Of a stretch of 64,000 nt of DNA, positions 1 through 64,000 are shown one piece after another; the first letter of the stretch is position 1, and every line of letters starts with the position of its first letter. The stretch covers positions 868,001 to 932,000 of the forward strand of contig NC_015856.1 of NCBI RefSeq assembly GCF_000221045.1, written 5' to 3'. Origin of the DNA: Collimonas fungivorans Ter331 (GTDB lineage Bacteria > Pseudomonadota > Gammaproteobacteria > Burkholderiales > Burkholderiaceae_D). A program made the position numbers and the translations under genes. The notes beneath the pieces are model-generated. The model ran no database searches, was not told the DNA's origin, and saw only the letters and a list, made by a program, of their open reading frames with translations.

Positions 1-167
1 CCATCGGCATGGACGGCACTTGCACCGGCGAGCACGGCGTCGGCCTGCACAAGATCGATTTCCTGATTGAAGAGCATGGCGTGGAGGCGATCGCTACCAT
101 GCGTGCGTTGAAACATGCGTTCGATCCGAAGAACATCATGAATCCCGGGAAAATAATCCGGTGGTAA
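1..167 (+). CDS. FAD-linked 2-hydroxyacid (D-lactate-type) dehydrogenase, C-terminal end only
   Basis: Only the last 54 codons are present, read in the frame whose first full codon begins at base 3 and ending at TAA 165-167. The fragment carries the GEHGVG motif followed by a tail with FDPKNIMNPGKI, which is the typical C-terminal end of vanillyl-alcohol-oxidase-fold flavoenzymes (D-lactate dehydrogenase Dld, GlcD and relatives). The tail is closest in style to cytochrome-type D-lactate dehydrogenases, but the substrate cannot be fixed from this piece. It lies just upstream of a LysR gene and a complete glcDEF set, so a second hydroxyacid oxidase is clustered with glycolate oxidase. The start is outside the window. 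Confidence 0.85.
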   Translation, partial: IGMDGTCTGEHGVGLHKIDFLIEEHGVEAIATMRALKHAFDPKNIMNPGKIIRW

Positions 168-172
168 ATTCA

Positions 173-1078
173 ATGTTGAACAAGACCCCACTGGTCAATC
201 GCCTGCCGCCGGTGCATGCCTTGTCCGCGTTTGAAGCCGCCGCCCGCCATCGTTCATTTGCGCTGGCGGCGGATGAGCTGTGCATTACGCCGTCGGCGCT
301 GTCGCACCGCATCCGTTTGCTGGAGGATTTCGTCGGCGAACGACTGTTCTCGCGCGAAGGCAGGACAGTCACCTTGTCCGAATTCGGCCACCGCTACCTG
401 GAAGTGGTGCGCAGCGCCTTGCGCACCTTGACCGAGTTCCCGCTGCCGCAGCGTAACGCCCAGGTGCAGCCGCGCGTCAAGATCACCGCGCCGCCGACTT
501 TTGCGCGCCAGCTGCTGATCCCGCATCTGCACGGGTTTGCCAGCCGGCACCCCGAGATCGTGGTCGAGATATTCCTGTCGGTGCCGCTCTACGACCTGAG
601 TCTGACCGAGAGCGACCTGGAAGTGCGTTTCGGCGCCGGCAAGTATCCCAACACCACCACCGAAAAACTGTTCGAAGAACCGACCTTTGCCGTCGCCAGC
701 CCTGGATACCTGAAAAAGGCCGGTCCGCTGCACCAGCCCGCCGACCTGTGCAAGGCAAGCCTGCTGCGTTCGGCCCTGGAGCCTTGGCAGCCATGGTTCC
801 AGGCGGCAGGCCTGGACTGGCCTGAACCGTCCTCCGGCTTGCGCGCCGACGACCTTGGCCTGTTGCTGGAACTGGTGCGCCATGGCCATGGCGTCGGCCT
901 GACCCGCAAGCATTTTGCCCAGCAAATGATTGCGCAAGGGGAAGTGGTGCAACTGTTCGACATCAGCCTCACTTCGCCGCCCCATGCCTATTACCTGGTG
1001 TACCAGCAAAAACCGCAGGAACGGCCGGAAGTGACGACTTTCATCGAATGGATGAAGGATACTTTCAGCCGCATCTGA
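173..1078 (+). CDS. LysR-family transcriptional regulator (GcvA-like)
   Basis: This 301-residue protein has an N-terminal winged helix-turn-helix (about residues 10-65, with HALSAFEAAARHRSF and ITPSALSHRIRLLE) and a C-terminal periplasmic-binding-protein-like effector domain (about 90-295). The HTH wording is that of the GcvA/AmpR branch. I chose ATG 173; an in-frame GTG at 161 would overlap the TAA of the preceding gene at 165-167 and add four residues. LysR proteins usually control adjacent genes, so the flanking dehydrogenase and glcDEF are the obvious candidate targets, but no binding test is possible here and the effector is unknown. Confidence 0.9.
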   Translation: MLNKTPLVNRLPPVHALSAFEAAARHRSFALAADELCITPSALSHRIRLLEDFVGERLFSREGRTVTLSEFGHRYLEVVRSALRTLTEFPLPQRNAQVQPRVKITAPPTFARQLLIPHLHGFASRHPEIVVEIFLSVPLYDLSLTESDLEVRFGAGKYPNTTTEKLFEEPTFAVASPGYLKKAGPLHQPADLCKASLLRSALEPWQPWFQAAGLDWPEPSSGLRADDLGLLLELVRHGHGVGLTRKHFAQQMIAQGEVVQLFDISLTSPPHAYYLVYQQKPQERPEVTTFIEWMKDTFSRI

Positions 1079-1173
1079 ACCAAGCGGCCGGCGGCCTGAA
1101 AACATTTCACCTGCGCGGCGCAAGCTTTTCAGGCGGATATCCGAGGAAGTTGTTCTGTAAAAAACACAATATC

Positions 1174-1188
1174 GTTATACTCGATAAC
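1174..1188. promoter_or_regulatory. Inverted repeat upstream of glcD
   Basis: GTTAT-ACTCG-ATAAC forms a perfect five-base inverted repeat in the 155-bp gap between the LysR gene and glcD, inside an AT-rich patch (about 1150-1200). The LysR T-N11-A pattern can be fitted loosely. It may be a regulator site for glcDEF, but the arms are short and chance is not excluded. Confidence 0.3.
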
Positions 1189-1233
1189 AGAAAACATACC
1201 CTCCGATAGCCAGCCTGCCCATGGGAAAACAGA

Positions 1234-2733
1234 ATGAACGCGGAAACAGCGGCGCCCGCCGAATCCACCTTTAGCCCGGCCCGCCAGCAACAGGTAGTCA
1301 GTGCTTTGCGGGCGCTGCTGCCGGCGCATGCGCTGTTATCCAATATCGAAGATACCCGGCCCTACGAATGCGATGGCCTGGCCGCCTATCGGCAAACGCC
1401 GATGGTGGTGGCGCTCCCTGAGAACGAGGAACAGGTGGTGGCCATCCTCAAGGCGTGCCGCGATCTCAAGGTGCCTATCGTGCCGCGCGGCGCCGGTACC
1501 GGCCTGTCCGGCGGCGCCATGCCGATCGCCGACGGCGTGGTCTTGTCCACCGCCAAATTTACCCGCATCGTCAAGCTCGATCAGTATGCACGGACTGCGG
1601 TGGTGCAGCCGGGTGTGCGCAACCTGGCCATTTCCGAGGCGGCGGCCGCCCACGGCCTGTATTACGCGCCAGACCCGTCATCGCAGATCGCCTGCACCAT
1701 TGGCGGCAACGTGGCGGAGAATTCGGGCGGCGTGCATTGCCTGAAATACGGCCTTACCGTGCATAACGTATTGCGTGTGCGGATGGTGACCATCGAAGGC
1801 GAGGTAGTCGAACTCGGCAATGGCGCACTGGATGCGCCCGGCCTCGACTTGCTGGCGGTCTTCATCGGCTCGGAAGGCATGCTGGGCGTGGTCACCGAGG
1901 TCACGGTCAAGCTGATTCCCAAACCGCAGGCGGCGCGCGTCATCATGGCGTCGTTCGACGACGTGGTGAAGAGCGGCAATGCGGTCGCCAACGTGATTGC
2001 CGCCGGCATCATTCCGGCCGGCCTGGAGATGATGGACCGCACCAGTTCGCGCATGGTGGAACCGTTCGTCAAGGCCGGCTACGATATCGACGCCGCTGCC
2101 ATCCTGTTATGCGAATCGGACGGTACCGCGGAAGAGGTGGAAGAGGAAATCGGCCGCATGAGCGCGGTGTTGAACGCCAGCGGCGCCACCCGCATCGAGG
2201 TCTCGACCTCCGAGGCGGAGCGCTTGCGTTTCTGGTCTGGCCGCAAGAATGCCTTTCCGGCAGCCGGTCGCATTTCACCCGATTACTACTGCATGGACGG
2301 CACCATCCCGCGCAAGAACCTGGCGCAGGTGCTGCTGGGCATCGAACAGATGGAAAACAAATACGGCCTGCGCTGCGCCAATGTGTTCCATGCCGGCGAC
2401 GGCAACCTGCATCCGCTGATTCTGTTCGACGCCAATGTGCCGGGCGAATTCCATCGCGCCGAAGAGTTCGGTGCCGAGATCCTTGAACTGTGCGTTGCCG
2501 TCGGCGGCACTATCACGGGCGAACACGGCGTCGGCATCGAAAAGATCAATTCGATGTGCGTACAGTTTTCACCGCTGGAGCGTGAAGCTTTCTTCAATGT
2601 CAAACGCGCCTTCGATACCGCATTCCTGCTCAATCCGGACAAGGCGATCCCCACTTTGCAGCGTTGCGCCGAGTACGGCAAGATGCATGTGCAGCGCGGC
2701 CAGCTGAAATTTGCGGAACTCCCGCGCTTCTAG
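1234..2733 (+). CDS. glcD: Glycolate oxidase subunit GlcD (FAD-binding)
   Basis: The catalytic flavoprotein subunit of membrane-associated glycolate oxidase oxidises glycolate (and often D-lactate) to glyoxylate, passing electrons on through GlcE/GlcF to the quinone pool. The 499 residues match the family length. The FAD-binding PP-loop motif VPRGAGTGLSGG is at about 83-94 and the C-terminal GEHGVGIEK at about 429-437, within a VAO-type FAD fold. It is followed after 16 bases by glcE and then glcF, a glcDEF operon. The ATG at 1234 gives the usual N-terminus. The neighbouring LysR gene is a plausible regulator; the family's E. coli counterpart uses GlcC instead. Confidence 0.95.
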   Translation: MNAETAAPAESTFSPARQQQVVSALRALLPAHALLSNIEDTRPYECDGLAAYRQTPMVVALPENEEQVVAILKACRDLKVPIVPRGAGTGLSGGAMPIADGVVLSTAKFTRIVKLDQYARTAVVQPGVRNLAISEAAAAHGLYYAPDPSSQIACTIGGNVAENSGGVHCLKYGLTVHNVLRVRMVTIEGEVVELGNGALDAPGLDLLAVFIGSEGMLGVVTEVTVKLIPKPQAARVIMASFDDVVKSGNAVANVIAAGIIPAGLEMMDRTSSRMVEPFVKAGYDIDAAAILLCESDGTAEEVEEEIGRMSAVLNASGATRIEVSTSEAERLRFWSGRKNAFPAAGRISPDYYCMDGTIPRKNLAQVLLGIEQMENKYGLRCANVFHAGDGNLHPLILFDANVPGEFHRAEEFGAEILELCVAVGGTITGEHGVGIEKINSMCVQFSPLEREAFFNVKRAFDTAFLLNPDKAIPTLQRCAEYGKMHVQRGQLKFAELPRF

Positions 2734-2749
2734 AACAGACCAGAACAAT

Positions 2750-3823
2750 ATGGATCCAGAATTATTCAAGCAGCTGGCCAAGGAGCAGATTCTCGCCGCC
2801 GCGGCACAGCGCCGGACGCTGGAAATCCGCGGCGGCGGCAGCAAGCGCTGGTACGGCCAGCTGGTGCAGGGCGAACTGCTGGATACGCGCGCTTATAGCG
2901 GCGTCATCGATTATGAACCGACCGAGCTGGTGATTACCGCGCGCTGCGGCACGCCGCTGGCCGAAATCGAAGCGTTGCTGGCGCAGCATAACCAGGTGCT
3001 GCCATTCGAACCGCCGCATTTCGGCAGCGCCGCTACGCTGGGCGGCATGGTCGCCAGCGGCTTGTCCGGCCCGTCGCGGCAGGCGGTCGGCGCATTGCGC
3101 GACTTTGTGCTGGGCGCGGTGCTGATGGACGGCAAAGGCGATATCCTGCATTTCGGCGGCCAGGTCATGAAGAACGTGGCGGGATACGATGTGTCGCGTC
3201 TGCTGGCCGGCTCGCTTGGCACCCTGGGTTTGATCCTGGAAGTTTCTCTGAAAGTATTGCCGCGTCCGCTTGCCAGCAGCAGCCGCCGGTTTGCCATGGG
3301 CGAAGCCGAAGCGATACGTAGCCTCAACCAGTGGGGCGGTTTGCCCTTGCCGATTTCCGCCAGCTGCTGGCAGGATGGCCAGCTGACGCTGCGCCTGTCC
3401 GGTGCACAGGCCGCGGTGAGCGCCGCCGAACAGAACCTTGGCGGCGAAGCGGTCGCCGATGCGGACGATTTCTGGCAGGCGCTGCGTGAACAGACCCACG
3501 CCTTTTTTGCACCGGCGGCTGCACAGAAGCCCTTGTGGCGGCTGGCGCTGCCGTCCACCGCAGCGCCGCTGGCATTGCCCGGCGCTGTGCTGATCGAGTG
3601 GGGCGGGGCGCAACGCTGGCTGTTCACCGATACCGACGCGCAGGCGATCCGGAGCGCGGCTGCCGCCGCCGGCGGCCATGCCACCCTGTACCGTGGCGGC
3701 GACAAGGATGCCGGCGTATTTCATCCGCTGGCGCCGGCGCTGGCGCAGATTCACCGACGCTTGAAGGCCAGCTTTGATCCGGCGGCGATTTTTAATATCG
3801 GCCGCATGTACCAGGATTTCTAG
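2750..3823 (+). CDS. glcE: Glycolate oxidase FAD-binding subunit GlcE
   Basis: This 357-residue paralogue of the GlcD N-terminal half supplies a second FAD-binding module of the glycolate oxidase complex. The PCMH-type FAD domain fills about residues 1-170, with GSAATLGGMVASGLSGP at about 93 and GGQVMKNVAGYDVSRL after it, both diagnostic for GlcE. The C-terminal part is shorter and more variable, ending in FDPAAIFNIGRMY. ATG 2750 is 16 bases after the glcD stop; a longer reading from 2711 would overlap glcD and begins with non-homologous residues, so I reject it. It is the middle gene of glcDEF. Confidence 0.93.
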   Translation: MDPELFKQLAKEQILAAAAQRRTLEIRGGGSKRWYGQLVQGELLDTRAYSGVIDYEPTELVITARCGTPLAEIEALLAQHNQVLPFEPPHFGSAATLGGMVASGLSGPSRQAVGALRDFVLGAVLMDGKGDILHFGGQVMKNVAGYDVSRLLAGSLGTLGLILEVSLKVLPRPLASSSRRFAMGEAEAIRSLNQWGGLPLPISASCWQDGQLTLRLSGAQAAVSAAEQNLGGEAVADADDFWQALREQTHAFFAPAAAQKPLWRLALPSTAAPLALPGAVLIEWGGAQRWLFTDTDAQAIRSAAAAAGGHATLYRGGDKDAGVFHPLAPALAQIHRRLKASFDPAAIFNIGRMYQDF

Positions 3824-3857
3824 TCCGAACCTTAACCAACCTCTAGCGCAGCAAGCC

Positions 3858-5093
3858 ATGCAAACCAATCTAGCCGACTTCATCAAGAATACACGGGCAG
3901 GCAAGGAGGCCGATGCGATCCTGCGCGCCTGCGTGCATTGCGGATTCTGTACGGCTACCTGCCCGACATATCAGCTGCTGGGCGATGAGCTGGATGGCCC
4001 GCGCGGCCGCATTTATCTGATCAAGCAGGTGCTGGAAGGAACCAAGGCCACTGTCAAGACCCAGTCGCACCTGGACCGCTGCCTGACCTGCCGCAATTGC
4101 GAATCGACTTGTCCGTCCGGAGTCGAATACGGCCGCCTGCTTGATATCGGCCGCAAGGTGGTGGAAGACCAGGTGCCGCGACCCGTCGCGCAGCAGCTGA
4201 CGCGCCAGTTATTGAAAGAATTGTTGCCGCGCCCCTGGCTGTTCAAGCCGGCCATGGCGGCCGGCCAATTGCTGCGGCCCTTGCTGCCGCGCAAATTGAA
4301 AAACAAGGTACCGGAAAAGCAGCAAGCGGGAATTTTCCCGCGCCGCGAGCATGCGCGCAAGATGCTGCTGCTGGATGGCTGCGTACAGCCCGCGATGTCG
4401 CCCAATATCAACCGCGCGGCGGCACGGGTTTTTGATGCGCTCGAAGTGCAATTGCTGGTGGCGCCCAAGGCCGGCTGCTGCGGCGCCATCCGGTATCACC
4501 TGAACGACCAGGCCGGCGGCCTGGACGACATGCGGCGCAATATCGACGCTTGGTGGCCGTATGTGATCGGCAGCAATGGACAGGGCGTCGAGGCGATCGT
4601 CATGACTGCCTCCGGCTGCGGCGTCACGGTCAAGGAATACGGCCATCTGCTGGCGGCCGATCCGCTGTATGCAGTCAAGGCCAAAGCCATCTCAGCGCTG
4701 ACCAAGGACCTGAGCGAAATCTTGCCGGCGTTCGAAGCTGAGCTGCAGGAAAAATTGCAGGGAAAAATTCCCCAGCGCGTGGCTTACCATCCGCCCTGCA
4801 CCTTGCAGCATGGCCAGCAGATCCGCGGCAAGGTGGAAGGCCTGTTGCGCAGCGTCGGCGTCGATGTGCAGCTGTGCGCCGACAGTCATTTGTGCTGCGG
4901 TTCGGCCGGCACTTATTCGGTATTGCAGCCGGAACTGTCGTATCGCCTGCGCGACAACAAGCTCAACAGCCTGCAGGCGACCCAGCCGGACATGATCGTT
5001 TCCGCCAATATCGGCTGCCTGACCCATCTGCAATCAGGCACGCAGACGCCGGTCAGGCATTGGATAGAACTGCTGGACCAGGCGCTGGCCTGA
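3858..5093 (+). CDS. glcF: Glycolate oxidase iron-sulfur subunit GlcF
   Basis: This electron-transfer subunit has two 4Fe-4S clusters and passes electrons from the flavin subunits to the membrane quinone pool. Cluster ligands are visible as C25-x2-C28-x2-C31-x3-C35 (CVHCGFCTATCP) and C75-x2-C78-x2-C81-x3-C85 (CLTCRNCESTCP). Two CCG-type domains follow, with GCCGA and CCGSAGTY, as in succinate dehydrogenase/heterodisulfide reductase-like CCG proteins. The length of 411 residues fits GlcF (about 407). ATG 3858 begins the normal MQTNLADF N-terminus; the longer reading from 3774 lies inside glcE. Last gene of glcDEF, convergent with the porin gene. Confidence 0.95.
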   Translation: MQTNLADFIKNTRAGKEADAILRACVHCGFCTATCPTYQLLGDELDGPRGRIYLIKQVLEGTKATVKTQSHLDRCLTCRNCESTCPSGVEYGRLLDIGRKVVEDQVPRPVAQQLTRQLLKELLPRPWLFKPAMAAGQLLRPLLPRKLKNKVPEKQQAGIFPRREHARKMLLLDGCVQPAMSPNINRAAARVFDALEVQLLVAPKAGCCGAIRYHLNDQAGGLDDMRRNIDAWWPYVIGSNGQGVEAIVMTASGCGVTVKEYGHLLAADPLYAVKAKAISALTKDLSEILPAFEAELQEKLQGKIPQRVAYHPPCTLQHGQQIRGKVEGLLRSVGVDVQLCADSHLCCGSAGTYSVLQPELSYRLRDNKLNSLQATQPDMIVSANIGCLTHLQSGTQTPVRHWIELLDQALA

Positions 5094-5124
5094 CGCTCCG
5101 CAGAAAGCTGTCGGCGCGGCGCCG

Positions 5125-6306
5125 TTAAAACTGATGGCGGATGCCGACTGCCGCGACAAACTGTTTGCCGTTGGACGACGGCGTGCCATTTTGCGAATCG
5201 CCGACTACGGCGACGGCGTCGACCGCTGTCACGCCATCTTTGCCCAAGGTCTGGCCGTACGCCTTTTGATAGGTTTCCAGGAAGTAGAGCGCGGTGCGTT
5301 TAGAGAAATCGTAGGTCTGCTCCAGGGACAGCTGCTGATAACGGGCCGGGTTGCTGATACCGTTGGCGGCCGTTTCGCGCGTATAGCTGTAGCCGGCTGC
5401 CACCGTAATGGCCGGCGTCACCTTGTAGCTTGAAATCAGGCCTGCCGTGTTGAAACTGGCCTGGTGGGTAAACAATGAATCCGCTCCGGGCGCCATCTGG
5501 ACATTGGAAAAATTCAAGCCCAGCATCAGGTTGCCCGACGCCTGGTACCTCGCGGCCGCGGCAACCATCTGCACCGACCTGGCGGAGGCATAACCGGCGT
5601 TGACGGGGGACTGGGCATAGCTGCCTGAAGTGACGTTCGGATCCCAGGGCGCAAAACCTTTCAGATTGTTGTTGGCCAGCTTCAGGTATCCCAGCGCGAC
5701 GCTAAACGCATTGATGTCGTATCGCAGCGCCGCACTCACGGTATTGCCGGATCCCATGGCGCCGGCGTTTTCGCCGAAACCGTACAAGGCGCTGGCCTGG
5801 AAACCGGCTATCACCGGTGTCGCATAAACCAGGGAATTGTTGATGCGTATCGTCGTGTCGAGGCCGTCCAGGTCGCCTGGATGGGCGCCTGTGGCGCCTG
5901 TCAGCACGCCGGTCGGTCCCAGCCCGCCGACGTAACGCCAATACGGCGTGTACTGGCGCCCGAGGGTGAAGGTGCCGTAGCCGGCATTGCTCAAGCCGAT
6001 AAAGGACTGGCGGTTGAACGCCTTGCTAGGGTCGCTTTGGGCGCCGTTGTCAATGCTGAATCCCTGCTCTAGCGTGAAGATGGCCTTGCTGCCGCCGCCC
6101 AGGTCTTCGCTGCCGCTGAAACCCAGTTTGCTGGCATTCAGGTTGCCGCTGTTCATATAGGTGTTGGCATGACCGCGCTGGCTGCTGGAGTAGATGATCG
6201 CAGCGTCGGCGGTGCCATAGATGGTGACGCCGTTTTGCGCCCGGACTTGGCTCGCGCCGGCCAGCGAGGCGGCTGCTGTCAGCAGCGCCAGTGTTTTGTG
6301 TTTCAT
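5125..6306 (-). CDS. Gram-negative trimeric porin (Burkholderia OmpC-like family)
   Basis: An outer-membrane beta-barrel for diffusion of small hydrophilic solutes. The 393-residue precursor has a signal peptide of about 23 residues (Lys-rich start, alanine-rich core, cleavage near QVRA|QNGVT), then GVTIYGTADAAI typical of the betaproteobacterial porin-4 family. It ends in GIRHQF, the terminal phenylalanine needed for BAM recognition. Alternating amphipathic beta strands with Tyr/Phe girdles run throughout. It lies 28 bases after the GH31 stop on the same strand, so it is probably the last gene of the gud/GH31 operon and may serve as the substrate's outer-membrane pore. That specificity is inference from position. 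Confidence 0.92.
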   Translation of the reverse strand: MKHKTLALLTAAASLAGASQVRAQNGVTIYGTADAAIIYSSSQRGHANTYMNSGNLNASKLGFSGSEDLGGGSKAIFTLEQGFSIDNGAQSDPSKAFNRQSFIGLSNAGYGTFTLGRQYTPYWRYVGGLGPTGVLTGATGAHPGDLDGLDTTIRINNSLVYATPVIAGFQASALYGFGENAGAMGSGNTVSAALRYDINAFSVALGYLKLANNNLKGFAPWDPNVTSGSYAQSPVNAGYASARSVQMVAAAARYQASGNLMLGLNFSNVQMAPGADSLFTHQASFNTAGLISSYKVTPAITVAAGYSYTRETAANGISNPARYQQLSLEQTYDFSKRTALYFLETYQKAYGQTLGKDGVTAVDAVAVVGDSQNGTPSSNGKQFVAAVGIRHQF

Positions 6307-6334
6307 GTGTCTCCCGTATGGTTATTGGACTGCT

Positions 6335-8749
6335 TCAGAACGTGGGCTTGGTGATTCTTATCTGGACTTCACGGTAGCCATCGACGATGGCGTCGCTGAT
6401 GACGATGGCGTCAGTCGCCAACCGCCGGGTTTCGTGCTGCGGCAGGAGCAGGACTACGATGTCGGACGCCAGCTGCACGCCGCTGCATCCGACCGCGATT
6501 TCCAGGACGGACGCCTGACTCTGCACATGGATTTTCCACAGGCTGCTCTGGCCATTCTTGTGAGCATGGCTGACGCCGTCATCGTCGAAAAATTCGGTGG
6601 TGAAACTGCCGCCGGCCTGGTGCGGAAAGACCATGAAGCTTTGCTGCTGCGCGGGCCGGTTGAAATGCTGTTCGGCGACATTGACGGCGATGGCGCTGCC
6701 GGCCCTGGCCAGCAGCGGCGGCCGGTCGCCGACGGCGGGCAGTACAATTTCCTGGCCGCCGTGGTGATGCGCGCCGCTCCAGAAATCATACCAATCTGCA
6801 CCTGCCGGAAGATACACGGCGCGGCTGTGCTGGCCCGGCTCTACCACGGCGGCCAGCAGCAGGCTCGGGCCGACCAGCATGTCGTCGTTTTCCGCGAAGC
6901 ATTGCGGATCGTCGGGAAACGCCAGGAAGGTCGGCTTGATCATCGGTTCGTAATGCTGGTGGTAGCGCCACAGCAGATCGTAGAAATAAGGCGTCAGGCG
7001 GGCGCGCAGCTTGAGCAGGTTGCGGATGGCGCCGGTGATTTCCGGATACATCCAGGCTTCGTTGACGGTCTTGTCGTCGTTCCACGAGTGGATCGAAAAG
7101 CGCGGCATGAAAATGCCGAACTGCACCCAGCGCAGCAATAACTCCGGGCCTGGCGCCGGGCCGCTGAAGCCGCCCACATCGTGGCCGGTGTTCGAAATAC
7201 CGGACAGGGCCAGGCCGATGCCCATCTTGATGTTGTACTTGAGCGTCTGCCATGAAGTGTAATTGTCGCCGGACCAGGTCTGCACGTAACGCTGCATGCC
7301 GGCCGCGCCGGAACGCGAAACCAGGTAGGGCCGCTGCTGCGGCGCGAAGGCGGTTTGCGCTTCTTGCGAAGCGGCCATCATCAGCAAGGTTTGCAAGCCC
7401 TTGGCCTCGACCGCCTTGAACGGCTTGCCGAAGCCGTTGACGCTGGCTTGCGGATTGAGCACCTGGAATTCGTTGTTGTCGTTCCAGGTGCTGGTGATGC
7501 CGTATTCCAGCAGGGAGCTGGTCACCGCCTGCTTCCACCAGTCGATGGTGTCAGGGTTGGTGAAATCCAGGTAGGCGCCGATTTCATCCCAGAACTGCAC
7601 CAGCTCCGGTTCGCCATTCTGGTCGTTGATGAACAGGCCAAGATCGCGCGCTTCGGCAAAACACGGATGGTCCTGCAACAGGCAAGGCTTGATGTTGGCG
7701 CACAGGCGCACGCCATGCTTCAGATAGTGCTGTGCAAATTCCTTGGGATCGGGGAATTTCTCGCGGTTCCAGTTGAACACATAACGCTTGTCGCCGATCG
7801 AGGTGTAGCCGGACGAGAGGTGGAACGATTCGCACAGCATGTCGTGCTGCTCGCAGTTCTCCAGGAATTCATTCATCTTTTCCTGTGCGTTCGGGGCGTC
7901 GGTATATGTCATGGTCGAACCGGAATAGCCCAGTCCCCATTTCGGCGTGAACGCCGGCTGGCCGGTCATCCAGGTATAGCGCCGCACCACCTGCTCCATG
8001 TCGTCGCCGGCGATGAAGTAATAATCCAGGTCGCCATGGTCGGCGACGAAATAGCGGTAGTGGCCGTGATAGTTGTCCAGTTCGCAGCCCATGTCCAGCT
8101 TGCCTTCCGACAGCGTGTCGTAGAACAGGCCGAAGGTGGTTTTTTGCCGCTTGTTCCAGGTCAGGTAGAACGGGATGTGCTTGTACAAGGCGTCCGTGCT
8201 GCTGGCGTTGTAGCCCATCGCATCGATGGTTTTCAGGGAATAGCTGCGGCCGTGGCGGTTGGTTTCGCCGCTGCGTTCGCCGAGGCCGAAATACATTTCG
8301 TCGCCGGCGTCGCGCTTGAGGTAGTGATAGACCTTGTCGTCCCAGTAGCCGAAATTGATGTGCTGCGTGCGGCGGTCCTGCGCGGCGTTTTGCCAGACGC
8401 CGTCCTTGCAGGTTTCCCAGCTGCAGGACAGGCCTTTGAGCTGCACCGTCAGCCGGATTTTCCCGGTCTCGATCTGCAAGGCGCCGCCATGTTCTTCTGC
8501 GGTGTAGGCAGGCTGTGCGAAACCTGCCAGCGAGAAGCGGTCGCGCCCTGCCAGCGGCAGCTGCTGGTCGCCCGGCGCAATCGCCCAGGTGCGCGGGAAG
8601 CGCAGGCTGGCGTCGGGCAGCACCATGACGCGGATGATGTCTTGCTCCAGCACGAAGATGTAAGCGGCCTGGCCGCCGGATCCCTTGAGAGTGAGCATGG
8701 CGCCGTTGCGGGCGGCGAGGTGAAACTCGGGTATTTGCTTGACCGACAT
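6335..8749 (-). CDS. Glycoside hydrolase family 31 (alpha-glucosidase/alpha-xylosidase type)
   Basis: This 804-residue retaining alpha-glycosidase has the GH31 order: N-terminal beta-sandwich (about 1-240), (beta/alpha)8 barrel (about 240-590) and C-terminal beta domains. The nucleophile is D424 in WNDNNEF and the acid/base is D495 in WSGDNYTSW, both intact. There is no signal peptide, so the enzyme should act in the cytoplasm on an imported glycoside. It sits 20 bases after an ExuT-like transporter and upstream of a porin, in the same operon as gudD and an aldose epimerase. That context suggests a sugar or sugar-acid alpha-glycoside. The exact substrate is unknown; GH31 covers glucosides, xylosides, galactosides and sulfoquinovosides. 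Confidence 0.9.
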   Translation of the reverse strand: MSVKQIPEFHLAARNGAMLTLKGSGGQAAYIFVLEQDIIRVMVLPDASLRFPRTWAIAPGDQQLPLAGRDRFSLAGFAQPAYTAEEHGGALQIETGKIRLTVQLKGLSCSWETCKDGVWQNAAQDRRTQHINFGYWDDKVYHYLKRDAGDEMYFGLGERSGETNRHGRSYSLKTIDAMGYNASSTDALYKHIPFYLTWNKRQKTTFGLFYDTLSEGKLDMGCELDNYHGHYRYFVADHGDLDYYFIAGDDMEQVVRRYTWMTGQPAFTPKWGLGYSGSTMTYTDAPNAQEKMNEFLENCEQHDMLCESFHLSSGYTSIGDKRYVFNWNREKFPDPKEFAQHYLKHGVRLCANIKPCLLQDHPCFAEARDLGLFINDQNGEPELVQFWDEIGAYLDFTNPDTIDWWKQAVTSSLLEYGITSTWNDNNEFQVLNPQASVNGFGKPFKAVEAKGLQTLLMMAASQEAQTAFAPQQRPYLVSRSGAAGMQRYVQTWSGDNYTSWQTLKYNIKMGIGLALSGISNTGHDVGGFSGPAPGPELLLRWVQFGIFMPRFSIHSWNDDKTVNEAWMYPEITGAIRNLLKLRARLTPYFYDLLWRYHQHYEPMIKPTFLAFPDDPQCFAENDDMLVGPSLLLAAVVEPGQHSRAVYLPAGADWYDFWSGAHHHGGQEIVLPAVGDRPPLLARAGSAIAVNVAEQHFNRPAQQQSFMVFPHQAGGSFTTEFFDDDGVSHAHKNGQSSLWKIHVQSQASVLEIAVGCSGVQLASDIVVLLLPQHETRRLATDAIVISDAIVDGYREVQIRITKPTF

Positions 8750-8769
8750 TAAAATCTCCAGTTTCTTGT

Positions 8770-10041
8770 TCAGTTGCGGGCAACGCTGCTGTCTTTGTAG
8801 CCGCGATACAGCAGGAACAGGATCGTCGCGCCCACCACGTCAAACATGCCGAGCGCGGCGAACAGCGGGGTATAGCCGATGGATTCGGCCAGCTGCCCGA
8901 TCAGCAGCGAAAACGAAAGTCCGCCGATCCAACTGATCATGCCGGTCAAGCCGTTGGCGGTGCCGACTTCCCGGGTGTTGAAGACGTCGGTGGTCATGGT
9001 GTTGACCAGGCCGGAAATCATTTGATGGGAAAAGCCGCCTATGCAAAACAGGGCGATCGCCACGTAAGGACTTTCCACATAGCCGACAAAACCGACGCTG
9101 GTCATCAGCAGCGCGCCGGTGGCGATGCCGGCGATGCGCGAGCTGACCAGCTTGAACTTGAAATGTTTCATCAGGAACGGCGACAGGTAGCCGCCCAGGA
9201 TGCCGCCCATGTCGGCGGCGAAGAATGGCATCCAGCCGAAGATGGCGAATTCTTTCAGGTTCATGCCGCGCACCGAAATAAAGTACAGCGGAATCCAGAA
9301 ATTGAAGGTTTGCCAGGCGGGTTCTGCCAGGAAGCGGGTGATGGCGATCCCCCAGAAGCGGCGGGTGCTGACGATCGCCCGCACCGACGGCTTGGCGTGG
9401 GCCTGGCTTTCGGCAATGCTTTCCTGGCCGGAGAGGATATAAGCGCGTTCCGTATCGGACAGGTTGGGATGGTCCTTGGGGGCGCGGTAAAAGAAGAACC
9501 ACAAGCCGGCAAAGATGAAACCCAGCGCGCCGGTCGCAATAAACGCCGATTGCCAGCCGTGCTTGTACAACAGCCATGCTACGAGCACAGGGGCGATCAC
9601 CGCCCCCATCGAGGTGCCGGCGTTAAAGTAACCCACGGCCACCGAACGTTCCTGTTTGGGAAACCATTCCGATACTGCTTTTACCCCGGCTGGGATCGCG
9701 ACGGCTTCGGTCAGACCGAGCAAGCCGCGGAAAAACGCCAGCGAGATCCAGCCAGTGGCAAAGCCGTGCAGCATGCCGACCACCGACCAGGCGGCGGCAA
9801 ACAGGGCAAAACCTATTTTCAAACCGAGAAAATCGATGATGTAGCCGCATACCGGCTGCATGATGGTGTAGGCCACCTGGAAAGCCGCCACTACATACGA
9901 ATATTCTTTGGTGCTGAACGCCAGGTCGTGTTTCAGCGTGTCCGCCAGTACGCCCAGCGAGTTGCGCGATATGTAGTTGAGTATGGTGCCAAAACAGACG
10001 AGGGCGATGATCCACCAGCGTAGGCCTTTGATATGTTTCAT
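8770..10041 (-). CDS. MFS transporter, hexuronate/sugar-acid type (ExuT-like, ACS family)
   Basis: A 423-residue inner-membrane proton symporter with about 12 hydrophobic segments. The N-terminus (KGLRWWIIALVCFGTILNYI) and the phrases YVVAAFQVAYTIMQP, SEWFPKQERSVAVGYFN, RFLAEPAWQTFNFWIPLY and GGFSHQMISG closely echo the hexuronate transporter ExuT from memory of that family. The anion:cation symporter branch carries glucuronate, galacturonate, glucarate and related acids. It is placed between the epimerase and the GH31 gene on the same strand with short gaps (50 and 20 bases), so it is probably the uptake system of the gud operon. Whether it takes free acids or a glycoside is not shown by the sequence. 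Confidence 0.88.
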   Translation of the reverse strand: MKHIKGLRWWIIALVCFGTILNYISRNSLGVLADTLKHDLAFSTKEYSYVVAAFQVAYTIMQPVCGYIIDFLGLKIGFALFAAAWSVVGMLHGFATGWISLAFFRGLLGLTEAVAIPAGVKAVSEWFPKQERSVAVGYFNAGTSMGAVIAPVLVAWLLYKHGWQSAFIATGALGFIFAGLWFFFYRAPKDHPNLSDTERAYILSGQESIAESQAHAKPSVRAIVSTRRFWGIAITRFLAEPAWQTFNFWIPLYFISVRGMNLKEFAIFGWMPFFAADMGGILGGYLSPFLMKHFKFKLVSSRIAGIATGALLMTSVGFVGYVESPYVAIALFCIGGFSHQMISGLVNTMTTDVFNTREVGTANGLTGMISWIGGLSFSLLIGQLAESIGYTPLFAALGMFDVVGATILFLLYRGYKDSSVARN

Positions 10042-10091
10042 TGTTGTTGTCTCGGTTGGTTTTTATTTATGTGATTGAGCGCCAGCCGGCA

Positions 10092-11057
10092 TTACGACGA
10101 TTCCGGGATGGCGGGACCGGAAAAATCCATCCGCAGCTCGCAGATGAACGTGTGGCCCGGAGATAAAATCTGCAAGCCGGTATTGCTGAAACCGGACTGC
10201 GCCAGGTTGACTGCGTTGGCGACATGGGTCACCGGTTCGATGCAGAAGTAGTCGCCCGCCTTTGGCGCATGCAGCACCAGGTGCGACAGCAGGGGCGAGG
10301 CGGAGATCGCGATCTGGTGTTGCCGGCCGTCGCCGATCTTGGCGCGCCGGTTCCAGCCGCCGTAGTACAGCGTCAGTTCTTCCTCTTGCTCAATGCTACG
10401 CGGGCTGCCGCGCGGGTTGCCATAGTCGTGCTGCGGAGGGACGTCGCCGACGCCAGTGGCGACATGTTCGGCATCGGCTTGCCACAACTGTTGCGCGGCA
10501 AAGCAAACCTGGCGGGCAAAGCGCCGCGGGAAATACGGGTGGAAGCCTGCGCCGAGCGGCATGGGAGGAAGCGTCGCATCGCTGGTGTTGGTGATCTCCA
10601 TCTGCATGGCGAGCGCGCCGGCGGCCAGGCTTATCGTCTGTTTTGCCTGGAAGCGCCAGGGCCAGCCGCTGTCGCCGGCGGCATGGACATACAGCATGGC
10701 TGCGCTGCTGCCGTCGCAATCCAGCAGCTGCCACTGGGCGCGGTGGCCAAAGCCATGCATGGCGTGTGCTTCTCCCGGGTGCAGCGGCAGGCTGAGGTCC
10801 AGGCCGGCCCAGGAAAATGCGCCGCCGCGGATGCGGTTGGAGAACGGCAGCAGCGGGTAGATGCCGGCCTTGGGCCAGGCGCTCGCCTGAAAACCATGGC
10901 GGCGGCAGTGTTCCGGCATGGGAACGATCCAGTCGATTACATTTCCGTCTTGCGACGAGCTGAGAGAAGTGACGCGGCCGCCGGCGGACGGCGACAGCGT
11001 CAAATGCCAGCCGCCGTTGCTGAGGCTGATTTCCGGTGAGAGCAGGAGTTTTTTCAT
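10092..11057 (-). CDS. Aldose 1-epimerase family protein
   Basis: The 321 residues fit the galactose-mutarotase-like superfamily: an all-beta protein with SAGGRVTSL at the start, YPLLPFSNRIRGGAF (the family's N-R-I substrate-binding stretch), HAMHGFGH with its conserved histidine, and GAGFHPYFPR carrying the second histidine. Such enzymes interconvert alpha and beta anomers of sugars. Here it would balance anomers released by the GH31 glycosidase or taken up by the transporter. It begins 19 bases after the gudD stop and is 50 bases before the MFS gene, consistent with co-transcription. ATG 11057 gives a normal N-terminus. The exact sugar is unknown. Confidence 0.85.
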   Translation of the reverse strand: MKKLLLSPEISLSNGGWHLTLSPSAGGRVTSLSSSQDGNVIDWIVPMPEHCRRHGFQASAWPKAGIYPLLPFSNRIRGGAFSWAGLDLSLPLHPGEAHAMHGFGHRAQWQLLDCDGSSAAMLYVHAAGDSGWPWRFQAKQTISLAAGALAMQMEITNTSDATLPPMPLGAGFHPYFPRRFARQVCFAAQQLWQADAEHVATGVGDVPPQHDYGNPRGSPRSIEQEEELTLYYGGWNRRAKIGDGRQHQIAISASPLLSHLVLHAPKAGDYFCIEPVTHVANAVNLAQSGFSNTGLQILSPGHTFICELRMDFSGPAIPESS

Positions 11058-11076
11058 TGGGCGCTCGGCAGGTGCT

Positions 11077-12432
11077 TTAGCGCAGCAGGCAAGGCTTCTT
11101 GTTGTCGAACTTCCAGCCCGGGATCAGGTATTGCATGGCCACGGCGTCGTCGCGTGCGCCCAGCCCCATGCCGCGGTAGAGCTGATGCGCCGCTTCCAGT
11201 TCCGCCAGGTCGAGCTCGATGCCGAGGCCCGGTTTTTTCGGCACTTCGACCATGCCGCCGGCGATCCGCAGCGGCTCTTTGGTCAGGCGCTGGCCGTCTT
11301 GCCAGATCCAGTGCGTGTCGATGGCGGTGATGTCGCCCGGAGCCGCGGCGGCGACGTGGGTGAACATTGCCAGCGAGATATCGAAGTGGTTGTTGGAATG
11401 CGAACCCCAGGTCAGGCCCCATTCGCGGCACATCTGCGCCACCCGCACCGAACCCTGCATGGTCCAGAAGTGCGGATCGGCCAACGGGATGTCGACCGAT
11501 TGCAGCTGGATCGCATGGCCCATTTCGCGCCAGTCGGTTGCGATCATGTTGGTGGCGGTCTGCAAACCGGTGGCGCGGCGGAATTCCGCCATTACTTCGC
11601 GCCCCGAAAAACCGTTCTCGGCGCCGCAGGGATCTTCGGCATAGGCCAGCACCGCGTGCTGGTCGCGGCACAGGCGGATGGCGTCCTTGAGCAGCCAGCC
11701 GCCGTTCGGATCGAGCGTGATGCGGGCAGCGGGGAAACGTTCGGCCAGCGCCGTCACTGCTTCGATTTCATCTTCGCCGCGCAGCACGCCGCCCTTCAGC
11801 TTGAAATCGTTGAAGCCGTAGCGTTGGTACGCGGCTTCGGCCAGCGCCACCACTGCCTGTGCGTCCAGGGCGGGTTCATGGCGCAGCCGCAGCCAGTCGT
11901 CGGCGGCGTCCGGCGCGCTGGCGTAGGGCAGGTCGGTGGCGTTGCGGTCGCCGACGTAGAACAGGTAACCGAGCATTTTCACCGCATCGCGCTGCTGGCC
12001 TTCGCCCAGCAATGCCGCTACCGGCACGCCAAGGAATTTGCCCAGCAGGTCGAGCAGGGCGGCCTCGAGCGCCGTCACCGCATGGATCGCGATGCGCAGG
12101 TCGAAGGTTTGCAGGCCGCGGCCGCCGGCGTCGCGGTCGCCGAACGCTGTGCGCGCGCTGTTGAGGATGGCCTGGTAGCTGCCTATGGATTTTCCCAGCA
12201 GCAGCGGGCGCGCATCTTCCAGCGTTTGCCGGATGCGTTCGCCGCCCGGCACTTCGCCGACGCCGGTATTGCCGGCGCTGTCGCGCAGGATCACGATGTT
12301 GCGCGTGAAATAGGGGCCATGCGCGCCGCTCAGGTTGAGCAGCATGCTGTCGCGGCCGGCCACCGGCACCACGCGCATGTCGACGATATGGGGAGTGCCT
12401 GGAACGGCAGGGCTGGTGTTCGAATCTGTCAT
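11077..12432 (-). CDS. gudD: D-glucarate dehydratase
   Basis: This enolase-superfamily enzyme dehydrates D-glucarate (and L-idarate) to 5-keto-4-deoxyglucarate. The 451 residues are colinear with E. coli GudD as I recall it: [49 protein letters not shown] (catalytic K211-x-K213), [15 protein letters not shown], and [12 protein letters not shown] with the catalytic histidine. I start at ATG 12432 (MTDSNTS). A longer in-frame reading from 12504 would translate through an operator and lacks similarity. It is the first gene of the minus-strand operon, preceded by a promoter and paired LacI-type operators. The later pathway enzymes (kdgD, ketoglutarate semialdehyde dehydrogenase) are not in this window. 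Confidence 0.95.
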
Positions 12433-12489
12433 GACGGGTTGCCTGTGGCTGTATATTTTGTGGTTGTTTGTTATCTTAATTGCTACAAA

Positions 12490-12503
12490 TGGGACCGCTA
12501 CCA
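12490..12503. promoter_or_regulatory. LacI-type operator O2 of gudD operon
   Basis: TGGGACCGCTACCA fits the LacI/GalR pattern of a near-palindrome with a central CG and TGG/CCA ends (10 of 14 bases symmetric). It is the inverse of O1 (12521-12534); the shared exact arm is 17 bases (12487-12503 against 12521-12537). It lies about 10-25 bases downstream of the predicted start of transcription of gudD. Confidence 0.7.
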
Positions 12504-12519
12504 AATCGCATTCGAATAA

Positions 12520-12548
12520 ATGGTAGCGGTCCCATTTTTGGCTGTCAA
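12520..12548 (-). promoter_or_regulatory. gudD operon promoter
   Basis: On the minus strand a perfect -35 TTGACA (12548-12543) is followed after 17 bases by TACCAT (12525-12520, four of six consensus bases) as -10, predicting a start near 12513 and a leader of about 80 bases before the gudD ATG. Operator O1 covers the -10 box, so a bound repressor would block RNA polymerase directly. Confidence 0.6.
12521..12534. promoter_or_regulatory. LacI-type operator O1 of gudD operon
   Basis: TGGTAGCGGTCCCA is the mirror of O2, with centres 31 bases apart, close to three helical turns, so two repressor dimers would lie on the same DNA face. It overlaps the predicted -10 box of the gudD promoter. A related site lies before the LacI-type gene. 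Confidence 0.72.
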
Positions 12549-12571
12549 CGGATTTTTTGGGATAGGGCGGA

Positions 12572-13657
12572 TTAAACGCTGGCGCGCTCTATGATGGTGA
12601 AGCCGAGATCGCAGATCGGTTCGGCCACGCTTTTGCCTTCGGAGCGGTCGATGATGAAACGCGCTGCGGTGCTGCCGATGGCGGTGCCGTCGATGCGGAC
12701 CGTGGTCAGCGGCGGATGCAGGTCGCGTGAAAAACTGAGGTCGCCCAGGCCGATCACGGCCAGCTGGCCGGGGATGGCGATGGCGCTGGCTTGGGCCTCT
12801 ATCATCACACCCAGGGCCAGCAGGTCGGAGCTGCAAAACACAGCGTCGATATCGGGCGCGCGCTGCAATAATTCCCGCAACCCGCTGCGGCCGTTGCCAA
12901 GCGTGGTGGGCGCCGTCACCAGGCAGGCCGGCACCTCGCTTTCCTGCGGCCGCGCCATGCCGAGCCGGACCGCAGCCTCGGAAAACGCCGTGGCGCGGCG
13001 CCGGCTGCGCTCATCGTCGCCGCTGATGGCGGCTACCCGGCGCTTGCCCTTGCTGTGCAGGTATTGCGCGACTGCGGCGCCGATCTTTTCATGGGAGAAA
13101 CCGACCAGCATGTCGACCGGGGTCGGCGTCAAGTCCCAGGTTTCCACCACCGGGATGCCGCTCGCCAGCAAGCGCCGGCGCGCCTGCGGCGAACGGGTGA
13201 TGCCGGTCAGCACGATGCCGTCCGGGCGGCGGCCGATGATGGCGTCGAGCAGGGCGTCTTCGCGCGAATTTTCATAACCGCTCTGGCCCAGCATCACCTG
13301 GTAGCCGGCGCCGGCCAGGGTGTCGGTCAGTGCTTCCACGGTTTGCAGGAACATCGGGCCGGACAGGGTCGGCACCACGGCCGCCACCAGGCGGCTTTTC
13401 TGCGACGCCAGCGCGCCGGCCAGCAGGTTCGGCACATAACCGGTCTGCAGCACGGCGGCCTGTACTTTTTGCAAAACCTTGGCGGAGACGGCGTCCGGCG
13501 TATTCAGCGCGCGCGACGCGGTAATGGGGGCGACGCCCGCCAGTTTGGCGACGTCGCGCAGGGTGAAGCCGCCGGCTTTACGGCTGCCTTGGCGGCCGCC
13601 TTTGCGGCGCGCGGTGACGTCGGCGACGACCGCATTCATCAAGGATTCTTTTTCCAT
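12572..13657 (-). CDS. LacI-family transcriptional repressor of the gud/GH31 operon
   Basis: A 361-residue LacI/GalR-family regulator. The DNA-binding HTH and hinge helix are at about residues 30-85 ([22 protein letters not shown], then [14 protein letters not shown]), and the periplasmic-binding-like ligand domain is about 90-350. An N-terminal extension of about 29 basic residues precedes the HTH, longer than usual. ATG 13657 is only about eight bases from the predicted start of transcription; an ATG six codons in (13639) is an alternative start. It lies directly upstream of the gudD operon with matching operators before both units, so autoregulation and repression of gudD are likely. The inducer is probably a sugar acid or a GH31-released sugar (inference). 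Confidence 0.9.
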
Positions 13658-13671
13658 GGTGAAATTCTAAC

Positions 13672-13677
13672 ATTATA
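13672..13677 (-). promoter_or_regulatory. -10 box of the LacI-type regulator gene
   Basis: A perfect TATAAT on the minus strand, 14 bases upstream of ATG 13657. The hexamer 17 bases further upstream (GCAAAA) is a poor -35. The operator at 13681-13694 fills the spacer. Confidence 0.5.
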
Positions 13678-13680
13678 AAA

Positions 13681-13694
13681 TGATACCGTTACCA
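13681..13694. promoter_or_regulatory. LacI-type operator before the regulator gene
   Basis: TGATACCGTTACCA (other strand TGGTAACGGTATCA) has the central CG and TGG/CCA ends of the gudD operators and sits between the -35 and -10 regions of the regulator's own promoter, suggesting autoregulation. It is also 103 bases upstream of the divergent glpR start. Confidence 0.65.
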
Positions 13695-13796
13695 TTTTGC
13701 CGGGACGATGCGACAAAATGCAATTTGCATTCTCCCTGTGCGGCGTAAATCCCATCATAATAAAAGCCTTTGAAAAATCCGCACAGGACAGGGTTC

Positions 13797-14594
13797 ATGC
13801 CAGAGATATCAACGCTAAAGCTTAACGGTCGCCAGCAGGAGCTGTTGAGTTATGTGCAACGTGACGGTTTCGTGACGGTAGAGCATCTGGCGACGCGTTT
13901 CAAGATCACCCAGCAGACGATACGGCGCGACATCAACCTGCTGGCGGAACTGAACCTGCTGCAGCGTTATCACGGCGGCGTCGGCCTGCCTTCCAGCGCC
14001 GAGAATATCGCCTACGGCGCCCGGCAAGGCTTGTATTCCGAGGAGAAGCGCCGCATCGCCGCGCTGGTGGTCGAGCATATCCCCGACCAGGCCACGCTGT
14101 TCATCAACCTCGGCACCACCAACGAGGAAGTCGCCAAGGCCCTGAGCCGGCGCCGCAACCTGCGTGTCATCACCAACAACCTGAACGTGGCCGCCATCAT
14201 GAGCGGTTATCCGGGCTGCGAGGTGATCATCACCGGCGGCGTGGTGCGCGCGCGCGACCTCGGCATCACCGGCGAAGAAACCATCGATTTCATCCGCCGC
14301 TTCAAGGTCGATTTCGGCATCATCGGCATCTCCAGCATCGAAGCCGACGGCACGTTGCGCGATTTCGACTATCGCGAGGTGCGGGTGTCGGAAGCGATCA
14401 TCGAACATTCGCGCACCGTATTCCTGGTAGCCGACCATTCGAAGTTCTGGCGGCCGGCGCTAGTGCGGCTTGGCGACATTTCGAAAATCAATGCGCTGTT
14501 TACCGACAAGCCGGTGCCGGAAGCCATGGCCGGCATTTTCGAAGAAGCGAAAATCGATATATTTGTCGCTGACGACGGCGCATCGGTCGCCTAG
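13797..14594 (+). CDS. glpR: DeoR-family glycerol-3-phosphate regulon repressor
   Basis: A 265-residue DeoR-family repressor. The N-terminal HTH is at about residues 10-62 (VEHLATRFKITQQTIRRDINLL) and the C-terminal sugar-phosphate-sensing domain has INLGTTNEEVAKAL and VADHSKF. GlpR binds glycerol-3-phosphate and releases glp operators. I chose ATG 13797 (MPEISTLKLNGRQQ), preceded by ACAGGACAGG; an in-frame TTG at 13770 would add nine unrelated residues. It is followed by glpD, glpK and glpF, and perfect GlpR-type palindromes lie in the gap before glpD. The size and phrase order match the E. coli repressor (252 residues) with a short N-terminal extension. Confidence 0.92.
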   Translation: MPEISTLKLNGRQQELLSYVQRDGFVTVEHLATRFKITQQTIRRDINLLAELNLLQRYHGGVGLPSSAENIAYGARQGLYSEEKRRIAALVVEHIPDQATLFINLGTTNEEVAKALSRRRNLRVITNNLNVAAIMSGYPGCEVIITGGVVRARDLGITGEETIDFIRRFKVDFGIIGISSIEADGTLRDFDYREVRVSEAIIEHSRTVFLVADHSKFWRPALVRLGDISKINALFTDKPVPEAMAGIFEEAKIDIFVADDGASVA

Positions 14595-14648
14595 CAAATA
14601 ATTCCGCGGCGCCGTTCGTGCGCTGCAATCTTCCCTTGGCCGTGAAGT

Positions 14649-14673
14649 TGTGGATAGTGTTCATCTATCCACA
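14649..14673 (+). terminator. Stem-loop after glpR
   Basis: TGTGGATAG and CTATCCACA form a perfect nine-base stem around the loop TGTTCAT, 55 bases after the glpR stop. No clear T-run follows (AATTAAGTTTATT), so it is a weak intrinsic terminator or an RNA 3' structure. The loop contains TGTTC, as in GlpR half-sites. Confidence 0.4.
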
Positions 14674-14688
14674 ATTAAGTTTATTCCT

Positions 14689-14760
14689 ATCGAACAATTG
14701 CTTTTAATAAATATAAACGATTATCAATGTTCGAATTCGAACAATATACTTTCGAATATA
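14689..14760. promoter_or_regulatory. GlpR operator region upstream of glpD
   Basis: TGTTCGAATTCGAACA at 14728-14743 is a perfect 16-base palindrome matching the GlpR operator form (ATGTTCG...CGAACAT). Half-sites flank it: TATCGAACAAT at 14689-14699 and TTTCGAATATA at about 14750-14760. The stretch is AT-rich and precedes glpD by about 95 bases, so the glpDKF block is probably repressed by the adjacent GlpR and induced by glycerol-3-phosphate. Confidence 0.78.
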
Positions 14761-14851
14761 AATATTTTATGATGTGCGGTGACATTACAAGCTTGCGTGC
14801 GGTATTGGCAGGCTTGTCCGATGAGCAAGTTGCCGACACAAGGAGATGGCT

Positions 14852-16381
14852 GTGGCATCAAGTGAAATTGTAGATTTGCTGGTGGTGGGCGGCGGCGTTA
14901 ACGGCGCCGGGATTGCGCGCGACGCTGCCGGACGCGGACTGAGCGTGTTGCTTTGCGAACAGGACGACCTTGCTTCGCACACTTCGTCGGCCAGCACCAA
15001 GCTGATACACGGCGGCTTGCGCTATCTCGAACACTACGAATTCGGCCTGGTGCGCAAAGCGCTGCAAGAGCGCGAACTGCTGCTGCGCCTGGCGCCGCAT
15101 ATCATTGCGCCGCTGCGCTTCGTGATGCCGCATGTATCGAGCCTGCGGCCGGCCTGGATGATACGCGCGGGTTTGTTTTTATACGACAACCTGAGCAAAC
15201 GCGAATTGCTGCCAGGGTCGCGCTCCATCGATTTCCGCAAGCATCCGGCCGGCGCGCCGCTGAAAAAGACCTTGAGCAAAGGTTTCGTGTATTCCGACGC
15301 CTCGGTGCAAGACGCGCGCCTGGTGGTGCTCAATGCGATGGACGCCAAGGAACGCGGCGCCACCATCCTCACCAAAACCCGCTTGATTGAAGCCAGGCAA
15401 GGCACCCAATACTGGGACGCCACCCTGCTGTCGACCGTGAGCGGCGAGACTAGCAAGGTCAAGGCGCGCTGTGTGGTCAACGCTGCCGGGCCGTGGGTCG
15501 CCAGCCTGCTGAACAGCGCCCTGAATACGCCGGCGCAGCATCACATCCGCCTGGTCAAAGGCAGCCACATCGTCACCAAGCGCCTGTTCGACCACGATCA
15601 CGCCTATATCTTCCAGAATCCGGACAAGCGCATCGTGTTCGCGATTCCGTATGAAACCGACTTCACCCTGATCGGCACCACCGATGTCGAATACAGCGGC
15701 AATCCGGGCAAGGTCGAGATCTCGGATGAAGAAACCGCCTACCTGTGCGAATCGGTGAGCCGCTATTTCGAAACTGCGGTGACGCCGCAGCAAGTGGTGT
15801 GGTCCTATGCCGGCGTGCGGCCGCTGCTGGAAGAAGAGGTCGCCAATCCTTCCGCCGTGACCCGCGACTACCGCCTGGAATTGCGCAACGAGCAGGGATT
15901 GGCACCGGTGTTGTCGGTATTCGGCGGCAAGATCACCACTTACCGGCGCCTGGCGGAAGAAGCCATGGAGCATTTGCAGCCGCTGTTCGGTTACATGAAA
16001 TCGCACTGGACCGCGCACGAAGCATTGCCGGGAGGCGATATCGCCAATGCCGACTTCGCCGATTTCCAGCGCATTTTCCAGCAGCGCCATACCTGGCTGC
16101 CGGCCAGCCTGGCGGCGCGTTATGCACGCACTTACGGCACGCGCGCGGCGCGCTTGCTGGAGGGCATCCACGACATGGCCGGGCTGGGCGAATTGTTCGG
16201 CGCCGACCTGCATGAAGCGGAAGTACGTTATCTGATGCGCTACGAATGGGCGTTGACCGCCGACGATATCCTGTGGCGCCGTTCCAAGCTGGGATTGCGT
16301 TTCGATGCCGCCGGCGCCGCGCGTTTACAGGCGTGGCTGGAGGCGCAGCAAGTATCGGCGCCGGCGGCCATGCTGGCCTGA
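14852..16381 (+). CDS. glpD: Aerobic glycerol-3-phosphate dehydrogenase
   Basis: A membrane-associated FAD enzyme that oxidises sn-glycerol-3-phosphate to dihydroxyacetone phosphate and reduces ubiquinone. The N-terminal FAD-binding Rossmann motif is LLVVGGGVNGAGIARDAAGRG, followed by LASHTSSASTKLIHGGLRYLEHYEFGLV. FGGKITTYRRLAE is in the C-terminal half. At 509 residues it fits E. coli GlpD (501). Start choice: the AGGAG at 14841-14845 abuts ATG 14846, leaving no spacing, while GTG 14852 is six bases downstream, so GTG is the likelier start; only two residues differ. It lies between glpR and glpK, with GlpR sites upstream. Confidence 0.95.
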   Translation: MASSEIVDLLVVGGGVNGAGIARDAAGRGLSVLLCEQDDLASHTSSASTKLIHGGLRYLEHYEFGLVRKALQERELLLRLAPHIIAPLRFVMPHVSSLRPAWMIRAGLFLYDNLSKRELLPGSRSIDFRKHPAGAPLKKTLSKGFVYSDASVQDARLVVLNAMDAKERGATILTKTRLIEARQGTQYWDATLLSTVSGETSKVKARCVVNAAGPWVASLLNSALNTPAQHHIRLVKGSHIVTKRLFDHDHAYIFQNPDKRIVFAIPYETDFTLIGTTDVEYSGNPGKVEISDEETAYLCESVSRYFETAVTPQQVVWSYAGVRPLLEEEVANPSAVTRDYRLELRNEQGLAPVLSVFGGKITTYRRLAEEAMEHLQPLFGYMKSHWTAHEALPGGDIANADFADFQRIFQQRHTWLPASLAARYARTYGTRAARLLEGIHDMAGLGELFGADLHEAEVRYLMRYEWALTADDILWRRSKLGLRFDAAGAARLQAWLEAQQVSAPAAMLA

Positions 16382-16507
16382 GTATTTAGCTGAAGTTTTA
16401 CCCGGCAGGCAATTGCGCCGGAAGATAAAAAAGACGATCCGGTGTTGCTGCCGGTTCAAAGTCGCCCGGTCCGCGCAGGCGGATTCACCAACCTTGGAGT
16501 AGACAAG

Positions 16508-18004
16508 TTGAAAGACAAATACATTTTAGCCCTGGATCAGGGAACCACCAGCTCGCGCGCCATCCTGTTTGACCGTCAAGGCAATATCGTTTCTTCGGCG
16601 CAGAAAGAATTCCGCCAGATCTATCCGCAGCCGGGCTGGGTCGAGCACGATCCGCAGGAAATCTGGTCGACCCAGGTTGGCGTCGCCGCCGAAGCCTCGA
16701 CCAACATCGGCCTGAACGGCACGTCGATCGCCGCCATCGGCATCACCAACCAGCGTGAAACCACCGTGGTCTGGGATCGCGAAACCGGCAAGGCAGTGTA
16801 CAACGCCATCGTCTGGCAAGACCGCCGCACGGCGGCATTCTGCGACCAACTGAAAGCCGACGGCCTGGCCGAAACCATCCGTGAAAAGACCGGCTTGCTG
16901 GTCGACTCTTATTTTTCCGGCACCAAGATCCGCTGGATCCTGAACAACGTCGAAGGCGCGCAGCAGCTGGCGGACCAGGGACGGCTGGCGTTCGGCACCA
17001 TCGATACCTGGCTGGTCTGGAACATGACCCGCGGCAAGCTGCACCTGACCGATGTCACCAACGCATCGCGCACCATGCTGTTCAATATCCACACCATGGA
17101 GTGGGATGACGAGCTGCTCAAGATCATGGGCGTGCCGCGCAGCATGCTGCCGGAAGTCCGCTCTTCCAGTGAAGTCTACGGCCACACCGAAGTCTCCGGT
17201 TTCGGTTCCGAAATTCCGCTGGCCGGGATTGCCGGCGACCAGCAGGCAGCCCTGTTCGGCCAGATGTGCACCGAACCCGGCATGGTCAAGAATACCTACG
17301 GCACCGGCTGCTTCATGGTGATGAACACCGGCACCAAGCCGATCATCTCGAAGAACAACCTGCTGACCACGGTCGCCTGGAAAATCGGCAACGAAGTCAA
17401 TTACGCGCTGGAAGGCAGCATCTTCATCGGCGGCGCCGTGGTGCAATGGCTGCGCGACGGCCTCGGCATCATCAAGACCTCGACTGAAATCGAAGCGCTG
17501 GCGCGCAGCGTCAAGAGCAGCGACGGCGTCTACCTGGTGCCGGCGTTTGCCGGCCTTGGCGCGCCGCACTGGAACCCGCATGCGCGTGGCACCATCTTCG
17601 GCATTACCCGCGGCACCACCTCGGCGCACTATGCGCGCGCCGCACTGGACAGCATCGCCTATCAAACCATGGATGTATTGAAAGCCATGGAAGCCGACGC
17701 CGGCATCGTGATCCCGGAACTGCGGGTCGACGGCGGCGCCACTGCCAACAACCTGCTGATGCAGTTCCAGTCAGACATCCTGGGAGTCGACGTGGTGCGT
17801 CCGAAAGTGACGGAAACCACGGCGCTGGGCGCGGCCTACCTGGCTGGGCTGGCGGTCGGCTACTGGAGCAGCACCGACGACGTGCGCGGCCAGTGGCAGC
17901 TCGACCAGCGCTTCAAGCCGGCGCTGCCGGCGGATGAAGTGAAAACCAGCATCAAGGGCTGGCAGCGGGCGATTGCAGCGGCGACGGTCTGGGCCGATTC
18001 GTAA
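16508..18004 (+). CDS. glpK: Glycerol kinase
   Basis: Phosphorylates glycerol with ATP to sn-glycerol-3-phosphate, trapping what GlpF lets in. The FGGY-family fold shows [18 protein letters not shown] at the N-terminus, [41 protein letters not shown] and the C-terminal FGGY-like [19 protein letters not shown]. Translation probably starts at TTG 16508 with GGAG eight bases upstream, giving 498 residues, close to E. coli GlpK (502); reading from 16442 would add unrelated sequence. Between glpD (126 bases upstream) and glpF (95 bases downstream) on the same strand. Confidence 0.95.
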
Positions 18005-18099
18005 AGACCAGCCGGTACCCCCACTGTTGGATAAAAACAGAATGGAACGCAGGCTAGAACCTGCGTTCCTCTCACTTCCCATTTCCGAAAGAGTTGACC

Positions 18100-18813
18100 A
18101 TGACTCCCTTTTTAGCTGAATTCGTAGGCACCGCACTGATTGTCCTGCTTGGCAACGGCGTGGTTGCCAATGTTCTTTTAAGTAAAACCCATGGCCATGG
18201 CAGCGGCCTGATCGTGATCACGGTCGGCTGGGCGATGGCGGTGTTTGTCGGTGTGTTCGTGGCGGCATCCTCCAGCGGCGCTCACCTGAATCCGGCCGTG
18301 ACCCTGGCGCTGGCGGTGGCCGGCAAGTTTGCCTGGGGCAGCGTGCCCGGTTATATCCTGTCGCAGATGCTGGGCGGCATGATGGGAGCTTTCCTGGTGT
18401 GGCTGGTTTACCGCAATCACTTTGCCGAGACTACCGACGGCAACCTGAAGCTGGCGGCATTCTGCACGGCGCCGGCAATCCGCAACACCTTCGGCAATGT
18501 GGTGTCGGAAGTGGTCGGCACCTTTGTGCTGGTCTATTGCGTGCTGAATATCGCTTCGCCGAAGATGGGGCTGGGCGCGCTGGATGCCTTGCCGGTGGCC
18601 TTGCTGGTGATGAGCATCGGCGTTTCGCTGGGCGGCACCACGGGTTACGCGATCAACCCGGCGCGCGATCTTGGGCCGCGCCTGATGCATGCATTGCTGC
18701 CGATTCCCGGTAAACGCGACAGCGACTGGGGTTATGCCTTGGTGCCTGTGGTGGGTTCGATCTGCGGCGGCGTGCTGGCGGCGCTGGTGTATGGCCTGCA
18801 GATGGCGCACTGA
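18100..18813 (+). CDS. glpF: Glycerol facilitator (aquaglyceroporin)
   Basis: This 237-residue inner-membrane MIP-family channel admits glycerol by facilitated diffusion. The two NPA boxes are in GAHLNPAVTLALA and GYAINPARDLGPRL; the Asp after the second box (NPARD) is the mark of glycerol-conducting rather than water-only members. Six membrane segments plus two half-helices are predicted from the hydrophobicity. ATG 18100 is preceded by GAAAGAG; TTG 18094 is an alternative that adds two residues. It is the last gene of glpR-D-K-F, which differs from the E. coli order (glpFK separate). Confidence 0.93.
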   Translation: MTPFLAEFVGTALIVLLGNGVVANVLLSKTHGHGSGLIVITVGWAMAVFVGVFVAASSSGAHLNPAVTLALAVAGKFAWGSVPGYILSQMLGGMMGAFLVWLVYRNHFAETTDGNLKLAAFCTAPAIRNTFGNVVSEVVGTFVLVYCVLNIASPKMGLGALDALPVALLVMSIGVSLGGTTGYAINPARDLGPRLMHALLPIPGKRDSDWGYALVPVVGSICGGVLAALVYGLQMAH

Positions 18814-18848
18814 GCGGTGCGTGCATTGACCTGCGATAGATGATGTGT

Positions 18849-18885
18849 CCGGATCGGCTGGCCGCAAGGCCGGAAACCGATCCGG
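18849..18885. terminator. Strong hairpin between convergent glpF and gpx
   Basis: CCGGATCGG (18849-18857) pairs with CCGATCCGG (18877-18885), and an inner GGCC-GCAA-GGCC closes the loop, giving a long GC-rich stem between convergent genes. There is no T-run on either side, so it may act as a 3' barrier rather than a classical terminator. Confidence 0.5.
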
Positions 18886-18897
18886 GATGTTACTGCC

Positions 18898-19392
18898 TTA
18901 TTTCCCCAGCAATTTCTCGATATCCGCCGCCAAAGCCTCCGGCTTGGTCTGCGGCGCAAAACGGTCGACTACGGCGCCGTCCTTGTTCACCAGGAACTTG
19001 GTGAAATTCCATTTGATTCCCTCGCTGCCGAGCAAGCCCGGCGCCGCGTTCTTCAGGTATTGGTAGAGCGGGGCCGCGTGATCGCCGTTGACGTCGATCT
19101 TCTCGAACAGAGGGAAGGTGACGCCGTAGTTTTTTTCGCAGAAAGCGCCGATTTCGTCGGCGGTTCCCGGTTCCTGGGCGCCGAACTGGTTGCAGGGAAA
19201 ACCGAGCACTTCAAAGCCCTGCTCGTGGTACTTCTGGTAAATCTCTTCCAGTCCCTTGTATTGCGGCGTGAAACCGCAGTTGCTGGCGGTGTTGACGATC
19301 AGCAGCACCTTGCCGCGAAAGGCTGCCAGCGACTCGGGCGTGCCGTCCAGTTGCTTGACGGTGAAATCGTAAATGCTGGTGTCGTTGCTCAT
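18898..19392 (-). CDS. Glutathione peroxidase (thiol peroxidase type)
   Basis: This 164-residue enzyme reduces hydroperoxides with thiols. The peroxidatic Cys39 is in NTASNCGFTPQY, a Cys in place of selenocysteine, and FPCNQFGAQEPG and IKWNFTKFLV carry the Gln, Asn and Trp of the catalytic tetrad. It is cytoplasmic, with no signal peptide, and is the bacterial BtuE-like type that often works with thioredoxin. The start ATG overlaps the pilU stop in ATGA (19389-19392), implying co-transcription or translational coupling with the twitching genes. Confidence 0.93.
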   Translation of the reverse strand: MSNDTSIYDFTVKQLDGTPESLAAFRGKVLLIVNTASNCGFTPQYKGLEEIYQKYHEQGFEVLGFPCNQFGAQEPGTADEIGAFCEKNYGVTFPLFEKIDVNGDHAAPLYQYLKNAAPGLLGSEGIKWNFTKFLVNKDGAVVDRFAPQTKPEALAADIEKLLGK

Positions 19393-20525
19393 ACTATCCC
19401 CAGGTGTTCAGTGCCGGCAGACAGGTCGCGGTCTTTTGCATCCTTGCCGCGCAGCTTGATGGAAAGCCGCAGGTCGTTGACCGAGTCGGCGTTGCGCAAA
19501 GCGTCTTCGTAACTGATTTTATCCTCTTCGTACAAATCGAACAGGGCCTGGTCAAAAGTCTGCATGCCGAGCTCGCGCGACTTCTTCATGATTTCCTTGA
19601 TTTCATGGACATCGCCCTTGAAGATCAAGTCGGAAATCAAAGGTGAATTCAGCAGGATCTCCACCGCGACCGCGCGGCCCTTGACCGTTTTCAGCGGCAC
19701 CAGGCGTTGCGAGACGATCCCTTTAAGATTGAGCGACAAGTCCATCAGCAGTTGCGGCCGGCGCTCTTCCGGGAAAAAGTTGATGATACGGTCGAGCGCC
19801 TGGTTGGAGCTGTTGGCATGCAGCGTGGCCAGGCACAAGTGGCCGGTTTCGGCGAAGGCGATGGCGTAGTCCATGGTTTCGCGGTCGCGGATTTCGCCGA
19901 TCAGGATCACGTCCGGCGCCTGGCGCAAGGTGTTCTTCAGAGCTACTCCCCAGTTTTCCGTGTCGACGCCGACTTCGCGCTGGGTCACGATACAGTTCTT
20001 GTGCGGATGGATGTATTCGACCGGATCTTCAATCGTGATGATGTGGCCGTAGCTGTTTTCGTTGCGGTAGCCGATCATCGCCGCCAGCGTGGTCGATTTG
20101 CCGGAACCGGTGGCGCCGACCATGATCACCAGGCCGCGCTTGGTCATGGCGACCTCCTTCAGCGTGGGCGGCAAGCCCAGGTCTTCGAATTTCGGGATAT
20201 CGGTGGTGATGGTCCGCAGCACCATGCCGACCCGGCCTTGCTGGATGAACGCCGAAGCGCGGAAGCGCCCCAGCCCTGCCGGGCTGATGGCGAAGTTGCA
20301 TTCCTTGGTTTCTTCGAAATCGGCCGCCTGCTTGTCGCTCATGATGGCGCGCGCCAGTTCGAGAGTATGGACCGAAGTCAGCGCCTGGTTCGATACCGGC
20401 GTGATCTTGCCGTCGATCTTGAACGCCGGCGGGAAGTCTGCGGTAATGAACAAATCGGAGCCGCGCTTGCTGACCATCAGGCGCAGCAAGTCGTGCATGA
20501 ATTTGGTGGCTTGATCTCTTTCCAT
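19389..20525 (-). CDS. pilU: Twitching motility ATPase PilU
   Basis: A PilT-like hexameric retraction ATPase that assists PilT at the type IV pilus base. The 378 residues have the N-terminal PAS-like domain (about 1-110, SDLFITADFPPAFKIDG) and the RecA-like ATPase domain: Walker A GATGSGKSTTLAAM, an Asp box in IITIEDPVEYIHPHKN, Walker B VILIGEIRDRETMDYAI, and His box AETGHLCLATLHANS. The longer C-terminal tail (SIKLRGKDAKDRD) is typical of PilU rather than PilT. It is 27 bases after pilT on the same strand. Confidence 0.93.
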   Translation of the reverse strand: MERDQATKFMHDLLRLMVSKRGSDLFITADFPPAFKIDGKITPVSNQALTSVHTLELARAIMSDKQAADFEETKECNFAISPAGLGRFRASAFIQQGRVGMVLRTITTDIPKFEDLGLPPTLKEVAMTKRGLVIMVGATGSGKSTTLAAMIGYRNENSYGHIITIEDPVEYIHPHKNCIVTQREVGVDTENWGVALKNTLRQAPDVILIGEIRDRETMDYAIAFAETGHLCLATLHANSSNQALDRIINFFPEERRPQLLMDLSLNLKGIVSQRLVPLKTVKGRAVAVEILLNSPLISDLIFKGDVHEIKEIMKKSRELGMQTFDQALFDLYEEDKISYEDALRNADSVNDLRLSIKLRGKDAKDRDLSAGTEHLGIV

Positions 20526-20552
20526 GATTCTCTATCCTAATAAATTACTAGC

Positions 20553-21596
20553 TTAGCCCGGGAAGTTGTCCGGTGTCTTGGCTGCCGCGCGTGCGCTGGC
20601 CAGCGAGATCACATTGCGCTTGACCAGTTCGGTCAGGTTGCTGTCTAGGGTTTGCATGCCCATGTTGCTGCCGGTCTGGATCGCCGAATACATCTGCGCA
20701 ATCTTGCTTTCGCGGATCAGGTTGCGGATCGCCGGCGTGCCCAGCATGATTTCATGGGCGGCGACGCGGCCGGAGCCGTCCTTGGTTTTCAGCAGGCTTT
20801 GCGAAATCACCGCTTGCAGCGATTCCGACAACATGGCGCGCACCATTTCCTTTTCTTCGCCGGGGAACACGTCGACGATACGGTCGATGGTCTTGGCGGC
20901 GGAGGAGGTGTGCAGGGTGCCGAACACCAGGTGGCCGGTTTCGGCGGCGGTCAGCGCCAGGCGGATGGTTTCCAGGTCGCGCAATTCGCCCACCAGGATG
21001 ACGTCAGGATCTTCCCGCAAGGCCGAGCGCAGCGCATTGCTGAAAGAATGGGTGTGCGGTCCGACTTCGCGCTGGTTGATCAGGCACTTGTTCGATTGGT
21101 GCACGAATTCGATCGGATCTTCGATGGTCAGGATGTGCGCGTATTCGTTTTCATTGACATGGTTGACCATGGCCGCCAGCGTGGTCGATTTGCCGGAACC
21201 GGTCGGGCCGGTGACCAGCACCAGGCCGCGCGGCTTGAGCGCCAGTTCGGCAAAGATGCGCGGCGCGTTGAGCTGTTCCAGGGTCAGGACGGTCGACGGA
21301 ATCGTCCGCAGCACGGCTGCGGCGCCGCGGTCCTGGTTGAAGGCATTGACGCGGAAGCGCGCCAGGCCGGGGATTTCAAACGAAAAATCGCATTCCAGAT
21401 GTTCTTCGTACGCTTTGCGCTGGCCGTCGTTCATGATGTCATAGATCATGGAGTGCACATCCTTGTGCTCCAGCGGCGGCAGGTTGATGCGGCGCACATC
21501 GCCATGAACCCGGATCATCGGCGGCAAGCCTGCGGATAAATGCAAATCGGATGACTTATTCTTCACCGAAAAAGCCAGAAGTTCGGAAATGTCCAT
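20553..21596 (-). CDS. pilT: Type IV pilus retraction ATPase PilT
   Basis: Hydrolyses ATP to depolymerise the pilus during twitching. The 347 residues match PilT in length. Walker A is TGPTGSGKSTTL with K136, Walker B is VILVGELRDLETIRLALTAAETGHL, and the HTSSAAKTIDRIVDVFP His-box region is present, along with the C-terminal AIRNLIRE (AIRNLIREGK-type) motif. It heads the minus-strand pilT-pilU-gpx run and is divergent from yggS, as in many Burkholderiales. The pilGHIJ chemosensory genes of the same machine are at 59.8-64 kb. Confidence 0.95.
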   Translation of the reverse strand: MDISELLAFSVKNKSSDLHLSAGLPPMIRVHGDVRRINLPPLEHKDVHSMIYDIMNDGQRKAYEEHLECDFSFEIPGLARFRVNAFNQDRGAAAVLRTIPSTVLTLEQLNAPRIFAELALKPRGLVLVTGPTGSGKSTTLAAMVNHVNENEYAHILTIEDPIEFVHQSNKCLINQREVGPHTHSFSNALRSALREDPDVILVGELRDLETIRLALTAAETGHLVFGTLHTSSAAKTIDRIVDVFPGEEKEMVRAMLSESLQAVISQSLLKTKDGSGRVAAHEIMLGTPAIRNLIRESKIAQMYSAIQTGSNMGMQTLDSNLTELVKRNVISLASARAAAKTPDNFPG

Positions 21597-21718
21597 TTAT
21601 AATCCCTGTGCTGTATTTTGTTTGTTGAAAGGCATTTTTCTGCCCAGGCGCTGCTTGCCAAAACCGCCTGGCCATGCAAATTAGTAGTTCTTTACGGCAA
21701 TTTTCAAACTCTCCGATT

Positions 21719-22468
21719 ATGTCCTTAATGTCGCACAAGTTGCAAGCCGTCCATAGCAGTATTCATGCCACGGCCATTACAGCGTCGCGCCGACCTGACA
21801 GTGTGGCGCTGCTGGCGGTGTCAAAAACCTTCGGCGCCGATGCGGTGCTGGAAGCGGTCGCTGCCGGCCAGCGCGCTTTCGGTGAAAATTATTTGCAGGA
21901 AGCACTGACAAAAATGGCTGAGGTGGAACTGAAATTGGCACTGAAATCTGGGGAGGGAGACGATGTCTTGCTGGAATGGCATTTTATCGGCCCGATCCAG
22001 AGCAACAAGACGCGTGCCATCGCCGAGCATTTCGACTGGGTACATACGGTCGACCGCGAAAAGATCGCCCAGCGCCTGTCGCAGCAGCGGCCGCCGCAGC
22101 TGGCGCCGCTGAACATCTGTTTGCAGGTGAACATCAGCGGCGAGGCCAGCAAGAGCGGTTTGGCGCCGGCGGAGGTGAAGGATGTGGCGCGCGCCATCGC
22201 CGGATTGCCGGGGCTGAAATTGCGCGGCTTGATGGCGATACCGGAGCCGACCGACGACCTGGAAAAACAGCATGCGGCATTTCGCCGGACCAGGCAATTG
22301 CTGGAGCAGCTGCAACAGGATCCGGATATGCAGCAAGCCGGACAGCAGCTGGATACTTTGTCGATGGGCATGTCGGCCGACATGGCGGCGGCGATTGAAG
22401 AGGGCGCTACCATCGTGCGCGTAGGCAGTGCAATTTTTGGACAACGGGAACGGAACCATGACAAGTAA
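21719..22468 (+). CDS. yggS: YggS-family PLP-binding homeostasis protein
   Basis: A 249-residue single-domain PLP protein with alanine-racemase-like barrel that buffers cellular pyridoxal phosphate; no catalytic reaction is known. The PLP lysine is in LLAVSKTFGADAV, and FGENYLQEA, WHFIGPIQSNKT, HTVDREKIAQRL and LSMGMSADMAAAIEEGATIVRVGSAIFG are family hallmarks. ATG 21719 gives MSLMSHK; ATG 21728 (three codons in) is equally possible. The longer reading from 21674 has no family similarity. It overlaps proC by 11 bases, the usual yggS-proC pair. Confidence 0.93.
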   Translation: MSLMSHKLQAVHSSIHATAITASRRPDSVALLAVSKTFGADAVLEAVAAGQRAFGENYLQEALTKMAEVELKLALKSGEGDDVLLEWHFIGPIQSNKTRAIAEHFDWVHTVDREKIAQRLSQQRPPQLAPLNICLQVNISGEASKSGLAPAEVKDVARAIAGLPGLKLRGLMAIPEPTDDLEKQHAAFRRTRQLLEQLQQDPDMQQAGQQLDTLSMGMSADMAAAIEEGATIVRVGSAIFGQRERNHDK

Positions 22469-23282
22469 ACTGAATATCAGCTTCATCGGAGGTGGCAATA
22501 TGGCGGCGGCCCTGATCGGCGGCCTGGCCGGCAAGGTGACCGACGGCGCCAACATCCATGTGGTCGACCTGAATCCGGAAGCTTTGCAGAACCTGGCGCA
22601 GCGTTTCGGCGTCAGTACCGCAACCGGCATCGACGCCGCGATCGCGGCCAGCGAAGTGATCGTGCTGGCGGTCAAGCCGCAACAGATGAAGGAAGTCGTG
22701 GCCAAATTGCGGCCGCATGTCACCAGCCAGCTAGTGTTGTCGATCGCCGCCGGCATCCGCGCTGTCGACCTGAAGCGCTGGCTGGGCGGCCACGACGCCA
22801 TCGTGCGCTGCATGCCGAACACGCCGGCGCTGATCGGCCTGGGGATTACCGGCATGGTCGCCACTGCGGGCGTGTCGGCGGCGCAACGCGATACCGCCGA
22901 CCTGATCTTGCGCGCTGTCGGCAGCACGGTGTGGCTGGACGACGAGGCAAAGATCGATGCGGTGACGGCGGTATCCGGCAGCGGCCCGGCTTATGTGTTT
23001 TATTTTATCGAAGCGATGCAGCAGGCAGCCCAGGAACTCGGCCTGACTGCGCAGCAGGGCATCGAACTGGCCAAGGCCACTTTCGTCGGCGCGGCGCAAC
23101 TGGCGGCACAATCGCCGGAGCCGGTGTCATTGTTGCGCGAGCGCGTCACTTCCAAGGGCGGCACCACCTATGCTGCGTTGACCAGCATGGAAGCGGCGGA
23201 TGTGAAGGGAGCGATCATCGCCGCCGTCAAATCAGCCGCGGTCCGAGGCCAGGAGCTGGGCGACGAATTCGGACGCGACTAG
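22458..23282 (+). CDS. proC: Pyrroline-5-carboxylate reductase
   Basis: The last step of proline synthesis, NAD(P)H reduction of 1-pyrroline-5-carboxylate. The Rossmann motif is ISFIGGGNMAAALIGGL; the C-terminal catalytic region has VTAVSGSGPAYVFYFIEAM and TSKGGTT, the conserved substrate loop. The length of 274 residues fits (E. coli 269). ATG 22458 lies within yggS, overlapping its stop at 22466-22468 by 11 bases, so the genes are translationally coupled. A bidirectional terminator follows at 23305-23345. Confidence 0.95.
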   Translation: MTSKLNISFIGGGNMAAALIGGLAGKVTDGANIHVVDLNPEALQNLAQRFGVSTATGIDAAIAASEVIVLAVKPQQMKEVVAKLRPHVTSQLVLSIAAGIRAVDLKRWLGGHDAIVRCMPNTPALIGLGITGMVATAGVSAAQRDTADLILRAVGSTVWLDDEAKIDAVTAVSGSGPAYVFYFIEAMQQAAQELGLTAQQGIELAKATFVGAAQLAAQSPEPVSLLRERVTSKGGTTYAALTSMEAADVKGAIIAAVKSAAVRGQELGDEFGRD

Positions 23283-23304
23283 TATCGAGTCCGGCAGCAC
23301 CGAT

Positions 23305-23345
23305 AAAAAAACAGCGGCATCGCATAACGATTGCCGCTGTTTTTT
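23305..23345. terminator. Bidirectional terminator between proC and the DUF883 gene
   Basis: CAGCGGCA (23312-23319) and TGCCGCTG (23332-23339) form a stem; an A-run precedes it and a T-run follows, so it can stop both proC (plus strand) and the opposite-strand gene. Confidence 0.88.
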
Positions 23346-23407
23346 ATTGCAAACCCGATTGCAAACCCGCTTGCAGGCCCGAAGGGGTATCCGGGCTCGT
23401 GCAGGTC

Positions 23408-23731
23408 TTATTTGTTGCGGCCGATCGCCAGGCCCGCCAGCAAGCCGATGACGGCTGCCACGCTGACAGCTTTCCAAGGATTGTCGCCGACATATTCGTC
23501 AGTCACATGGGCGGCGTGCTTGGTGTGCGCCACTGCTTTTTTGGTGGCTTTCGGCAGTTCGGTTTTAGCCGTTTCCAGCGCCGTTTTCAATTTTTCGCGC
23601 GCCGAGTTGTATTTTTTCTCTGCGTGGTCGTGGGTGTCGTCGAGCAGGGTTTCTGCTTCCTTGATCACGGATTTGAGCTCGCCAGCCAGATTGTCGCGCA
23701 TATCTTTTACGTTATCGGTAGTAGTAGCCAT
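23408..23731 (-). CDS. DUF883 family membrane-anchored protein (ElaB/YqjD-like)
   Basis: A 107-residue protein: a highly charged, alpha-helical, probable coiled-coil N-terminal part (residues 1-80, KDMRDNLAGELKSVIKEAETLL) then a C-terminal membrane segment with small residues (WKAVSVAAVIGLLAGLAIG) ending RNK. This is the YqjD/ElaB pattern, where the tail anchors the protein in the inner membrane and the soluble part can associate with ribosomes in stationary phase. Role here is inferred from the family only. It lies 70 bases downstream of ubiA on the same strand but probably has its own promoter. Confidence 0.88.
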   Translation of the reverse strand: MATTTDNVKDMRDNLAGELKSVIKEAETLLDDTHDHAEKKYNSAREKLKTALETAKTELPKATKKAVAHTKHAAHVTDEYVGDNPWKAVSVAAVIGLLAGLAIGRNK

Positions 23732-23801
23732 GTTTGCCTCTTCAATGTGGATTGCGGGGAAAGATGTTGCCTAATATATCACGATAAATTATGTCTGAAT
23801 G

Positions 23802-24656
23802 TTATCTCAGCGCGTAGTCCAGAGCGATGCCGCCAAATACCGCCGCTCCCAGCCAGTTATTGTGGCGGAAAGCGGTAAAGCAAGCGGCGCGTTCGCGTGT
23901 GCGAATCAGGCGGTAATGATAGACGGCGCAAGCGGCGGCCAGCAGCATGCCGGCACTGAACCAACCGCGCAGGCCGAATTGCCAGCCTACAGCAAATACT
24001 AATCCCAAACTGAGCGCGTAACAAAGCATGATCGCCAGCACGTCGTAGCGGCCGAAAGTAATCGCCGAGGTCTTGATGCCGATCTTGAGGTCATCGTCGC
24101 GATCGACCATGGCGTATTCGGTGTCGTAGGCGATGGCCCAGAATACATTGGCGACCAACAGCAGCCAGGCCGCTGCCGGCACCGCGCCCTGCACGGCGGC
24201 GAAACCCATGGGGATGCCGAAGCCGAAGGCGATGCCGAGGTAGGCTTGCGGAATCGCGAAAAAGCGCTTGAAGTAGGGATAGCTGCCGGCCACGATTACG
24301 GCGATCACCGACAATTCCTTGGTCAGCGTGTTCAGCGGCAGGATCAGCAGCAAGGACAGCAGCGTCAGCACCACGGCCACCATCACCGCTTCCCAGGCGG
24401 CGATCTTGCCGCTGGTCAGCGGCCGCTCGGCGGTGCGTTTGACGTGCTTGTCGAAATCGCGGTCGGCGAAATCGTTGATCGCGCAGCCGGCCGAGCGCAT
24501 CAGGGCGGTGCCAAGGATGAAGATCGCGACCAGGCTCCAGGCCGGTTTGCCGCCGGCAGCCAGCCACAGGGCGGCCAGGGTCGGCCACAGCAATAGCAGG
24601 ATGCCGATGGGTTTGTCCATGCGGACCAGCTGGAAGTAGAGTTTGAGACGATTCAT
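23802..24656 (-). CDS. ubiA: 4-hydroxybenzoate octaprenyltransferase
   Basis: An inner-membrane prenyltransferase that joins the polyprenyl tail to 4-hydroxybenzoate in ubiquinone synthesis. The 284 residues have many hydrophobic segments and the two Asp-rich motifs, [10 protein letters not shown] and [12 protein letters not shown], which bind Mg-prenyl diphosphate. I start at ATG 24656 ([18 protein letters not shown]), the family N-terminus; reading from 24749 adds unrelated arginine-rich sequence. It is downstream of recG and oxyR on the same strand. The enzyme making its substrate, UbiC, is 26 kb away. Confidence 0.93.
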
Positions 24657-24672
24657 TGCGATTTGGATCAGT

Positions 24673-24691
24673 GTTGCCGCCAAGCGGCAAC
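24673..24691 (-). other. Stem-loop in ubiA leader
   Basis: GTTGCCGC-CAA-GCGGCAAC is a perfect eight-base stem with a three-base loop, 17 bases upstream of the ubiA start. It could be the remnant of an oxyR 3' structure or influence ubiA translation. No T-run follows. Confidence 0.35.
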
Positions 24692-24767
24692 GGAGGAAAC
24701 GGGCGGATGGAAGAACGGCAGCGGACGGAAACGGCTTCCGCCCGGCCATCTCAAGTCAGCTATTGAT

Positions 24768-25715
24768 TCAGCCTTCGACCGCAAGCGCGTCATGCAGCAG
24801 GGTGACGCCTTTCAGGCCGCAATCCAGTACCGCTTTCTGCACCGCTTCGATGGCTGCATGGCGGGTGAAGCTCTTGCGCCAGACGATCACCACCCGGCGC
24901 GACGGCTCCGGGTCGGTAAACGGCACATAACGCAGCATGCCGTCCTTGGCGTCGAGATCGGGCACCGAAGCCAGCGGCAGCACCGTAATGCCGATGCCGG
25001 AAGCCACCATGTGGCGTATGGTTTCCAGCGACGAACCTTCGAAGGTGCGGGCGATGCCGTCGCCGGCAGTCGAGAAGCGCGACATTTCGGGGCACACTTC
25101 CAGCACCTGGTCGCGGAAGCAGTGGCCGTTGCCGAGCAACAGCATGGTTTCCGACTTGAGATCCTGGGCGCTGATGCTGCTGCGGTTGGCCCAGGCATGG
25201 TGCTTGGGCAGCGCCACCACGAACGGTTCGTCGTACAGCGGCTGCACCATCAGGCCATGTTCGGGGAACGGCAGGGCGATGATGGCGGCGTCCAGTTCGC
25301 CCTGGCGCAGCAACTCGAGCAGGCGCACGGTGAAATTTTCCTGCAGCACCAGCGGCATCTGCGGCACTTGCTCGATCATGGTTTTCACCAGCGGCGGCAG
25401 CAGGTAGGGACCGACGGTATAGATGATGCCGAGGCGCAGCGGGCCGGCCAGCGGATCCTTGTTCTGGTTGGCGATTTCGCGGATGGTGGCGGTCTGCTCC
25501 AGCACCCGTTCGGCCTGGGCTACGATCTGCGCACCCAGCGGCGTCACTGAAATTTCGGTGCCGCCGCGTTCGAAGATCACCACGCCCAGTTCGTCTTCCA
25601 GCTTCTTGATCGCCACGGAGAGGGTCGGCTGCGCTACGAAGCAAGCTTCCGCTGCATGGCCAAAATGCTTTACGCGGGCTACCGCGACGATGTATTTGAG
25701 TTCGGTCAGAGTCAT
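24768..25715 (-). CDS. oxyR: Hydrogen peroxide-sensing regulator OxyR
   Basis: A LysR-family thiol switch controlling peroxide defence. From ATG 25715 the 315-residue protein places the two redox cysteines at C199 and C208 (GHCFRDQVLEVC), exactly the classical positions, which supports this start. The HTH is MTLTELKYIVAVARVKHFGHAAEACFVAQPTLS. The longer reading from 25811 lacks similarity. Gene order is recG, oxyR, ubiA on the minus strand, with recG 92 bases upstream; in Burkholderia a recG-oxyR neighbourhood is familiar. The Gpx and peroxiredoxin genes in this window are natural candidates for its regulon, though no OxyR sites were verified. Confidence 0.95.
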   Translation of the reverse strand: MTLTELKYIVAVARVKHFGHAAEACFVAQPTLSVAIKKLEDELGVVIFERGGTEISVTPLGAQIVAQAERVLEQTATIREIANQNKDPLAGPLRLGIIYTVGPYLLPPLVKTMIEQVPQMPLVLQENFTVRLLELLRQGELDAAIIALPFPEHGLMVQPLYDEPFVVALPKHHAWANRSSISAQDLKSETMLLLGNGHCFRDQVLEVCPEMSRFSTAGDGIARTFEGSSLETIRHMVASGIGITVLPLASVPDLDAKDGMLRYVPFTDPEPSRRVVIVWRKSFTRHAAIEAVQKAVLDCGLKGVTLLHDALAVEG

Positions 25716-25807
25716 GTTGTTATCTTCGCATATTTTTTTGATGGAGATTGTATCTCCATGTTTCAGTATCATTTTTGCAAAATAGCCATCATGCCGGGCC
25801 ATGCCGC

Positions 25808-27934
25808 TCAAACCTTCAGGAAATCCTCGCGGCCGCCCAGCCAGCGCGCCAGATGGGTGCTGACGGTGGCCTGGTTGGCCGGGGTCGGATCCTGCAGCAG
25901 CGCGTGCGCCAGGTCACGGGCGCGGTCGACCAGCCATTGGTCGGTGGCCAGGTCGGCAAAACGCAGCATGGCCTGGCCGGACTGGCGCGCCCCGAGGAAT
26001 TCGCCGGGGCCGCGGATTTCCAGGTCGCGCCGGGCGATTTCGAAGCCGTCGGTGGTTTCGCGCATGGTCATCAGGCGCTGCTTGGCGATATAGCCGAGCG
26101 GGCTTTGGTATAACAACAAGCATACGCTGGCGGCAGAACCGCGTCCAACCCGCCCGCGCAGCTGGTGCAGCTGCGACAGCCCGAAGCGTTCCGCATGCTC
26201 GATCACCATCAGCGAAGCGTTGGGCACGTCGACCCCGACTTCGATCACGGTGGTGGCGACCAGCACATGGCAGGCGCCGGCGCTGAAGGCGTCCATCACT
26301 TCCTGTTTCTCGGCTTGCTTGAGGCGGCCATGGACCAGGCCGATCCGCAGGTCAGGCAGCGCCTCCACCAGCATGGCGTAGGTTTCGGTTGCGGTTTGCA
26401 GCTGCAGGGCTTCCGACTCCTCGATCAGCGGGCAGACCCAATAAGCCTGGCGGCCGTCCTGCACCGCCGCATGGACCCGTGCGATCACTTCGTCGCGCCG
26501 CGACTGGTCGACGGCGCGGGTGACGATCGGCGTGCGGCCGGGCGGCAGTTCGTCGATCACCGAGATTTCCAGGTCGGCATAATAGGTCATCGCCAGGGTG
26601 CGCGGAATCGGCGTGGCGCTCATCATCAGCTGATGCGGCACCGCCGCCGCCGCCGCCGTGTTTGGGATAGAGTCATTGCCACCGTTTTCGGACACAGTCT
26701 TGTTGCGCAGCGCTAGCCGCTGGCCGACACCGAAGCGATGCTGTTCGTCGACAATCACCAGGCCCAGCTTGGCAAACTGCACGCTGTCCTGGATCAGGGC
26801 GTGGGTGCCGATCACCAGTTGCGCCTCGCCCGATTCGATCATGGCCTGGGCCGCCAGCTTTTCTTTCTTTTTCAGGCTGCCGGTGAGCCAGGCGACACGC
26901 ACGCCCAGCGGCTCCATCCAGGCCGCGATCTTGCGGAAATGCTGGTCGGCCAGGATCTCGGTCGGCGCCATCAGCACCGCCTGGTAGCCGCTGTCGATGG
27001 CTTGCGCCGAGGCGAGGGCGGCGACCACGGTCTTGCCGCTGCCGACATCGCCTTGCAGCAGCCGCTGCATGGGAAACGAGGCGCGCAGGTCGGCGCTGAT
27101 TTCAGCCACCACCCGCTGCTGGGCCTTGGTCAGGGTAAACGGCAGCGTATTGAGGAAGGCCGCCGACAATTTACCGACGACCGACAGCGCCCGCGCATTC
27201 TTGGCGCGCCGTGCGACCTGGGCGCGTTTCAGTGACAGCTGCTGGGCCAGCAGTTCGTCGAATTTCATGCGCACCCAGGCCGGATGGGAGCGGTCTTCCA
27301 GCGCATGTTCGTCGACTTCCGGCGGCGGGTTATGCAGCAGGCGCACCGCATTTTCGAAGGGCATCAGCTGCTGCGCCGCCAGTTGCGCCGGCGACAAGGT
27401 GTCGCGCCACTCGATGTTGTGCATGGCGTCGGCGATCGCCTTGCGCAGGAAAATCTGCGACAAACCCTCGCCGGCCGGATAAACCGGGGTCAGCACATCG
27501 GGCAGCGGAGCGCCTTCCAGCACCACCTTATAATTGGGATGGACCACCTCGGCGCCGAAAAAGCCGTGGCGGATTTCGCCGCGCGCGCGCACCCGGGTGC
27601 CGACCGCCAGCTGCTTGGTCTGGCTACCGTAGAAATTCAGGAAACGCATCACCAGCTGGCCGCTGTCGTCGGCGATGGTGACCACCAGCTGCCGCCGCGG
27701 CCGGTACTGGATATCGCAGGCGGTGACGACGCCTTCGACTTGCGCTACGCTGGCGCCCATCATGCCGGCTTGCTGAATGGCGACGACCTCGGTCTCATCT
27801 TCATAGCGCAGCGGCAGGTGCAAGACCAGGTCGATATCCGTGCGCAAACCCAGCTTTTCCAGCTTGCTGGCGCGGGTGTTCGCAACCGGGGCAGAAGGGG
27901 CGGCAGCGGCAGGTTTTCGCTTCGGAGCAGGCAT
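25808..27934 (-). CDS. recG: ATP-dependent DNA helicase RecG
   Basis: A branch-migrating helicase that remodels stalled replication forks and Holliday-like structures. The 708 residues show an N-terminal wedge/OB domain (about 60-170, GVVTACDIQYRPRRQLVVTI), helicase motif I LLQGDVGSGKTVVA, motif II VDEQHRFGVGQR, motif III MSATPIPRTLAMTYY, motif V VATTVIEVGVDVPNASLMVIEHAERFGLSQLHQLRGRVGRG, and the C-terminal TRG-like motif (ETTDGFEIARRDLEIRGPGEFLGARQSG). It is divergent from queA and upstream of oxyR and ubiA. Confidence 0.95.
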   Translation of the reverse strand: MPAPKRKPAAAAPSAPVANTRASKLEKLGLRTDIDLVLHLPLRYEDETEVVAIQQAGMMGASVAQVEGVVTACDIQYRPRRQLVVTIADDSGQLVMRFLNFYGSQTKQLAVGTRVRARGEIRHGFFGAEVVHPNYKVVLEGAPLPDVLTPVYPAGEGLSQIFLRKAIADAMHNIEWRDTLSPAQLAAQQLMPFENAVRLLHNPPPEVDEHALEDRSHPAWVRMKFDELLAQQLSLKRAQVARRAKNARALSVVGKLSAAFLNTLPFTLTKAQQRVVAEISADLRASFPMQRLLQGDVGSGKTVVAALASAQAIDSGYQAVLMAPTEILADQHFRKIAAWMEPLGVRVAWLTGSLKKKEKLAAQAMIESGEAQLVIGTHALIQDSVQFAKLGLVIVDEQHRFGVGQRLALRNKTVSENGGNDSIPNTAAAAAVPHQLMMSATPIPRTLAMTYYADLEISVIDELPPGRTPIVTRAVDQSRRDEVIARVHAAVQDGRQAYWVCPLIEESEALQLQTATETYAMLVEALPDLRIGLVHGRLKQAEKQEVMDAFSAGACHVLVATTVIEVGVDVPNASLMVIEHAERFGLSQLHQLRGRVGRGSAASVCLLLYQSPLGYIAKQRLMTMRETTDGFEIARRDLEIRGPGEFLGARQSGQAMLRFADLATDQWLVDRARDLAHALLQDPTPANQATVSTHLARWLGGREDFLKV

Positions 27935-28123
27935 ATCAGGCGGTTAATGGTGGCTTTTGGGGTAGCTTTGAGGCCACAGGGCGTAAAATAGCGGGTTTGC
28001 TTATCAAAAAGCATAGCGTTGCGTCCGTGTTGTGTACGGATTTCAGCGTTTGCCATTGTAAAGCCTATGGCCGTATTGGCAAGTTGAGCCTGGTTTCCTT
28101 TTTATTTCCTTACTTATTCGTGC

Positions 28124-29152
28124 ATGCATTCTCTCTCCGATTACGATTTCGAGCTGCCTCCTGAGCTGATCGCGCAAACCCCGCTGTCCGAGCGCAGCGC
28201 CTCGCGCCTGCTGCACTTAGACGGCGATCGCCTGATCGACCGCCAATTTACCGACATCGTCGACCAGCTCGCCGCTGGCGACCTGCTGGTGTTCAACGAC
28301 ACACGGGTGCTCAAGGCGCGCTTCTTCGGCGTCAAGGAAACCGGCGGCAAGGTCGAGGTGCTGGTCGAGCGCGTGGTCGACAACCGCACCGTGCATGCTC
28401 AGGTGCGCGCCTCGAAATCGCCGCCGGCCGGCGCCCGGATCTGCCTGGCCGAAGCGTTCGATGTGGTGGTGGGCGAGCGCGTCGGCGAGTTTTATACGCT
28501 GGTGTTCCCGGCCGATGTATTCGAGCTGATCGAGGCCCACGGCCGTTTGCCGTTGCCGCCGTATATCGAACACGATGCCGACGCCTTCGATGAAACCCGT
28601 TATCAAACCGTCTACGCCAAACACGCCGGCGCGGTGGCGGCGCCGACCGCCGGCCTGCATTTCGACCAGGCTTTGCTGGAGCGCCTGCAGCAGAAGGGCA
28701 TCGGTTTTGCCTATGTCACGCTGCATGTCGGCGCCGGCACCTTCCAGCCGGTGCGCAGCGAGAACCTGGCGGAACACAAAATGCACAGCGAGTGGTACAC
28801 CATCACCGAAGCCACGGTGGAGGCGGTGCGCGCCACCAAGGCTGCGGGCGGCAAGGTGATCGCGGTCGGCACCACCAGCTTGCGGGCGCTGGAATCGGCT
28901 TCGCAGTCCGGCGTTTTGCAGGCGGGCAGCGCCGATACCGCCTTGTTCATCACTCCCGGCTATGTTTTCAAGACCGTGGAGCGCCTGATCACCAACTTCC
29001 ATTTGCCGAAATCGACCTTGCTGATGCTGGTCTCGGCTTTTGCCGGCTACGACTGCATCCGCGCCGCCTACGCCCACGCCATCGCGCAGCGTTATCGCTT
29101 TTTCAGTTACGGCGATGCGATGCTTTTGTCATTGCAGAGAGCCAGTCAATAA
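28124..29152 (+). CDS. queA: S-adenosylmethionine:tRNA ribosyltransferase-isomerase
   Basis: Transfers and isomerises the ribosyl group of SAM onto preQ1-tRNA, making epoxyqueuosine at wobble position 34. The 342 residues include [56 protein letters not shown] and [16 protein letters not shown], all QueA hallmarks. In most proteobacteria queA is followed directly by tgt, yajC, secD and secF. Here a perfect terminator starts at its own stop codon (29151-29186) and a foreign gene separates it from tgt. Confidence 0.97.
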
Positions 29153-29186
29153 ACGTAAAGCGGATCTTTACGTTTATTTTAATTTT
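29151..29186 (+). terminator. queA rho-independent terminator
   Basis: AAACGTAAAG (29151-29160) and CTTTACGTTT (29166-29175) form a perfect ten-base stem with loop CGGAT, followed by the T-rich ATTTTAATTTT. It begins at the queA stop codon and directly precedes the promoter of the inserted HTH-GHKL-STAS gene. Confidence 0.88.
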
Positions 29187-29187
29187 C

Positions 29188-29217
29188 TTGACAATTAATT
29201 GTCCTATGAATGACAAT
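29188..29217 (+). promoter_or_regulatory. Promoter of the HTH-GHKL-STAS gene
   Basis: A perfect -35 TTGACA (29188-29193) is followed after 18 bases by GACAAT (29212-29217), four of six consensus -10 bases. The predicted start of transcription is at about 29223-29225, on the ATG itself (29223). Both elements overlap GACAATT repeats. No ribosome-binding site is visible upstream of the ATG, so a leaderless mRNA is predicted. Confidence 0.6.
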
Positions 29218-29253
29218 TTAGTATGGATAAATTAAAAATAAGGACAATTTGTC
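29190..29253. repeat. GACAATT operator-like repeat cluster
   Basis: Three related elements: the perfect 14-base palindrome GACAATTAATTGTC (29190-29203), a half-site GACAATT (29212-29218), and GACAATTTGTC (29243-29253), a palindrome around one central base that lies inside the coding region. A weaker GGACAAAATG follows at about 29271. Together they cover the -35, -10 and first codons, fitting autoregulation by the gene's own HTH domain. Confidence 0.65.
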
Positions 29254-30230
29254 AACTTGTTGATGCCAGTGGACAAAATGTTGCAGCTCGTCTGGCTGAA
29301 AAGGAAGGTATTTCAAGACAAGCTGCTAGCACCTGGCTTGCTAAGGCAAAAGAGGCGGGGATAATTTCATCCGAAGGAACCGGTCGGGGAATACGCTATG
29401 CTCTTGTTGCGCAGGATTATGCCTGGAAGGATTACCTGCGCGAGGGTCTATCGGAAGACGTTGTTTGGCGTGAACTGTGCGCGCCCATGTTGCGGCAGTT
29501 GCCAGGCAATGTGCGCGGGATATGGCAACACGCTATGACGGAGATGATTAACAATGCCGTCGATCATTCCAATTCCGAGCAAGTTAAGGTTGGAATGAAA
29601 ATGAACGCATTATTTACAGAAGGATTCGTCTCTGATACCGGTGAGGGTATCTTTTTAAAAATTCAAAAGGCGCTGGATCTTTACGATACGCGTGAAGCGA
29701 TACTTGAACTGGCCAAGGGGAAATTCACTACTGACCCCGCCAATCACTCTGGCGAAGGTATTTTCTTTTCGTCCAAGATGATGGACCACTACGAAATCCG
29801 TTCTGGTAAATTGCACTTTGACCATGATAGCGAACAACCTGATTTGTTGATCGAGCATGACGTGGACGTGAGCGGTACGCTGGTTTCCATGCGCTTGGAT
29901 AATGACAGCGCGAGAACGGCGAAAGAGGTGTTTGATCGTTTTGCATTGCCGGAAGAATTTTCATTTGCGAAAACGACCGTGCCGGTACGGCTTGCTCAAC
30001 ACGAAGGGGAAACCTTGGTTTCACGTTCTCAGGCCAAACGGCTGACACGGCGCTTCGAGAGATTCCAGAGTGTGATATTGGACTTCTCGGGCGTCGACGA
30101 GATCGGACAGGCGTTTGCCGATGAGGTATTTCGAGTATTTCAAAATGCTCATCCAGAGATCAGCATGATACCGTTCAAAGCTTCAGCGTCAATTACCGCG
30201 ATGATTAAACGCGTTCAGAATCCTACGTGA
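29223..30230 (+). CDS. HTH - GHKL ATPase - STAS-like (DUF4325) protein, function unknown
   Basis: A 335-residue protein of three parts. Residues 5-62 look like a winged helix-turn-helix (VAARLAEKEGISRQAASTWLAKAKE then a GTGRGIRYAL wing). Residues about 85-225 are a GHKL ATP-binding domain: N-box E107-x3-N111-x3-H115 (EMINNAVDH), G1 D138-TGEG, G2 HSGEGIFFSSK (175-185). Residues about 260-330 fit the DUF4325 STAS-like domain (VILDFSGVDEIGQAFADEVFRVF). There is no phospho-acceptor histidine region of a classical histidine kinase and no membrane segment. This combines an anti-sigma-type kinase fold, a STAS partner and a DNA-binding domain in one chain. It is more AT-rich than its neighbours and sits between queA and tgt. 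Role unknown. Confidence 0.85.
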   Translation: MDKLKIRTICQLVDASGQNVAARLAEKEGISRQAASTWLAKAKEAGIISSEGTGRGIRYALVAQDYAWKDYLREGLSEDVVWRELCAPMLRQLPGNVRGIWQHAMTEMINNAVDHSNSEQVKVGMKMNALFTEGFVSDTGEGIFLKIQKALDLYDTREAILELAKGKFTTDPANHSGEGIFFSSKMMDHYEIRSGKLHFDHDSEQPDLLIEHDVDVSGTLVSMRLDNDSARTAKEVFDRFALPEEFSFAKTTVPVRLAQHEGETLVSRSQAKRLTRRFERFQSVILDFSGVDEIGQAFADEVFRVFQNAHPEISMIPFKASASITAMIKRVQNPT

Positions 30231-30258
30231 TTCTCCAGCGAGCCAGGGAAACTGCTGA

Positions 30259-31476
<1,218 letters not shown>

Positions 31477-31687
31477 TATTTACCTTGGTAAAAGTATGCA
31501 TTTTGCAACTGTTTGCCGATAAACCGGTCTATGCTCACTGGTCCGATCTGCCTGCTGACACCATAAAGGCGGCGGATCGGGCCGATTTCCCGGCAATAAA
31601 TAGCGCCGGGGCGCGGCTGGACGGTTGTATGCCGTTACCCAATGCTAGAATGCTGGGCTATTTTCAAACTATTACCTGGAGCAACTC

Positions 31688-32041
31688 GTGTCAATTATTT
31701 CCAGCGCATACGCGCAAACTGCACCTGCGGCTACTGCCGCTGCCGGCCCATTTGGCCTGAGCGGCAACCTGACCAGCTTTCTGCCTATCATCCTGATGTT
31801 CGTGGTGTTGTACTTCCTGATGATCCGTCCGCAAATGAAGCGTCAGAAAGAACAGAAATCCATGATGGAAGCGCTGGCCAAGGGCGATGAAGTCGTGACA
31901 GCCGGCGGCATGCTGGGCAAGATCACCAAGGTCACCGACGGCTACATCACCCTGGAAATCGCCAGCGGCACTGAAGTCGTGGTGCAAAAGGGTTCGGTCA
32001 CCACATTGCTGCCGAAGGGCACAATCAAGACGGCACTGTAA
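31688..32041 (+). CDS. yajC: Sec translocase accessory subunit YajC
   Basis: A small inner-membrane partner of SecDF. The 117 residues carry a short periplasmic N-terminus (SSAYAQTAPA), one membrane span (about 27-47, FLPIILMFVVLYFLMIRPQ), then a cytoplasmic domain with EALAKGDEVVTAGGMLGKI, the YajC signature. Translation starts at GTG 31688; CTGGAGCAACTC upstream offers the ribosome-binding site. Located between tgt and secD as in most proteobacteria. Confidence 0.95.
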   Translation: MSIISSAYAQTAPAATAAAGPFGLSGNLTSFLPIILMFVVLYFLMIRPQMKRQKEQKSMMEALAKGDEVVTAGGMLGKITKVTDGYITLEIASGTEVVVQKGSVTTLLPKGTIKTAL

Positions 32042-32064
32042 TCCAGGCGCCAGACTGATGGAAC

Positions 32065-32088
32065 GAGAGCATCCGGATGGGTGCTCTC
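32065..32088 (+). other. Stem-loop between yajC and secD
   Basis: GAGAGCATCC and GGGTGCTCTC pair over ten bases (one U-G wobble) around a GGAT loop, 23 bases after the yajC stop. There is no good T-run (TTCAAATG), so it may be an attenuator, an RNA stabiliser or a processing site in the 189-base yajC-secD gap. Confidence 0.45.
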
Positions 32089-32230
32089 TTCAAATGTAAA
32101 GTCCGGAATAAAAACAGCCTGGCGGCGCAATGCCACAAGCGCAGCACGGCAAGACATTGCACGCAGGCATCTCGGCTGCATAACCAGGCAAGAGACTCCC
32201 TCTGAGACTCACACAGAACGCTGAATCAAT

Positions 32231-34096
32231 ATGAATCGCTATCCTCTCTGGAAATATATCCTGATCGTCATCGCGCTGCTGTTCGGCGTGCTGTACACCA
32301 TACCGAATCTGTTTGGCGAATCGCCCGCGGTACAGGTGAGCAGCGGCAAATCGACCTTGAAGATCGACAGCTCGCTGGCTGACCGGGTGTCGCAAGTGCT
32401 ACAGCAAGGCAATTTGCTGACCGACAGCGTCACGTTCGAGAACGCCGGCGCCCAAGGCACGGTGCGCGCCCGTTTCCACGATACCGACACCCAGTTCAAG
32501 GCCAAGGCTTTGCTGGAACAGACACTGAATACCGATCCGACCGATCCGGTCTATGTGGTGGCCTTCAACCTGGTGCCGAATACGCCGCACTGGCTGCAAG
32601 CCATCCACGCATTCCCGATGTACCTGGGGCTCGACTTGCGCGGCGGCGTGCACTTCCTGATGCAAGTCGACACCAAGGCGGTAATCAACAAGCGCCTGCA
32701 GGGTTTGCAAGCCAGCGCCCGCACCGAACTGCGCGACAAGGATATCCGTTACAGCGGCATCAACCGCAATGGCGATACGATAGAAATCAGTTTCCGCGAC
32801 CAGGATACGCTGAACAAGGCGCTCAACATATTGGCGCCGCAACTGTCCGAGATGTCGATCCAGGCAGTACTGCCGGTGGCCGGCGCCGACCCGATGCTGA
32901 GCGCATCGCTGAAGCCTGAAGCACTGAAGCAGATCGTCGACAACGGCGTCACGCAAAACATCACGACCTTGTCGAAACGGGTCAATGAACTGGGCGTCAG
33001 CGAACCGATCATTCAGCGCCAGGGCGCTGACCGTATCGTGGTGCAGATGCCCGGCGTGCAAGATGTCTCGCGCGCAAAGGACATCATCGGCCGTACCGCG
33101 ACGCTGGAAGTGCGGATGGTGGATGAATCGGTAACCCGCGGCACGGAAGCCACCGCCGCGGTGCCTTTCGGTTCCGAACTGTTCAAGGTCGGCAAGAATG
33201 CGCCGGTAGTGCTGTACAAGGACCCTGTGCTGACCGGCGACTATATCTCCAGCGCTGCCGTCAGTTTCGACCAGAACCAGCAGCCTGCGGTCAGCATCGA
33301 CCTCAACGGCGACGGCGGCCGCAAGATGCGCGATGCTACCCGCGGCAAGGTCGGCAAGGCGATGGCGATCGTGCTGTTTGAAAAAGGCAAGGGCGAAGTC
33401 CTGACCGTGGCGACGATCCAGAGCGAACTGGGTTCGCGCTTCCAGATCACCGGCATGGGTTCGCCTGAAGCGGCGGCCGACCTGGCGCTGCTGCTGCGCG
33501 CCGGTTCGCTGGCGGCGCCGATGACCATCATCGAAGAACGCACCATCGGCCCGCAACTGGGCGCCGAGAATATCAAGAAGGGTTTTGACTCGACCATGTA
33601 CGGTTTCGCCGTCATCGCCGTGTTCATGATCATCTACTACATGCTGTTCGGCCTGTTCAGCGTGCTGGCGCTGTCGGTCAACCTGCTGCTGCTGATCGCG
33701 GTGCTGTCGACCTTGCAGGCGACGCTGACCTTGCCGGGTATCGCCGCGATTGCGCTGACCCTTGGTATCGCGATCGACGCCAACGTGCTGGTGAATGAAC
33801 GTATCCGCGAAGAACTGCGCAACGGCAATTCGCCGCAGGCAGCGATCTCGATCGGTTTCGACCGCGCCTGGGCCACGATCCTGGACTCCAACGTGACGAC
33901 GCTGATCGCCGGCCTGGCATTGCTGATTTTCGGTTCCGGCGCCATCCGCGGTTTTGCGGTGGTGCATTGCCTGGGCATCCTGACTTCGATCTTCTCGGCA
34001 GTGTTCGTTTCGCGCGGTTTCGCCAACCTCTGGTACGGCCGCAAGAAGAAACTGACCAGCCTGTCGATCGGCCAGATCTGGAAACCGAACGCCTGA
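32231..34096 (+). CDS. secD: Protein translocase subunit SecD
   Basis: Inner-membrane RND-family subunit that, with SecF, uses the proton gradient to pull exported proteins into the periplasm. The 621 residues have an N-terminal membrane span (about 6-24), a large periplasmic region with LGLDLRGGVHFLMQVD (the D1 motif) and P1/P2 domains, then five C-terminal spans from about residue 455. GIAIDANVLVNERIREELRNG and FGSGAIRGFAVVHCLGILTS are the D4/D5/D6 motifs with the proton-relay acidic residue. It is preceded by yajC and followed by secF. Confidence 0.97.
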   Translation: MNRYPLWKYILIVIALLFGVLYTIPNLFGESPAVQVSSGKSTLKIDSSLADRVSQVLQQGNLLTDSVTFENAGAQGTVRARFHDTDTQFKAKALLEQTLNTDPTDPVYVVAFNLVPNTPHWLQAIHAFPMYLGLDLRGGVHFLMQVDTKAVINKRLQGLQASARTELRDKDIRYSGINRNGDTIEISFRDQDTLNKALNILAPQLSEMSIQAVLPVAGADPMLSASLKPEALKQIVDNGVTQNITTLSKRVNELGVSEPIIQRQGADRIVVQMPGVQDVSRAKDIIGRTATLEVRMVDESVTRGTEATAAVPFGSELFKVGKNAPVVLYKDPVLTGDYISSAAVSFDQNQQPAVSIDLNGDGGRKMRDATRGKVGKAMAIVLFEKGKGEVLTVATIQSELGSRFQITGMGSPEAAADLALLLRAGSLAAPMTIIEERTIGPQLGAENIKKGFDSTMYGFAVIAVFMIIYYMLFGLFSVLALSVNLLLLIAVLSTLQATLTLPGIAAIALTLGIAIDANVLVNERIREELRNGNSPQAAISIGFDRAWATILDSNVTTLIAGLALLIFGSGAIRGFAVVHCLGILTSIFSAVFVSRGFANLWYGRKKKLTSLSIGQIWKPNA

Positions 34097-34192
34097 GCCG
34101 CAACCAAGCCCTAGCTGATATCGAATAACGTTGCGGCCGCGACCACGTGGCCGCACAAGCAAGAACCAGTGGTGTGAACCAAAAGGAATGTG

Positions 34193-35137
34193 ATGGAACT
34201 TTTCCGTATCAAGAAAGATATTCCGTTCATGCGCCATGCGTTGATATTCAATGCAATCTCGGCGCTGACGTTTGTATTGGCCGTATTCTTCCTGTTCTCG
34301 AAAGGCCTGCATCTGTCGATCGAGTTTACCGGCGGCACGGTAATCGAAGTCGCCTACAGCAAACCGGCCAATATCGAGGGCATACGCAAGACGGTCGAAG
34401 GCATCGGTTATACCGATAACCAGGTCACCAATTTCGGCACCGCCCAGGATGTGATGATTCGCCTGCCGGCAAAAAAAGGTGAAAATTCCAACGCCCAAAG
34501 CGCAACCGTACTGAAAGCCTTGCAGCAGCAGGACCCCGACGTGCAGCTCAAGCGCACCGAGTTTGTCGGACCGCAGGTGGGCGACGAACTGGCGCACGAC
34601 GGCCTGATGGCGCTGCTGTTCGTGGTGATCGGCATCGTCATCTACCTGGCCATCCGCTTCGAATGGAAGTACGCGGTGGCGGCGATTATCGCCAACTTGC
34701 ATGACGTGGTGATCATCCTCGGCTTCTTCGCCTTCTTCCAGTGGGAATTCTCGCTGACCGTACTGGCGGCGATCCTGGCGGTGCTGGGCTATTCGGTGAA
34801 TGAATCGGTGGTGGTGTTCGATCGCGTGCGTGAAACTTTCCGCGACCGCCGCTTCGGCAAGCTGGCGGTTTCCGATGTCATGAACCATGCGATCACTAGC
34901 ACGATTTCCCGTACCATCATCACCCACGGCAGTACTGAAATCATGGTGCTGTCGATGTTCGTGTTCGGCGGTCCGGCGCTGCATTACTTCGCGTTGGCGC
35001 TGACCATTGGTATCCTGTTCGGTATCTACTCTTCGGTGTTCGTGGCGGCGGCAGTAGCAATGTGGCTGGGCGTCAAGCGTGAAGACATGATCAAGCCGGT
35101 CAAGGAAAAAGACGAGACTGACGGCGCTGTGGTGTAA
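34193..35137 (+). CDS. secF: Protein translocase subunit SecF
   Basis: SecD's partner in the SecDF complex. The 314 residues have spans at about 18-38 and a cluster of five near 135-300, with the SecF motif SIEFTGGTVIEV, ILAVLGYSVNESVVVFDRVRE and FALALTIGILFGIYSSVFVAAAVAMWLG. ATG 34193 is preceded by AAAAGGAATG; an overlapping GTG at 34190 adds one residue. Terminator at 35152-35182 follows. Confidence 0.97.
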   Translation: MELFRIKKDIPFMRHALIFNAISALTFVLAVFFLFSKGLHLSIEFTGGTVIEVAYSKPANIEGIRKTVEGIGYTDNQVTNFGTAQDVMIRLPAKKGENSNAQSATVLKALQQQDPDVQLKRTEFVGPQVGDELAHDGLMALLFVVIGIVIYLAIRFEWKYAVAAIIANLHDVVIILGFFAFFQWEFSLTVLAAILAVLGYSVNESVVVFDRVRETFRDRRFGKLAVSDVMNHAITSTISRTIITHGSTEIMVLSMFVFGGPALHYFALALTIGILFGIYSSVFVAAAVAMWLGVKREDMIKPVKEKDETDGAVV

Positions 35138-35151
35138 GGCGTTGCGGTTAT

Positions 35152-35182
35152 AAAAAAACCAGCCTTCGGGCTGGTTTTTTTT
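35152..35182. terminator. Bidirectional terminator between secF and purB
   Basis: ACCAGCC-TTCG-GGCTGGT forms a seven-base stem with a TTCG tetraloop, flanked by an A-run and an eight-base T-run. It can stop secF on the plus strand and purB on the minus strand. Confidence 0.92.
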
Positions 35183-35203
35183 GGTCTGGCGAAAAGCCGG
35201 GCT

Positions 35204-36670
<1,467 letters not shown>

Positions 36671-36860
36671 CTATGAAATTCTGGCAACAATTTTGGCAAC
36701 AACGTCCGGCGACAACGCAAGGCAATAACCAGCCAAACCGAATTTTACCATTTGCAACGTGGTAAATATGCCGCTTTGCGTTCAGGCCTGGGTGGCGATG
36801 GACAAAGTGGCGGGGGGCGAATGCTATAATCAGCCAACATTTTTTTACCATAAGTGACAT

Positions 36861-37469
36861 ATGAAGCTGATCGGTTCCCTCGGTAGTCCTTTCGTCCGCA
36901 AGGTACGCGTAGTAATGGCGGAAAAGAAACTGGACTACGAATTTGTGCTGGAAGACGTCTGGGCCGCCGACACCAAGATTCACACTTCGAATCCCTTGGG
37001 CAAGGTGCCTTGCCTGGTGATGGAAGACGGCGGCGCCATGTTCGATTCGCACGTGATCGTCGAATATCTCGACACCCTGACGCCGGTTGGTAAACTGATC
37101 CCGATCAACAGCCGCGAGCGCTCCGAAGTGAAATGCTGGGAAGCGCTGGCCGACGGCGTGGTGGAAGCCGGCGTGCTGATCCGCCTGGAAAGCACGCAGC
37201 GAGCTGAAGGCGAACGCAGCCAGGCCTGGATAGCCCGCCAGCAGCGCAAGATCGACGGCGGCCTGAAAGCGATGGCGGCGGGATTGGCGGAAAAGCCGTT
37301 CTGCTCCGGCACCCATTATTCGCTGGCCGACGTCGCAGTCGGCTGCGCCCTGGGCTGGCTCAGTTTTCGTTTCCCCGAGATTAGCTGGCGCGAAGATTAT
37401 CCGACGCTGGCTAAACTGTACGAGAAGTTGTCCGAGCGCCAGTCGTTCAAGGACACCGTTCCGCAATAA
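36861..37469 (+). CDS. Glutathione S-transferase family protein
   Basis: A 202-residue cytosolic GST. The N-terminal thioredoxin-like domain (1-78) shows MKLIGSLGSPFVRKVRVVMAEKKL, NPLGKVPCLVMEDG with the cis-Pro54-like VP, and FDSHVIVEYLD (Ser that binds the glutathione gamma-Glu). The helical C-terminal domain follows (about 90-200). The sequence resembles YibF/GstB-like enzymes; the catalytic Ser/Cys near residue 9 is SPFVRK. Substrate unknown. It stands alone, convergent with the AraC gene. Confidence 0.88.
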   Translation: MKLIGSLGSPFVRKVRVVMAEKKLDYEFVLEDVWAADTKIHTSNPLGKVPCLVMEDGGAMFDSHVIVEYLDTLTPVGKLIPINSRERSEVKCWEALADGVVEAGVLIRLESTQRAEGERSQAWIARQQRKIDGGLKAMAAGLAEKPFCSGTHYSLADVAVGCALGWLSFRFPEISWREDYPTLAKLYEKLSERQSFKDTVPQ

Positions 37470-37488
37470 GCCCACATCGCCGAAGCCG

Positions 37489-37518
37489 GCTGTTCCGCAA
37501 GATGGACCATGGAACAGC
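37489..37518. other. Inverted repeat between convergent gst and araC-type gene
   Basis: GCTGTTCC (37489-37496) and GGAACAGC (37511-37518) face each other across 14 bases. It lies 20 bases after the GST stop and before the converging gene. It may be a weak terminator, but no T-run follows. Confidence 0.3.
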
Positions 37519-37589
37519 GGCATTCGGAGGCATCTTTCCTCTGCGTAAACCTCTTCACATTCCTGCATGACCCGAGGCCCGGCCGCGCG

Positions 37590-38396
37590 CTAATTGCCTG
37601 CCTGGCTGCTTTTCTTCGGCGCGAAGAAAGTCGACGGCGACTGCCCGAAAGTTTTCCTGAACATGGCGGAAAAAGCCGACTGGCTGGCGTAGCCCAGTTC
37701 GGTCGCCACCAGCGACAGCGGCATGCCGCGCGCGATCATCGGCGCCGCGTGCGCCAGCCTGATCTGCTGCCGCCACTGGCCGAAGGTCATGCCCAGGTCG
37801 CGTTCGAACAGGCGCGCCAGGGTTCTTTCCGAGGCGCCGACCTGGTCTGCCCAGACGGCCAGCGTCATGCTGGAGTCGGGCGTTTCCATCAAGGCCTGGC
37901 AGATGGCGTGCAAGCGCTTTTCGGTCGGCAGGGAGATGCGTATGCCCTGGGTTTGCGCCGCCGCCAGTTCGCTCAGTATCAATTGGCTGAGCAAGGTTTC
38001 CCTACGGCTGCCGTCGTCGGTTTGCGACAGCGCGGCGATCAGCTCGCGCAGCAAGGTCGATACTTCCAGCACGATGCATTCCTGGCCGTCGAACGGCGTC
38101 GCATCGGTATGGATGTACAAGGCGCGCAACTGCGATTTTTCCATGGTGGCGATTTCATGTTCCACCAGCGGCGGAATCCAGATCGCCCTGAGCGGCGGCA
38201 CGATCCAGGTGCTGTTGCCGACGCTCACGCGCAGCACGCCCTCCGCTGCGTAGGTGACCTGGCCCCAGGGATGGGAATGCGCGCTCAGCAGCTTGGCGGC
38301 GTCCAGGTCGCGCGCGCGCAGGCGCACCGGATGCAACTGGTCCGGCACGACGTCAAGCAAGCCGATGGTGGTATGGGTAAGTATTTGGGCTGGCAT
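37590..38396 (-). CDS. AraC-family transcriptional regulator
   Basis: A 268-residue regulator with an N-terminal cupin-like sensing domain (about 1-150, HSHPWGQVTYAAEGVLRV and WIVPPLRAIWIPPLVEHEI) and a C-terminal double HTH (about 170-260, LAVWADQVGASERTLARLFERDLGMTFGQWRQQIRL and LGYASQSAFSAMFRKTFGQSP). ATG 38396 gives MPAQILTHT. The short-tailed cupin layout matches the RclR/YdeC-like group controlling efflux genes. It diverges from the Fsr-type MFS gene with 171 bases between, so it probably regulates it. The inducer is unknown. Confidence 0.9.
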   Translation of the reverse strand: MPAQILTHTTIGLLDVVPDQLHPVRLRARDLDAAKLLSAHSHPWGQVTYAAEGVLRVSVGNSTWIVPPLRAIWIPPLVEHEIATMEKSQLRALYIHTDATPFDGQECIVLEVSTLLRELIAALSQTDDGSRRETLLSQLILSELAAAQTQGIRISLPTEKRLHAICQALMETPDSSMTLAVWADQVGASERTLARLFERDLGMTFGQWRQQIRLAHAAPMIARGMPLSLVATELGYASQSAFSAMFRKTFGQSPSTFFAPKKSSQAGN

Positions 38397-38567
38397 AAAG
38401 GAAGAATGGCAGAAATACGACAAATTATGTCTTTCTATCTTAAAACAGTCTCGACTTTTTTGCTTACACTAACGTCTTGCGAATGATGATCATCTTGTCG
38501 ACGGCTAAACAGGCCGCGTACTTTGCGTCTCTCATTGCACATTCTTCCCACTATTCATCTCACCACC

Positions 38568-39803
38568 ATGCCAACCGCAGCCAAGCAGATTTCCCCCGCC
38601 ATGGGATCGCACGACGCCGAGAAAACCGGTTTCCGCGTATTGGGCGCCATCAGTTTCGCCCACTTCCTGAACGACATGATCCAGTCGCTGATCCTGTCCA
38701 TCTATCCGCTGCTGAAAGGCAATTTCAACCTCAGCTTTGCGCAGATCGGCCTGATCACGCTGACTTACCAGATCACCGCCTCGATCCTGCAGCCGCTGGT
38801 GGGGCTGTATACCGATAAACATCCGAAGCCGTACTCGCTGGCGCTGGGCATGGGGTTCACGCTGGTGGGCCTGCTGATCCTGTCGGTCGCGCCCAGCTAC
38901 GGCATCTTGCTGTTCGCTGCGGCCCTGGTCGGCACCGGTTCGTCGATCTTCCATCCGGAGTCGTCGCGCGTGGCGCGCATGGCTTCCGGCGGCCGCCATG
39001 GCCTGGCGCAGTCGATTTTCCAGGTGGGCGGCAATGCCGGCAGTTCCATGGGGCCGCTGCTGGCGGCATGGATCGTGATCCCGCACGGACAGACCAGCAT
39101 CGCCTGGTTCTCGGCGGCGGCGCTGCTGGCGATCGTGGTGCTGTGGCAGATCGGCAACTGGTACAAGCGCAAGCGCCAGGAAGCCAAGAGCAAGCCGGCC
39201 AAGGCAAAACAGCATCACGTAGCGCTGCCGCGCAACAAAGTGCTGTTTTCGGTAGGCATCTTGCTGATGCTGGTTTTCTCGAAATATTTTTACATGGCCA
39301 GCCTCAGCAGCTACTTCACGTTCTACCTGATCGACAAATTCCAGCTGTCGGTGCAGTCGGCGCAGCTGCATCTGTTCGTGTTCCTGTTTGCAGTGGCTGC
39401 CGGCACCGTGCTGGGCGGTCCGATCGGCGACAAGGTCGGCCGCAAAGTGGTGATCTGGGTGTCGATCCTCGGCGTGGCGCCGTTCACCCTGATGCTGCCA
39501 TACGCCAACCTGTTCTGGACCGGCGTACTGACGGTGGTGATCGGCGTGATCCTGGCTTCGGCGTTCTCGGCGATCCTGGTGTTCGCCCAAGAGCTGGTGC
39601 CTGGCAAGGTCGGCACCGTATCTGGCCTGTTCTTCGGTTTCGCTTTCGGCATGGGCGGCATCGGCGCCGCCGCGCTGGGGCAGCTGGCCGACATGACCAG
39701 CATCCGCTTCGTCTACCAGGTCTGCTCTTTCCTGCCGCTGATCGGCCTGCTGGCGGCATTCCTGCCCAATCTTGAGGGACACCGGCGCAAAGCTGCCGGC
39801 TGA
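38568..39803 (+). CDS. MFS efflux transporter, fosmidomycin-resistance (Fsr) type
   Basis: A 411-residue inner-membrane exporter with about 12 spans. AISFAHFLNDMIQSLILSIYPLLKGNFNLSFAQIGLITLTYQI is the Fsr opening, and GSSIFHPESSRVARMASGGRHG and GAVIGAIF-like C-terminal phrases (FGFAFGMGGIGAAALGQL) fit the same family, which exports fosmidomycin and other small drugs. ATG 38568 is chosen (MPTAAKQIS); the longer reading from 38523 is less likely. Divergent with the AraC-type gene, its likely regulator. Drug specificity is inferred from the family only. Confidence 0.85.
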   Translation: MPTAAKQISPAMGSHDAEKTGFRVLGAISFAHFLNDMIQSLILSIYPLLKGNFNLSFAQIGLITLTYQITASILQPLVGLYTDKHPKPYSLALGMGFTLVGLLILSVAPSYGILLFAAALVGTGSSIFHPESSRVARMASGGRHGLAQSIFQVGGNAGSSMGPLLAAWIVIPHGQTSIAWFSAAALLAIVVLWQIGNWYKRKRQEAKSKPAKAKQHHVALPRNKVLFSVGILLMLVFSKYFYMASLSSYFTFYLIDKFQLSVQSAQLHLFVFLFAVAAGTVLGGPIGDKVGRKVVIWVSILGVAPFTLMLPYANLFWTGVLTVVIGVILASAFSAILVFAQELVPGKVGTVSGLFFGFAFGMGGIGAAALGQLADMTSIRFVYQVCSFLPLIGLLAAFLPNLEGHRRKAAG

Positions 39804-39817
39804 CCGGCGTCAGTCGT

Positions 39818-39850
39818 AAAAAAAGCGCGCTGGCGACAGCGCGCTTTTTT
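39818..39850. terminator. Bidirectional terminator between the MFS gene and peroxiredoxin
   Basis: AGCGCGCT-GGCGAC-AGCGCGCT forms an eight-base stem between an A-run and a T-run of six. It serves both converging genes. Confidence 0.9.
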
Positions 39851-39876
39851 CTGCTCATTTTCTATCTACTGCAGCA

Positions 39877-40416
39877 TCATTTCTTTTGCTTGGCCACCCA
39901 CTGTTCCAGCGCTTGCAGCGTGTTGCTGACATGCTTGCCCGGATCCATGCTGCTGTATTCATAGATGATGCTGCCGTTGGGGGCGATCACGTACGATACG
40001 CGGTCGGCGTAGTTGGTCTTCGCCAGCAGCACCGAATCATAGGACTTCATGATTTTCTGGTCCTGGTCCGAGGCAACCGCGAATTTGCTGCGGCATTCGC
40101 TGACCGAGAATTTGTTGAGGGTATCGATGTTGTCGGCCGATACGCCGATCACGGACGCGCCGAGCGCCTTGTACTTGTCGACCGCATCGGCAAACAGATG
40201 GGCTTCGATGGTGCAGCCTTTGGTGAAAGCTGCGGGGTAAAAGTAGAGCACCACCGGGCCTTTTTTCAGCTCATCGGCCAGCGAATAGCTGAACACCTTG
40301 CCGCCGAGGGAAGCCTGGGTGGTAAACGGCGGCGCCGGCTCGCCAGCCTTGAGAGCGGCAAAAGCCGGTGCTGCAACAGCGCTGCAAACCAATAAAGCGG
40401 CAATCAGTCGTTTCAT
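39877..40416 (-). CDS. Exported peroxiredoxin (AhpC/TSA, BCP-like)
   Basis: A 179-residue thiol peroxidase with an N-terminal signal peptide of 20 residues (MKRLIAALLVCSAVAAPAFA). The mature part has the thioredoxin fold with peroxidatic Cys68 in FYPAAFTKGCTIEA, and Cys108 (SECRSKFAVA) could be the resolving cysteine. It would act in the periplasm. It is separated from the next gene on its strand by the 281-bp repeat element. A role in peroxide defence fits the family; the reductant partner is unknown. Confidence 0.88.
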   Translation of the reverse strand: MKRLIAALLVCSAVAAPAFAALKAGEPAPPFTTQASLGGKVFSYSLADELKKGPVVLYFYPAAFTKGCTIEAHLFADAVDKYKALGASVIGVSADNIDTLNKFSVSECRSKFAVASDQDQKIMKSYDSVLLAKTNYADRVSYVIAPNGSIIYEYSSMDPGKHVSNTLQALEQWVAKQKK

Positions 40417-40432
40417 GAAGACTCCTGGATTA

Positions 40433-40713
40433 GGGGGCTGTTAACAGTTAATTTGGGAGATGCGTTCAAGCCAAAACGTGTGTTGGCAAGGCGCGTAGCG
40501 TAGCAGGGGCAGGTCGCCCCTGCAAGCTATGCAACGCCGCCAGCGCACGTTTTGGCTTGAACCCTCCGGGAACGGCTGCAGGCGTCACATGCCGTCGTTA
40601 CTCGGGGCGGCCATCCGCCTCCTTGCCGTAGCACCACTACGCCGCGTCGTCGTGCCTAGGCCTGTAACGCCTGCCGCGCGTTCGCACTCCCAAATTAATT
40701 GTTAACAGCCCCC
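40433..40713. repeat. Palindromic 281-bp repeat element with terminal inverted repeats (MITE-like)
   Basis: Fills most of the 373-base gap between the peroxiredoxin and lipoprotein genes. The 27-base ends (40433-40459 and 40687-40713) are inverted copies differing at one base, beginning GGGGGCTGTTAACA. Inside, TTCAAGCCAAAACGTG (40465-40480) pairs perfectly with 40546-40561 and the arms continue imperfectly to GCAGGGGC-AGGTC-GCCCCTGC, one long hairpin. A second imperfect hairpin covers about 40570-40683. It has no coding capacity, like a MITE or a large REP-type element. No clear target duplication is visible. Confidence 0.85.
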
Positions 40714-40789
40714 GATGATAAGCAGCATCATGCGTCGAGATCGCGGCGTTGTCCAATCACTTGTTTAGGCAACGCTGCGATTGACTCGC

Positions 40790-41065
40790 TTAATGGCCGC
40801 CGTGCCAGCCGCCGCCTCCACCCCAGCCGCCTCTGCCGCCCCAGCCTCGTCCACCCCAACCGCCGCCCCAGCCACGCGAATAGCCGAAGCCGATGTCCAC
40901 GCTTGGCGCCACATACACCGGCGCCGGAGCGTAATAACCGCCGCCGTAATAACTGCCGTAGCCGCCGCCGTAATAGCCGTCGCCGCCGTAAGGATAGGCA
41001 ACGCAGCCGCCTAGCAGCATGGTTGCACCGAGCAGTGTTGCTCCAATTAACAGTCGCTTTTTCAT
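40790..41065 (-). CDS. Small glycine/tyrosine-rich lipoprotein
   Basis: A 91-residue protein: positively charged start, hydrophobic core and lipobox LLGGC with the lipidated Cys21. The mature part is nearly all Gly, Tyr and Trp in repeats (YYGGGYGSYYGGGYY, then GGGWGGRGWGGRGGWGGGGG), with a His at the end (WHGGH). No enzymatic domain. Such low-complexity lipoproteins are common in Burkholderiales; a role in envelope surface or stress is guesswork. It follows the repeat element and is oriented toward it. Confidence 0.82.
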   Translation of the reverse strand: MKKRLLIGATLLGATMLLGGCVAYPYGGDGYYGGGYGSYYGGGYYAPAPVYVAPSVDIGFGYSRGWGGGWGGRGWGGRGGWGGGGGWHGGH

Positions 41066-41273
41066 GAGACCCTCCGTCCCTGGTACTGATGGAAATTGGA
41101 TATAAGCCTAGCAGATAAGTTCAGCTTGGACAGGACGATGTGTATCACGCCGGAATTGACGATTACGGGGAGTATGCTTGAGTGATGCAGGAAGATGCAG
41201 GGGGAATCTGCGATTTTCTCTTCCTATACTCCGCCCAGTACCGGCTCGGAGCACAGGATTTGATGTGCTACTT

Positions 41274-42206
41274 TTACAATCGGTAACCAAATTCACGATG
41301 GAAGCGTTCATTGATTTCGGCACGGCTGGGCGCGTGGTTCTGCGGTCCCAGGTGAGCGATCTTGATGCTACCCAGCAAGCTAGAAAGACGGCCGGTGGTG
41401 GCCCAGTCCATGCCGTTGCTCAAGCCATACAGCATGCCGGCGCGGAAGGCGTCGCCGCAGCCGGTCGGATCCAGCACCTGGTCGGCCTTGACGCAAGGAA
41501 TGTCGATCTTGCCGCCGGCGGTGAAAATCTCCGCGCCGAGTTCGCCGCGCGTCACTACCAGCGCCGATACCCGTTCGGCAATCTGCGCCAGCGATAAACC
41601 GGTGCGCGACGCCAGCATTTCAGCTTCGTAGTCATTCATGGCGATATAGGTCGCGAGTTCGATGAACTGCTTCAGTTCGTCGCCGTTGAACATCGGCATG
41701 CCCTGGCCCGGATCGAAGATCAGCGGAATGCCTTGCGCGGCGCAGTCGGCAGCATGCTGCAGCATGCCGTCGCGACCGTCGGGGGCGACAATCGCCAGCT
41801 TGACCGGACCGGCGTCGGCTACCTTGTTCTCGTGCGAGTGGGTCATGGCGCCGGGATGGAAGGCGTTGATCTGGTTATTGTCGGCGTCGGTGGTGACGAA
41901 GCATTGCGCGGTGTAGATCGAATCGATGGTGCGCACCGTCTTGCGCGAAATGCCCTGCTGGTCAAGCCGCGCCAGGTAGTCGCCGCCGTCGTGGCCGATG
42001 GTCGCCATGATTTGCGGATCGCCGCCCAGCAGTTTCAGGTTGTAGGCGATATTGCCGGCGCAGCCGCCGAAGTCGCGGCGCAAGGTCGGCACCAGGAACG
42101 AGACGCTGATCTTGTGCAGCTGATCGGCCAGCAGCGCATCCGAGAAGCGTCCCGGATATTGCATGATGACGTCGAAAGCCAGTGAACCGCAGATGAGAGA
42201 GGTCAT
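41274..42206 (-). CDS. PfkB-family carbohydrate/nucleoside kinase
   Basis: A 310-residue ribokinase-fold kinase. The N-terminal PfkB signature region is FGGCAGNIAYNLKLLGGDP and the C-terminal catalytic signature DPTGCGDAFRAGMLYGL holds the Asp base and anion hole. ATG 42206 (MTSLICGSLAFD) is chosen; the longer reading from 42251 has no similarity. Resembles the adenosine kinase-like/ribokinase enzymes of betaproteobacteria, but the substrate (adenosine, ribose or another sugar) is not determined. It lies 107 bases after the zinc-ribbon gene on the same strand. Confidence 0.88.
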   Translation of the reverse strand: MTSLICGSLAFDVIMQYPGRFSDALLADQLHKISVSFLVPTLRRDFGGCAGNIAYNLKLLGGDPQIMATIGHDGGDYLARLDQQGISRKTVRTIDSIYTAQCFVTTDADNNQINAFHPGAMTHSHENKVADAGPVKLAIVAPDGRDGMLQHAADCAAQGIPLIFDPGQGMPMFNGDELKQFIELATYIAMNDYEAEMLASRTGLSLAQIAERVSALVVTRGELGAEIFTAGGKIDIPCVKADQVLDPTGCGDAFRAGMLYGLSNGMDWATTGRLSSLLGSIKIAHLGPQNHAPSRAEINERFHREFGYRL

Positions 42207-42313
42207 AATAAAAGAGGAAAACTCGCTGGTTGGCGCGGATGGTCTGCGCAAATAAAATAATTACGGGATAGAGTTTAAGCGCAACCGGCAAACTTTGCGC
42301 CGTTCGCTGCAGG

Positions 42314-43702
42314 TTATGGGTAATACAGGTACACCCGGTAACCGGACGCCTTCAACTGCAATAGCTCAAAACCCAGTTTCACCGGCTGTTCCTGGTCGCT
42401 GGCGAAACCCTGGGCTGGATTGGCGGTTGCGCTCAAATAATCGTGCGGGGTAAACACGCGGCGCGCTATCGCCTTTTCGTTGCCGTCGTTCAAGGTCAGT
42501 TCGATATTGGGCCAGGCTTGCACCGTGTCGCTGCGGTTGCGCAGCAGCAGGTTCAGTGAAAACAGGTTGCGGGCCGGATCGACTGCCTGCAGTTCGTTGG
42601 CTTCGATCGAAATGCTGTCGATTTTCATGGGCAGGCCAACGCTGCAGCCGATTTTCGCGCAGGCGCCGATGAGCACCGGCTTGAGCTGCGGCACGCGCGC
42701 CGCCAGCTGGTCGCGGAAGAAATAAGTCGATTGTCCGGCCAGCCCGATCAGCAGCAGCGCGCCTGCACCCCACATGGCCCAGCGTAGCGTGCCGCCGATG
42801 CGTTGCCTGCGCCTTGCGCTGAGGACAAAATCGGGTTCATCGGCAGCCGGCTCCGGCTCGGCAGGGTTTTTGTCGCGGCTTTTCTTTTTATTGCTGCCGT
42901 CGCCGCTGTCCGCTGCGTTCGAGGGATTTGCAGCGGCCGGGGTCTTTTCCGCTCGCCACGGCTTGCGCTGCAATTCATCGATGATGCGATCCAGCTCATC
43001 ATCGTCAGCAGTGGCGCCGGATTCCGCTTTTGCAGCCTGCGTGTAGTCGTCCTGGCCGGCGACGTGCATCAAGGTCATGCGCGCTATCTGCTTGTCTTCT
43101 TCATCGTCGGCATGACGATGCCAGACATTCGGCGTCGGCGGATTGCTTGCCGCTTCGTCGGGGGCGGTAGCGGCGGATGGTTTGATCAGGCCAAATGGGG
43201 TGTGGTGCACATCGGCCGGCGCCGACTGGCTGGTTTCCTCGGCGATCCGCAAATCTTCTTCGAGGCCGTCAATCGCCGCTTCCACCCGGCCTGACGCCAT
43301 CGATCGGCCGGCGGTTTCAGGCGCGGCTGCAGGTGCGATGACAGGCAGCGGGTGATTCGTGGCGATGGCGACTGCCGGCTCGGGTCCCGATATCGGTTCC
43401 GGCGTTGGTTCTGGTTCTGGTGCGACGTAAACCGGAGGCGGCGCGCTATGCTGCGGTTCTGCCAAGGGCGCTTCGTCAGCGGCAAAGCCGTGGGTCTGGA
43501 GAGTTACAGCATCTTGTTCTGACGCCGTTGCCGGCGCCGGCGCCGCTATCGGGACCGCTACATCGGGCCGCACCAGGTGCTCGATGCCGTTGAAGACTTC
43601 GCGGCAGCTGCCGCAGCGAACCAGGCCGCCGCGCAGCTTCAGCTGGTCATTGGCGACCCGGAAGGTGGTCTGGCAATGCGGACATTGGGTCGCGAGCGCC
43701 AT
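42314..43702 (-). CDS. Zinc-ribbon (MJ0042-type) DUF3426 membrane protein
   Basis: A 462-residue protein. An N-terminal zinc ribbon (C7-x2-C10 and C30-x2-C33: CPHCQTTFRV, CGSCREVF) is followed by a long, low-complexity, acidic/proline-rich linker (about 45-300), one membrane span (about 310-330, WAMWGAGALLLIGLAGQSTYFF) and a DUF3426 C-terminal domain (about 335-460). The stop-to-start gap with prmA is seven bases, typical of the accB-accC-prmA-DUF3426 neighbourhood of betaproteobacteria. Function unknown. Confidence 0.88.
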   Translation of the reverse strand: MALATQCPHCQTTFRVANDQLKLRGGLVRCGSCREVFNGIEHLVRPDVAVPIAAPAPATASEQDAVTLQTHGFAADEAPLAEPQHSAPPPVYVAPEPEPTPEPISGPEPAVAIATNHPLPVIAPAAAPETAGRSMASGRVEAAIDGLEEDLRIAEETSQSAPADVHHTPFGLIKPSAATAPDEAASNPPTPNVWHRHADDEEDKQIARMTLMHVAGQDDYTQAAKAESGATADDDELDRIIDELQRKPWRAEKTPAAANPSNAADSGDGSNKKKSRDKNPAEPEPAADEPDFVLSARRRQRIGGTLRWAMWGAGALLLIGLAGQSTYFFRDQLAARVPQLKPVLIGACAKIGCSVGLPMKIDSISIEANELQAVDPARNLFSLNLLLRNRSDTVQAWPNIELTLNDGNEKAIARRVFTPHDYLSATANPAQGFASDQEQPVKLGFELLQLKASGYRVYLYYP

Positions 43703-43709
43703 GGCCTGC

Positions 43710-44621
43710 TTACTTCAGGGTTCCGGACAGCGCTACCCAGCCGTCCTGCTCTGCCCAGACGCTCAGGGGCAGCCATTGCGCATAGGCGGCGATGACGTCT
43801 TCCGCCTGTTCCGCCAGCACGCCGGACAGGGTCAGGCTGCCGCCGGCAGCGATGCGGCTGCACAGCATGGGCGCCATCAGCTTGAGCGGGCCGGACAGGA
43901 TGTTGGCGACCACGATATCGAATACCTGCAGTGCGCTGTTGGCGCCGAAATCTTCCGGCAGGTAATAGGCCACGTCGCAATGGTTGCGTTCGCTGTTGTA
44001 GCGCGCGGCATCGATCGCATGCGGGTCGATATCGACGCCGACGACGCTGCTGTCGCCGCCAAGTTTCTTGGCCACCATGGCCAGGATGCCCGAGCCGCAG
44101 CCGTAATCGAGCAGCGATTTCGGTTTTTGCAGCGGCACATGGATTTCCAGCCATTCCATGCAAAGGCGGGTAGTGGGATGGCTGCCGGTGCCGAAAGCCA
44201 GGCCCGGATCGAGTTCCAGGATCAGGCCGTTGGCGTCGGGGGCATCGTGCCAGCTAGGCACTACCCAGATATTCTTGCCGATGTGGATGGGTTCAAACTG
44301 CGATTGCGTCAGCCGCACCCAGTCCTGCGCCGCAACCGGCCGCAGCGAGTAGGGCGGGACCGCGACGCCGCAAGCTTTGGCGGCGTTGCTGACGATTGCT
44401 GCATGGTCGGCGTCGACTTCGGCCAGAACCACCACCCGGCTGCGCTGCCAGGCGGCTTCCTTGGGTTCCATGCCGGGTTCGCCGAACAAGGGCTGCTCGG
44501 CGGCAGTGCCGAGGTCGGCATCTTCCACCGAAACCGATAAGGCGCCGGCATCCATCAACGCATCGGACAGCGTTTCGGCGTCGCTCAGGGCAACTTCAAT
44601 AACAATTTCGGTCCAGCTCAT
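43710..44621 (-). CDS. prmA: Ribosomal protein L11 methyltransferase
   Basis: Trimethylates lysines and the N-terminus of ribosomal protein L11 using SAM. The 303 residues have the N-terminal substrate-recognition domain (about 1-95) and a class I methyltransferase domain (about 110-300) with [18 protein letters not shown] (motif I), [12 protein letters not shown] and [17 protein letters not shown] (motif IV). It is 43 bases from accC upstream and seven from the DUF3426 gene downstream. Confidence 0.95.
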
Positions 44622-44664
44622 CAGATGCCTTACTGTGTGATGGAGACTCCCTACAAGGGAATCC

Positions 44665-46047
44665 TTATTTCTTTGCTGCTTTATCCGTTTCCTTGGCCAC
44701 GACCGGCCGTTCGGCCAGTTTGTGTTCCAGATAGTGGATGTTGGTGCCGCCCTCGATGAAACGGGCGTCGATCATCAGTTCACGGTGCAGCTGGATGTTG
44801 GTCTGAATCCCTTCCACCACCATCTCGGACAGGGCGATCTGCATCCGCTTGATCGCCTGCTCACGGGTGGAACCGTAGGAAATCACCTTGCCGACCATCG
44901 AATCATAATGCGGCGGTACGAAATAACCGGCGTAGGCATGGGAATCGACCCGGATGCCAGGACCGCCAGGCGCATGCCACGACAGGATCTTGCCTGGCGA
45001 CGGCGTGAACTTGAACGGGTCTTCGGCATTGATGCGGCATTCGATGGCGTGGCCGGAGAGCTGGATATCGCGCTGGCGGAAGCGCAGTTTTTCACCGGCG
45101 GCGATACGGATCTGTTCCTGCACGATGTCGATGCCGGTGATCATTTCGGTGATCGGGTGCTCAACCTGGACCCGGGTGTTCATCTCGATGAAGTAGAACT
45201 CGCCGTTTTCATACAGGAATTCAAACGTGCCGGCGCCGCGGTAATCCATCTTGCGGCAAGCTTCGGCGCAACGGTCACCGATTTTTTCGATGACCTTGCG
45301 CGGAATGCCTGGCGCCGGCGCTTCTTCGATCACCTTCTGGTGGCGGCGCTGCATGGAGCAATCGCGCTCGCCCAGCCAGACGGCATTCTTGAACTGGTCG
45401 GCCAGGATCTGGATTTCCACGTGGCGCGGATTTTCCAGGTACTTCTCCATATACACTTCCGGATTGCCGAACGCGGCGCCGGCTTCGGTCTTGGTCATGG
45501 TCACCGCATTGGCCAGCGCCGCTTCTGTGTGCACCACGCGCATGCCGCGTCCGCCGCCGCCGCCGGCCGCCTTGATGATGACCGGGTAGCCGATCTTGCG
45601 CGCAATCTTGACGATTTCCTTCGGATCATCCGGCAACGCGCCTTCCGAACCGGGCACGCAGGGCACGCCGGCGCGGATCATGGCTTGTTTGGCCGATACT
45701 TTATCGCCCATCAGGCGGATGTTCGCCGGCCGCGGGCCGATGAAAACAAAACCCGACTGTTCAACCCGCTCGGCGAAATCGGCGTTTTCGGACAGGAAGC
45801 CGTAACCCGGGTGAATGGCCTCGGCGTCGGTGACTTCAGCTGCGCTGATGATGGCCGGCATGTTGAGGTAGCTCAGGCTGGATGGCGCCGGCCCGATACA
45901 GACCGATTCGTCCGCCAGTTTCACATACTTGGCGTCACGGTCTGCCTCGGAATGGACCATGACGGTCTTGATGCCCATTTCACGGCAGGCGCGTTGGATG
46001 CGCAAGGCGATTTCGCCGCGGTTGGCGATAAGGATTTTTTCAAACAT
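44665..46047 (-). CDS. accC: Acetyl-CoA carboxylase, biotin carboxylase subunit
   Basis: Carboxylates the biotin on AccB with ATP and bicarbonate, first step of fatty-acid synthesis. The 460 residues have the ATP-grasp architecture: [22 protein letters not shown], the glycine-rich loop [57 protein letters not shown], and the C-terminal domain with ECRINAEDP. Downstream of accB by 174 bases on the same strand. Confidence 0.97.
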
Positions 46048-46221
46048 AGTAATTGGTATATGCGTCGCTAAGAGTTAAGCGTTATCAAGCATTGGGTTGA
46101 CAATGCGGCCTTGAGACAAAGGCCCGCACTGGCAACCAGAACGGCGGACCCCGGATGAGCGGATGCCGCCGTGCAGGCTACTCGGTAGTTCTCTCGGTAC
46201 AGATCGCTCGGTACAAATCTA

Positions 46222-46686
46222 TCAACCAATGATGAACAGCGGCTGGCCGAATTCGACCGGCTGGCCGTTTTCCACCAGTATCTTCTTCACTACGCCGGAA
46301 GCGTCGGCTTCGATTTCATTGAGCAGCTTCATCGCTTCGATGATGCACAGCGTGCCGCCTTCTTTGATCTCCGAGCCGATTTCGACAAATGCCGGCGAGC
46401 CGGGCGCCGACGAGCGGTAGAAGGTGCCGACCATAGGCGATTTGACGATATGGCCTTCCGGCACGGCGGCCACTTCTACCGGCGCCGCGGCAGCCACTGG
46501 CGCCGGTGCGGCTACCTGGTATTGGGCTGGGTGCTGTTGTTGCGGTTGCATCATGACAACCTGGTTTTGCTGGGATGCAGACGACTTGACGATACGGACC
46601 TTGCTTTCGCCTTCCGTCACTTCCAGCTCTTCGATGTCTGATTCAGCGACGAGGTCGATCAGCGTTTTGAGTTTTCTCAAATCCAT
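46222..46686 (-). CDS. accB: Acetyl-CoA carboxylase, biotin carboxyl carrier protein
   Basis: Carries the biotin shuttled between AccC and the transferase. ATG 46686 ([13 protein letters not shown]) with AAGGA upstream is chosen; the TTG at 46692 adds two residues. The 154 residues comprise a small N-terminal region, a Pro/Ala linker (about 45-75) and the biotinyl domain with [14 protein letters not shown] and the biotinylated K120 in [17 protein letters not shown]. Pairs with accC. Confidence 0.96.
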
Positions 46687-46792
46687 ATGCAATCCTTCAG
46701 AATAAATAATGAAAAGCTATTTTCGTTTTTATGACACGCAATCCGGCGCTGCAAAGGGAGCTGCGAACGCCGAGTTGCTGCAAGAATATCAA

Positions 46793-47230
46793 CTAGAGTT
46801 TCTTAATGGCAAAATCAATTGCTGCATGATAGCCGTCCACGCCTAAACCGCAAATGACTCCAACAGCGACATCCGATAAATAGGAATGATGTCGAAACGC
46901 TTCTCGCTGGTGGATATTCGAGATGTGGACCTCGACAAAACGGATTGCCACTCCGCTCAATGCGTCGCGCAGGGCGACGCTGGTGTGCGTGAGCCCGCCC
47001 GGGTTGATCACAATGGCGTCGACGCCTTCTGCCTTGGCCGCATGGATGCGGTCTATCAGGGCGCCTTCGTGATTGCTTTGGAAGTGCTCAAGCCGGGCCC
47101 CAGCAGCAGTTGCCTGGACCCGAGCTGCTTGTTCGATATCGCTCAGCGAGGTCGAACCGTAGACTTCTGGCTCTCTTGTACCCAGCAAATTCAGGTTGGG
47201 TCCGTTGAGTAGAAGTATATTTTTTGCCAT
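46793..47230 (-). CDS. aroQ: Type II 3-dehydroquinate dehydratase
   Basis: Dehydrates 3-dehydroquinate in the shikimate pathway. The 145 residues are the standard dodecameric type: [20 protein letters not shown] with catalytic Arg/Tyr region, [15 protein letters not shown]-like [21 protein letters not shown], and [32 protein letters not shown] with the catalytic His. Lies between the TlpA-like gene and accB. A second shikimate gene, aroE, is at 54.5 kb. Confidence 0.96.
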
Positions 47231-47359
47231 GGAGATGGTGCTCCGTTTGACGACGATGGCCGCATTTTGCCGTCAAATGACGTTGACTGGCAAGGGGAAA
47301 TTTGTTTCTGTGAAATTTCAGCCTGGCATTGTTAAATGTTTTTGCAGTAAGTTTTCATC

Positions 47360-47881
47360 TTATAGCAATGCCAAGTCTTTTCGCAATTCGTCGAATTTGA
47401 TGCTGCCCAGGTACATTTTTTTCACTGCGCCATCGCGGCCGATCAAGACGGTGAACGGCAGGCCGCCGCTCTGGTTGCCGAACTGCCGCAATAGTGCGGT
47501 GGCGCCGGTACCGGCCAGATACAAGGGGTAGGAGATTTTATATTTATCGGCAAATTTTGCGATGTTGTCGGCAGAATCGATGCCGATGCCTACAACCTGG
47601 ATGTTTTTGGCAGCTATCTCGGTTTGTAGGGCATTCAGTTCCGGCATCTCTTCCACGCAGGGCGCACACCAGGTTGCCCAGAAATTGACGACCAGGGGTT
47701 TGCCTTTCCACTGCGACAAGGCGCTGGCCTTGCCGCTGGCGTCAGGCATTTCCTGGGCCAGCAGGGCCGCTACCGCCACGCTTTCCGGCGCAGCCGGGGT
47801 ATGGCGTTGCATGCCGAAATAAACGCCGATCGCGCAAAATAGGATGGCGATCGGCACAAATATCAATATGTTTCTTTTCAT
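47360..47881 (-). CDS. Membrane-anchored TlpA-like thioredoxin family protein
   Basis: A 173-residue periplasm-facing disulfide reductase/thiol protein. The N-terminal uncleaved anchor is at about 4-23 (NILIFVPIAILFCAIGVYFG); the thioredoxin fold holds the active site W-C72-A-P-C75 in VVNFWATWCAPCVEEMPELNA and the cis-Pro loop GGLPFTVLIGRDG. ATG 47881 overlaps the previous gene's stop by one base (TGATG), indicating coupling. Redox partner unknown. Confidence 0.92.
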   Translation of the reverse strand: MKRNILIFVPIAILFCAIGVYFGMQRHTPAAPESVAVAALLAQEMPDASGKASALSQWKGKPLVVNFWATWCAPCVEEMPELNALQTEIAAKNIQVVGIGIDSADNIAKFADKYKISYPLYLAGTGATALLRQFGNQSGGLPFTVLIGRDGAVKKMYLGSIKFDELRKDLALL

Positions 47882-48522
47882 CAATCTTCTTCTTTATCGA
47901 TCAAGGCGAGTACGGTATTCAGGTCGGCCCTTAATATACGCCCACCGGACGCGGCCCTGATACTACCGCGCAAATCGTCGGTTTCATATAGGGTCAGATG
48001 CAGGCCCTCTTTCTTATACATGAAACTCAGGGTTTCTACCGGGTCATTATTACCGCCGGTTTTAAGCGGCGGGCTGCTGGACACTTCGAATTGCACATTC
48101 TTGTTAAAAAGGAAAATTTCTACATCTTTGGGGCTGTCGACAAACAAGTGCAAATAGATGTCCGAGTGCTCGCCGGCAGTGCCGTTAAGGACTGCGCCGG
48201 TGAGATAGGGATGGAACTGCACCAGTTCGGCCATGATTTCCGCAGCAATCTTGCGTAAATGCAAAAGCCGTGCCGGTTGTGTGCCGGCAAAGAACAATTC
48301 GTTATATATACGCACTTCTTCTTCGATCTGCGCGTTATCGGGCAGGAAGTCGCCACGGGTTTTGCCCCCGCCACGTTTGCTGCCGACGCACAGTTCCACC
48401 GCCTTGCGTTTGGCGGTGCCGTAGTCGGCGCCATCTTCGGCAATCATGCGGGCCGCCGCTGCGGCAATTTCCGCGCGCAGCTGTTCTAGTTCAGGTGAGA
48501 GATTGGATGCCATGAGCGGCAT
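47881..48522 (-). CDS. Conserved protein of unknown function, degenerate nucleotidyltransferase-like
   Basis: A 213-residue soluble protein, divergent from mpl and overlapping the TlpA-like gene by one base (TGATG). The N-terminal half is charged helical (LEQLRAEIAAAAARMIAEDGADYGTAKRKAVEL); the middle (residues 110-130) reads AVLNGTAGEHSDIYLHLFVD, which recalls the nucleotidyltransferase hairpin pattern (hG[ST]...[DE]h[DE]), but the second acidic residue is replaced by Tyr123. I cannot name a function. An alternative start is ATG 48513. The gene is colinear with mpl in related betaproteobacteria as I remember them. Confidence 0.75.
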   Translation of the reverse strand: MPLMASNLSPELEQLRAEIAAAAARMIAEDGADYGTAKRKAVELCVGSKRGGGKTRGDFLPDNAQIEEEVRIYNELFFAGTQPARLLHLRKIAAEIMAELVQFHPYLTGAVLNGTAGEHSDIYLHLFVDSPKDVEIFLFNKNVQFEVSSSPPLKTGGNNDPVETLSFMYKKEGLHLTLYETDDLRGSIRAASGGRILRADLNTVLALIDKEED

Positions 48523-48696
48523 GATAAATCGATTTCCCTGCCGGCGTCTTGCCGCTCTTCGAACACTGAACTAAGCCGAATCCGAAACTGCCGCCGGTTT
48601 TCCCGCATTTCACTTTTTCCAGGCGCGGCTACCGGGTGCGGCAGCCGCTCAGGTAAAATCACGGTAATCCTCTTTTCAGCATAGTGAAATTCAAGA

Positions 48697-50109
48697 ATGC
48701 ATATTCATATCCTTGGCATCTGCGGCACCTTTATGGGCGGTTTGGCGGTGCTGGCCAAACAGGCCGGACATAAAGTCACCGGCTGCGACGCCAATGTATA
48801 CCCGCCGATGAGCACCCAGCTGGAAGCACAGGGGATCAGCCTGATCCAGGGTTTCGGCGTGGAACAGACGGGCTTGCAGCCGGATTTGTACGTGATCGGC
48901 AACGTGGTGGTGCGCGGCAACCCCTTGATGGAAGAAATCCTGAACCGCGGCCTGCCTTATGTCTCCGGGCCGCAATGGATAGGCGAGCACATCCTGCGTG
49001 ACAAGTGGGTGCTGGCGGTGGCCGGCACCCACGGCAAGACCACCACCTCCGCCATGCTGGCCTGGATCCTGGAAGACGCCGGCTACGATCCGGGTTTCCT
49101 GATCGGCGGCGTGCCGATGAACTTCGGCATCTCGGCGCGTTTGTCGGGTAAAGAGGGCGCGGCGCCATCGTCGTTCTTTGTCATTGAAGCCGATGAGTAC
49201 GACACGGCATTTTTCGATAAGCGCAGCAAATTTGTCCACTACCACGCCAAGACCGCGATCCTGAACAACCTGGAATACGACCACGCCGACATTTTCCCCG
49301 ACCTGGCGGCGATCGAAACCCAGTTCCATCACCTGGTGCGCACCATTCCGGGCGTCGGCCGGCTGGTCGTCAATGCCCGCGAACCGGCATTGCAGCGGGT
49401 GCTGGACCGCGGCTGCTGGAGCGAAAAGGAATTTTTCGGCGGTGACCGGCAAGGCTGGTCACTGAGTACTCAGGACAACGGTCATTTTGAAGTCAGTTTC
49501 GATGGCCAGCCGCAGGGCACGGTGCAATGGGGGCTGAGCGGCGAACATAACCGCATGAACGCGCTGGCTGCGATTGCCGCCGCCCGCCATGTCGGCGTGC
49601 CGCCGGCCCAGGCCATCGAGACTTTGTCCCGTTTTGAAAATGTGAAGCGCCGCATGGAATTGCGCGGCACGGTGCGCGAAATTGCGGTGTACGACGATTT
49701 TGCCCACCATCCGACCGCCATCGCCACCACGGTTGCCGGCCTGCGCAAGAAAGTCGGCGCGGCGCGCATCCTGGCGGTGCTGGAACCGCGCTCCAATACG
49801 ATGAAGCTGGGCGCCATGAAAGAAGCGCTGCCGGGCAGCCTGGACGAGGCCGACCTGGTGTTCGGCTACGGCGCCAGCGGAACCGGCAAGGATGCGCTGG
49901 ACTGGGACCTGGCCGCCGCGCTGCAGCCCTTGGGCGCCAAAGCGAGCACTTACCACGAGCTCGACCAGCTGGTGGCGGCGATAGCCAAGGCCGCCAGGCC
50001 GGGCGACCAGGTGCTGGTGATGAGCAACGGCGGTTTCGGCGGTGTCCATCAAAAAATCCTTGCGGCCCTGTCTTTGCCTCCGTCGTTCCCCTTGCCTGGT
50101 GCACAATGA
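48697..50109 (+). CDS. mpl: UDP-N-acetylmuramate:L-alanyl-gamma-D-glutamyl-meso-diaminopimelate ligase
   Basis: A murein-recycling ligase that attaches the salvaged tripeptide to UDP-MurNAc with ATP. The 470 residues have MurC-like architecture: N-terminal Rossmann MHIHILGICGTFMGGLAVLA, ATP loop GTHGKTTTS at 110-118, VIEADEYDTAFFDKRSKFVHYHAKTAILNNLEYDHADIF and C-terminal VYDDFAHHPTAIATT. Starts a plus-strand run: overlaps the esterase gene in ATGA (50106-50109), then ubiC. Confidence 0.95.
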   Translation: MHIHILGICGTFMGGLAVLAKQAGHKVTGCDANVYPPMSTQLEAQGISLIQGFGVEQTGLQPDLYVIGNVVVRGNPLMEEILNRGLPYVSGPQWIGEHILRDKWVLAVAGTHGKTTTSAMLAWILEDAGYDPGFLIGGVPMNFGISARLSGKEGAAPSSFFVIEADEYDTAFFDKRSKFVHYHAKTAILNNLEYDHADIFPDLAAIETQFHHLVRTIPGVGRLVVNAREPALQRVLDRGCWSEKEFFGGDRQGWSLSTQDNGHFEVSFDGQPQGTVQWGLSGEHNRMNALAAIAAARHVGVPPAQAIETLSRFENVKRRMELRGTVREIAVYDDFAHHPTAIATTVAGLRKKVGAARILAVLEPRSNTMKLGAMKEALPGSLDEADLVFGYGASGTGKDALDWDLAAALQPLGAKASTYHELDQLVAAIAKAARPGDQVLVMSNGGFGGVHQKILAALSLPPSFPLPGAQ

Positions 50110-50708
50110 TCCTGTACCTGCACGGCTTCCGCTCGTCGCCGCAATCGTTCAAGGCGCGCTTGCTGGCCGAGCGCATGCAGCAGCTGGGAAGGGCGGCTGA
50201 ATACCAGTGTCCACAACTGCCCGCATCGCCGGCAGCGGCGATCGCCCTGGCGCAGGATGCCATCAAGGGTTGCGACCCGGCCGCGCTGACCCTGGTCGGT
50301 TCCTCGCTTGGCGGTTATTACGCCACCTGGCTGGCCGAGCAGCTCGGCTGCCGCGCGGTGCTGCTGAATCCGGCGGTCAAGCCGCCGCGCGACCTGGAAA
50401 AATATGTCGGCGTCAGCACCCAGTACCATTCCGACCAGCCGTTTGAATTCAAGCGCGAGTACATCGCCGAGCTGCAGGCATTGCAGGTCGACCGGATCAC
50501 CAGGCCGCAGCGTTATTTCCTGATAGCCGCCACCGGCGACGAAGTGCTGGACTGGCAGGAAATGGTCGGCCATTACCCGCAAGCCAGGCAACAGGTGATC
50601 CAAGGCAGCGACCACGGCATCAGCGAATTTGCCGAATATGCCGATGCGGTGCTGGCATTTTGCGGAATTGCAGCCGCCCATGGATCGGCACCGGCAGCGG
50701 GCACCTGA
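50106..50708 (+). CDS. YqiA-type alpha/beta-hydrolase esterase
   Basis: A 200-residue esterase. ILYLHGFRSSPQSFKARLLAERM opens the fold; the nucleophile is S67 in GSSLGGYYATWLAE; VLLNPAVKPPRDLEKYVG matches YqiA; the His is in GSDHGISEFAEYADAVLAFC. It is cytoplasmic, with short-chain acyl-ester activity in E. coli YqiA. It overlaps mpl (ATGA) and ubiC (TGATG), so the three are likely one mRNA. Confidence 0.9.
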   Translation: MILYLHGFRSSPQSFKARLLAERMQQLGRAAEYQCPQLPASPAAAIALAQDAIKGCDPAALTLVGSSLGGYYATWLAEQLGCRAVLLNPAVKPPRDLEKYVGVSTQYHSDQPFEFKREYIAELQALQVDRITRPQRYFLIAATGDEVLDWQEMVGHYPQARQQVIQGSDHGISEFAEYADAVLAFCGIAAAHGSAPAAGT

Positions 50709-51397
50709 TGCCGCGCTCCCGCACTTACGCCAAATGGCATGACCACGCCAATGGCGTCCATCCCTCCGACAATCTGCGCGACTGGCTGACCGACCGCGTC
50801 TCGCTGACCTACAAGCTGATGGCGCACTGCCAGCAGTTCCGGGTCCAGCGCCTGCGCCAGCAGCGTGCGCTGTGCCTGGCGGACGAGTGGCAAAGGATAG
50901 AGCTGCCGCGCCGCCTGCAGGTGCAGGAGCGCGATGTCTTGCTGCGCTGCGACGACCGCCCGATGGTGCTGGGACACACGGTAGTGGCGCTGGACGCCAC
51001 TACCACCGAATGGCCGTTCTTCAGTACACTGGGTGAGCGCTCACTAGGCACCACGCTGTTCGGCGATCCGCTGGTGGCGCGCGGACAGCTGCAGTTTGCC
51101 CGCCTCGATCACGATCATCCGCTGGTGCAGCGCATGCGCGCCGCCACCGGCGCCGACGGTTTTGCCTATCCTTTATGGGCCAGGCGTTCGACCTTCCGCC
51201 GCAAAACCGGCGTGATGCTGGTGACAGAAGTATTTTTCCCCGAAATCGAACAGCTGCAGAGGGTGCGGCCGGATTCGAAGGCGATGGCATCCCCGGCCGC
51301 TTCAGGTTTTTCCCGGCAGATTGTTCCGGCCTATCAACAACATTCATTTGACGCTACAGCACAGCTGGCAGCGGTATCATCAGGAATCCACACGTAA
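50708..51397 (+). CDS. ubiC: Chorismate lyase
   Basis: Removes pyruvate from chorismate to give 4-hydroxybenzoate, the substrate of UbiA. ATG 50708 (MPRSRTYAKWHD) gives 229 residues; reading from 50660 lies in the esterase. Family features include DWLTDRVSLTYKLMAHC, REVLLRCDDRPMVLGHTVV-like region, LGERSLGTTLFGDP and AYPLWARRSTFRRKTGVMLVTEVFFPE. The overlap with the previous stop is one base. Confidence 0.92.
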   Translation: MPRSRTYAKWHDHANGVHPSDNLRDWLTDRVSLTYKLMAHCQQFRVQRLRQQRALCLADEWQRIELPRRLQVQERDVLLRCDDRPMVLGHTVVALDATTTEWPFFSTLGERSLGTTLFGDPLVARGQLQFARLDHDHPLVQRMRAATGADGFAYPLWARRSTFRRKTGVMLVTEVFFPEIEQLQRVRPDSKAMASPAASGFSRQIVPAYQQHSFDATAQLAAVSSGIHT

Positions 51398-51405
51398 AGT
51401 ATGCA

Positions 51406-53493
51406 ATGAATCTATTTTTTGAAGAGTCCGGCGACTTTAAAGCAGGTGTTGTACTGTCGCAGCAAGGCGAGGCCTATCAGGTCGAACTGCAGTCGGGCAA
51501 ACGCAGCAAGGTCAAATCCAAGGATGTGCTGTTGCAATTCACCTCACCGACGCCGCAACAGCTGCTGGAAGAAGCGCAGCAGATCGCGCAAGCGATAGAG
51601 CTCGATTTCCTGTGGGAAGTCGCGGGCCAGGAAGAATTCGGCTTTGCCGAGCTGGGCGCGGAATATTTCGGCCATGCGCCGTTGCCGGCTGAAGCTGCGG
51701 GTTTGCTGCTGAGCCTGCATACGGCGCCGATCTATTTTTATAAAAAGGGCAAGGGCCGCTACAAGGCAGCGCCGGAAGCTTCGTTGAAGGCCGCCCAGGC
51801 CGGCATCGAAAAGAAAAAGCAGCAAGCCTTGGTGCAAGCCGAATACGTTGCGCAGCTGAAGGCCGGACAACTGCCGGAAGCGATGAAGCCGCTGGCGCTG
51901 CAGCTGCTGTTCAAGCCGGACAAGAACAGCATCGAATACAAGGCGCTGGAAGCGGCATGCAACGAATTGCAGACATCGCCGCAGCGCCTGATGCTGACGG
52001 TAGGCGGCATCGCCTCGCCGAAGCAGTTGCATCTCTCCAAATTCCTGCTGGAATTTTTCCCCAAGGGTTCGGGTTTTCCCAAGATCGTCATTCCAGCGGT
52101 AGCGGATTTGCCGCTGGCGCCGGTGCAGGCATTTTCCATTGACGATGTCACTACTACCGAAATCGACGATGCCTTGTCGGTGCAGACGCTGGCAGACGGC
52201 AAGGTGCGGGTCGGGATCCATATCGCGGCGCCGGGCCTGGGCATCAAGCGCGGCGATGCGCTGGATGCGATCGCGCGCCAGCGCATGTCGACCGTATATA
52301 TGCCGGGCGACAAGATCACCATGCTGCCGGACGAACTGGTGGAAGCCTTCACCCTGGCCGAAGGCAAGAACTGCCCGGCGCTGTCCCTGTACGCCACCCT
52401 CGATCCCGTCGACTGGAGCGTGGTCAGCACCGAGACCAAGGCGGAACTGGTGCCGATTTCAGCCAACCTGCGCCACAACACGCTGGACGAGCTGGTGACC
52501 GAGGACAATCTCGCCAACGACGCCGGCGAGTATCCGCACAAGGCCGACATCGCCTTGTTGTGGAAATGGATACAAGTCCTGGAGCAGGGCCGCATGGCCA
52601 AGCGCGAAAGCTTCGGCTTGCGGCCTGAACAGAACAACCGCGTCGATTTCAACTTCTACGTGGAAGACGAGGTAGTCACCATCGCCCGCCGCAAGCGCGG
52701 TGCGCCGCTCGACAAGATCGTGGCGGAGCTGATGATCTTCGCCAACAGCAGTTGGGGCAAGCTGATGTCCGACCATGGCGTGCCGGGCATATACCGGGCG
52801 CAGGGCGGCGGCAGCGGCGGCTGGGCCGCCAAGATGCAGGTGCGCATGGTGACCCACGCGGCGCCCCATCAGGGGCTGGGAGTCGACCAGTACGCCTGGA
52901 GCACCTCGCCCTTGCGCCGGTATACCGACCTGGTCAACCAGTGGCAGATCCTGGCTTGCGTCGAAGGCGGGGTCGCTGCACCGCTGGTAGCGCCATTCAA
53001 GCCGCGCGATGCCGACTTGTTCGCCATCGTGTCCGGCTTCGACGCCGCTTATTCCGGTTACGGCGACTTCCAGTCGAACATGGAGCGTTACTGGTGCTTG
53101 CGCTGGCTGGGCCAGGAACAGGCGCAGCATGGAACGCGCCAGGTCGAGGCGGCGGTGCTGAAGGATGAGATCCTGCGCCTGGCCGAGATCCCGCTGATCA
53201 TCAAATTGCCAGGCATGCAACAGCTGGCGCGCGGCACCCAGGTCAAGCTGGACATCCTGCGCTGGGATGAGGTCGAGCTGACGGTCGAGGCGCGCTTGCT
53301 GGAAGTCTCTGCGGCGCCTAGCGCAGAGGCCGAGCAGCTGGAGCGGGAGGACGAAGAGGAAATTTCGGAAGAGCTGGATGCGGCAATGGACATGCCGCAT
53401 GAGACGGTGGACGCGCCATCGGAGGATGCGGCGGGCGATGCGGCCGCCGAGCCTGGGAGCGCCATCGAGGAGATCAAGCCGCTAACGGAATGA
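51406..53493 (+). CDS. RNB-domain exoribonuclease family protein
   Basis: A 695-residue ribonuclease II-superfamily protein. The N-terminal region (about 1-200) has a small beta-rich start (GVVLSQQGEAYQVELQSGK) and a helical domain, not the typical paired cold-shock domains. The RNB domain begins at about 244 with FSIDDVTTTEIDDALSV, which carries the catalytic Asp cluster, and includes STVYMPGDKITMLP, WSTSPLRRYTDLVNQWQIL and VAELMIFANSSWG. The end (about 640-695) is strongly acidic. It is 8 bases after ubiC and probably degrades or trims RNA. The type is conserved in betaproteobacteria. Confidence 0.88.
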   Translation: MNLFFEESGDFKAGVVLSQQGEAYQVELQSGKRSKVKSKDVLLQFTSPTPQQLLEEAQQIAQAIELDFLWEVAGQEEFGFAELGAEYFGHAPLPAEAAGLLLSLHTAPIYFYKKGKGRYKAAPEASLKAAQAGIEKKKQQALVQAEYVAQLKAGQLPEAMKPLALQLLFKPDKNSIEYKALEAACNELQTSPQRLMLTVGGIASPKQLHLSKFLLEFFPKGSGFPKIVIPAVADLPLAPVQAFSIDDVTTTEIDDALSVQTLADGKVRVGIHIAAPGLGIKRGDALDAIARQRMSTVYMPGDKITMLPDELVEAFTLAEGKNCPALSLYATLDPVDWSVVSTETKAELVPISANLRHNTLDELVTEDNLANDAGEYPHKADIALLWKWIQVLEQGRMAKRESFGLRPEQNNRVDFNFYVEDEVVTIARRKRGAPLDKIVAELMIFANSSWGKLMSDHGVPGIYRAQGGGSGGWAAKMQVRMVTHAAPHQGLGVDQYAWSTSPLRRYTDLVNQWQILACVEGGVAAPLVAPFKPRDADLFAIVSGFDAAYSGYGDFQSNMERYWCLRWLGQEQAQHGTRQVEAAVLKDEILRLAEIPLIIKLPGMQQLARGTQVKLDILRWDEVELTVEARLLEVSAAPSAEAEQLEREDEEEISEELDAAMDMPHETVDAPSEDAAGDAAAEPGSAIEEIKPLTE

Positions 53494-53616
53494 ACTCTGG
53501 CGGCAAGCGGAAGAAAGCAACGGTAAATTTCCCGTAGGCATCTCTCTTTGTCGTAGAATCCCTCTCTCGAATCTTTCTCTCGAATTTTTTCTTTTATAGC
53601 GACTTTTAGCTCACGC

Positions 53617-54516
53617 GTGAAATCCTTTTTCCAAAATCGAATCCTGGTCGGCGCCATTGCGGCGTCGGTATTGGCGCATGCGGGTCTGCTGGCGGTGCGT
53701 TTTGCCGCGCCGGAAGCGTTCAGGCTGAAACCTACCGACCCGTTGCTGGAAGTGATCCTGGTCAATGCCAAGCACAATACCAAACCGGTCAAGGCGGAGG
53801 CGCTGGCGCAAGCCAACCTGGACGGCGGCGGCAATGCCGATGCCGGCCGCGCCAAGTCGCCGCTGCCCGATATGCGCAAGTCGGAAGACGGCGACAACGT
53901 GCAGGCGACCAGGCGCCGGATCGAACAGCTGGAACAGCAGCAGCAGCAGATGCTGGCGCAGATGCGCAAGGAAACGCCGCTGAAGATGCCGGTCATGGAC
54001 CTCAACGACAAGGCCAGCGACAACACGCCGCAGCCTAGCGGCCGCGACATGGTCGAGAGCGCCAAGGCGATTGCCCGCAAGGAAGCGGAAATCGCCAAGA
54101 ATATCGACGATTACAACAAGCGGCCGAAAAAGACGCAGATTACGCCGAGCACCCGCGCCGTCGGTTACGCCGCCTATTACAAATCGTTCCAGGACAAGGT
54201 TGAAAAACTGGGCACGCTGAATTTCCCGAAAAAGAACGGCCGCAACCTGTATGGACGACTGGTGGTGTACATTCCGATTTACCAGGATGGTTCGTTATAC
54301 ACCAGGGAAGGCGGCCCCCGCGTCGAGCGCAGCTCGGGCAATCCCGAGCTGGATCGCGCCACCTTGAAAATCATTGAGCGCTCCGCCCCGTTCGGACGCT
54401 TCCCGGAGAACATGCGCAGCAGCGGCAAAGACGATGTGTGGGAAGTGATCTCCACTTTCGAGTTCACCCGCGAAGGTGTGCTCGAAGCGCAACTGATGGG
54501 GGGAGTTAACCAGTGA
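53617..54516 (+). CDS. TonB-like energy-transduction/periplasmic protein
   Basis: A 299-residue protein starting at GTG 53617: one N-terminal membrane span (about 9-30), a long charged linker with a Gln-rich coiled coil ([15 protein letters not shown]) and a TonB C-terminal-like domain (about 205-299, [47 protein letters not shown]). No exbB/exbD lie nearby. It overlaps aroE in GTGA (54513-54516). Probably a TonB-box-related protein whose partner receptor is unknown. Confidence 0.82.
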
Positions 54517-55349
54517 CTGCGCAGATAGCAGCGGCTTATGTCGTGATCGGCAATCCGATTGCGCACAGCAAGTCGCCCGATATCCATGCCCATTTTGCCG
54601 CCGAGACCGGCCAAGACATGCGTTATGAGCGCTTGCTGGCGCCGCTCGACGGCTTTGTCGCGACAGTGCAGGAATTCATCGGGCAGGGCGGCCGCGGCGC
54701 TAACGTCACCGTGCCGTTCAAGCTGGAAGCATATGCGCTGGCGAACAGCCTGACCGCTCGGGCGCAGGCTGCCGGTGCGGTGAATACCTTGAAATTCGAC
54801 GGCGGCGACATACTCGGCGATAACACCGATGGCGTCGGCCTGGTCACCGATATCGCGCACAATGCCGGCTTCGACCTGGCGCATAAAAAAATCCTGCTGC
54901 TGGGCGCCGGCGGTGCGGCGCGCGGCGTCTTGCTGCCGCTGCTGGAGCGCCAGCCGGCGCAACTGACGATTGCCAACCGCACCGCGGCCAAGGCGCAGCA
55001 GCTGGTGCAGCAGTTCCAGCCATACAGCGGCGCCGGCTGCATATTGAGCGCCTGCGGTTTTGCCGAAGCAACGCAGCAGTACGACCTGGTGATCAACGCC
55101 ACCTCCGCCAGCCTGCAGGCAGAGCTGCCGCCGCTGGCCGCCAGCGTGTTCGGTCCGGCGACGCTGGCCTACGACATGATGTACGGCCCTCAGCCAACCA
55201 TATTCATGCAGTTTGCCGCCAGCCATGGGGCCCGGGTGCGCGATGGCCTGGGCATGCTGGTAGAGCAGGCGGCCGAATCTTTTTTTATCTGGCGCGGGGT
55301 GCGGCCTCGTACCGATGCGGTATTTGCCGCCTTGCGCGCGCAGCTTTAA
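54513..55349 (+). CDS. aroE: Shikimate dehydrogenase
   Basis: NADPH-dependent reduction of 3-dehydroshikimate. The 278 residues begin with GTG in the overlap with the TonB-like gene. Substrate motifs [15 protein letters not shown] and GANVTVPFK (with the catalytic Lys), [11 protein letters not shown], then the Rossmann [17 protein letters not shown] and [10 protein letters not shown] binding NADP phosphate, and [15 protein letters not shown]. Followed by mtgA. Confidence 0.95.
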
Positions 55350-55384
55350 GCGTTGGTTAAGTTAATTATTTGCAGGGAACCGGG

Positions 55385-56080
55385 ATGAAGTCAGTCGGCA
55401 CGCTTTTGTTGCGCTTATGTATGCTGCTGATTGCGGCCGTCCTGCTGCTGCAGCTGTATTTTTTCCTGCAGATCGGCTGGTGGGTCGATCACAATCCGAG
55501 CTCCACCAGTTTCATGCGGCACCGCTTGTCGGAGTTGCATGAAACCGTGCCCGACGCCCAGCTGCAATTCAAATGGGTGCCGTACGCGCGCATCTCGAAT
55601 AATCTGAAGCGCGCCATCATCGCTTCGGAAGACGCCAATTTCTCCGAGCATGACGGCGTCGACTGGGATGCCCTGCAACAGGCCTACGAAAAAAACACCA
55701 AGAAGGGCAAGGTGGTGCGCGGCGGTTCCACCATCACCCAGCAGCTCGCGAAAAACCTGTTCTTGTCCGGCGAGCGCAGTTACCTGCGCAAAGGGCAGGA
55801 GCTGGTCATTACCTACATGCTCGAGTTCTGGATGGACAAGGAACGCATATTCGAAATCTACCTGAACGTGGTGGAGTGGGGCAACGGCGTGTTCGGCGCC
55901 GAAGCCGCGGCCCAGCATTATTTCAGGACTTCCGCCAGCAACCTCGGCGCCAGCCAGGCCGCCCGGCTGGCGGTGATGCTGCCGAAGCCGCGTTTCTACG
56001 ATAAGAATCGCGGTTCGGCTTACCTGTCGCAGCGCACCGGCCTGATTTTACGGCGCATGGGATCGGCTGAATTGCCTTAA
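55385..56080 (+). CDS. mtgA: Monofunctional biosynthetic peptidoglycan transglycosylase
   Basis: Polymerises lipid II glycan strands in the periplasm. ATG 55385 gives 231 residues: an N-terminal membrane anchor (about 5-26, [22 protein letters not shown]) and a GT51 domain with [15 protein letters not shown] (catalytic Glu), [41 protein letters not shown]-type motif 3, and [16 protein letters not shown] 55370 is an alternative. It follows aroE by 35 bases. Confidence 0.94.
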
Positions 56081-56175
56081 TATACACACTGTCAGAAGTT
56101 GTTCAATTTGCAGCGGATTCCCGTTGTCGGGGCGCAAGAAACAAGCAACTTCCCTGAAAATCAGTCGAGGTAAGC

Positions 56176-57141
56176 ATGATCAATGTATTTGTTTTGCAAA
56201 ACGGCCGCCTCAACCAGGTCAACATCGAGAGCCATAGCGACCTCGAGAAAGTACAGCCGGTATGGGTCGACCTGACCGAACCGAACGACCAGGAGCGGGC
56301 CTGGGTCAAGAGTATCTACGGCGTGACCTTGCCGGGTGAAGACGAGGTTAAGGATATCGAGGCGTCCGCCCGCTATTACGAAGCCGAAAACGGCGACCTG
56401 CACCTGCGCACCGATTTCCTGTTCGAAGAAGACGACGGCCCGTCATCGACCGTGACGGTCGCCTTTATCCTGGCGCGCAATATCCTGTTTTCAGTGCATG
56501 GGGAAGATTTGCCGGTGTTCCGCCTGGTGCGCATGCGTGCACGCTCGCGGCCGGGCTCTATCGGCGATTACAAGGACGTATTGCTGGACCTGTACCAGAC
56601 CGATGCCGAGTACTCTGCCGACGCCCTGGAGGGCGTATACAAGCAGCTGGACGAGGTCAGTCAGCGCGTGCTGCAAAAAAAACTGACCGACCAGGCCGCG
56701 GCCGAAGCCTTGAGCGCCATGGCGCATGAGGAGGACTTGAACGGCCGCATCCGGCGCAACATGATGGATACGCGCCGCGCGGTGAGTTTCCTAATGCGCG
56801 GCCGCCTGCTGAGCGTCGACCAGTTCGAGGATGCGCGGCAGATCCTGCGCGATATCGAATCGCTGGACGGCCACACCGCTTTCCTGTTCGACAAGATCAA
56901 CTTCCTGATGGATGCGACGGTCGGTTTCATCAACATCAACCAGAACAAGATCATCAAGATCTTCTCGGTAGCTTCGGTGGCGTTCTTGCCGCCGACGCTG
57001 ATCGCCAGCATCTACGGCATGAATTTCCGTTTCATGCCAGAGTTTGAGTGGCATATGGGCTATCCACTGGCGCTGGTGCTGATGGTGTGCTCGGCAATCA
57101 CGCCGTTCTGGTATTTCCGCCGGCGCGGCTGGCTGAACTGA
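56176..57141 (+). CDS. corA: Magnesium/cobalt transporter CorA family
   Basis: A pentameric divalent-cation channel. The 321 residues are a long cytoplasmic N-terminal domain (about 1-255) and two C-terminal spans (about 265-285 and 295-315) with the selectivity motif GMN in SIYGMNFRFMPEFEWHMGYPLAL. Residues FLFEEDDGPSSTVTVAFILARNILFSVH and the coiled helix with LFDKINFLMDATVGFININQNKIIKIFSVASV fit the family. Ends 44 bases before the converging hemL. Confidence 0.93.
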   Translation: MINVFVLQNGRLNQVNIESHSDLEKVQPVWVDLTEPNDQERAWVKSIYGVTLPGEDEVKDIEASARYYEAENGDLHLRTDFLFEEDDGPSSTVTVAFILARNILFSVHGEDLPVFRLVRMRARSRPGSIGDYKDVLLDLYQTDAEYSADALEGVYKQLDEVSQRVLQKKLTDQAAAEALSAMAHEEDLNGRIRRNMMDTRRAVSFLMRGRLLSVDQFEDARQILRDIESLDGHTAFLFDKINFLMDATVGFININQNKIIKIFSVASVAFLPPTLIASIYGMNFRFMPEFEWHMGYPLALVLMVCSAITPFWYFRRRGWLN

Positions 57142-57155
57142 GAATGGTTTGAAAA

Positions 57156-57177
57156 GCGAGGCGGGAAACCGCCTCGC
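57156..57177 (-). terminator. hemL terminator hairpin
   Basis: GCGAGGCGG-GAAA-CCGCCTCGC forms a perfect nine-base stem with a GNRA tetraloop between converging corA and hemL. On the minus strand it is followed by TTTT, so it ends hemL; on the plus strand no T-run follows. Confidence 0.8.
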
Positions 57178-57185
57178 ATGCAGGG

Positions 57186-58469
57186 TTAAACCAGCTGTGC
57201 AAATGCGCCGCGCGCTGCGGCGATGGTGGCTTCGATCACTGCATCGTCGTGCTGCGCCGATACAAAACCTGCTTCGAACGCCGATGGGGCCAGGTACACG
57301 CCGGCGTCCAGCATGCCATGGAAGAATTTGTTGAACAGCTCCTTGTTGGACGCCATCACTGTCGCATAACTATCCGGCACCGCCGCCGCAAAATACAGGC
57401 CGAACATGCCGCCGATGGCGTCGCCGCTGAAGGTGACGCCGGCTTCTTTCGCCGCCGCGCTCAGGCCGTTGACCAGTTTGCCGGTCTGGGTTCCCAGCCT
57501 GGTGTAGAAGCCGGGTTCCTGGATCAGCTTGAGGGTGCTCATGCCGGCCGCTACCGCCACCGGGTTGCCGGACAGCGTGCCGGCCTGGTACACCGAACCG
57601 AGCGGCGCCATGTGGCTCATCAGGTCGGCGCGGCCGCCGAAGGCCGCCACCGGCAGGCCGCCGCCGATCACCTTGCCGAGCGCGGTGATGTCGGGTTTGA
57701 TGTCGTACAGCGCTTGCGCGCCGCCCAGCGCCACGCGGAAACCGCACATGACTTCATCGAAAATCAGCACCGTGCCGTACTGCGTGCACAGGCGGCGCAT
57801 GGTTTGCAGGAATTCCGGGGTGGCGCGCACCAGGTTCATGTTGCCGGCCACCGGCTCGACGATCACGCAGGCGATCTGGTCGCCCATGTCCTTGAAGGCG
57901 TCTTCCAGCTGCTGGGCGTTGTTGTAGTCGAGCACCAGGGTGTGCTTGACGAAATCTTCCGGCACCCCGGCCGAAGTCGGATTGCCGAAGGTCAGCAAAC
58001 CGCTGCCCGCCTTGACCAGCAGCGAATCGGCATGGCCGTGGTAACAGCCTTCGAACTTGACGATCTTGTCGCGGCCGGTGGCGCCGCGCGCCAGGCGCAG
58101 CGCGCTCATGGTGGCTTCGGTGCCGCTCGAGACCAGGCGCACCTGCTCTATCGACGGCACCAGCTTGCAGATTTCTTCCGCGATTTCGATTTCACCCTGG
58201 GTCGGCGCGCCGAAACTCAGGCCGCGCGCGGCGGCGTCTTGCACTGCCTTGATCACGGTCGGGTGGGCGTGGCCGACAATCGCCGGGCCCCAGGAGCCGA
58301 TGTAGTCGATATAGCGGCGGTCGTCGGCATCCCAGAAATACGGGCCTTCGGCGCGGGTGATGAAGCGCGGCGTGCCGCCTACCGAACGGAAGGCGCGCAC
58401 CGGCGAGTTGACGCCGCCGGGAGTGGTCAGCTGGGCACGGGCAAACAGGGTGTCGTTGTTGGAAGTCAT
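57186..58469 (-). CDS. hemL: Glutamate-1-semialdehyde 2,1-aminomutase
   Basis: A PLP enzyme making 5-aminolevulinate for haem synthesis. ATG 58469 ([13 protein letters not shown]) gives 427 residues; reading from 58589 adds sequence without similarity. Motifs include [50 protein letters not shown] and [16 protein letters not shown], with the PLP lysine in [18 protein letters not shown], and [14 protein letters not shown]. Shares the neighbourhood with thiD and rubredoxin. Confidence 0.96.
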
Positions 58470-58539
58470 GTCTTGTTCGTCGAAAAATAAATGTGGAAAG
58501 ATGCGGTCGCGCGCCGTGTTTGGCAAATGCACGAAAAAA

Positions 58540-59391
58540 TCAGGAAGCCTCGCCGCCATCCTCTTCACGCCGCTCCAGGCCTTCTTCACGGGCCCAGAAA
58601 TAACGGTCCGGGATCAGCTTGCCCATGCCCAGCCGTTGCGCGGCGGTGACTGCCGCCAGGGTGAATTCCTGCGCCTCGGATACCGCTTCCGGCACGTCCA
58701 GGCCATTGGCCAGCATCGCTGCGATCGCCGCCGACAAGGTGGTGCCGGCGCCGCTGAAAGAGCCGGAAATGCGCGGCCAGTTGTCCTGCCGCACCACGCC
58801 TGTGTCATTGAACAAGGTGTTGCCGATTTCGGCGGCCGGGGTCGGCGTGCCGGTCACGAACAGATATTCGCAGCCGAGTTCGATGATGCGCATGGCGTCG
58901 AGGCTCATCATGTCCTCGGACGAAGGTTCGCGCCAGGTTTCCGCCAGGCGCGCCAGTTCCACCGCCGACAGCAGCATCACCGTGGTTTGCGGGACCAGCA
59001 GTTCGCGGATCGCGGTCAGCAGGTCTTCGCTATCTTGTCCCTGATCTGGCATGGCCGATAAAAAAGGGTCTAGAATCAGCGGGATTTCAGGATAATCGGA
59101 GACAATCTCGGCGATCACCGAAACGCTTTCGATGCTGCCGACGGCGCCTACCTTGAAGGCGGCCACCGGCATGTCTTCCAGCAGCACGCGCGCCTGGTCG
59201 GCCACCCAGTCGGCGTCGATCTGCTGGGTGTCTTCGATGCGGGCGGTGTCGCCGATCAGGATCGACGTGATGACGGACAGGCCGTGGCAGCCCATGGCCG
59301 AAAAAGTGGCCAGGTCAGCCTGGATGCCGGTGGCGCCGACGGGATCGGCAACGCCGAAGGTCAATATAAGTGGAGAAGTTTGGTTTTGCAC
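58540..59391 (-). CDS. thiD: Hydroxymethylpyrimidine/phosphomethylpyrimidine kinase (ThiD family)
   Basis: A ribokinase-fold kinase of thiamine synthesis. The 283 residues have [27 protein letters not shown] (the family usually reads GSDSSGGAG here, so the phosphate loop is unusual), [28 protein letters not shown] and a [18 protein letters not shown]-terminal catalytic region with GAGT in place of GTGCT. Divergences in both signature motifs mean the substrate could differ. It is 70 bases upstream of hemL on the same strand. Confidence 0.85.
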
Positions 59392-59447
59392 GGCGGGTAG
59401 ATTAAGATATCCGACTTTGCATTTTACTTGATTGAAGGATCACCGCT

Positions 59448-59642
59448 GTGAGCAATAACGAAACTATCAAAACTGAATTCAAAACCTGGATGTGTCTGAT
59501 TTGCGGCTGGGTCTATGACGAAGAGGCCGGTTTGCCGGAAGAAGGCATCGCTCCCGGCACGCTGTGGGACGATGTCCCGATGAACTGGACCTGCCCGGAA
59601 TGCGGCGCGCGCAAGGAAGACTTTGAAATGGTTGCTATTTAA
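59448..59642 (+). CDS. Rubredoxin
   Basis: A 64-residue iron protein. The Fe(Cys)4 site is C16-x2-C19 (WMCLICGWVYDEEAG) and C49-x2-C52 (WTCPECGARKEDFEMV). It is a one-electron carrier, partner often an alkane monooxygenase or oxidative-stress reductase. Starts at GTG 59448. Divergent from thiD with 56 bases between. The rubredoxin-thiD-hemL grouping is typical of Burkholderiales. Confidence 0.95.
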   Translation: MSNNETIKTEFKTWMCLICGWVYDEEAGLPEEGIAPGTLWDDVPMNWTCPECGARKEDFEMVAI

Positions 59643-59813
59643 TAAGCCAAATAGGCCAAATACCATATTTTCATTGCAGGAATATCAAGTTATCGTCTCA
59701 AGTTACAAAATAAATTGAACTTTAACGGCTGCCCTTCATAAACATTGTTCTAAGGAATGTCTTTATTTGTTACAGTGACGCCGTAGATTTATTTGGATTG
59801 ATGAGACGATTTC

Positions 59814-60230
59814 ATGACAACATCACTTGGCGGCGTCAACCTGAAGGTAATGGTGATTGACGATAGCAGCACAATCCGGCGTTCTGCGGAGATTTTCCTG
59901 AGCCAGGCTGGGTATCAGGTGGTACTTGCCGAAGACGGCTTCGATGCCTTGGCGAAAGTTAACGATCACAAGCCTGCGCTGATCTTCTGTGACATCCTGA
60001 TGCCGCGCCTGGATGGTTATCAGACTTGCGCCTTGATCAAGAAGAGCGCCAAATTCCATGCTACGCCGGTGGTCATGTTGTCGTCCAAGGACGGCTTGTT
60101 TGACCGTGCGCGCGGCGCCATGGTCGGTTCCGACGAATATCTCACCAAGCCGTTTACCAAAGACAGTCTGCTGAAGGCGGTGCGCCAGCACACGCAGACG
60201 GCGGACGGTGCCATCCCGGTTACTGCCTGA
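59814..60230 (+). CDS. pilG: Twitching motility response regulator PilG
   Basis: A 138-residue single-domain receiver of the Pil-Chp chemosensory system. The acidic pocket VMVIDDSSTIRRSAE and phospho-acceptor D60 in ALIFCDILMPRLDGYQTC, plus K109-like SDEYLTKPFTKDSLL, are intact. PilG acts in stimulating pilus extension in Pseudomonas. First of pilG-H-I-J, with the retraction motors PilT/PilU at 19-21.6 kb. Confidence 0.93.
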   Translation: MTTSLGGVNLKVMVIDDSSTIRRSAEIFLSQAGYQVVLAEDGFDALAKVNDHKPALIFCDILMPRLDGYQTCALIKKSAKFHATPVVMLSSKDGLFDRARGAMVGSDEYLTKPFTKDSLLKAVRQHTQTADGAIPVTA

Positions 60231-60307
60231 AGCAGGATTTAGCAGCAGGCTGACTGATTTACATCATTTGAAGTACGAAGCAATTACGAAGCAAATAAAG
60301 GTTGAAC

Positions 60308-60673
60308 ATGCCCATACAGAAGATTCTCATTGTCGACGACTCGCCAACCGAGCGTTATGTCCTGACCGATATCCTGGCGAAGGCCGGCTACTCGGTGTCG
60401 ACCTCCGAAAACGGCGAAGGCATCCTCGACAAGATCAAGGCTGACAAACCGCAACTGATCCTGATGGATGTGGTGATGCCGGGCCAGAACGGCTTCCAGG
60501 TGACGCGCTCGATCACGCGCGACGAAGATACCAAGGATATTCCCATCATCATTTGCAGCAGCAAGGGCCTGGAAACCGACCGTATCTGGGGTTTGCGGCA
60601 AGGTGCGCGCGACTACCTGGTGAAACCTATCGATCCCAAGGAGCTGCTGGCAAAAATAGCGGCGCTCGGTTAA
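60308..60673 (+). CDS. pilH: Twitching motility response regulator PilH
   Basis: A 121-residue receiver-only protein, second CheY-like output of the Pil-Chp system. ILIVDDSPTERYVL, D54 in LILMDVVMPGQNGFQVTR and ARDYLVKPIDPKELLAKI are complete. In Pseudomonas PilH acts as a phosphate sink or retraction regulator. ATG 60308 is used; TTG 60302 is an alternative. It follows pilG after 77 bases. Confidence 0.93.
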   Translation: MPIQKILIVDDSPTERYVLTDILAKAGYSVSTSENGEGILDKIKADKPQLILMDVVMPGQNGFQVTRSITRDEDTKDIPIIICSSKGLETDRIWGLRQGARDYLVKPIDPKELLAKIAALG

Positions 60674-60736
60674 TCGAGCGCTGAATCCAATGTCCCCGGT
60701 TTAAATCAAGCTACGCCAAAAGAGCGCCCATTCGAT

Positions 60737-61330
60737 ATGACCCAATCAAGCTCGCATCTGCCGGCAGCGGCATCTTCGCCGTCATCGCTACCCGTCAACA
60801 AGGTAGCACTCGACGCTGACTCGCGCCGCAGCAGGCTGCGCGAATTCCAGTCGCACTTGCTGGAGCGGATGCAAGCCGCGCGCAGCGGCAGCGAAGCGCA
60901 GGAAAGCCAGCTGGGCCTGCTGATCGGGCAGAGCCGGTGGTTGCTGAATTTGCAAGAGGCGGGTGAAATCGTCGCCGTCGACCAGATCTCGCGGGTGCCG
61001 CTGACCCACGACTGGTACCTGGGATTGAGCAACGTGCGCGGCACGCTGATCAGCGTGATCGATTTTGCGCGTTTTCAGGGCCATGGAGTGACGCAAATTG
61101 ACAAAGAGTGCCGGATTGTTGCTTTTGCACCGTCGTTTTCGTTCAACAGCGGCTTGCTGGTTTCGCGCGTCCTGGGCTTGCGCAACGTCGCCCAGATGAC
61201 CCTTCAAACCCCGGATTCGCTGGACCAGGCAAGCGCCAAACGCTATCTCGACAGCGACTCGCAGCTCTGGACCGAGCTGAGCATGGCCCAGATCTTGCAC
61301 GACCCCCGTTTTTTACAAGTAGGTTTATGA
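60737..61330 (+). CDS. pilI: Twitching motility CheW-like adaptor PilI
   Basis: A 197-residue CheW-domain adaptor (about 45-180) linking the receptor PilJ to the kinase. The N-terminal 40 residues are Ser/Arg-rich; the core includes [47 protein letters not shown], the usual CheW beta subdomains. Between pilH and pilJ, 63 bases after pilH. Confidence 0.92.
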
Positions 61331-61397
61331 GTCCCAGGCGCCGTTGCAACAGCAGCGGTGCTCGGTGGCAGCGAATTGGCAATTAGGAGATTCTGTA

Positions 61398-63791
61398 ATG
61401 GCATTCAAACTACCGTCTTTATCCAAGGCGGCCAAGGAAGAGCAGGGCGAAGCGGGCGATCGTTTCGTGCAGGAAGCATTGATGCATGATCCGGAGCAGA
61501 CCGTAATGGAAGAGCGTTTCATGCCTGATCCGTCGCCTGCGGCGTTGTTGACGCCGACCATTGCACCGCAGCCGGCTGCCGTTGTGGCTCCTCCGGCTCC
61601 GGCTCCGGCGTTTACCGCCGCTCCACGGGAAGCCATCAAGGAACCCGCCGCTGCGCCGTCTTTCGCCGGTGCCGCTGCCAGCATCGCCAGCCCCGACTCG
61701 TCGCCATTGCCGCTGATCGGCAGACTGCCGCAGCAAAAGCAGATTCGTCTGCTGGTGACCGTGCTGGTCGGCGCCTTGCTGCTGACCATCCTGTTCCTGT
61801 GGCTGAGCGCCAAGAGTTCGGCGATGAGCTCGACCCAGACCCAGATCGCCGGCGACGCGCTGATGCACTCGCAGCGTATCGGTAAGGCGACGCCGAATGC
61901 GATTCAGGGTAACCCTGAAGCGTTCAAGCAGCTGGCCGACAGCCGCAAGGAATTCAACCAGGACCTGAGCATCTTGAGCAAGGGCGGCGACTACAAGGGG
62001 CACGATATCGGCACCCCTACCGCCACCATGGATTCCAAGCTGGCCGATGTCAGCAAGGTCTGGTCGAATACCGACAAGGCTGCGGACACCATCCTCAAGC
62101 TGCAAAAGGAATTGACCAGCTTCGGCGTGACGCTGCAAAAACTGAACGGCATCTCGCCTAACCTGCTCGACTTGTCGGAACAGATCGCGACGCTGAAAAC
62201 ACAGACTGGCGCTACCCCGCGCGAAATCGCTGCTTCCTCGCAGCTGGTCATGCTGACCCAGCGCCTGGGCCGTAGCGCGAATGAATTCCTGACCTCGGAA
62301 GGTGTGAACCCGGAAACCGCGTTCTTGCTGGGCAAGGACACCAATACTTTCCGCGACATCGTCAGCGGCTTCCTGAACGGCAGCGATGTATTGCGCCTGC
62401 CGGCCAGCAAGAGCGAAGAAGAGCGCAGCAAGCTGACCGAACTGGAAAAGAGCTTTGCCGAATACCAGGAATCGGTGGCATCGATCCTGGGCAACATGCA
62501 GAACTTCGTTTCGGCGAAACAATCGGAACAGCTGATCTTTACCGAGAACGAAAACCTCAAGCAACGCCTGGGCGCCTTGCAAGACACCTATCGCGACGCA
62601 CAAGACTCGCAAAGCATCTGGTTCTGGCTGATGCTGCTGGCCGCCCTGACTACGCTGCTGGCAGCCGCCGGCATTGCATGGGTCCAGGTGCAGGATGGAC
62701 GTCACCGTACCCACGAAGCCGACGTGCGCCGGATGGAAGCGGAAGCACAGCGCCTGCAGGCGATCAAGCAGGAAGAAGATGCAAGTAACGCCAACGACCA
62801 GAACCAGGCTGCGATTTTGCGTCTGATGAATGAATTGCAGGAAGTGGCGGACGGTGACTTGACGGTGCAGGCGACGGTGTCGGAAGACATTACCGGCGCG
62901 ATCGCCGACTCGGTCAACTACACGGTGGAAGAGTTGCGCGGGCTGGTCGGCCGGGTTACCGCCACCGCCCAGCAGGTGACGGTTGCGTCGGACCAGGCGC
63001 AAAGCATTTCGATCGAACTGCTGGCGGCATCGCAACGGCAGTCGCGCGATATTCAGGAAACCACGCAAGCGGTCCTGGACATGGCGACCCAGATTACCGA
63101 CGTTTCCAAATCGGCCAGCGAGTCGGCCGAAGTGGCGCGGCAGTCGGTTAGCGCGGCGGAAGAAGGTTCCAAGGCGGTGGAAAACGCGATCTCAGGCATG
63201 AATGAAATCCGCGAACACATCCAGGAAACTTCCAAGCGCATCAAGCGGCTGGGTGAATCGTCGCAGGAAATTGGTGAAATCACCGAACTGATTTCCGACA
63301 TTACCGAACAGACCAACGTGCTGGCGCTGAATGCGGCGATCCAGGCGGCATCCGCCGGCGAAGCCGGACGCGGATTCTCGGTGGTGGCGGAAGAAGTTCA
63401 GCGCCTGGCGGAACGTTCCGGCGCGGCGACCAAGCAGATCGGCGCGCTGGTGCGTACGATTCAGACCGACACCCACGATGCGGTGGTGGCGATGGAGCGT
63501 TCGACGCAAGGGGTGGTCGAAGGGGCCAAGCTGTCAGATGCTGCCGGCGCGGCCTTGTCGGACATCCGGCGCGTTTCTAACCGGCTGGCGGAACTGATTC
63601 AAAGCATTTCTTCCACTACCGAGCAGCAGGCCAACTCGGCAAACGGCGTGGCTACCAACATTCAAAACATTCTTTCAGTGACTGAAAAAACACGGGAAGG
63701 TACACGACAGACAGCCTTGTCGATTCGTGAACTGTCCAAGCTGGCAGAAGATTTGAAGAGCTCGGTATCGCGCTTCCGCGTGACCAATTAA
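61398..63791 (+). CDS. pilJ: Twitching motility methyl-accepting chemoreceptor PilJ
   Basis: A 797-residue receptor. ATG 61398 follows TAGGAGA; the longer reading from 61344 has no support. Domains: an unusual Pro/Ala-rich cytoplasmic N-terminal region (about 1-115), membrane span (116-138, [21 protein letters not shown]), periplasmic PilJ-type ligand region (about 140-405) with type IV pilin methyl-accepting features ([17 protein letters not shown]), second span (about 405-425, [23 protein letters not shown]), HAMP, then a long signalling coil whose tip has [39 protein letters not shown]. The protein is longer than Pseudomonas PilJ (682). Confidence 0.93.
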
Positions 63792-63947
63792 TGTGTAGCA
63801 CCGCGCTTGCTGTCCGGCCCGTTGTCATTGAGCCGGGACCGGCAGGCGCGGCGTCCTTGCCCGGGTTTGCGCTGCTGTCGCATGCCTGGGCGATGGATAT
63901 GCATCGTGGTCGATTCTTTGACCACTCCCTGAATCCATGAGGCAGTC

Positions 63948-64000
63948 ATGACCACCGATTTTTCCAGCACCGCTGCTCAGATACAAGATTCAGCGCGGAC
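63948..64000 (+). CDS. Start of a further gene, probable PilL/ChpA-type chemotaxis kinase (partial)
   Basis: ATG 63948 with GAGG seven bases upstream opens a frame that is uninterrupted to the window edge (MTTDFSSTAAQIQDSAR). The 17 visible residues are not diagnostic. By analogy with the pilG-H-I-J-K/chpA order, the next gene is usually the hybrid histidine kinase; this is an inference from gene order only. Confidence 0.5.
   Translation, partial: MTTDFSSTAAQIQDSAR

Follow-up and report, generated by a model that had tools for sequence, protein, structure and literature searches.

Here, I describe a gene of Collimonas fungivorans Ter331 whose product is best read as a new variant of the GHKL/STAS switch, one in which the kinase/STAS pair has been internalised and is no longer run by a classical phosphoserine. 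The gene lies in the window, as the whole stretch of 64,000 nucleotides analysed is called below. Sequence and models together show that a winged helix-turn-helix (wHTH), a SpoIIAB-like part and a VapS-family part are joined in one chain with its ATP boxes kept; they likewise show the loss of the acceptor serine, phased repeats over the promoter in most relatives and a recent insertion. On balance, I lean towards the view that the gene is mobile and encodes, on its own, an ATP switch that regulates itself, derives from GHKL-kinase/STAS partner-switching modules and works by the mechanism proposed further on.

The open reading frame 29223-30230 (plus strand) encodes a single chain of 335 residues, and the gene is real and intact. 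Its parts are the following:

29223..30230, plus strand: coding sequence of the HTH-GHKL-DUF4325 single chain, 335 aa (open reading frame, Pfam, AlphaFold2 model)
29223..29408, plus strand: winged HTH, residues 1-62 (model; weak ArsR-type profile matches)
29454..29900, plus strand: GHKL ATP-binding domain, residues 78-226, nearest solved fold SpoIIAB (profile, model, fold search)
29541..29567, plus strand: N-box E107, N111 and H115 (conserved in 55/56, 56/56 and 56/56 distinct relatives)
29970..30218, plus strand: DUF4325 STAS-like domain, residues 250-332 (Pfam, full-length and isolated-domain models, fold search)
30021..30041, plus strand: start of the signature helix, SRSQAKR, residues 267-273 (S267 Ser/Thr in 55/56, R268 in 56/56, R273 in 53/56)
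30108..30110, plus strand: Q296, column of the VapS acceptor S48 (alignment; Gln in 52/56)

A sequence-only reading had proposed that HTH, GHKL and STAS-like DUF4325 domains are combined in one polypeptide, and this is borne out. Pfam DUF4325 (PF14213) matches residues 270-321 (E 5.2e-15, 55.3 bits, above the cut-off of 23) and HATPase_c_2 matches residues 93-195 with E 4.5e-6 and 27.1 bits, slightly below its cut-off of 27.4, while by profile the HTH is faint (ArsR-type NCBIfam models at 2.1e-5 and 1.3e-4, far below cut-offs). The AlphaFold2 model (26 sequences; mean pLDDT 88.5, pTM 0.83) gives a winged helix at residues 3-61 (helices 3-15, 20-28 and 32-44, strands 48-51 and 58-61), as had been supposed for the N-terminal 60 or so residues, a GHKL domain at 78-226 and a STAS-like domain at 250-332, and leaves no space for a STAS domain between HTH and GHKL. 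The top PDB match in Foldseek is SpoIIAB (1til_E, E 2.6e-5; 1tid_A, TM-score by target 0.80), with RsbV/RsbW entries also matching the full model at lower rank; a viral fold library returned no convincing full-length match. For the C-terminal domain modelled in isolation (pLDDT 92.9) the top match is RsbS, with probability 0.98 but E 0.058, above several prestin STAS domains and some unrelated, non-STAS folds, and CapS/VapS entries are absent among the 50 matches listed. The RsbS match, weak alone, agrees with the Pfam assignment, and the STAS-like character claimed for this region stands. The three ATP-binding boxes of the sequence-only reading are kept as well: in addition to the N-box, D138, G140, G142 and G177 are each present in 56/56 distinct relatives and G179 in 55/56. 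This set of 56 sequences (61 before duplicate removal) includes L092, in which STAS, GHKL and DUF4325 form one chain without an HTH head; it keeps SSF serines at the acceptor columns and is another kinase/STAS fusion. At L055 the same body carries an XRE-type HTH_31 head (5.3e-7), a single case in which the DNA-binding head is retained, by sequence, though its type changes.

DUF4325, still listed by Pfam as of unknown function, is by sequence the family to which VapS, STAS partner of the VapK kinase, belongs, for the DUF4325 protein of L076 matches PDB 9z7o chain A (Escherichia VapS) at E 4.6e-15. The parts of the single chain are thus no longer unmatched, and the earlier statement that the system could not be matched to a described one has been overtaken: CapKS and VapKSC were published in June 2026 (EMBO J, PMC13373217) as GHKL-kinase/STAS switches of immune loci. 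The acceptor serine of VapS is given there as S48 (PMC13373217), and alignment to the VapS chain places it on Q296 of the window protein if an inferred offset of 18 is applied, the 9z7o chain having 134 residues in the crystal and 116 in the published numbering. A297 had been taken as the acceptor column by eye, from the SpoIIAA motif; the chain alignment points to Q296 instead, and both columns are reported. The Q296 column holds Gln in 52/56 and Ser in 2/56 distinct sequences, and the column after it Ala or Gly in 54/56 and Ser in 2/56. Among the held-out relatives, GQ[A/G]F occurs in 27/27, and a simple pattern search printed SRSQ for 23/27, without settling the other four. The short DUF4325 proteins have SSF, TQSF or TSAF at the acceptor columns, and the single chains have SRSQAKR in common. 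Since the published acceptor column is mostly Gln and its neighbour mostly Ala or Gly, a classical phosphorylation switch is not supported. Of the self-contained transcription switch driven by ATP or phosphorylation that had been suggested, a role in transcription is likely, the evidence concerning its own promoter only, and the classical phosphorylation finds no support. A fused form that is widespread and lacks the acceptor serine makes a natural test case for a GHKL/STAS switch operating without classical phosphotransfer.

The best surviving alternative, in my view an unlikely one, is that the protein is a true serine kinase with a new site, whether S267 or S269 in its own DUF4325 helix or a site on an unlinked protein of host or phage, and that phosphorylation releases it from DNA, as with CapS. 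The high conservation of both residues (S267 Ser/Thr as above, S269 Ser in 52/56) and the closeness of the GHKL domain to the kinase SpoIIAB speak for it, yet the two serines begin a helix beside the invariant R268 and may be structural.

DUF4325 is present in 41/300 genomes of the order, own genome counted, and the loci read belong for the most part to two classes: one consists of single chains, roughly 335-374 aa long, the other of short proteins of some 100-125 aa, part of which have a longer open frame. A GHKL protein, recognised by motifs, is encoded directly upstream in 9/10 of the short-class loci viewed (L088 being the exception); three of these upstream proteins match Pfam HATPase at 0.0038, 2.4e-4 and 3.2e-6, that is, from marginally to clearly, and the last of them also matches STAS_2 at 2.4e-8. 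L076 and L081 have the full GHKL-DUF4325-PIN order with a PIN-type gene last, and the one tested, that of L076, matches Pfam PIN at 2.4e-8. At L077, L079, L083 and L093 a GHKL gene, an SSF-type DUF4325 gene and a third gene of 154-202 aa stand in a row; the third product has a hydrophobic N-terminal part, and the row may be a switch of two genes whose output is a membrane protein. A similar row appears in a table of a Francisella temperate phage, where a 112-aa DUF4325 protein is listed after a 293-aa protein, and an "ATPase, DUF4325" gene is named among those that passed from bacteria to the fungus Rhizophagus irregularis (PMC5982333). Searches of open-access papers (preprints not covered) listed none that, by title or abstract start, has the fused family as its subject, which is not proof of absence. 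L143 (2459-4633) holds a full-length copy and, about 900 bases on, a second, truncated DUF4325 end of near-identical sequence, with a small zinc-finger-like ORF between the two ends; the arrangement suggests an insertion with duplication of the 3' end. No common partner is apparent by eye for the SRSQ-type DUF4325 stretches that stand alone (L143-L148). Shorter relatives, L020 (L036:2801-3496, 231 aa) and L021 (L037:6696-7376, 226 aa), match over the HTH and part of the GHKL domain, without DUF4325; they come from two genomes in a single genus and have their neighbours in common.

Upstream of the window gene and within its first codons lie several DNA elements:

29188..29217, plus strand: promoter-like TTGACA-N18-GACAAT (10/12 matches; 5 sites in the region against 1.7 expected by shuffling)
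29189..29218, plus strand: direct repeats TGACAATT, starting at 29189 and 29211, 22 bp apart, over the promoter (repeat search, spacing test)
29190..29203, no strand: palindrome GACAATTAATTGTC (position computed)
29151..29175, no strand: inverted repeat AAACGTAAAG-N5-CTTTACGTTT (pairs like it also lie upstream of L008 and L012)
29243..29253, no strand: palindromic box GACAATTTGTC within the first codons (repeat search)

The inverted repeat is followed by T-rich DNA, and the stretch 29148-29178 scores as a possible queA terminator, so that it may double as terminator and operator. Between 29205 and 29223 only 5 nt separate the end of the -10-like hexamer from the ATG, and no visible Shine-Dalgarno sequence precedes the start; the transcript may thus be leaderless. 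Searched genome-wide, both operator patterns recovered this gene; the perfect repeat pair occurs only here, the direct-repeat pattern has an additional 2-mismatch match at G000:C1:2173246 (minus strand), and the inverted-repeat pattern is less telling, since a control read backwards gave 5 matches per strand. Neither search found a second strong operator in the own genome, which makes the protein itself more likely to be the effector than a regulator of distant genes.

In most relatives, direct repeats spaced exactly 21 or 22 bp, or two helical turns, lie over the gene's own promoter. The fixed consensus CTTTACRWTT gave 63 matches against 32.5 expected (shuffle maximum 47) in 39 loci already inspected, and 27 against 10.8 (shuffle maximum 20) in 14 loci whose upstream DNA had not been inspected before. 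As this consensus misses clades with other units, a motif-free spacing test was adopted, which takes any 9-mer recurring with at most one mismatch within 100 nt upstream. Among 51 relatives, own gene included, a spacing of 21 bp is found in 16, of 22 bp in 20 and of either in 29, the test detecting no such repeat in the other 22; 23 bp is found in none and 44 bp in 9, and shuffles give 0.5-0.7 for each spacing. Held-out loci, fetched later, have 21/22-bp repeats in 25/27 cases (0.67 on average in shuffles, 4 at most). In the controls, which are other upstream regions from the fetched loci, 21-bp repeats occur in 7/258 and 22-bp repeats in 6/258, and this set may include regions shared with a divergent relative; the Fisher p of 3e-17 for relatives against controls is too small, because the loci are related and their counts not independent. 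No 21/22-bp repeat was seen in nine two-gene VapK-type loci, nor in the single XRE-headed case, L055. Start codons of the relatives were chosen by rule or by eye, and some repeats (L001, L002, L051) look like chance or low-complexity matches. Left out of the 51-locus set were L010 (start unsure), L053 (contig edge), L092 (other architecture), L011 (a second fetch of the own copy), L020 and L021 (match without DUF4325), L005, L006 and L086 (partial), and, as near-duplicates, L044, L061, L063, L075, L078, L089 and L094; the held-out set omits L113 (own), L134 and L137 (both partial).

The repeat units vary by clade, examples being TTTACAAT, GTTGACAA, TTGTCGAT, TCCTTTAAGAAA and AGTTATAA, and over 25 loci repeat similarity shows a partial correlation of 0.19 with HTH similarity and of 0.01 with the rest of the protein (plain correlation 0.30, reached by 0/1000 permutations), suggesting modestly that the repeat sequence tracks the HTH. 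At L122, L123, L126 and L127, the TCCTTTAAGAAA units are direct repeats with an inverted copy adjoining the start codon, and in the window, too, boxes of both orientations stand together. Promoter geometry may partly fix the spacing, for 21-22 bp also fits the distance from -35 to -10, and a resemblance to TTGACA or TACAAT is seen in many units; against this as the full explanation speak the copies at twice the distance, the low control rate and the differences between the units of different clades. As a signature, this unexpected regulatory DNA is well supported, its role as operator being putative, and the protein probably reads the repeat ladder to control itself. The exactness of the two-turn ladder makes the DNA-binding prediction testable.

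The gene is a recent, horizontally acquired insertion in this genome:

29124..30348, no strand: inserted segment between queA and tgt, about 1.2 kb, of lower GC (sister-genome comparison; left edge by eye)

The neighbours are, in order, OxyR-like, RecG, QueA, the gene itself, Tgt, YajC, SecD, SecF and PurB. The queA-tgt gap measures 18-31 nt in 14/14 other genomes of the genus, all of which lack the gene at this site, against 1196 nt here, taking the ATG at 30349 as the tgt start, and the GC content of the insert is 42-51% against 52-66% around it (300-base windows). Among the eight neighbours tested there is no sigma factor or phosphatase, as had been stated. Beside the gene, between the housekeeping QueA and Tgt, neither a PIN toxin or immune operon nor any defence gene or shared partner was recognised; no PADLOC match rose above E 0.0026, and the surroundings are not a recognisable prophage.

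It is the sole copy, and the sole DUF4325 match, in the 5.19-Mb own genome. No relative was found in the 14 other genomes of the genus; counting the own genome, relatives occur in 4/60 near genomes, 13/294 of the family (two of the 13 matches being short and weak) and 6/398 of the phylum, and a profile search of the class found 36/369 genomes at 1e-20, own included and some partial. Six loci, two of them partial, lie in named genomes, mostly Clostridia. An alignment-guided scan recovered 23 IMG/VR contigs with relatives up to 62% identical, an earlier scan of viral contigs with a single protein as query having found none. These contigs share no common neighbour by eye; of ten flanking proteins taken from seven of them, nine match PHROGs, and for six a phage role is named, namely terminase (twice), tape measure, tail, tail fibre and integrase. 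A search of 50,697 phage records with three queries of the family gave no match, while a terminase used as control, from one of the same contigs, matched 100 of the records; 72,556 plasmids, searched with two queries, gave no match either. The gene thus occurs in predicted proviruses and, at this sensitivity, not in sequenced phage isolates. Such a setting may point to one more class of regulators of phage defence or stress.

Such patchiness, together with the lack of a second strong operator and with partial DUF4325 stretches elsewhere (L145 looks like a remnant), would suit a plain autorepressor whose GHKL and STAS-like parts merely set the oligomer state, that is, a selfish or neutral cargo gene with no effector role. 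I regard this as improbable: ATP motifs and operator-like DNA are intact in the window and the architecture is retained in relatives only 35-44% identical, in Clostridia and others, which indicates selection on function. The least probable of the readings weighed, drawn by analogy, is a BstA-like prophage defence protein whose repeats are self-recognition DNA sparing the carrying element on replication, for although it would fit a single gene in predicted proviruses with repeats that lie near the start codon (at a median of 19 nt upstream over 54 loci; in the window also inside the gene) and repeat variants that accompany HTH variants, much as BstA's own aba element overlaps its gene start and is cognate per variant (PMC8585504), no relative is found among phage isolates and the window copy lies outside any recognisable prophage.

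For the preferred reading, an internalised ATP switch, the described systems provide an analogy. In CapKS, ssDNA activates CapK, and phosphorylation of a STAS serine by this kinase frees the repressor CapS from DNA; the authors support a scheme of this kind for VapKSC as well, with a toxin as the protein released, the effect of ssDNA on VapK being one that could not be tested there (PMC13373217). In the present case, the wHTH would bind the repeats as a head-to-tail series, one unit per two helical turns, and thereby repress its own promoter, while the fused STAS-like domain would dock on the GHKL domain, of which it would be a permanent partner and not a phosphorylation substrate, the ATP state replacing the phosphoserine. 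A stress or phage signal, by analogy with CapK perhaps ssDNA or phage, would alter ATP binding or turnover and with it docking and the oligomer; the protein would then leave DNA and its own synthesis would rise. In what is the weakest step, the freed protein would act on some target; a response to phage or to DNA damage, as with CapK/VapK, is the likeliest setting, and a phage or stress response is my leading guess for the output. A bolder extension would have an undescribed family of provirus-carried one-protein defence switches, uncoupled from the acceptor, in which the 21/22-bp ladder is both autorepression operator and self-recognition DNA titrating or resetting the protein at element replication; I hold this to be a long shot, if less so than either the cargo or the BstA-like explanation.

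To sum up the relation to known systems, the protein shares with SpoIIAB-SpoIIAA and RsbW-RsbV a SpoIIAB-type GHKL fold and, judging from the models, a C-terminal domain whose top match, weak alone, is RsbS; unlike those anti-sigma kinases, it has no sigma factor, separate antagonist or phosphatase among the eight neighbours, and the acceptor serine is absent. BstA resembles it as a lone prophage gene with an aba element of 63 bp, of which 29 bp lie upstream and 34 bp within the gene, cognate to each BstA variant (PMC8585504), as the candidate recognition DNA here overlaps the gene start and goes with the protein variant; this likeness is one of published description, and defence is here only hypothetical. 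With vapKSC it has in common a GHKL domain and a VapS-family STAS protein, here as a fused domain; it differs in being one chain, in having an HTH head (wHTH 3-61, GHKL from 78) instead of the kinase's N-terminal STAS, in the lack of an adjoining PIN toxin gene and in the replacement of the Ser/Thr acceptor by Gln (Q296). The main text of that paper names neither DUF4325 nor a fusion (PMC13373217). CapK is itself HTH-STAS-GHKL, with CapS as a separate STAS-wHTH protein and an immune operon downstream in 348/443 cases (PMC13373217); in contrast, the order here is HTH-GHKL-STAS-like, in one gene rather than two adjacent ones and with no immune operon alongside. Yet HTH, STAS and GHKL parts are found in both, and CapS represses its own promoter, an autoregulation that is predicted here as well.
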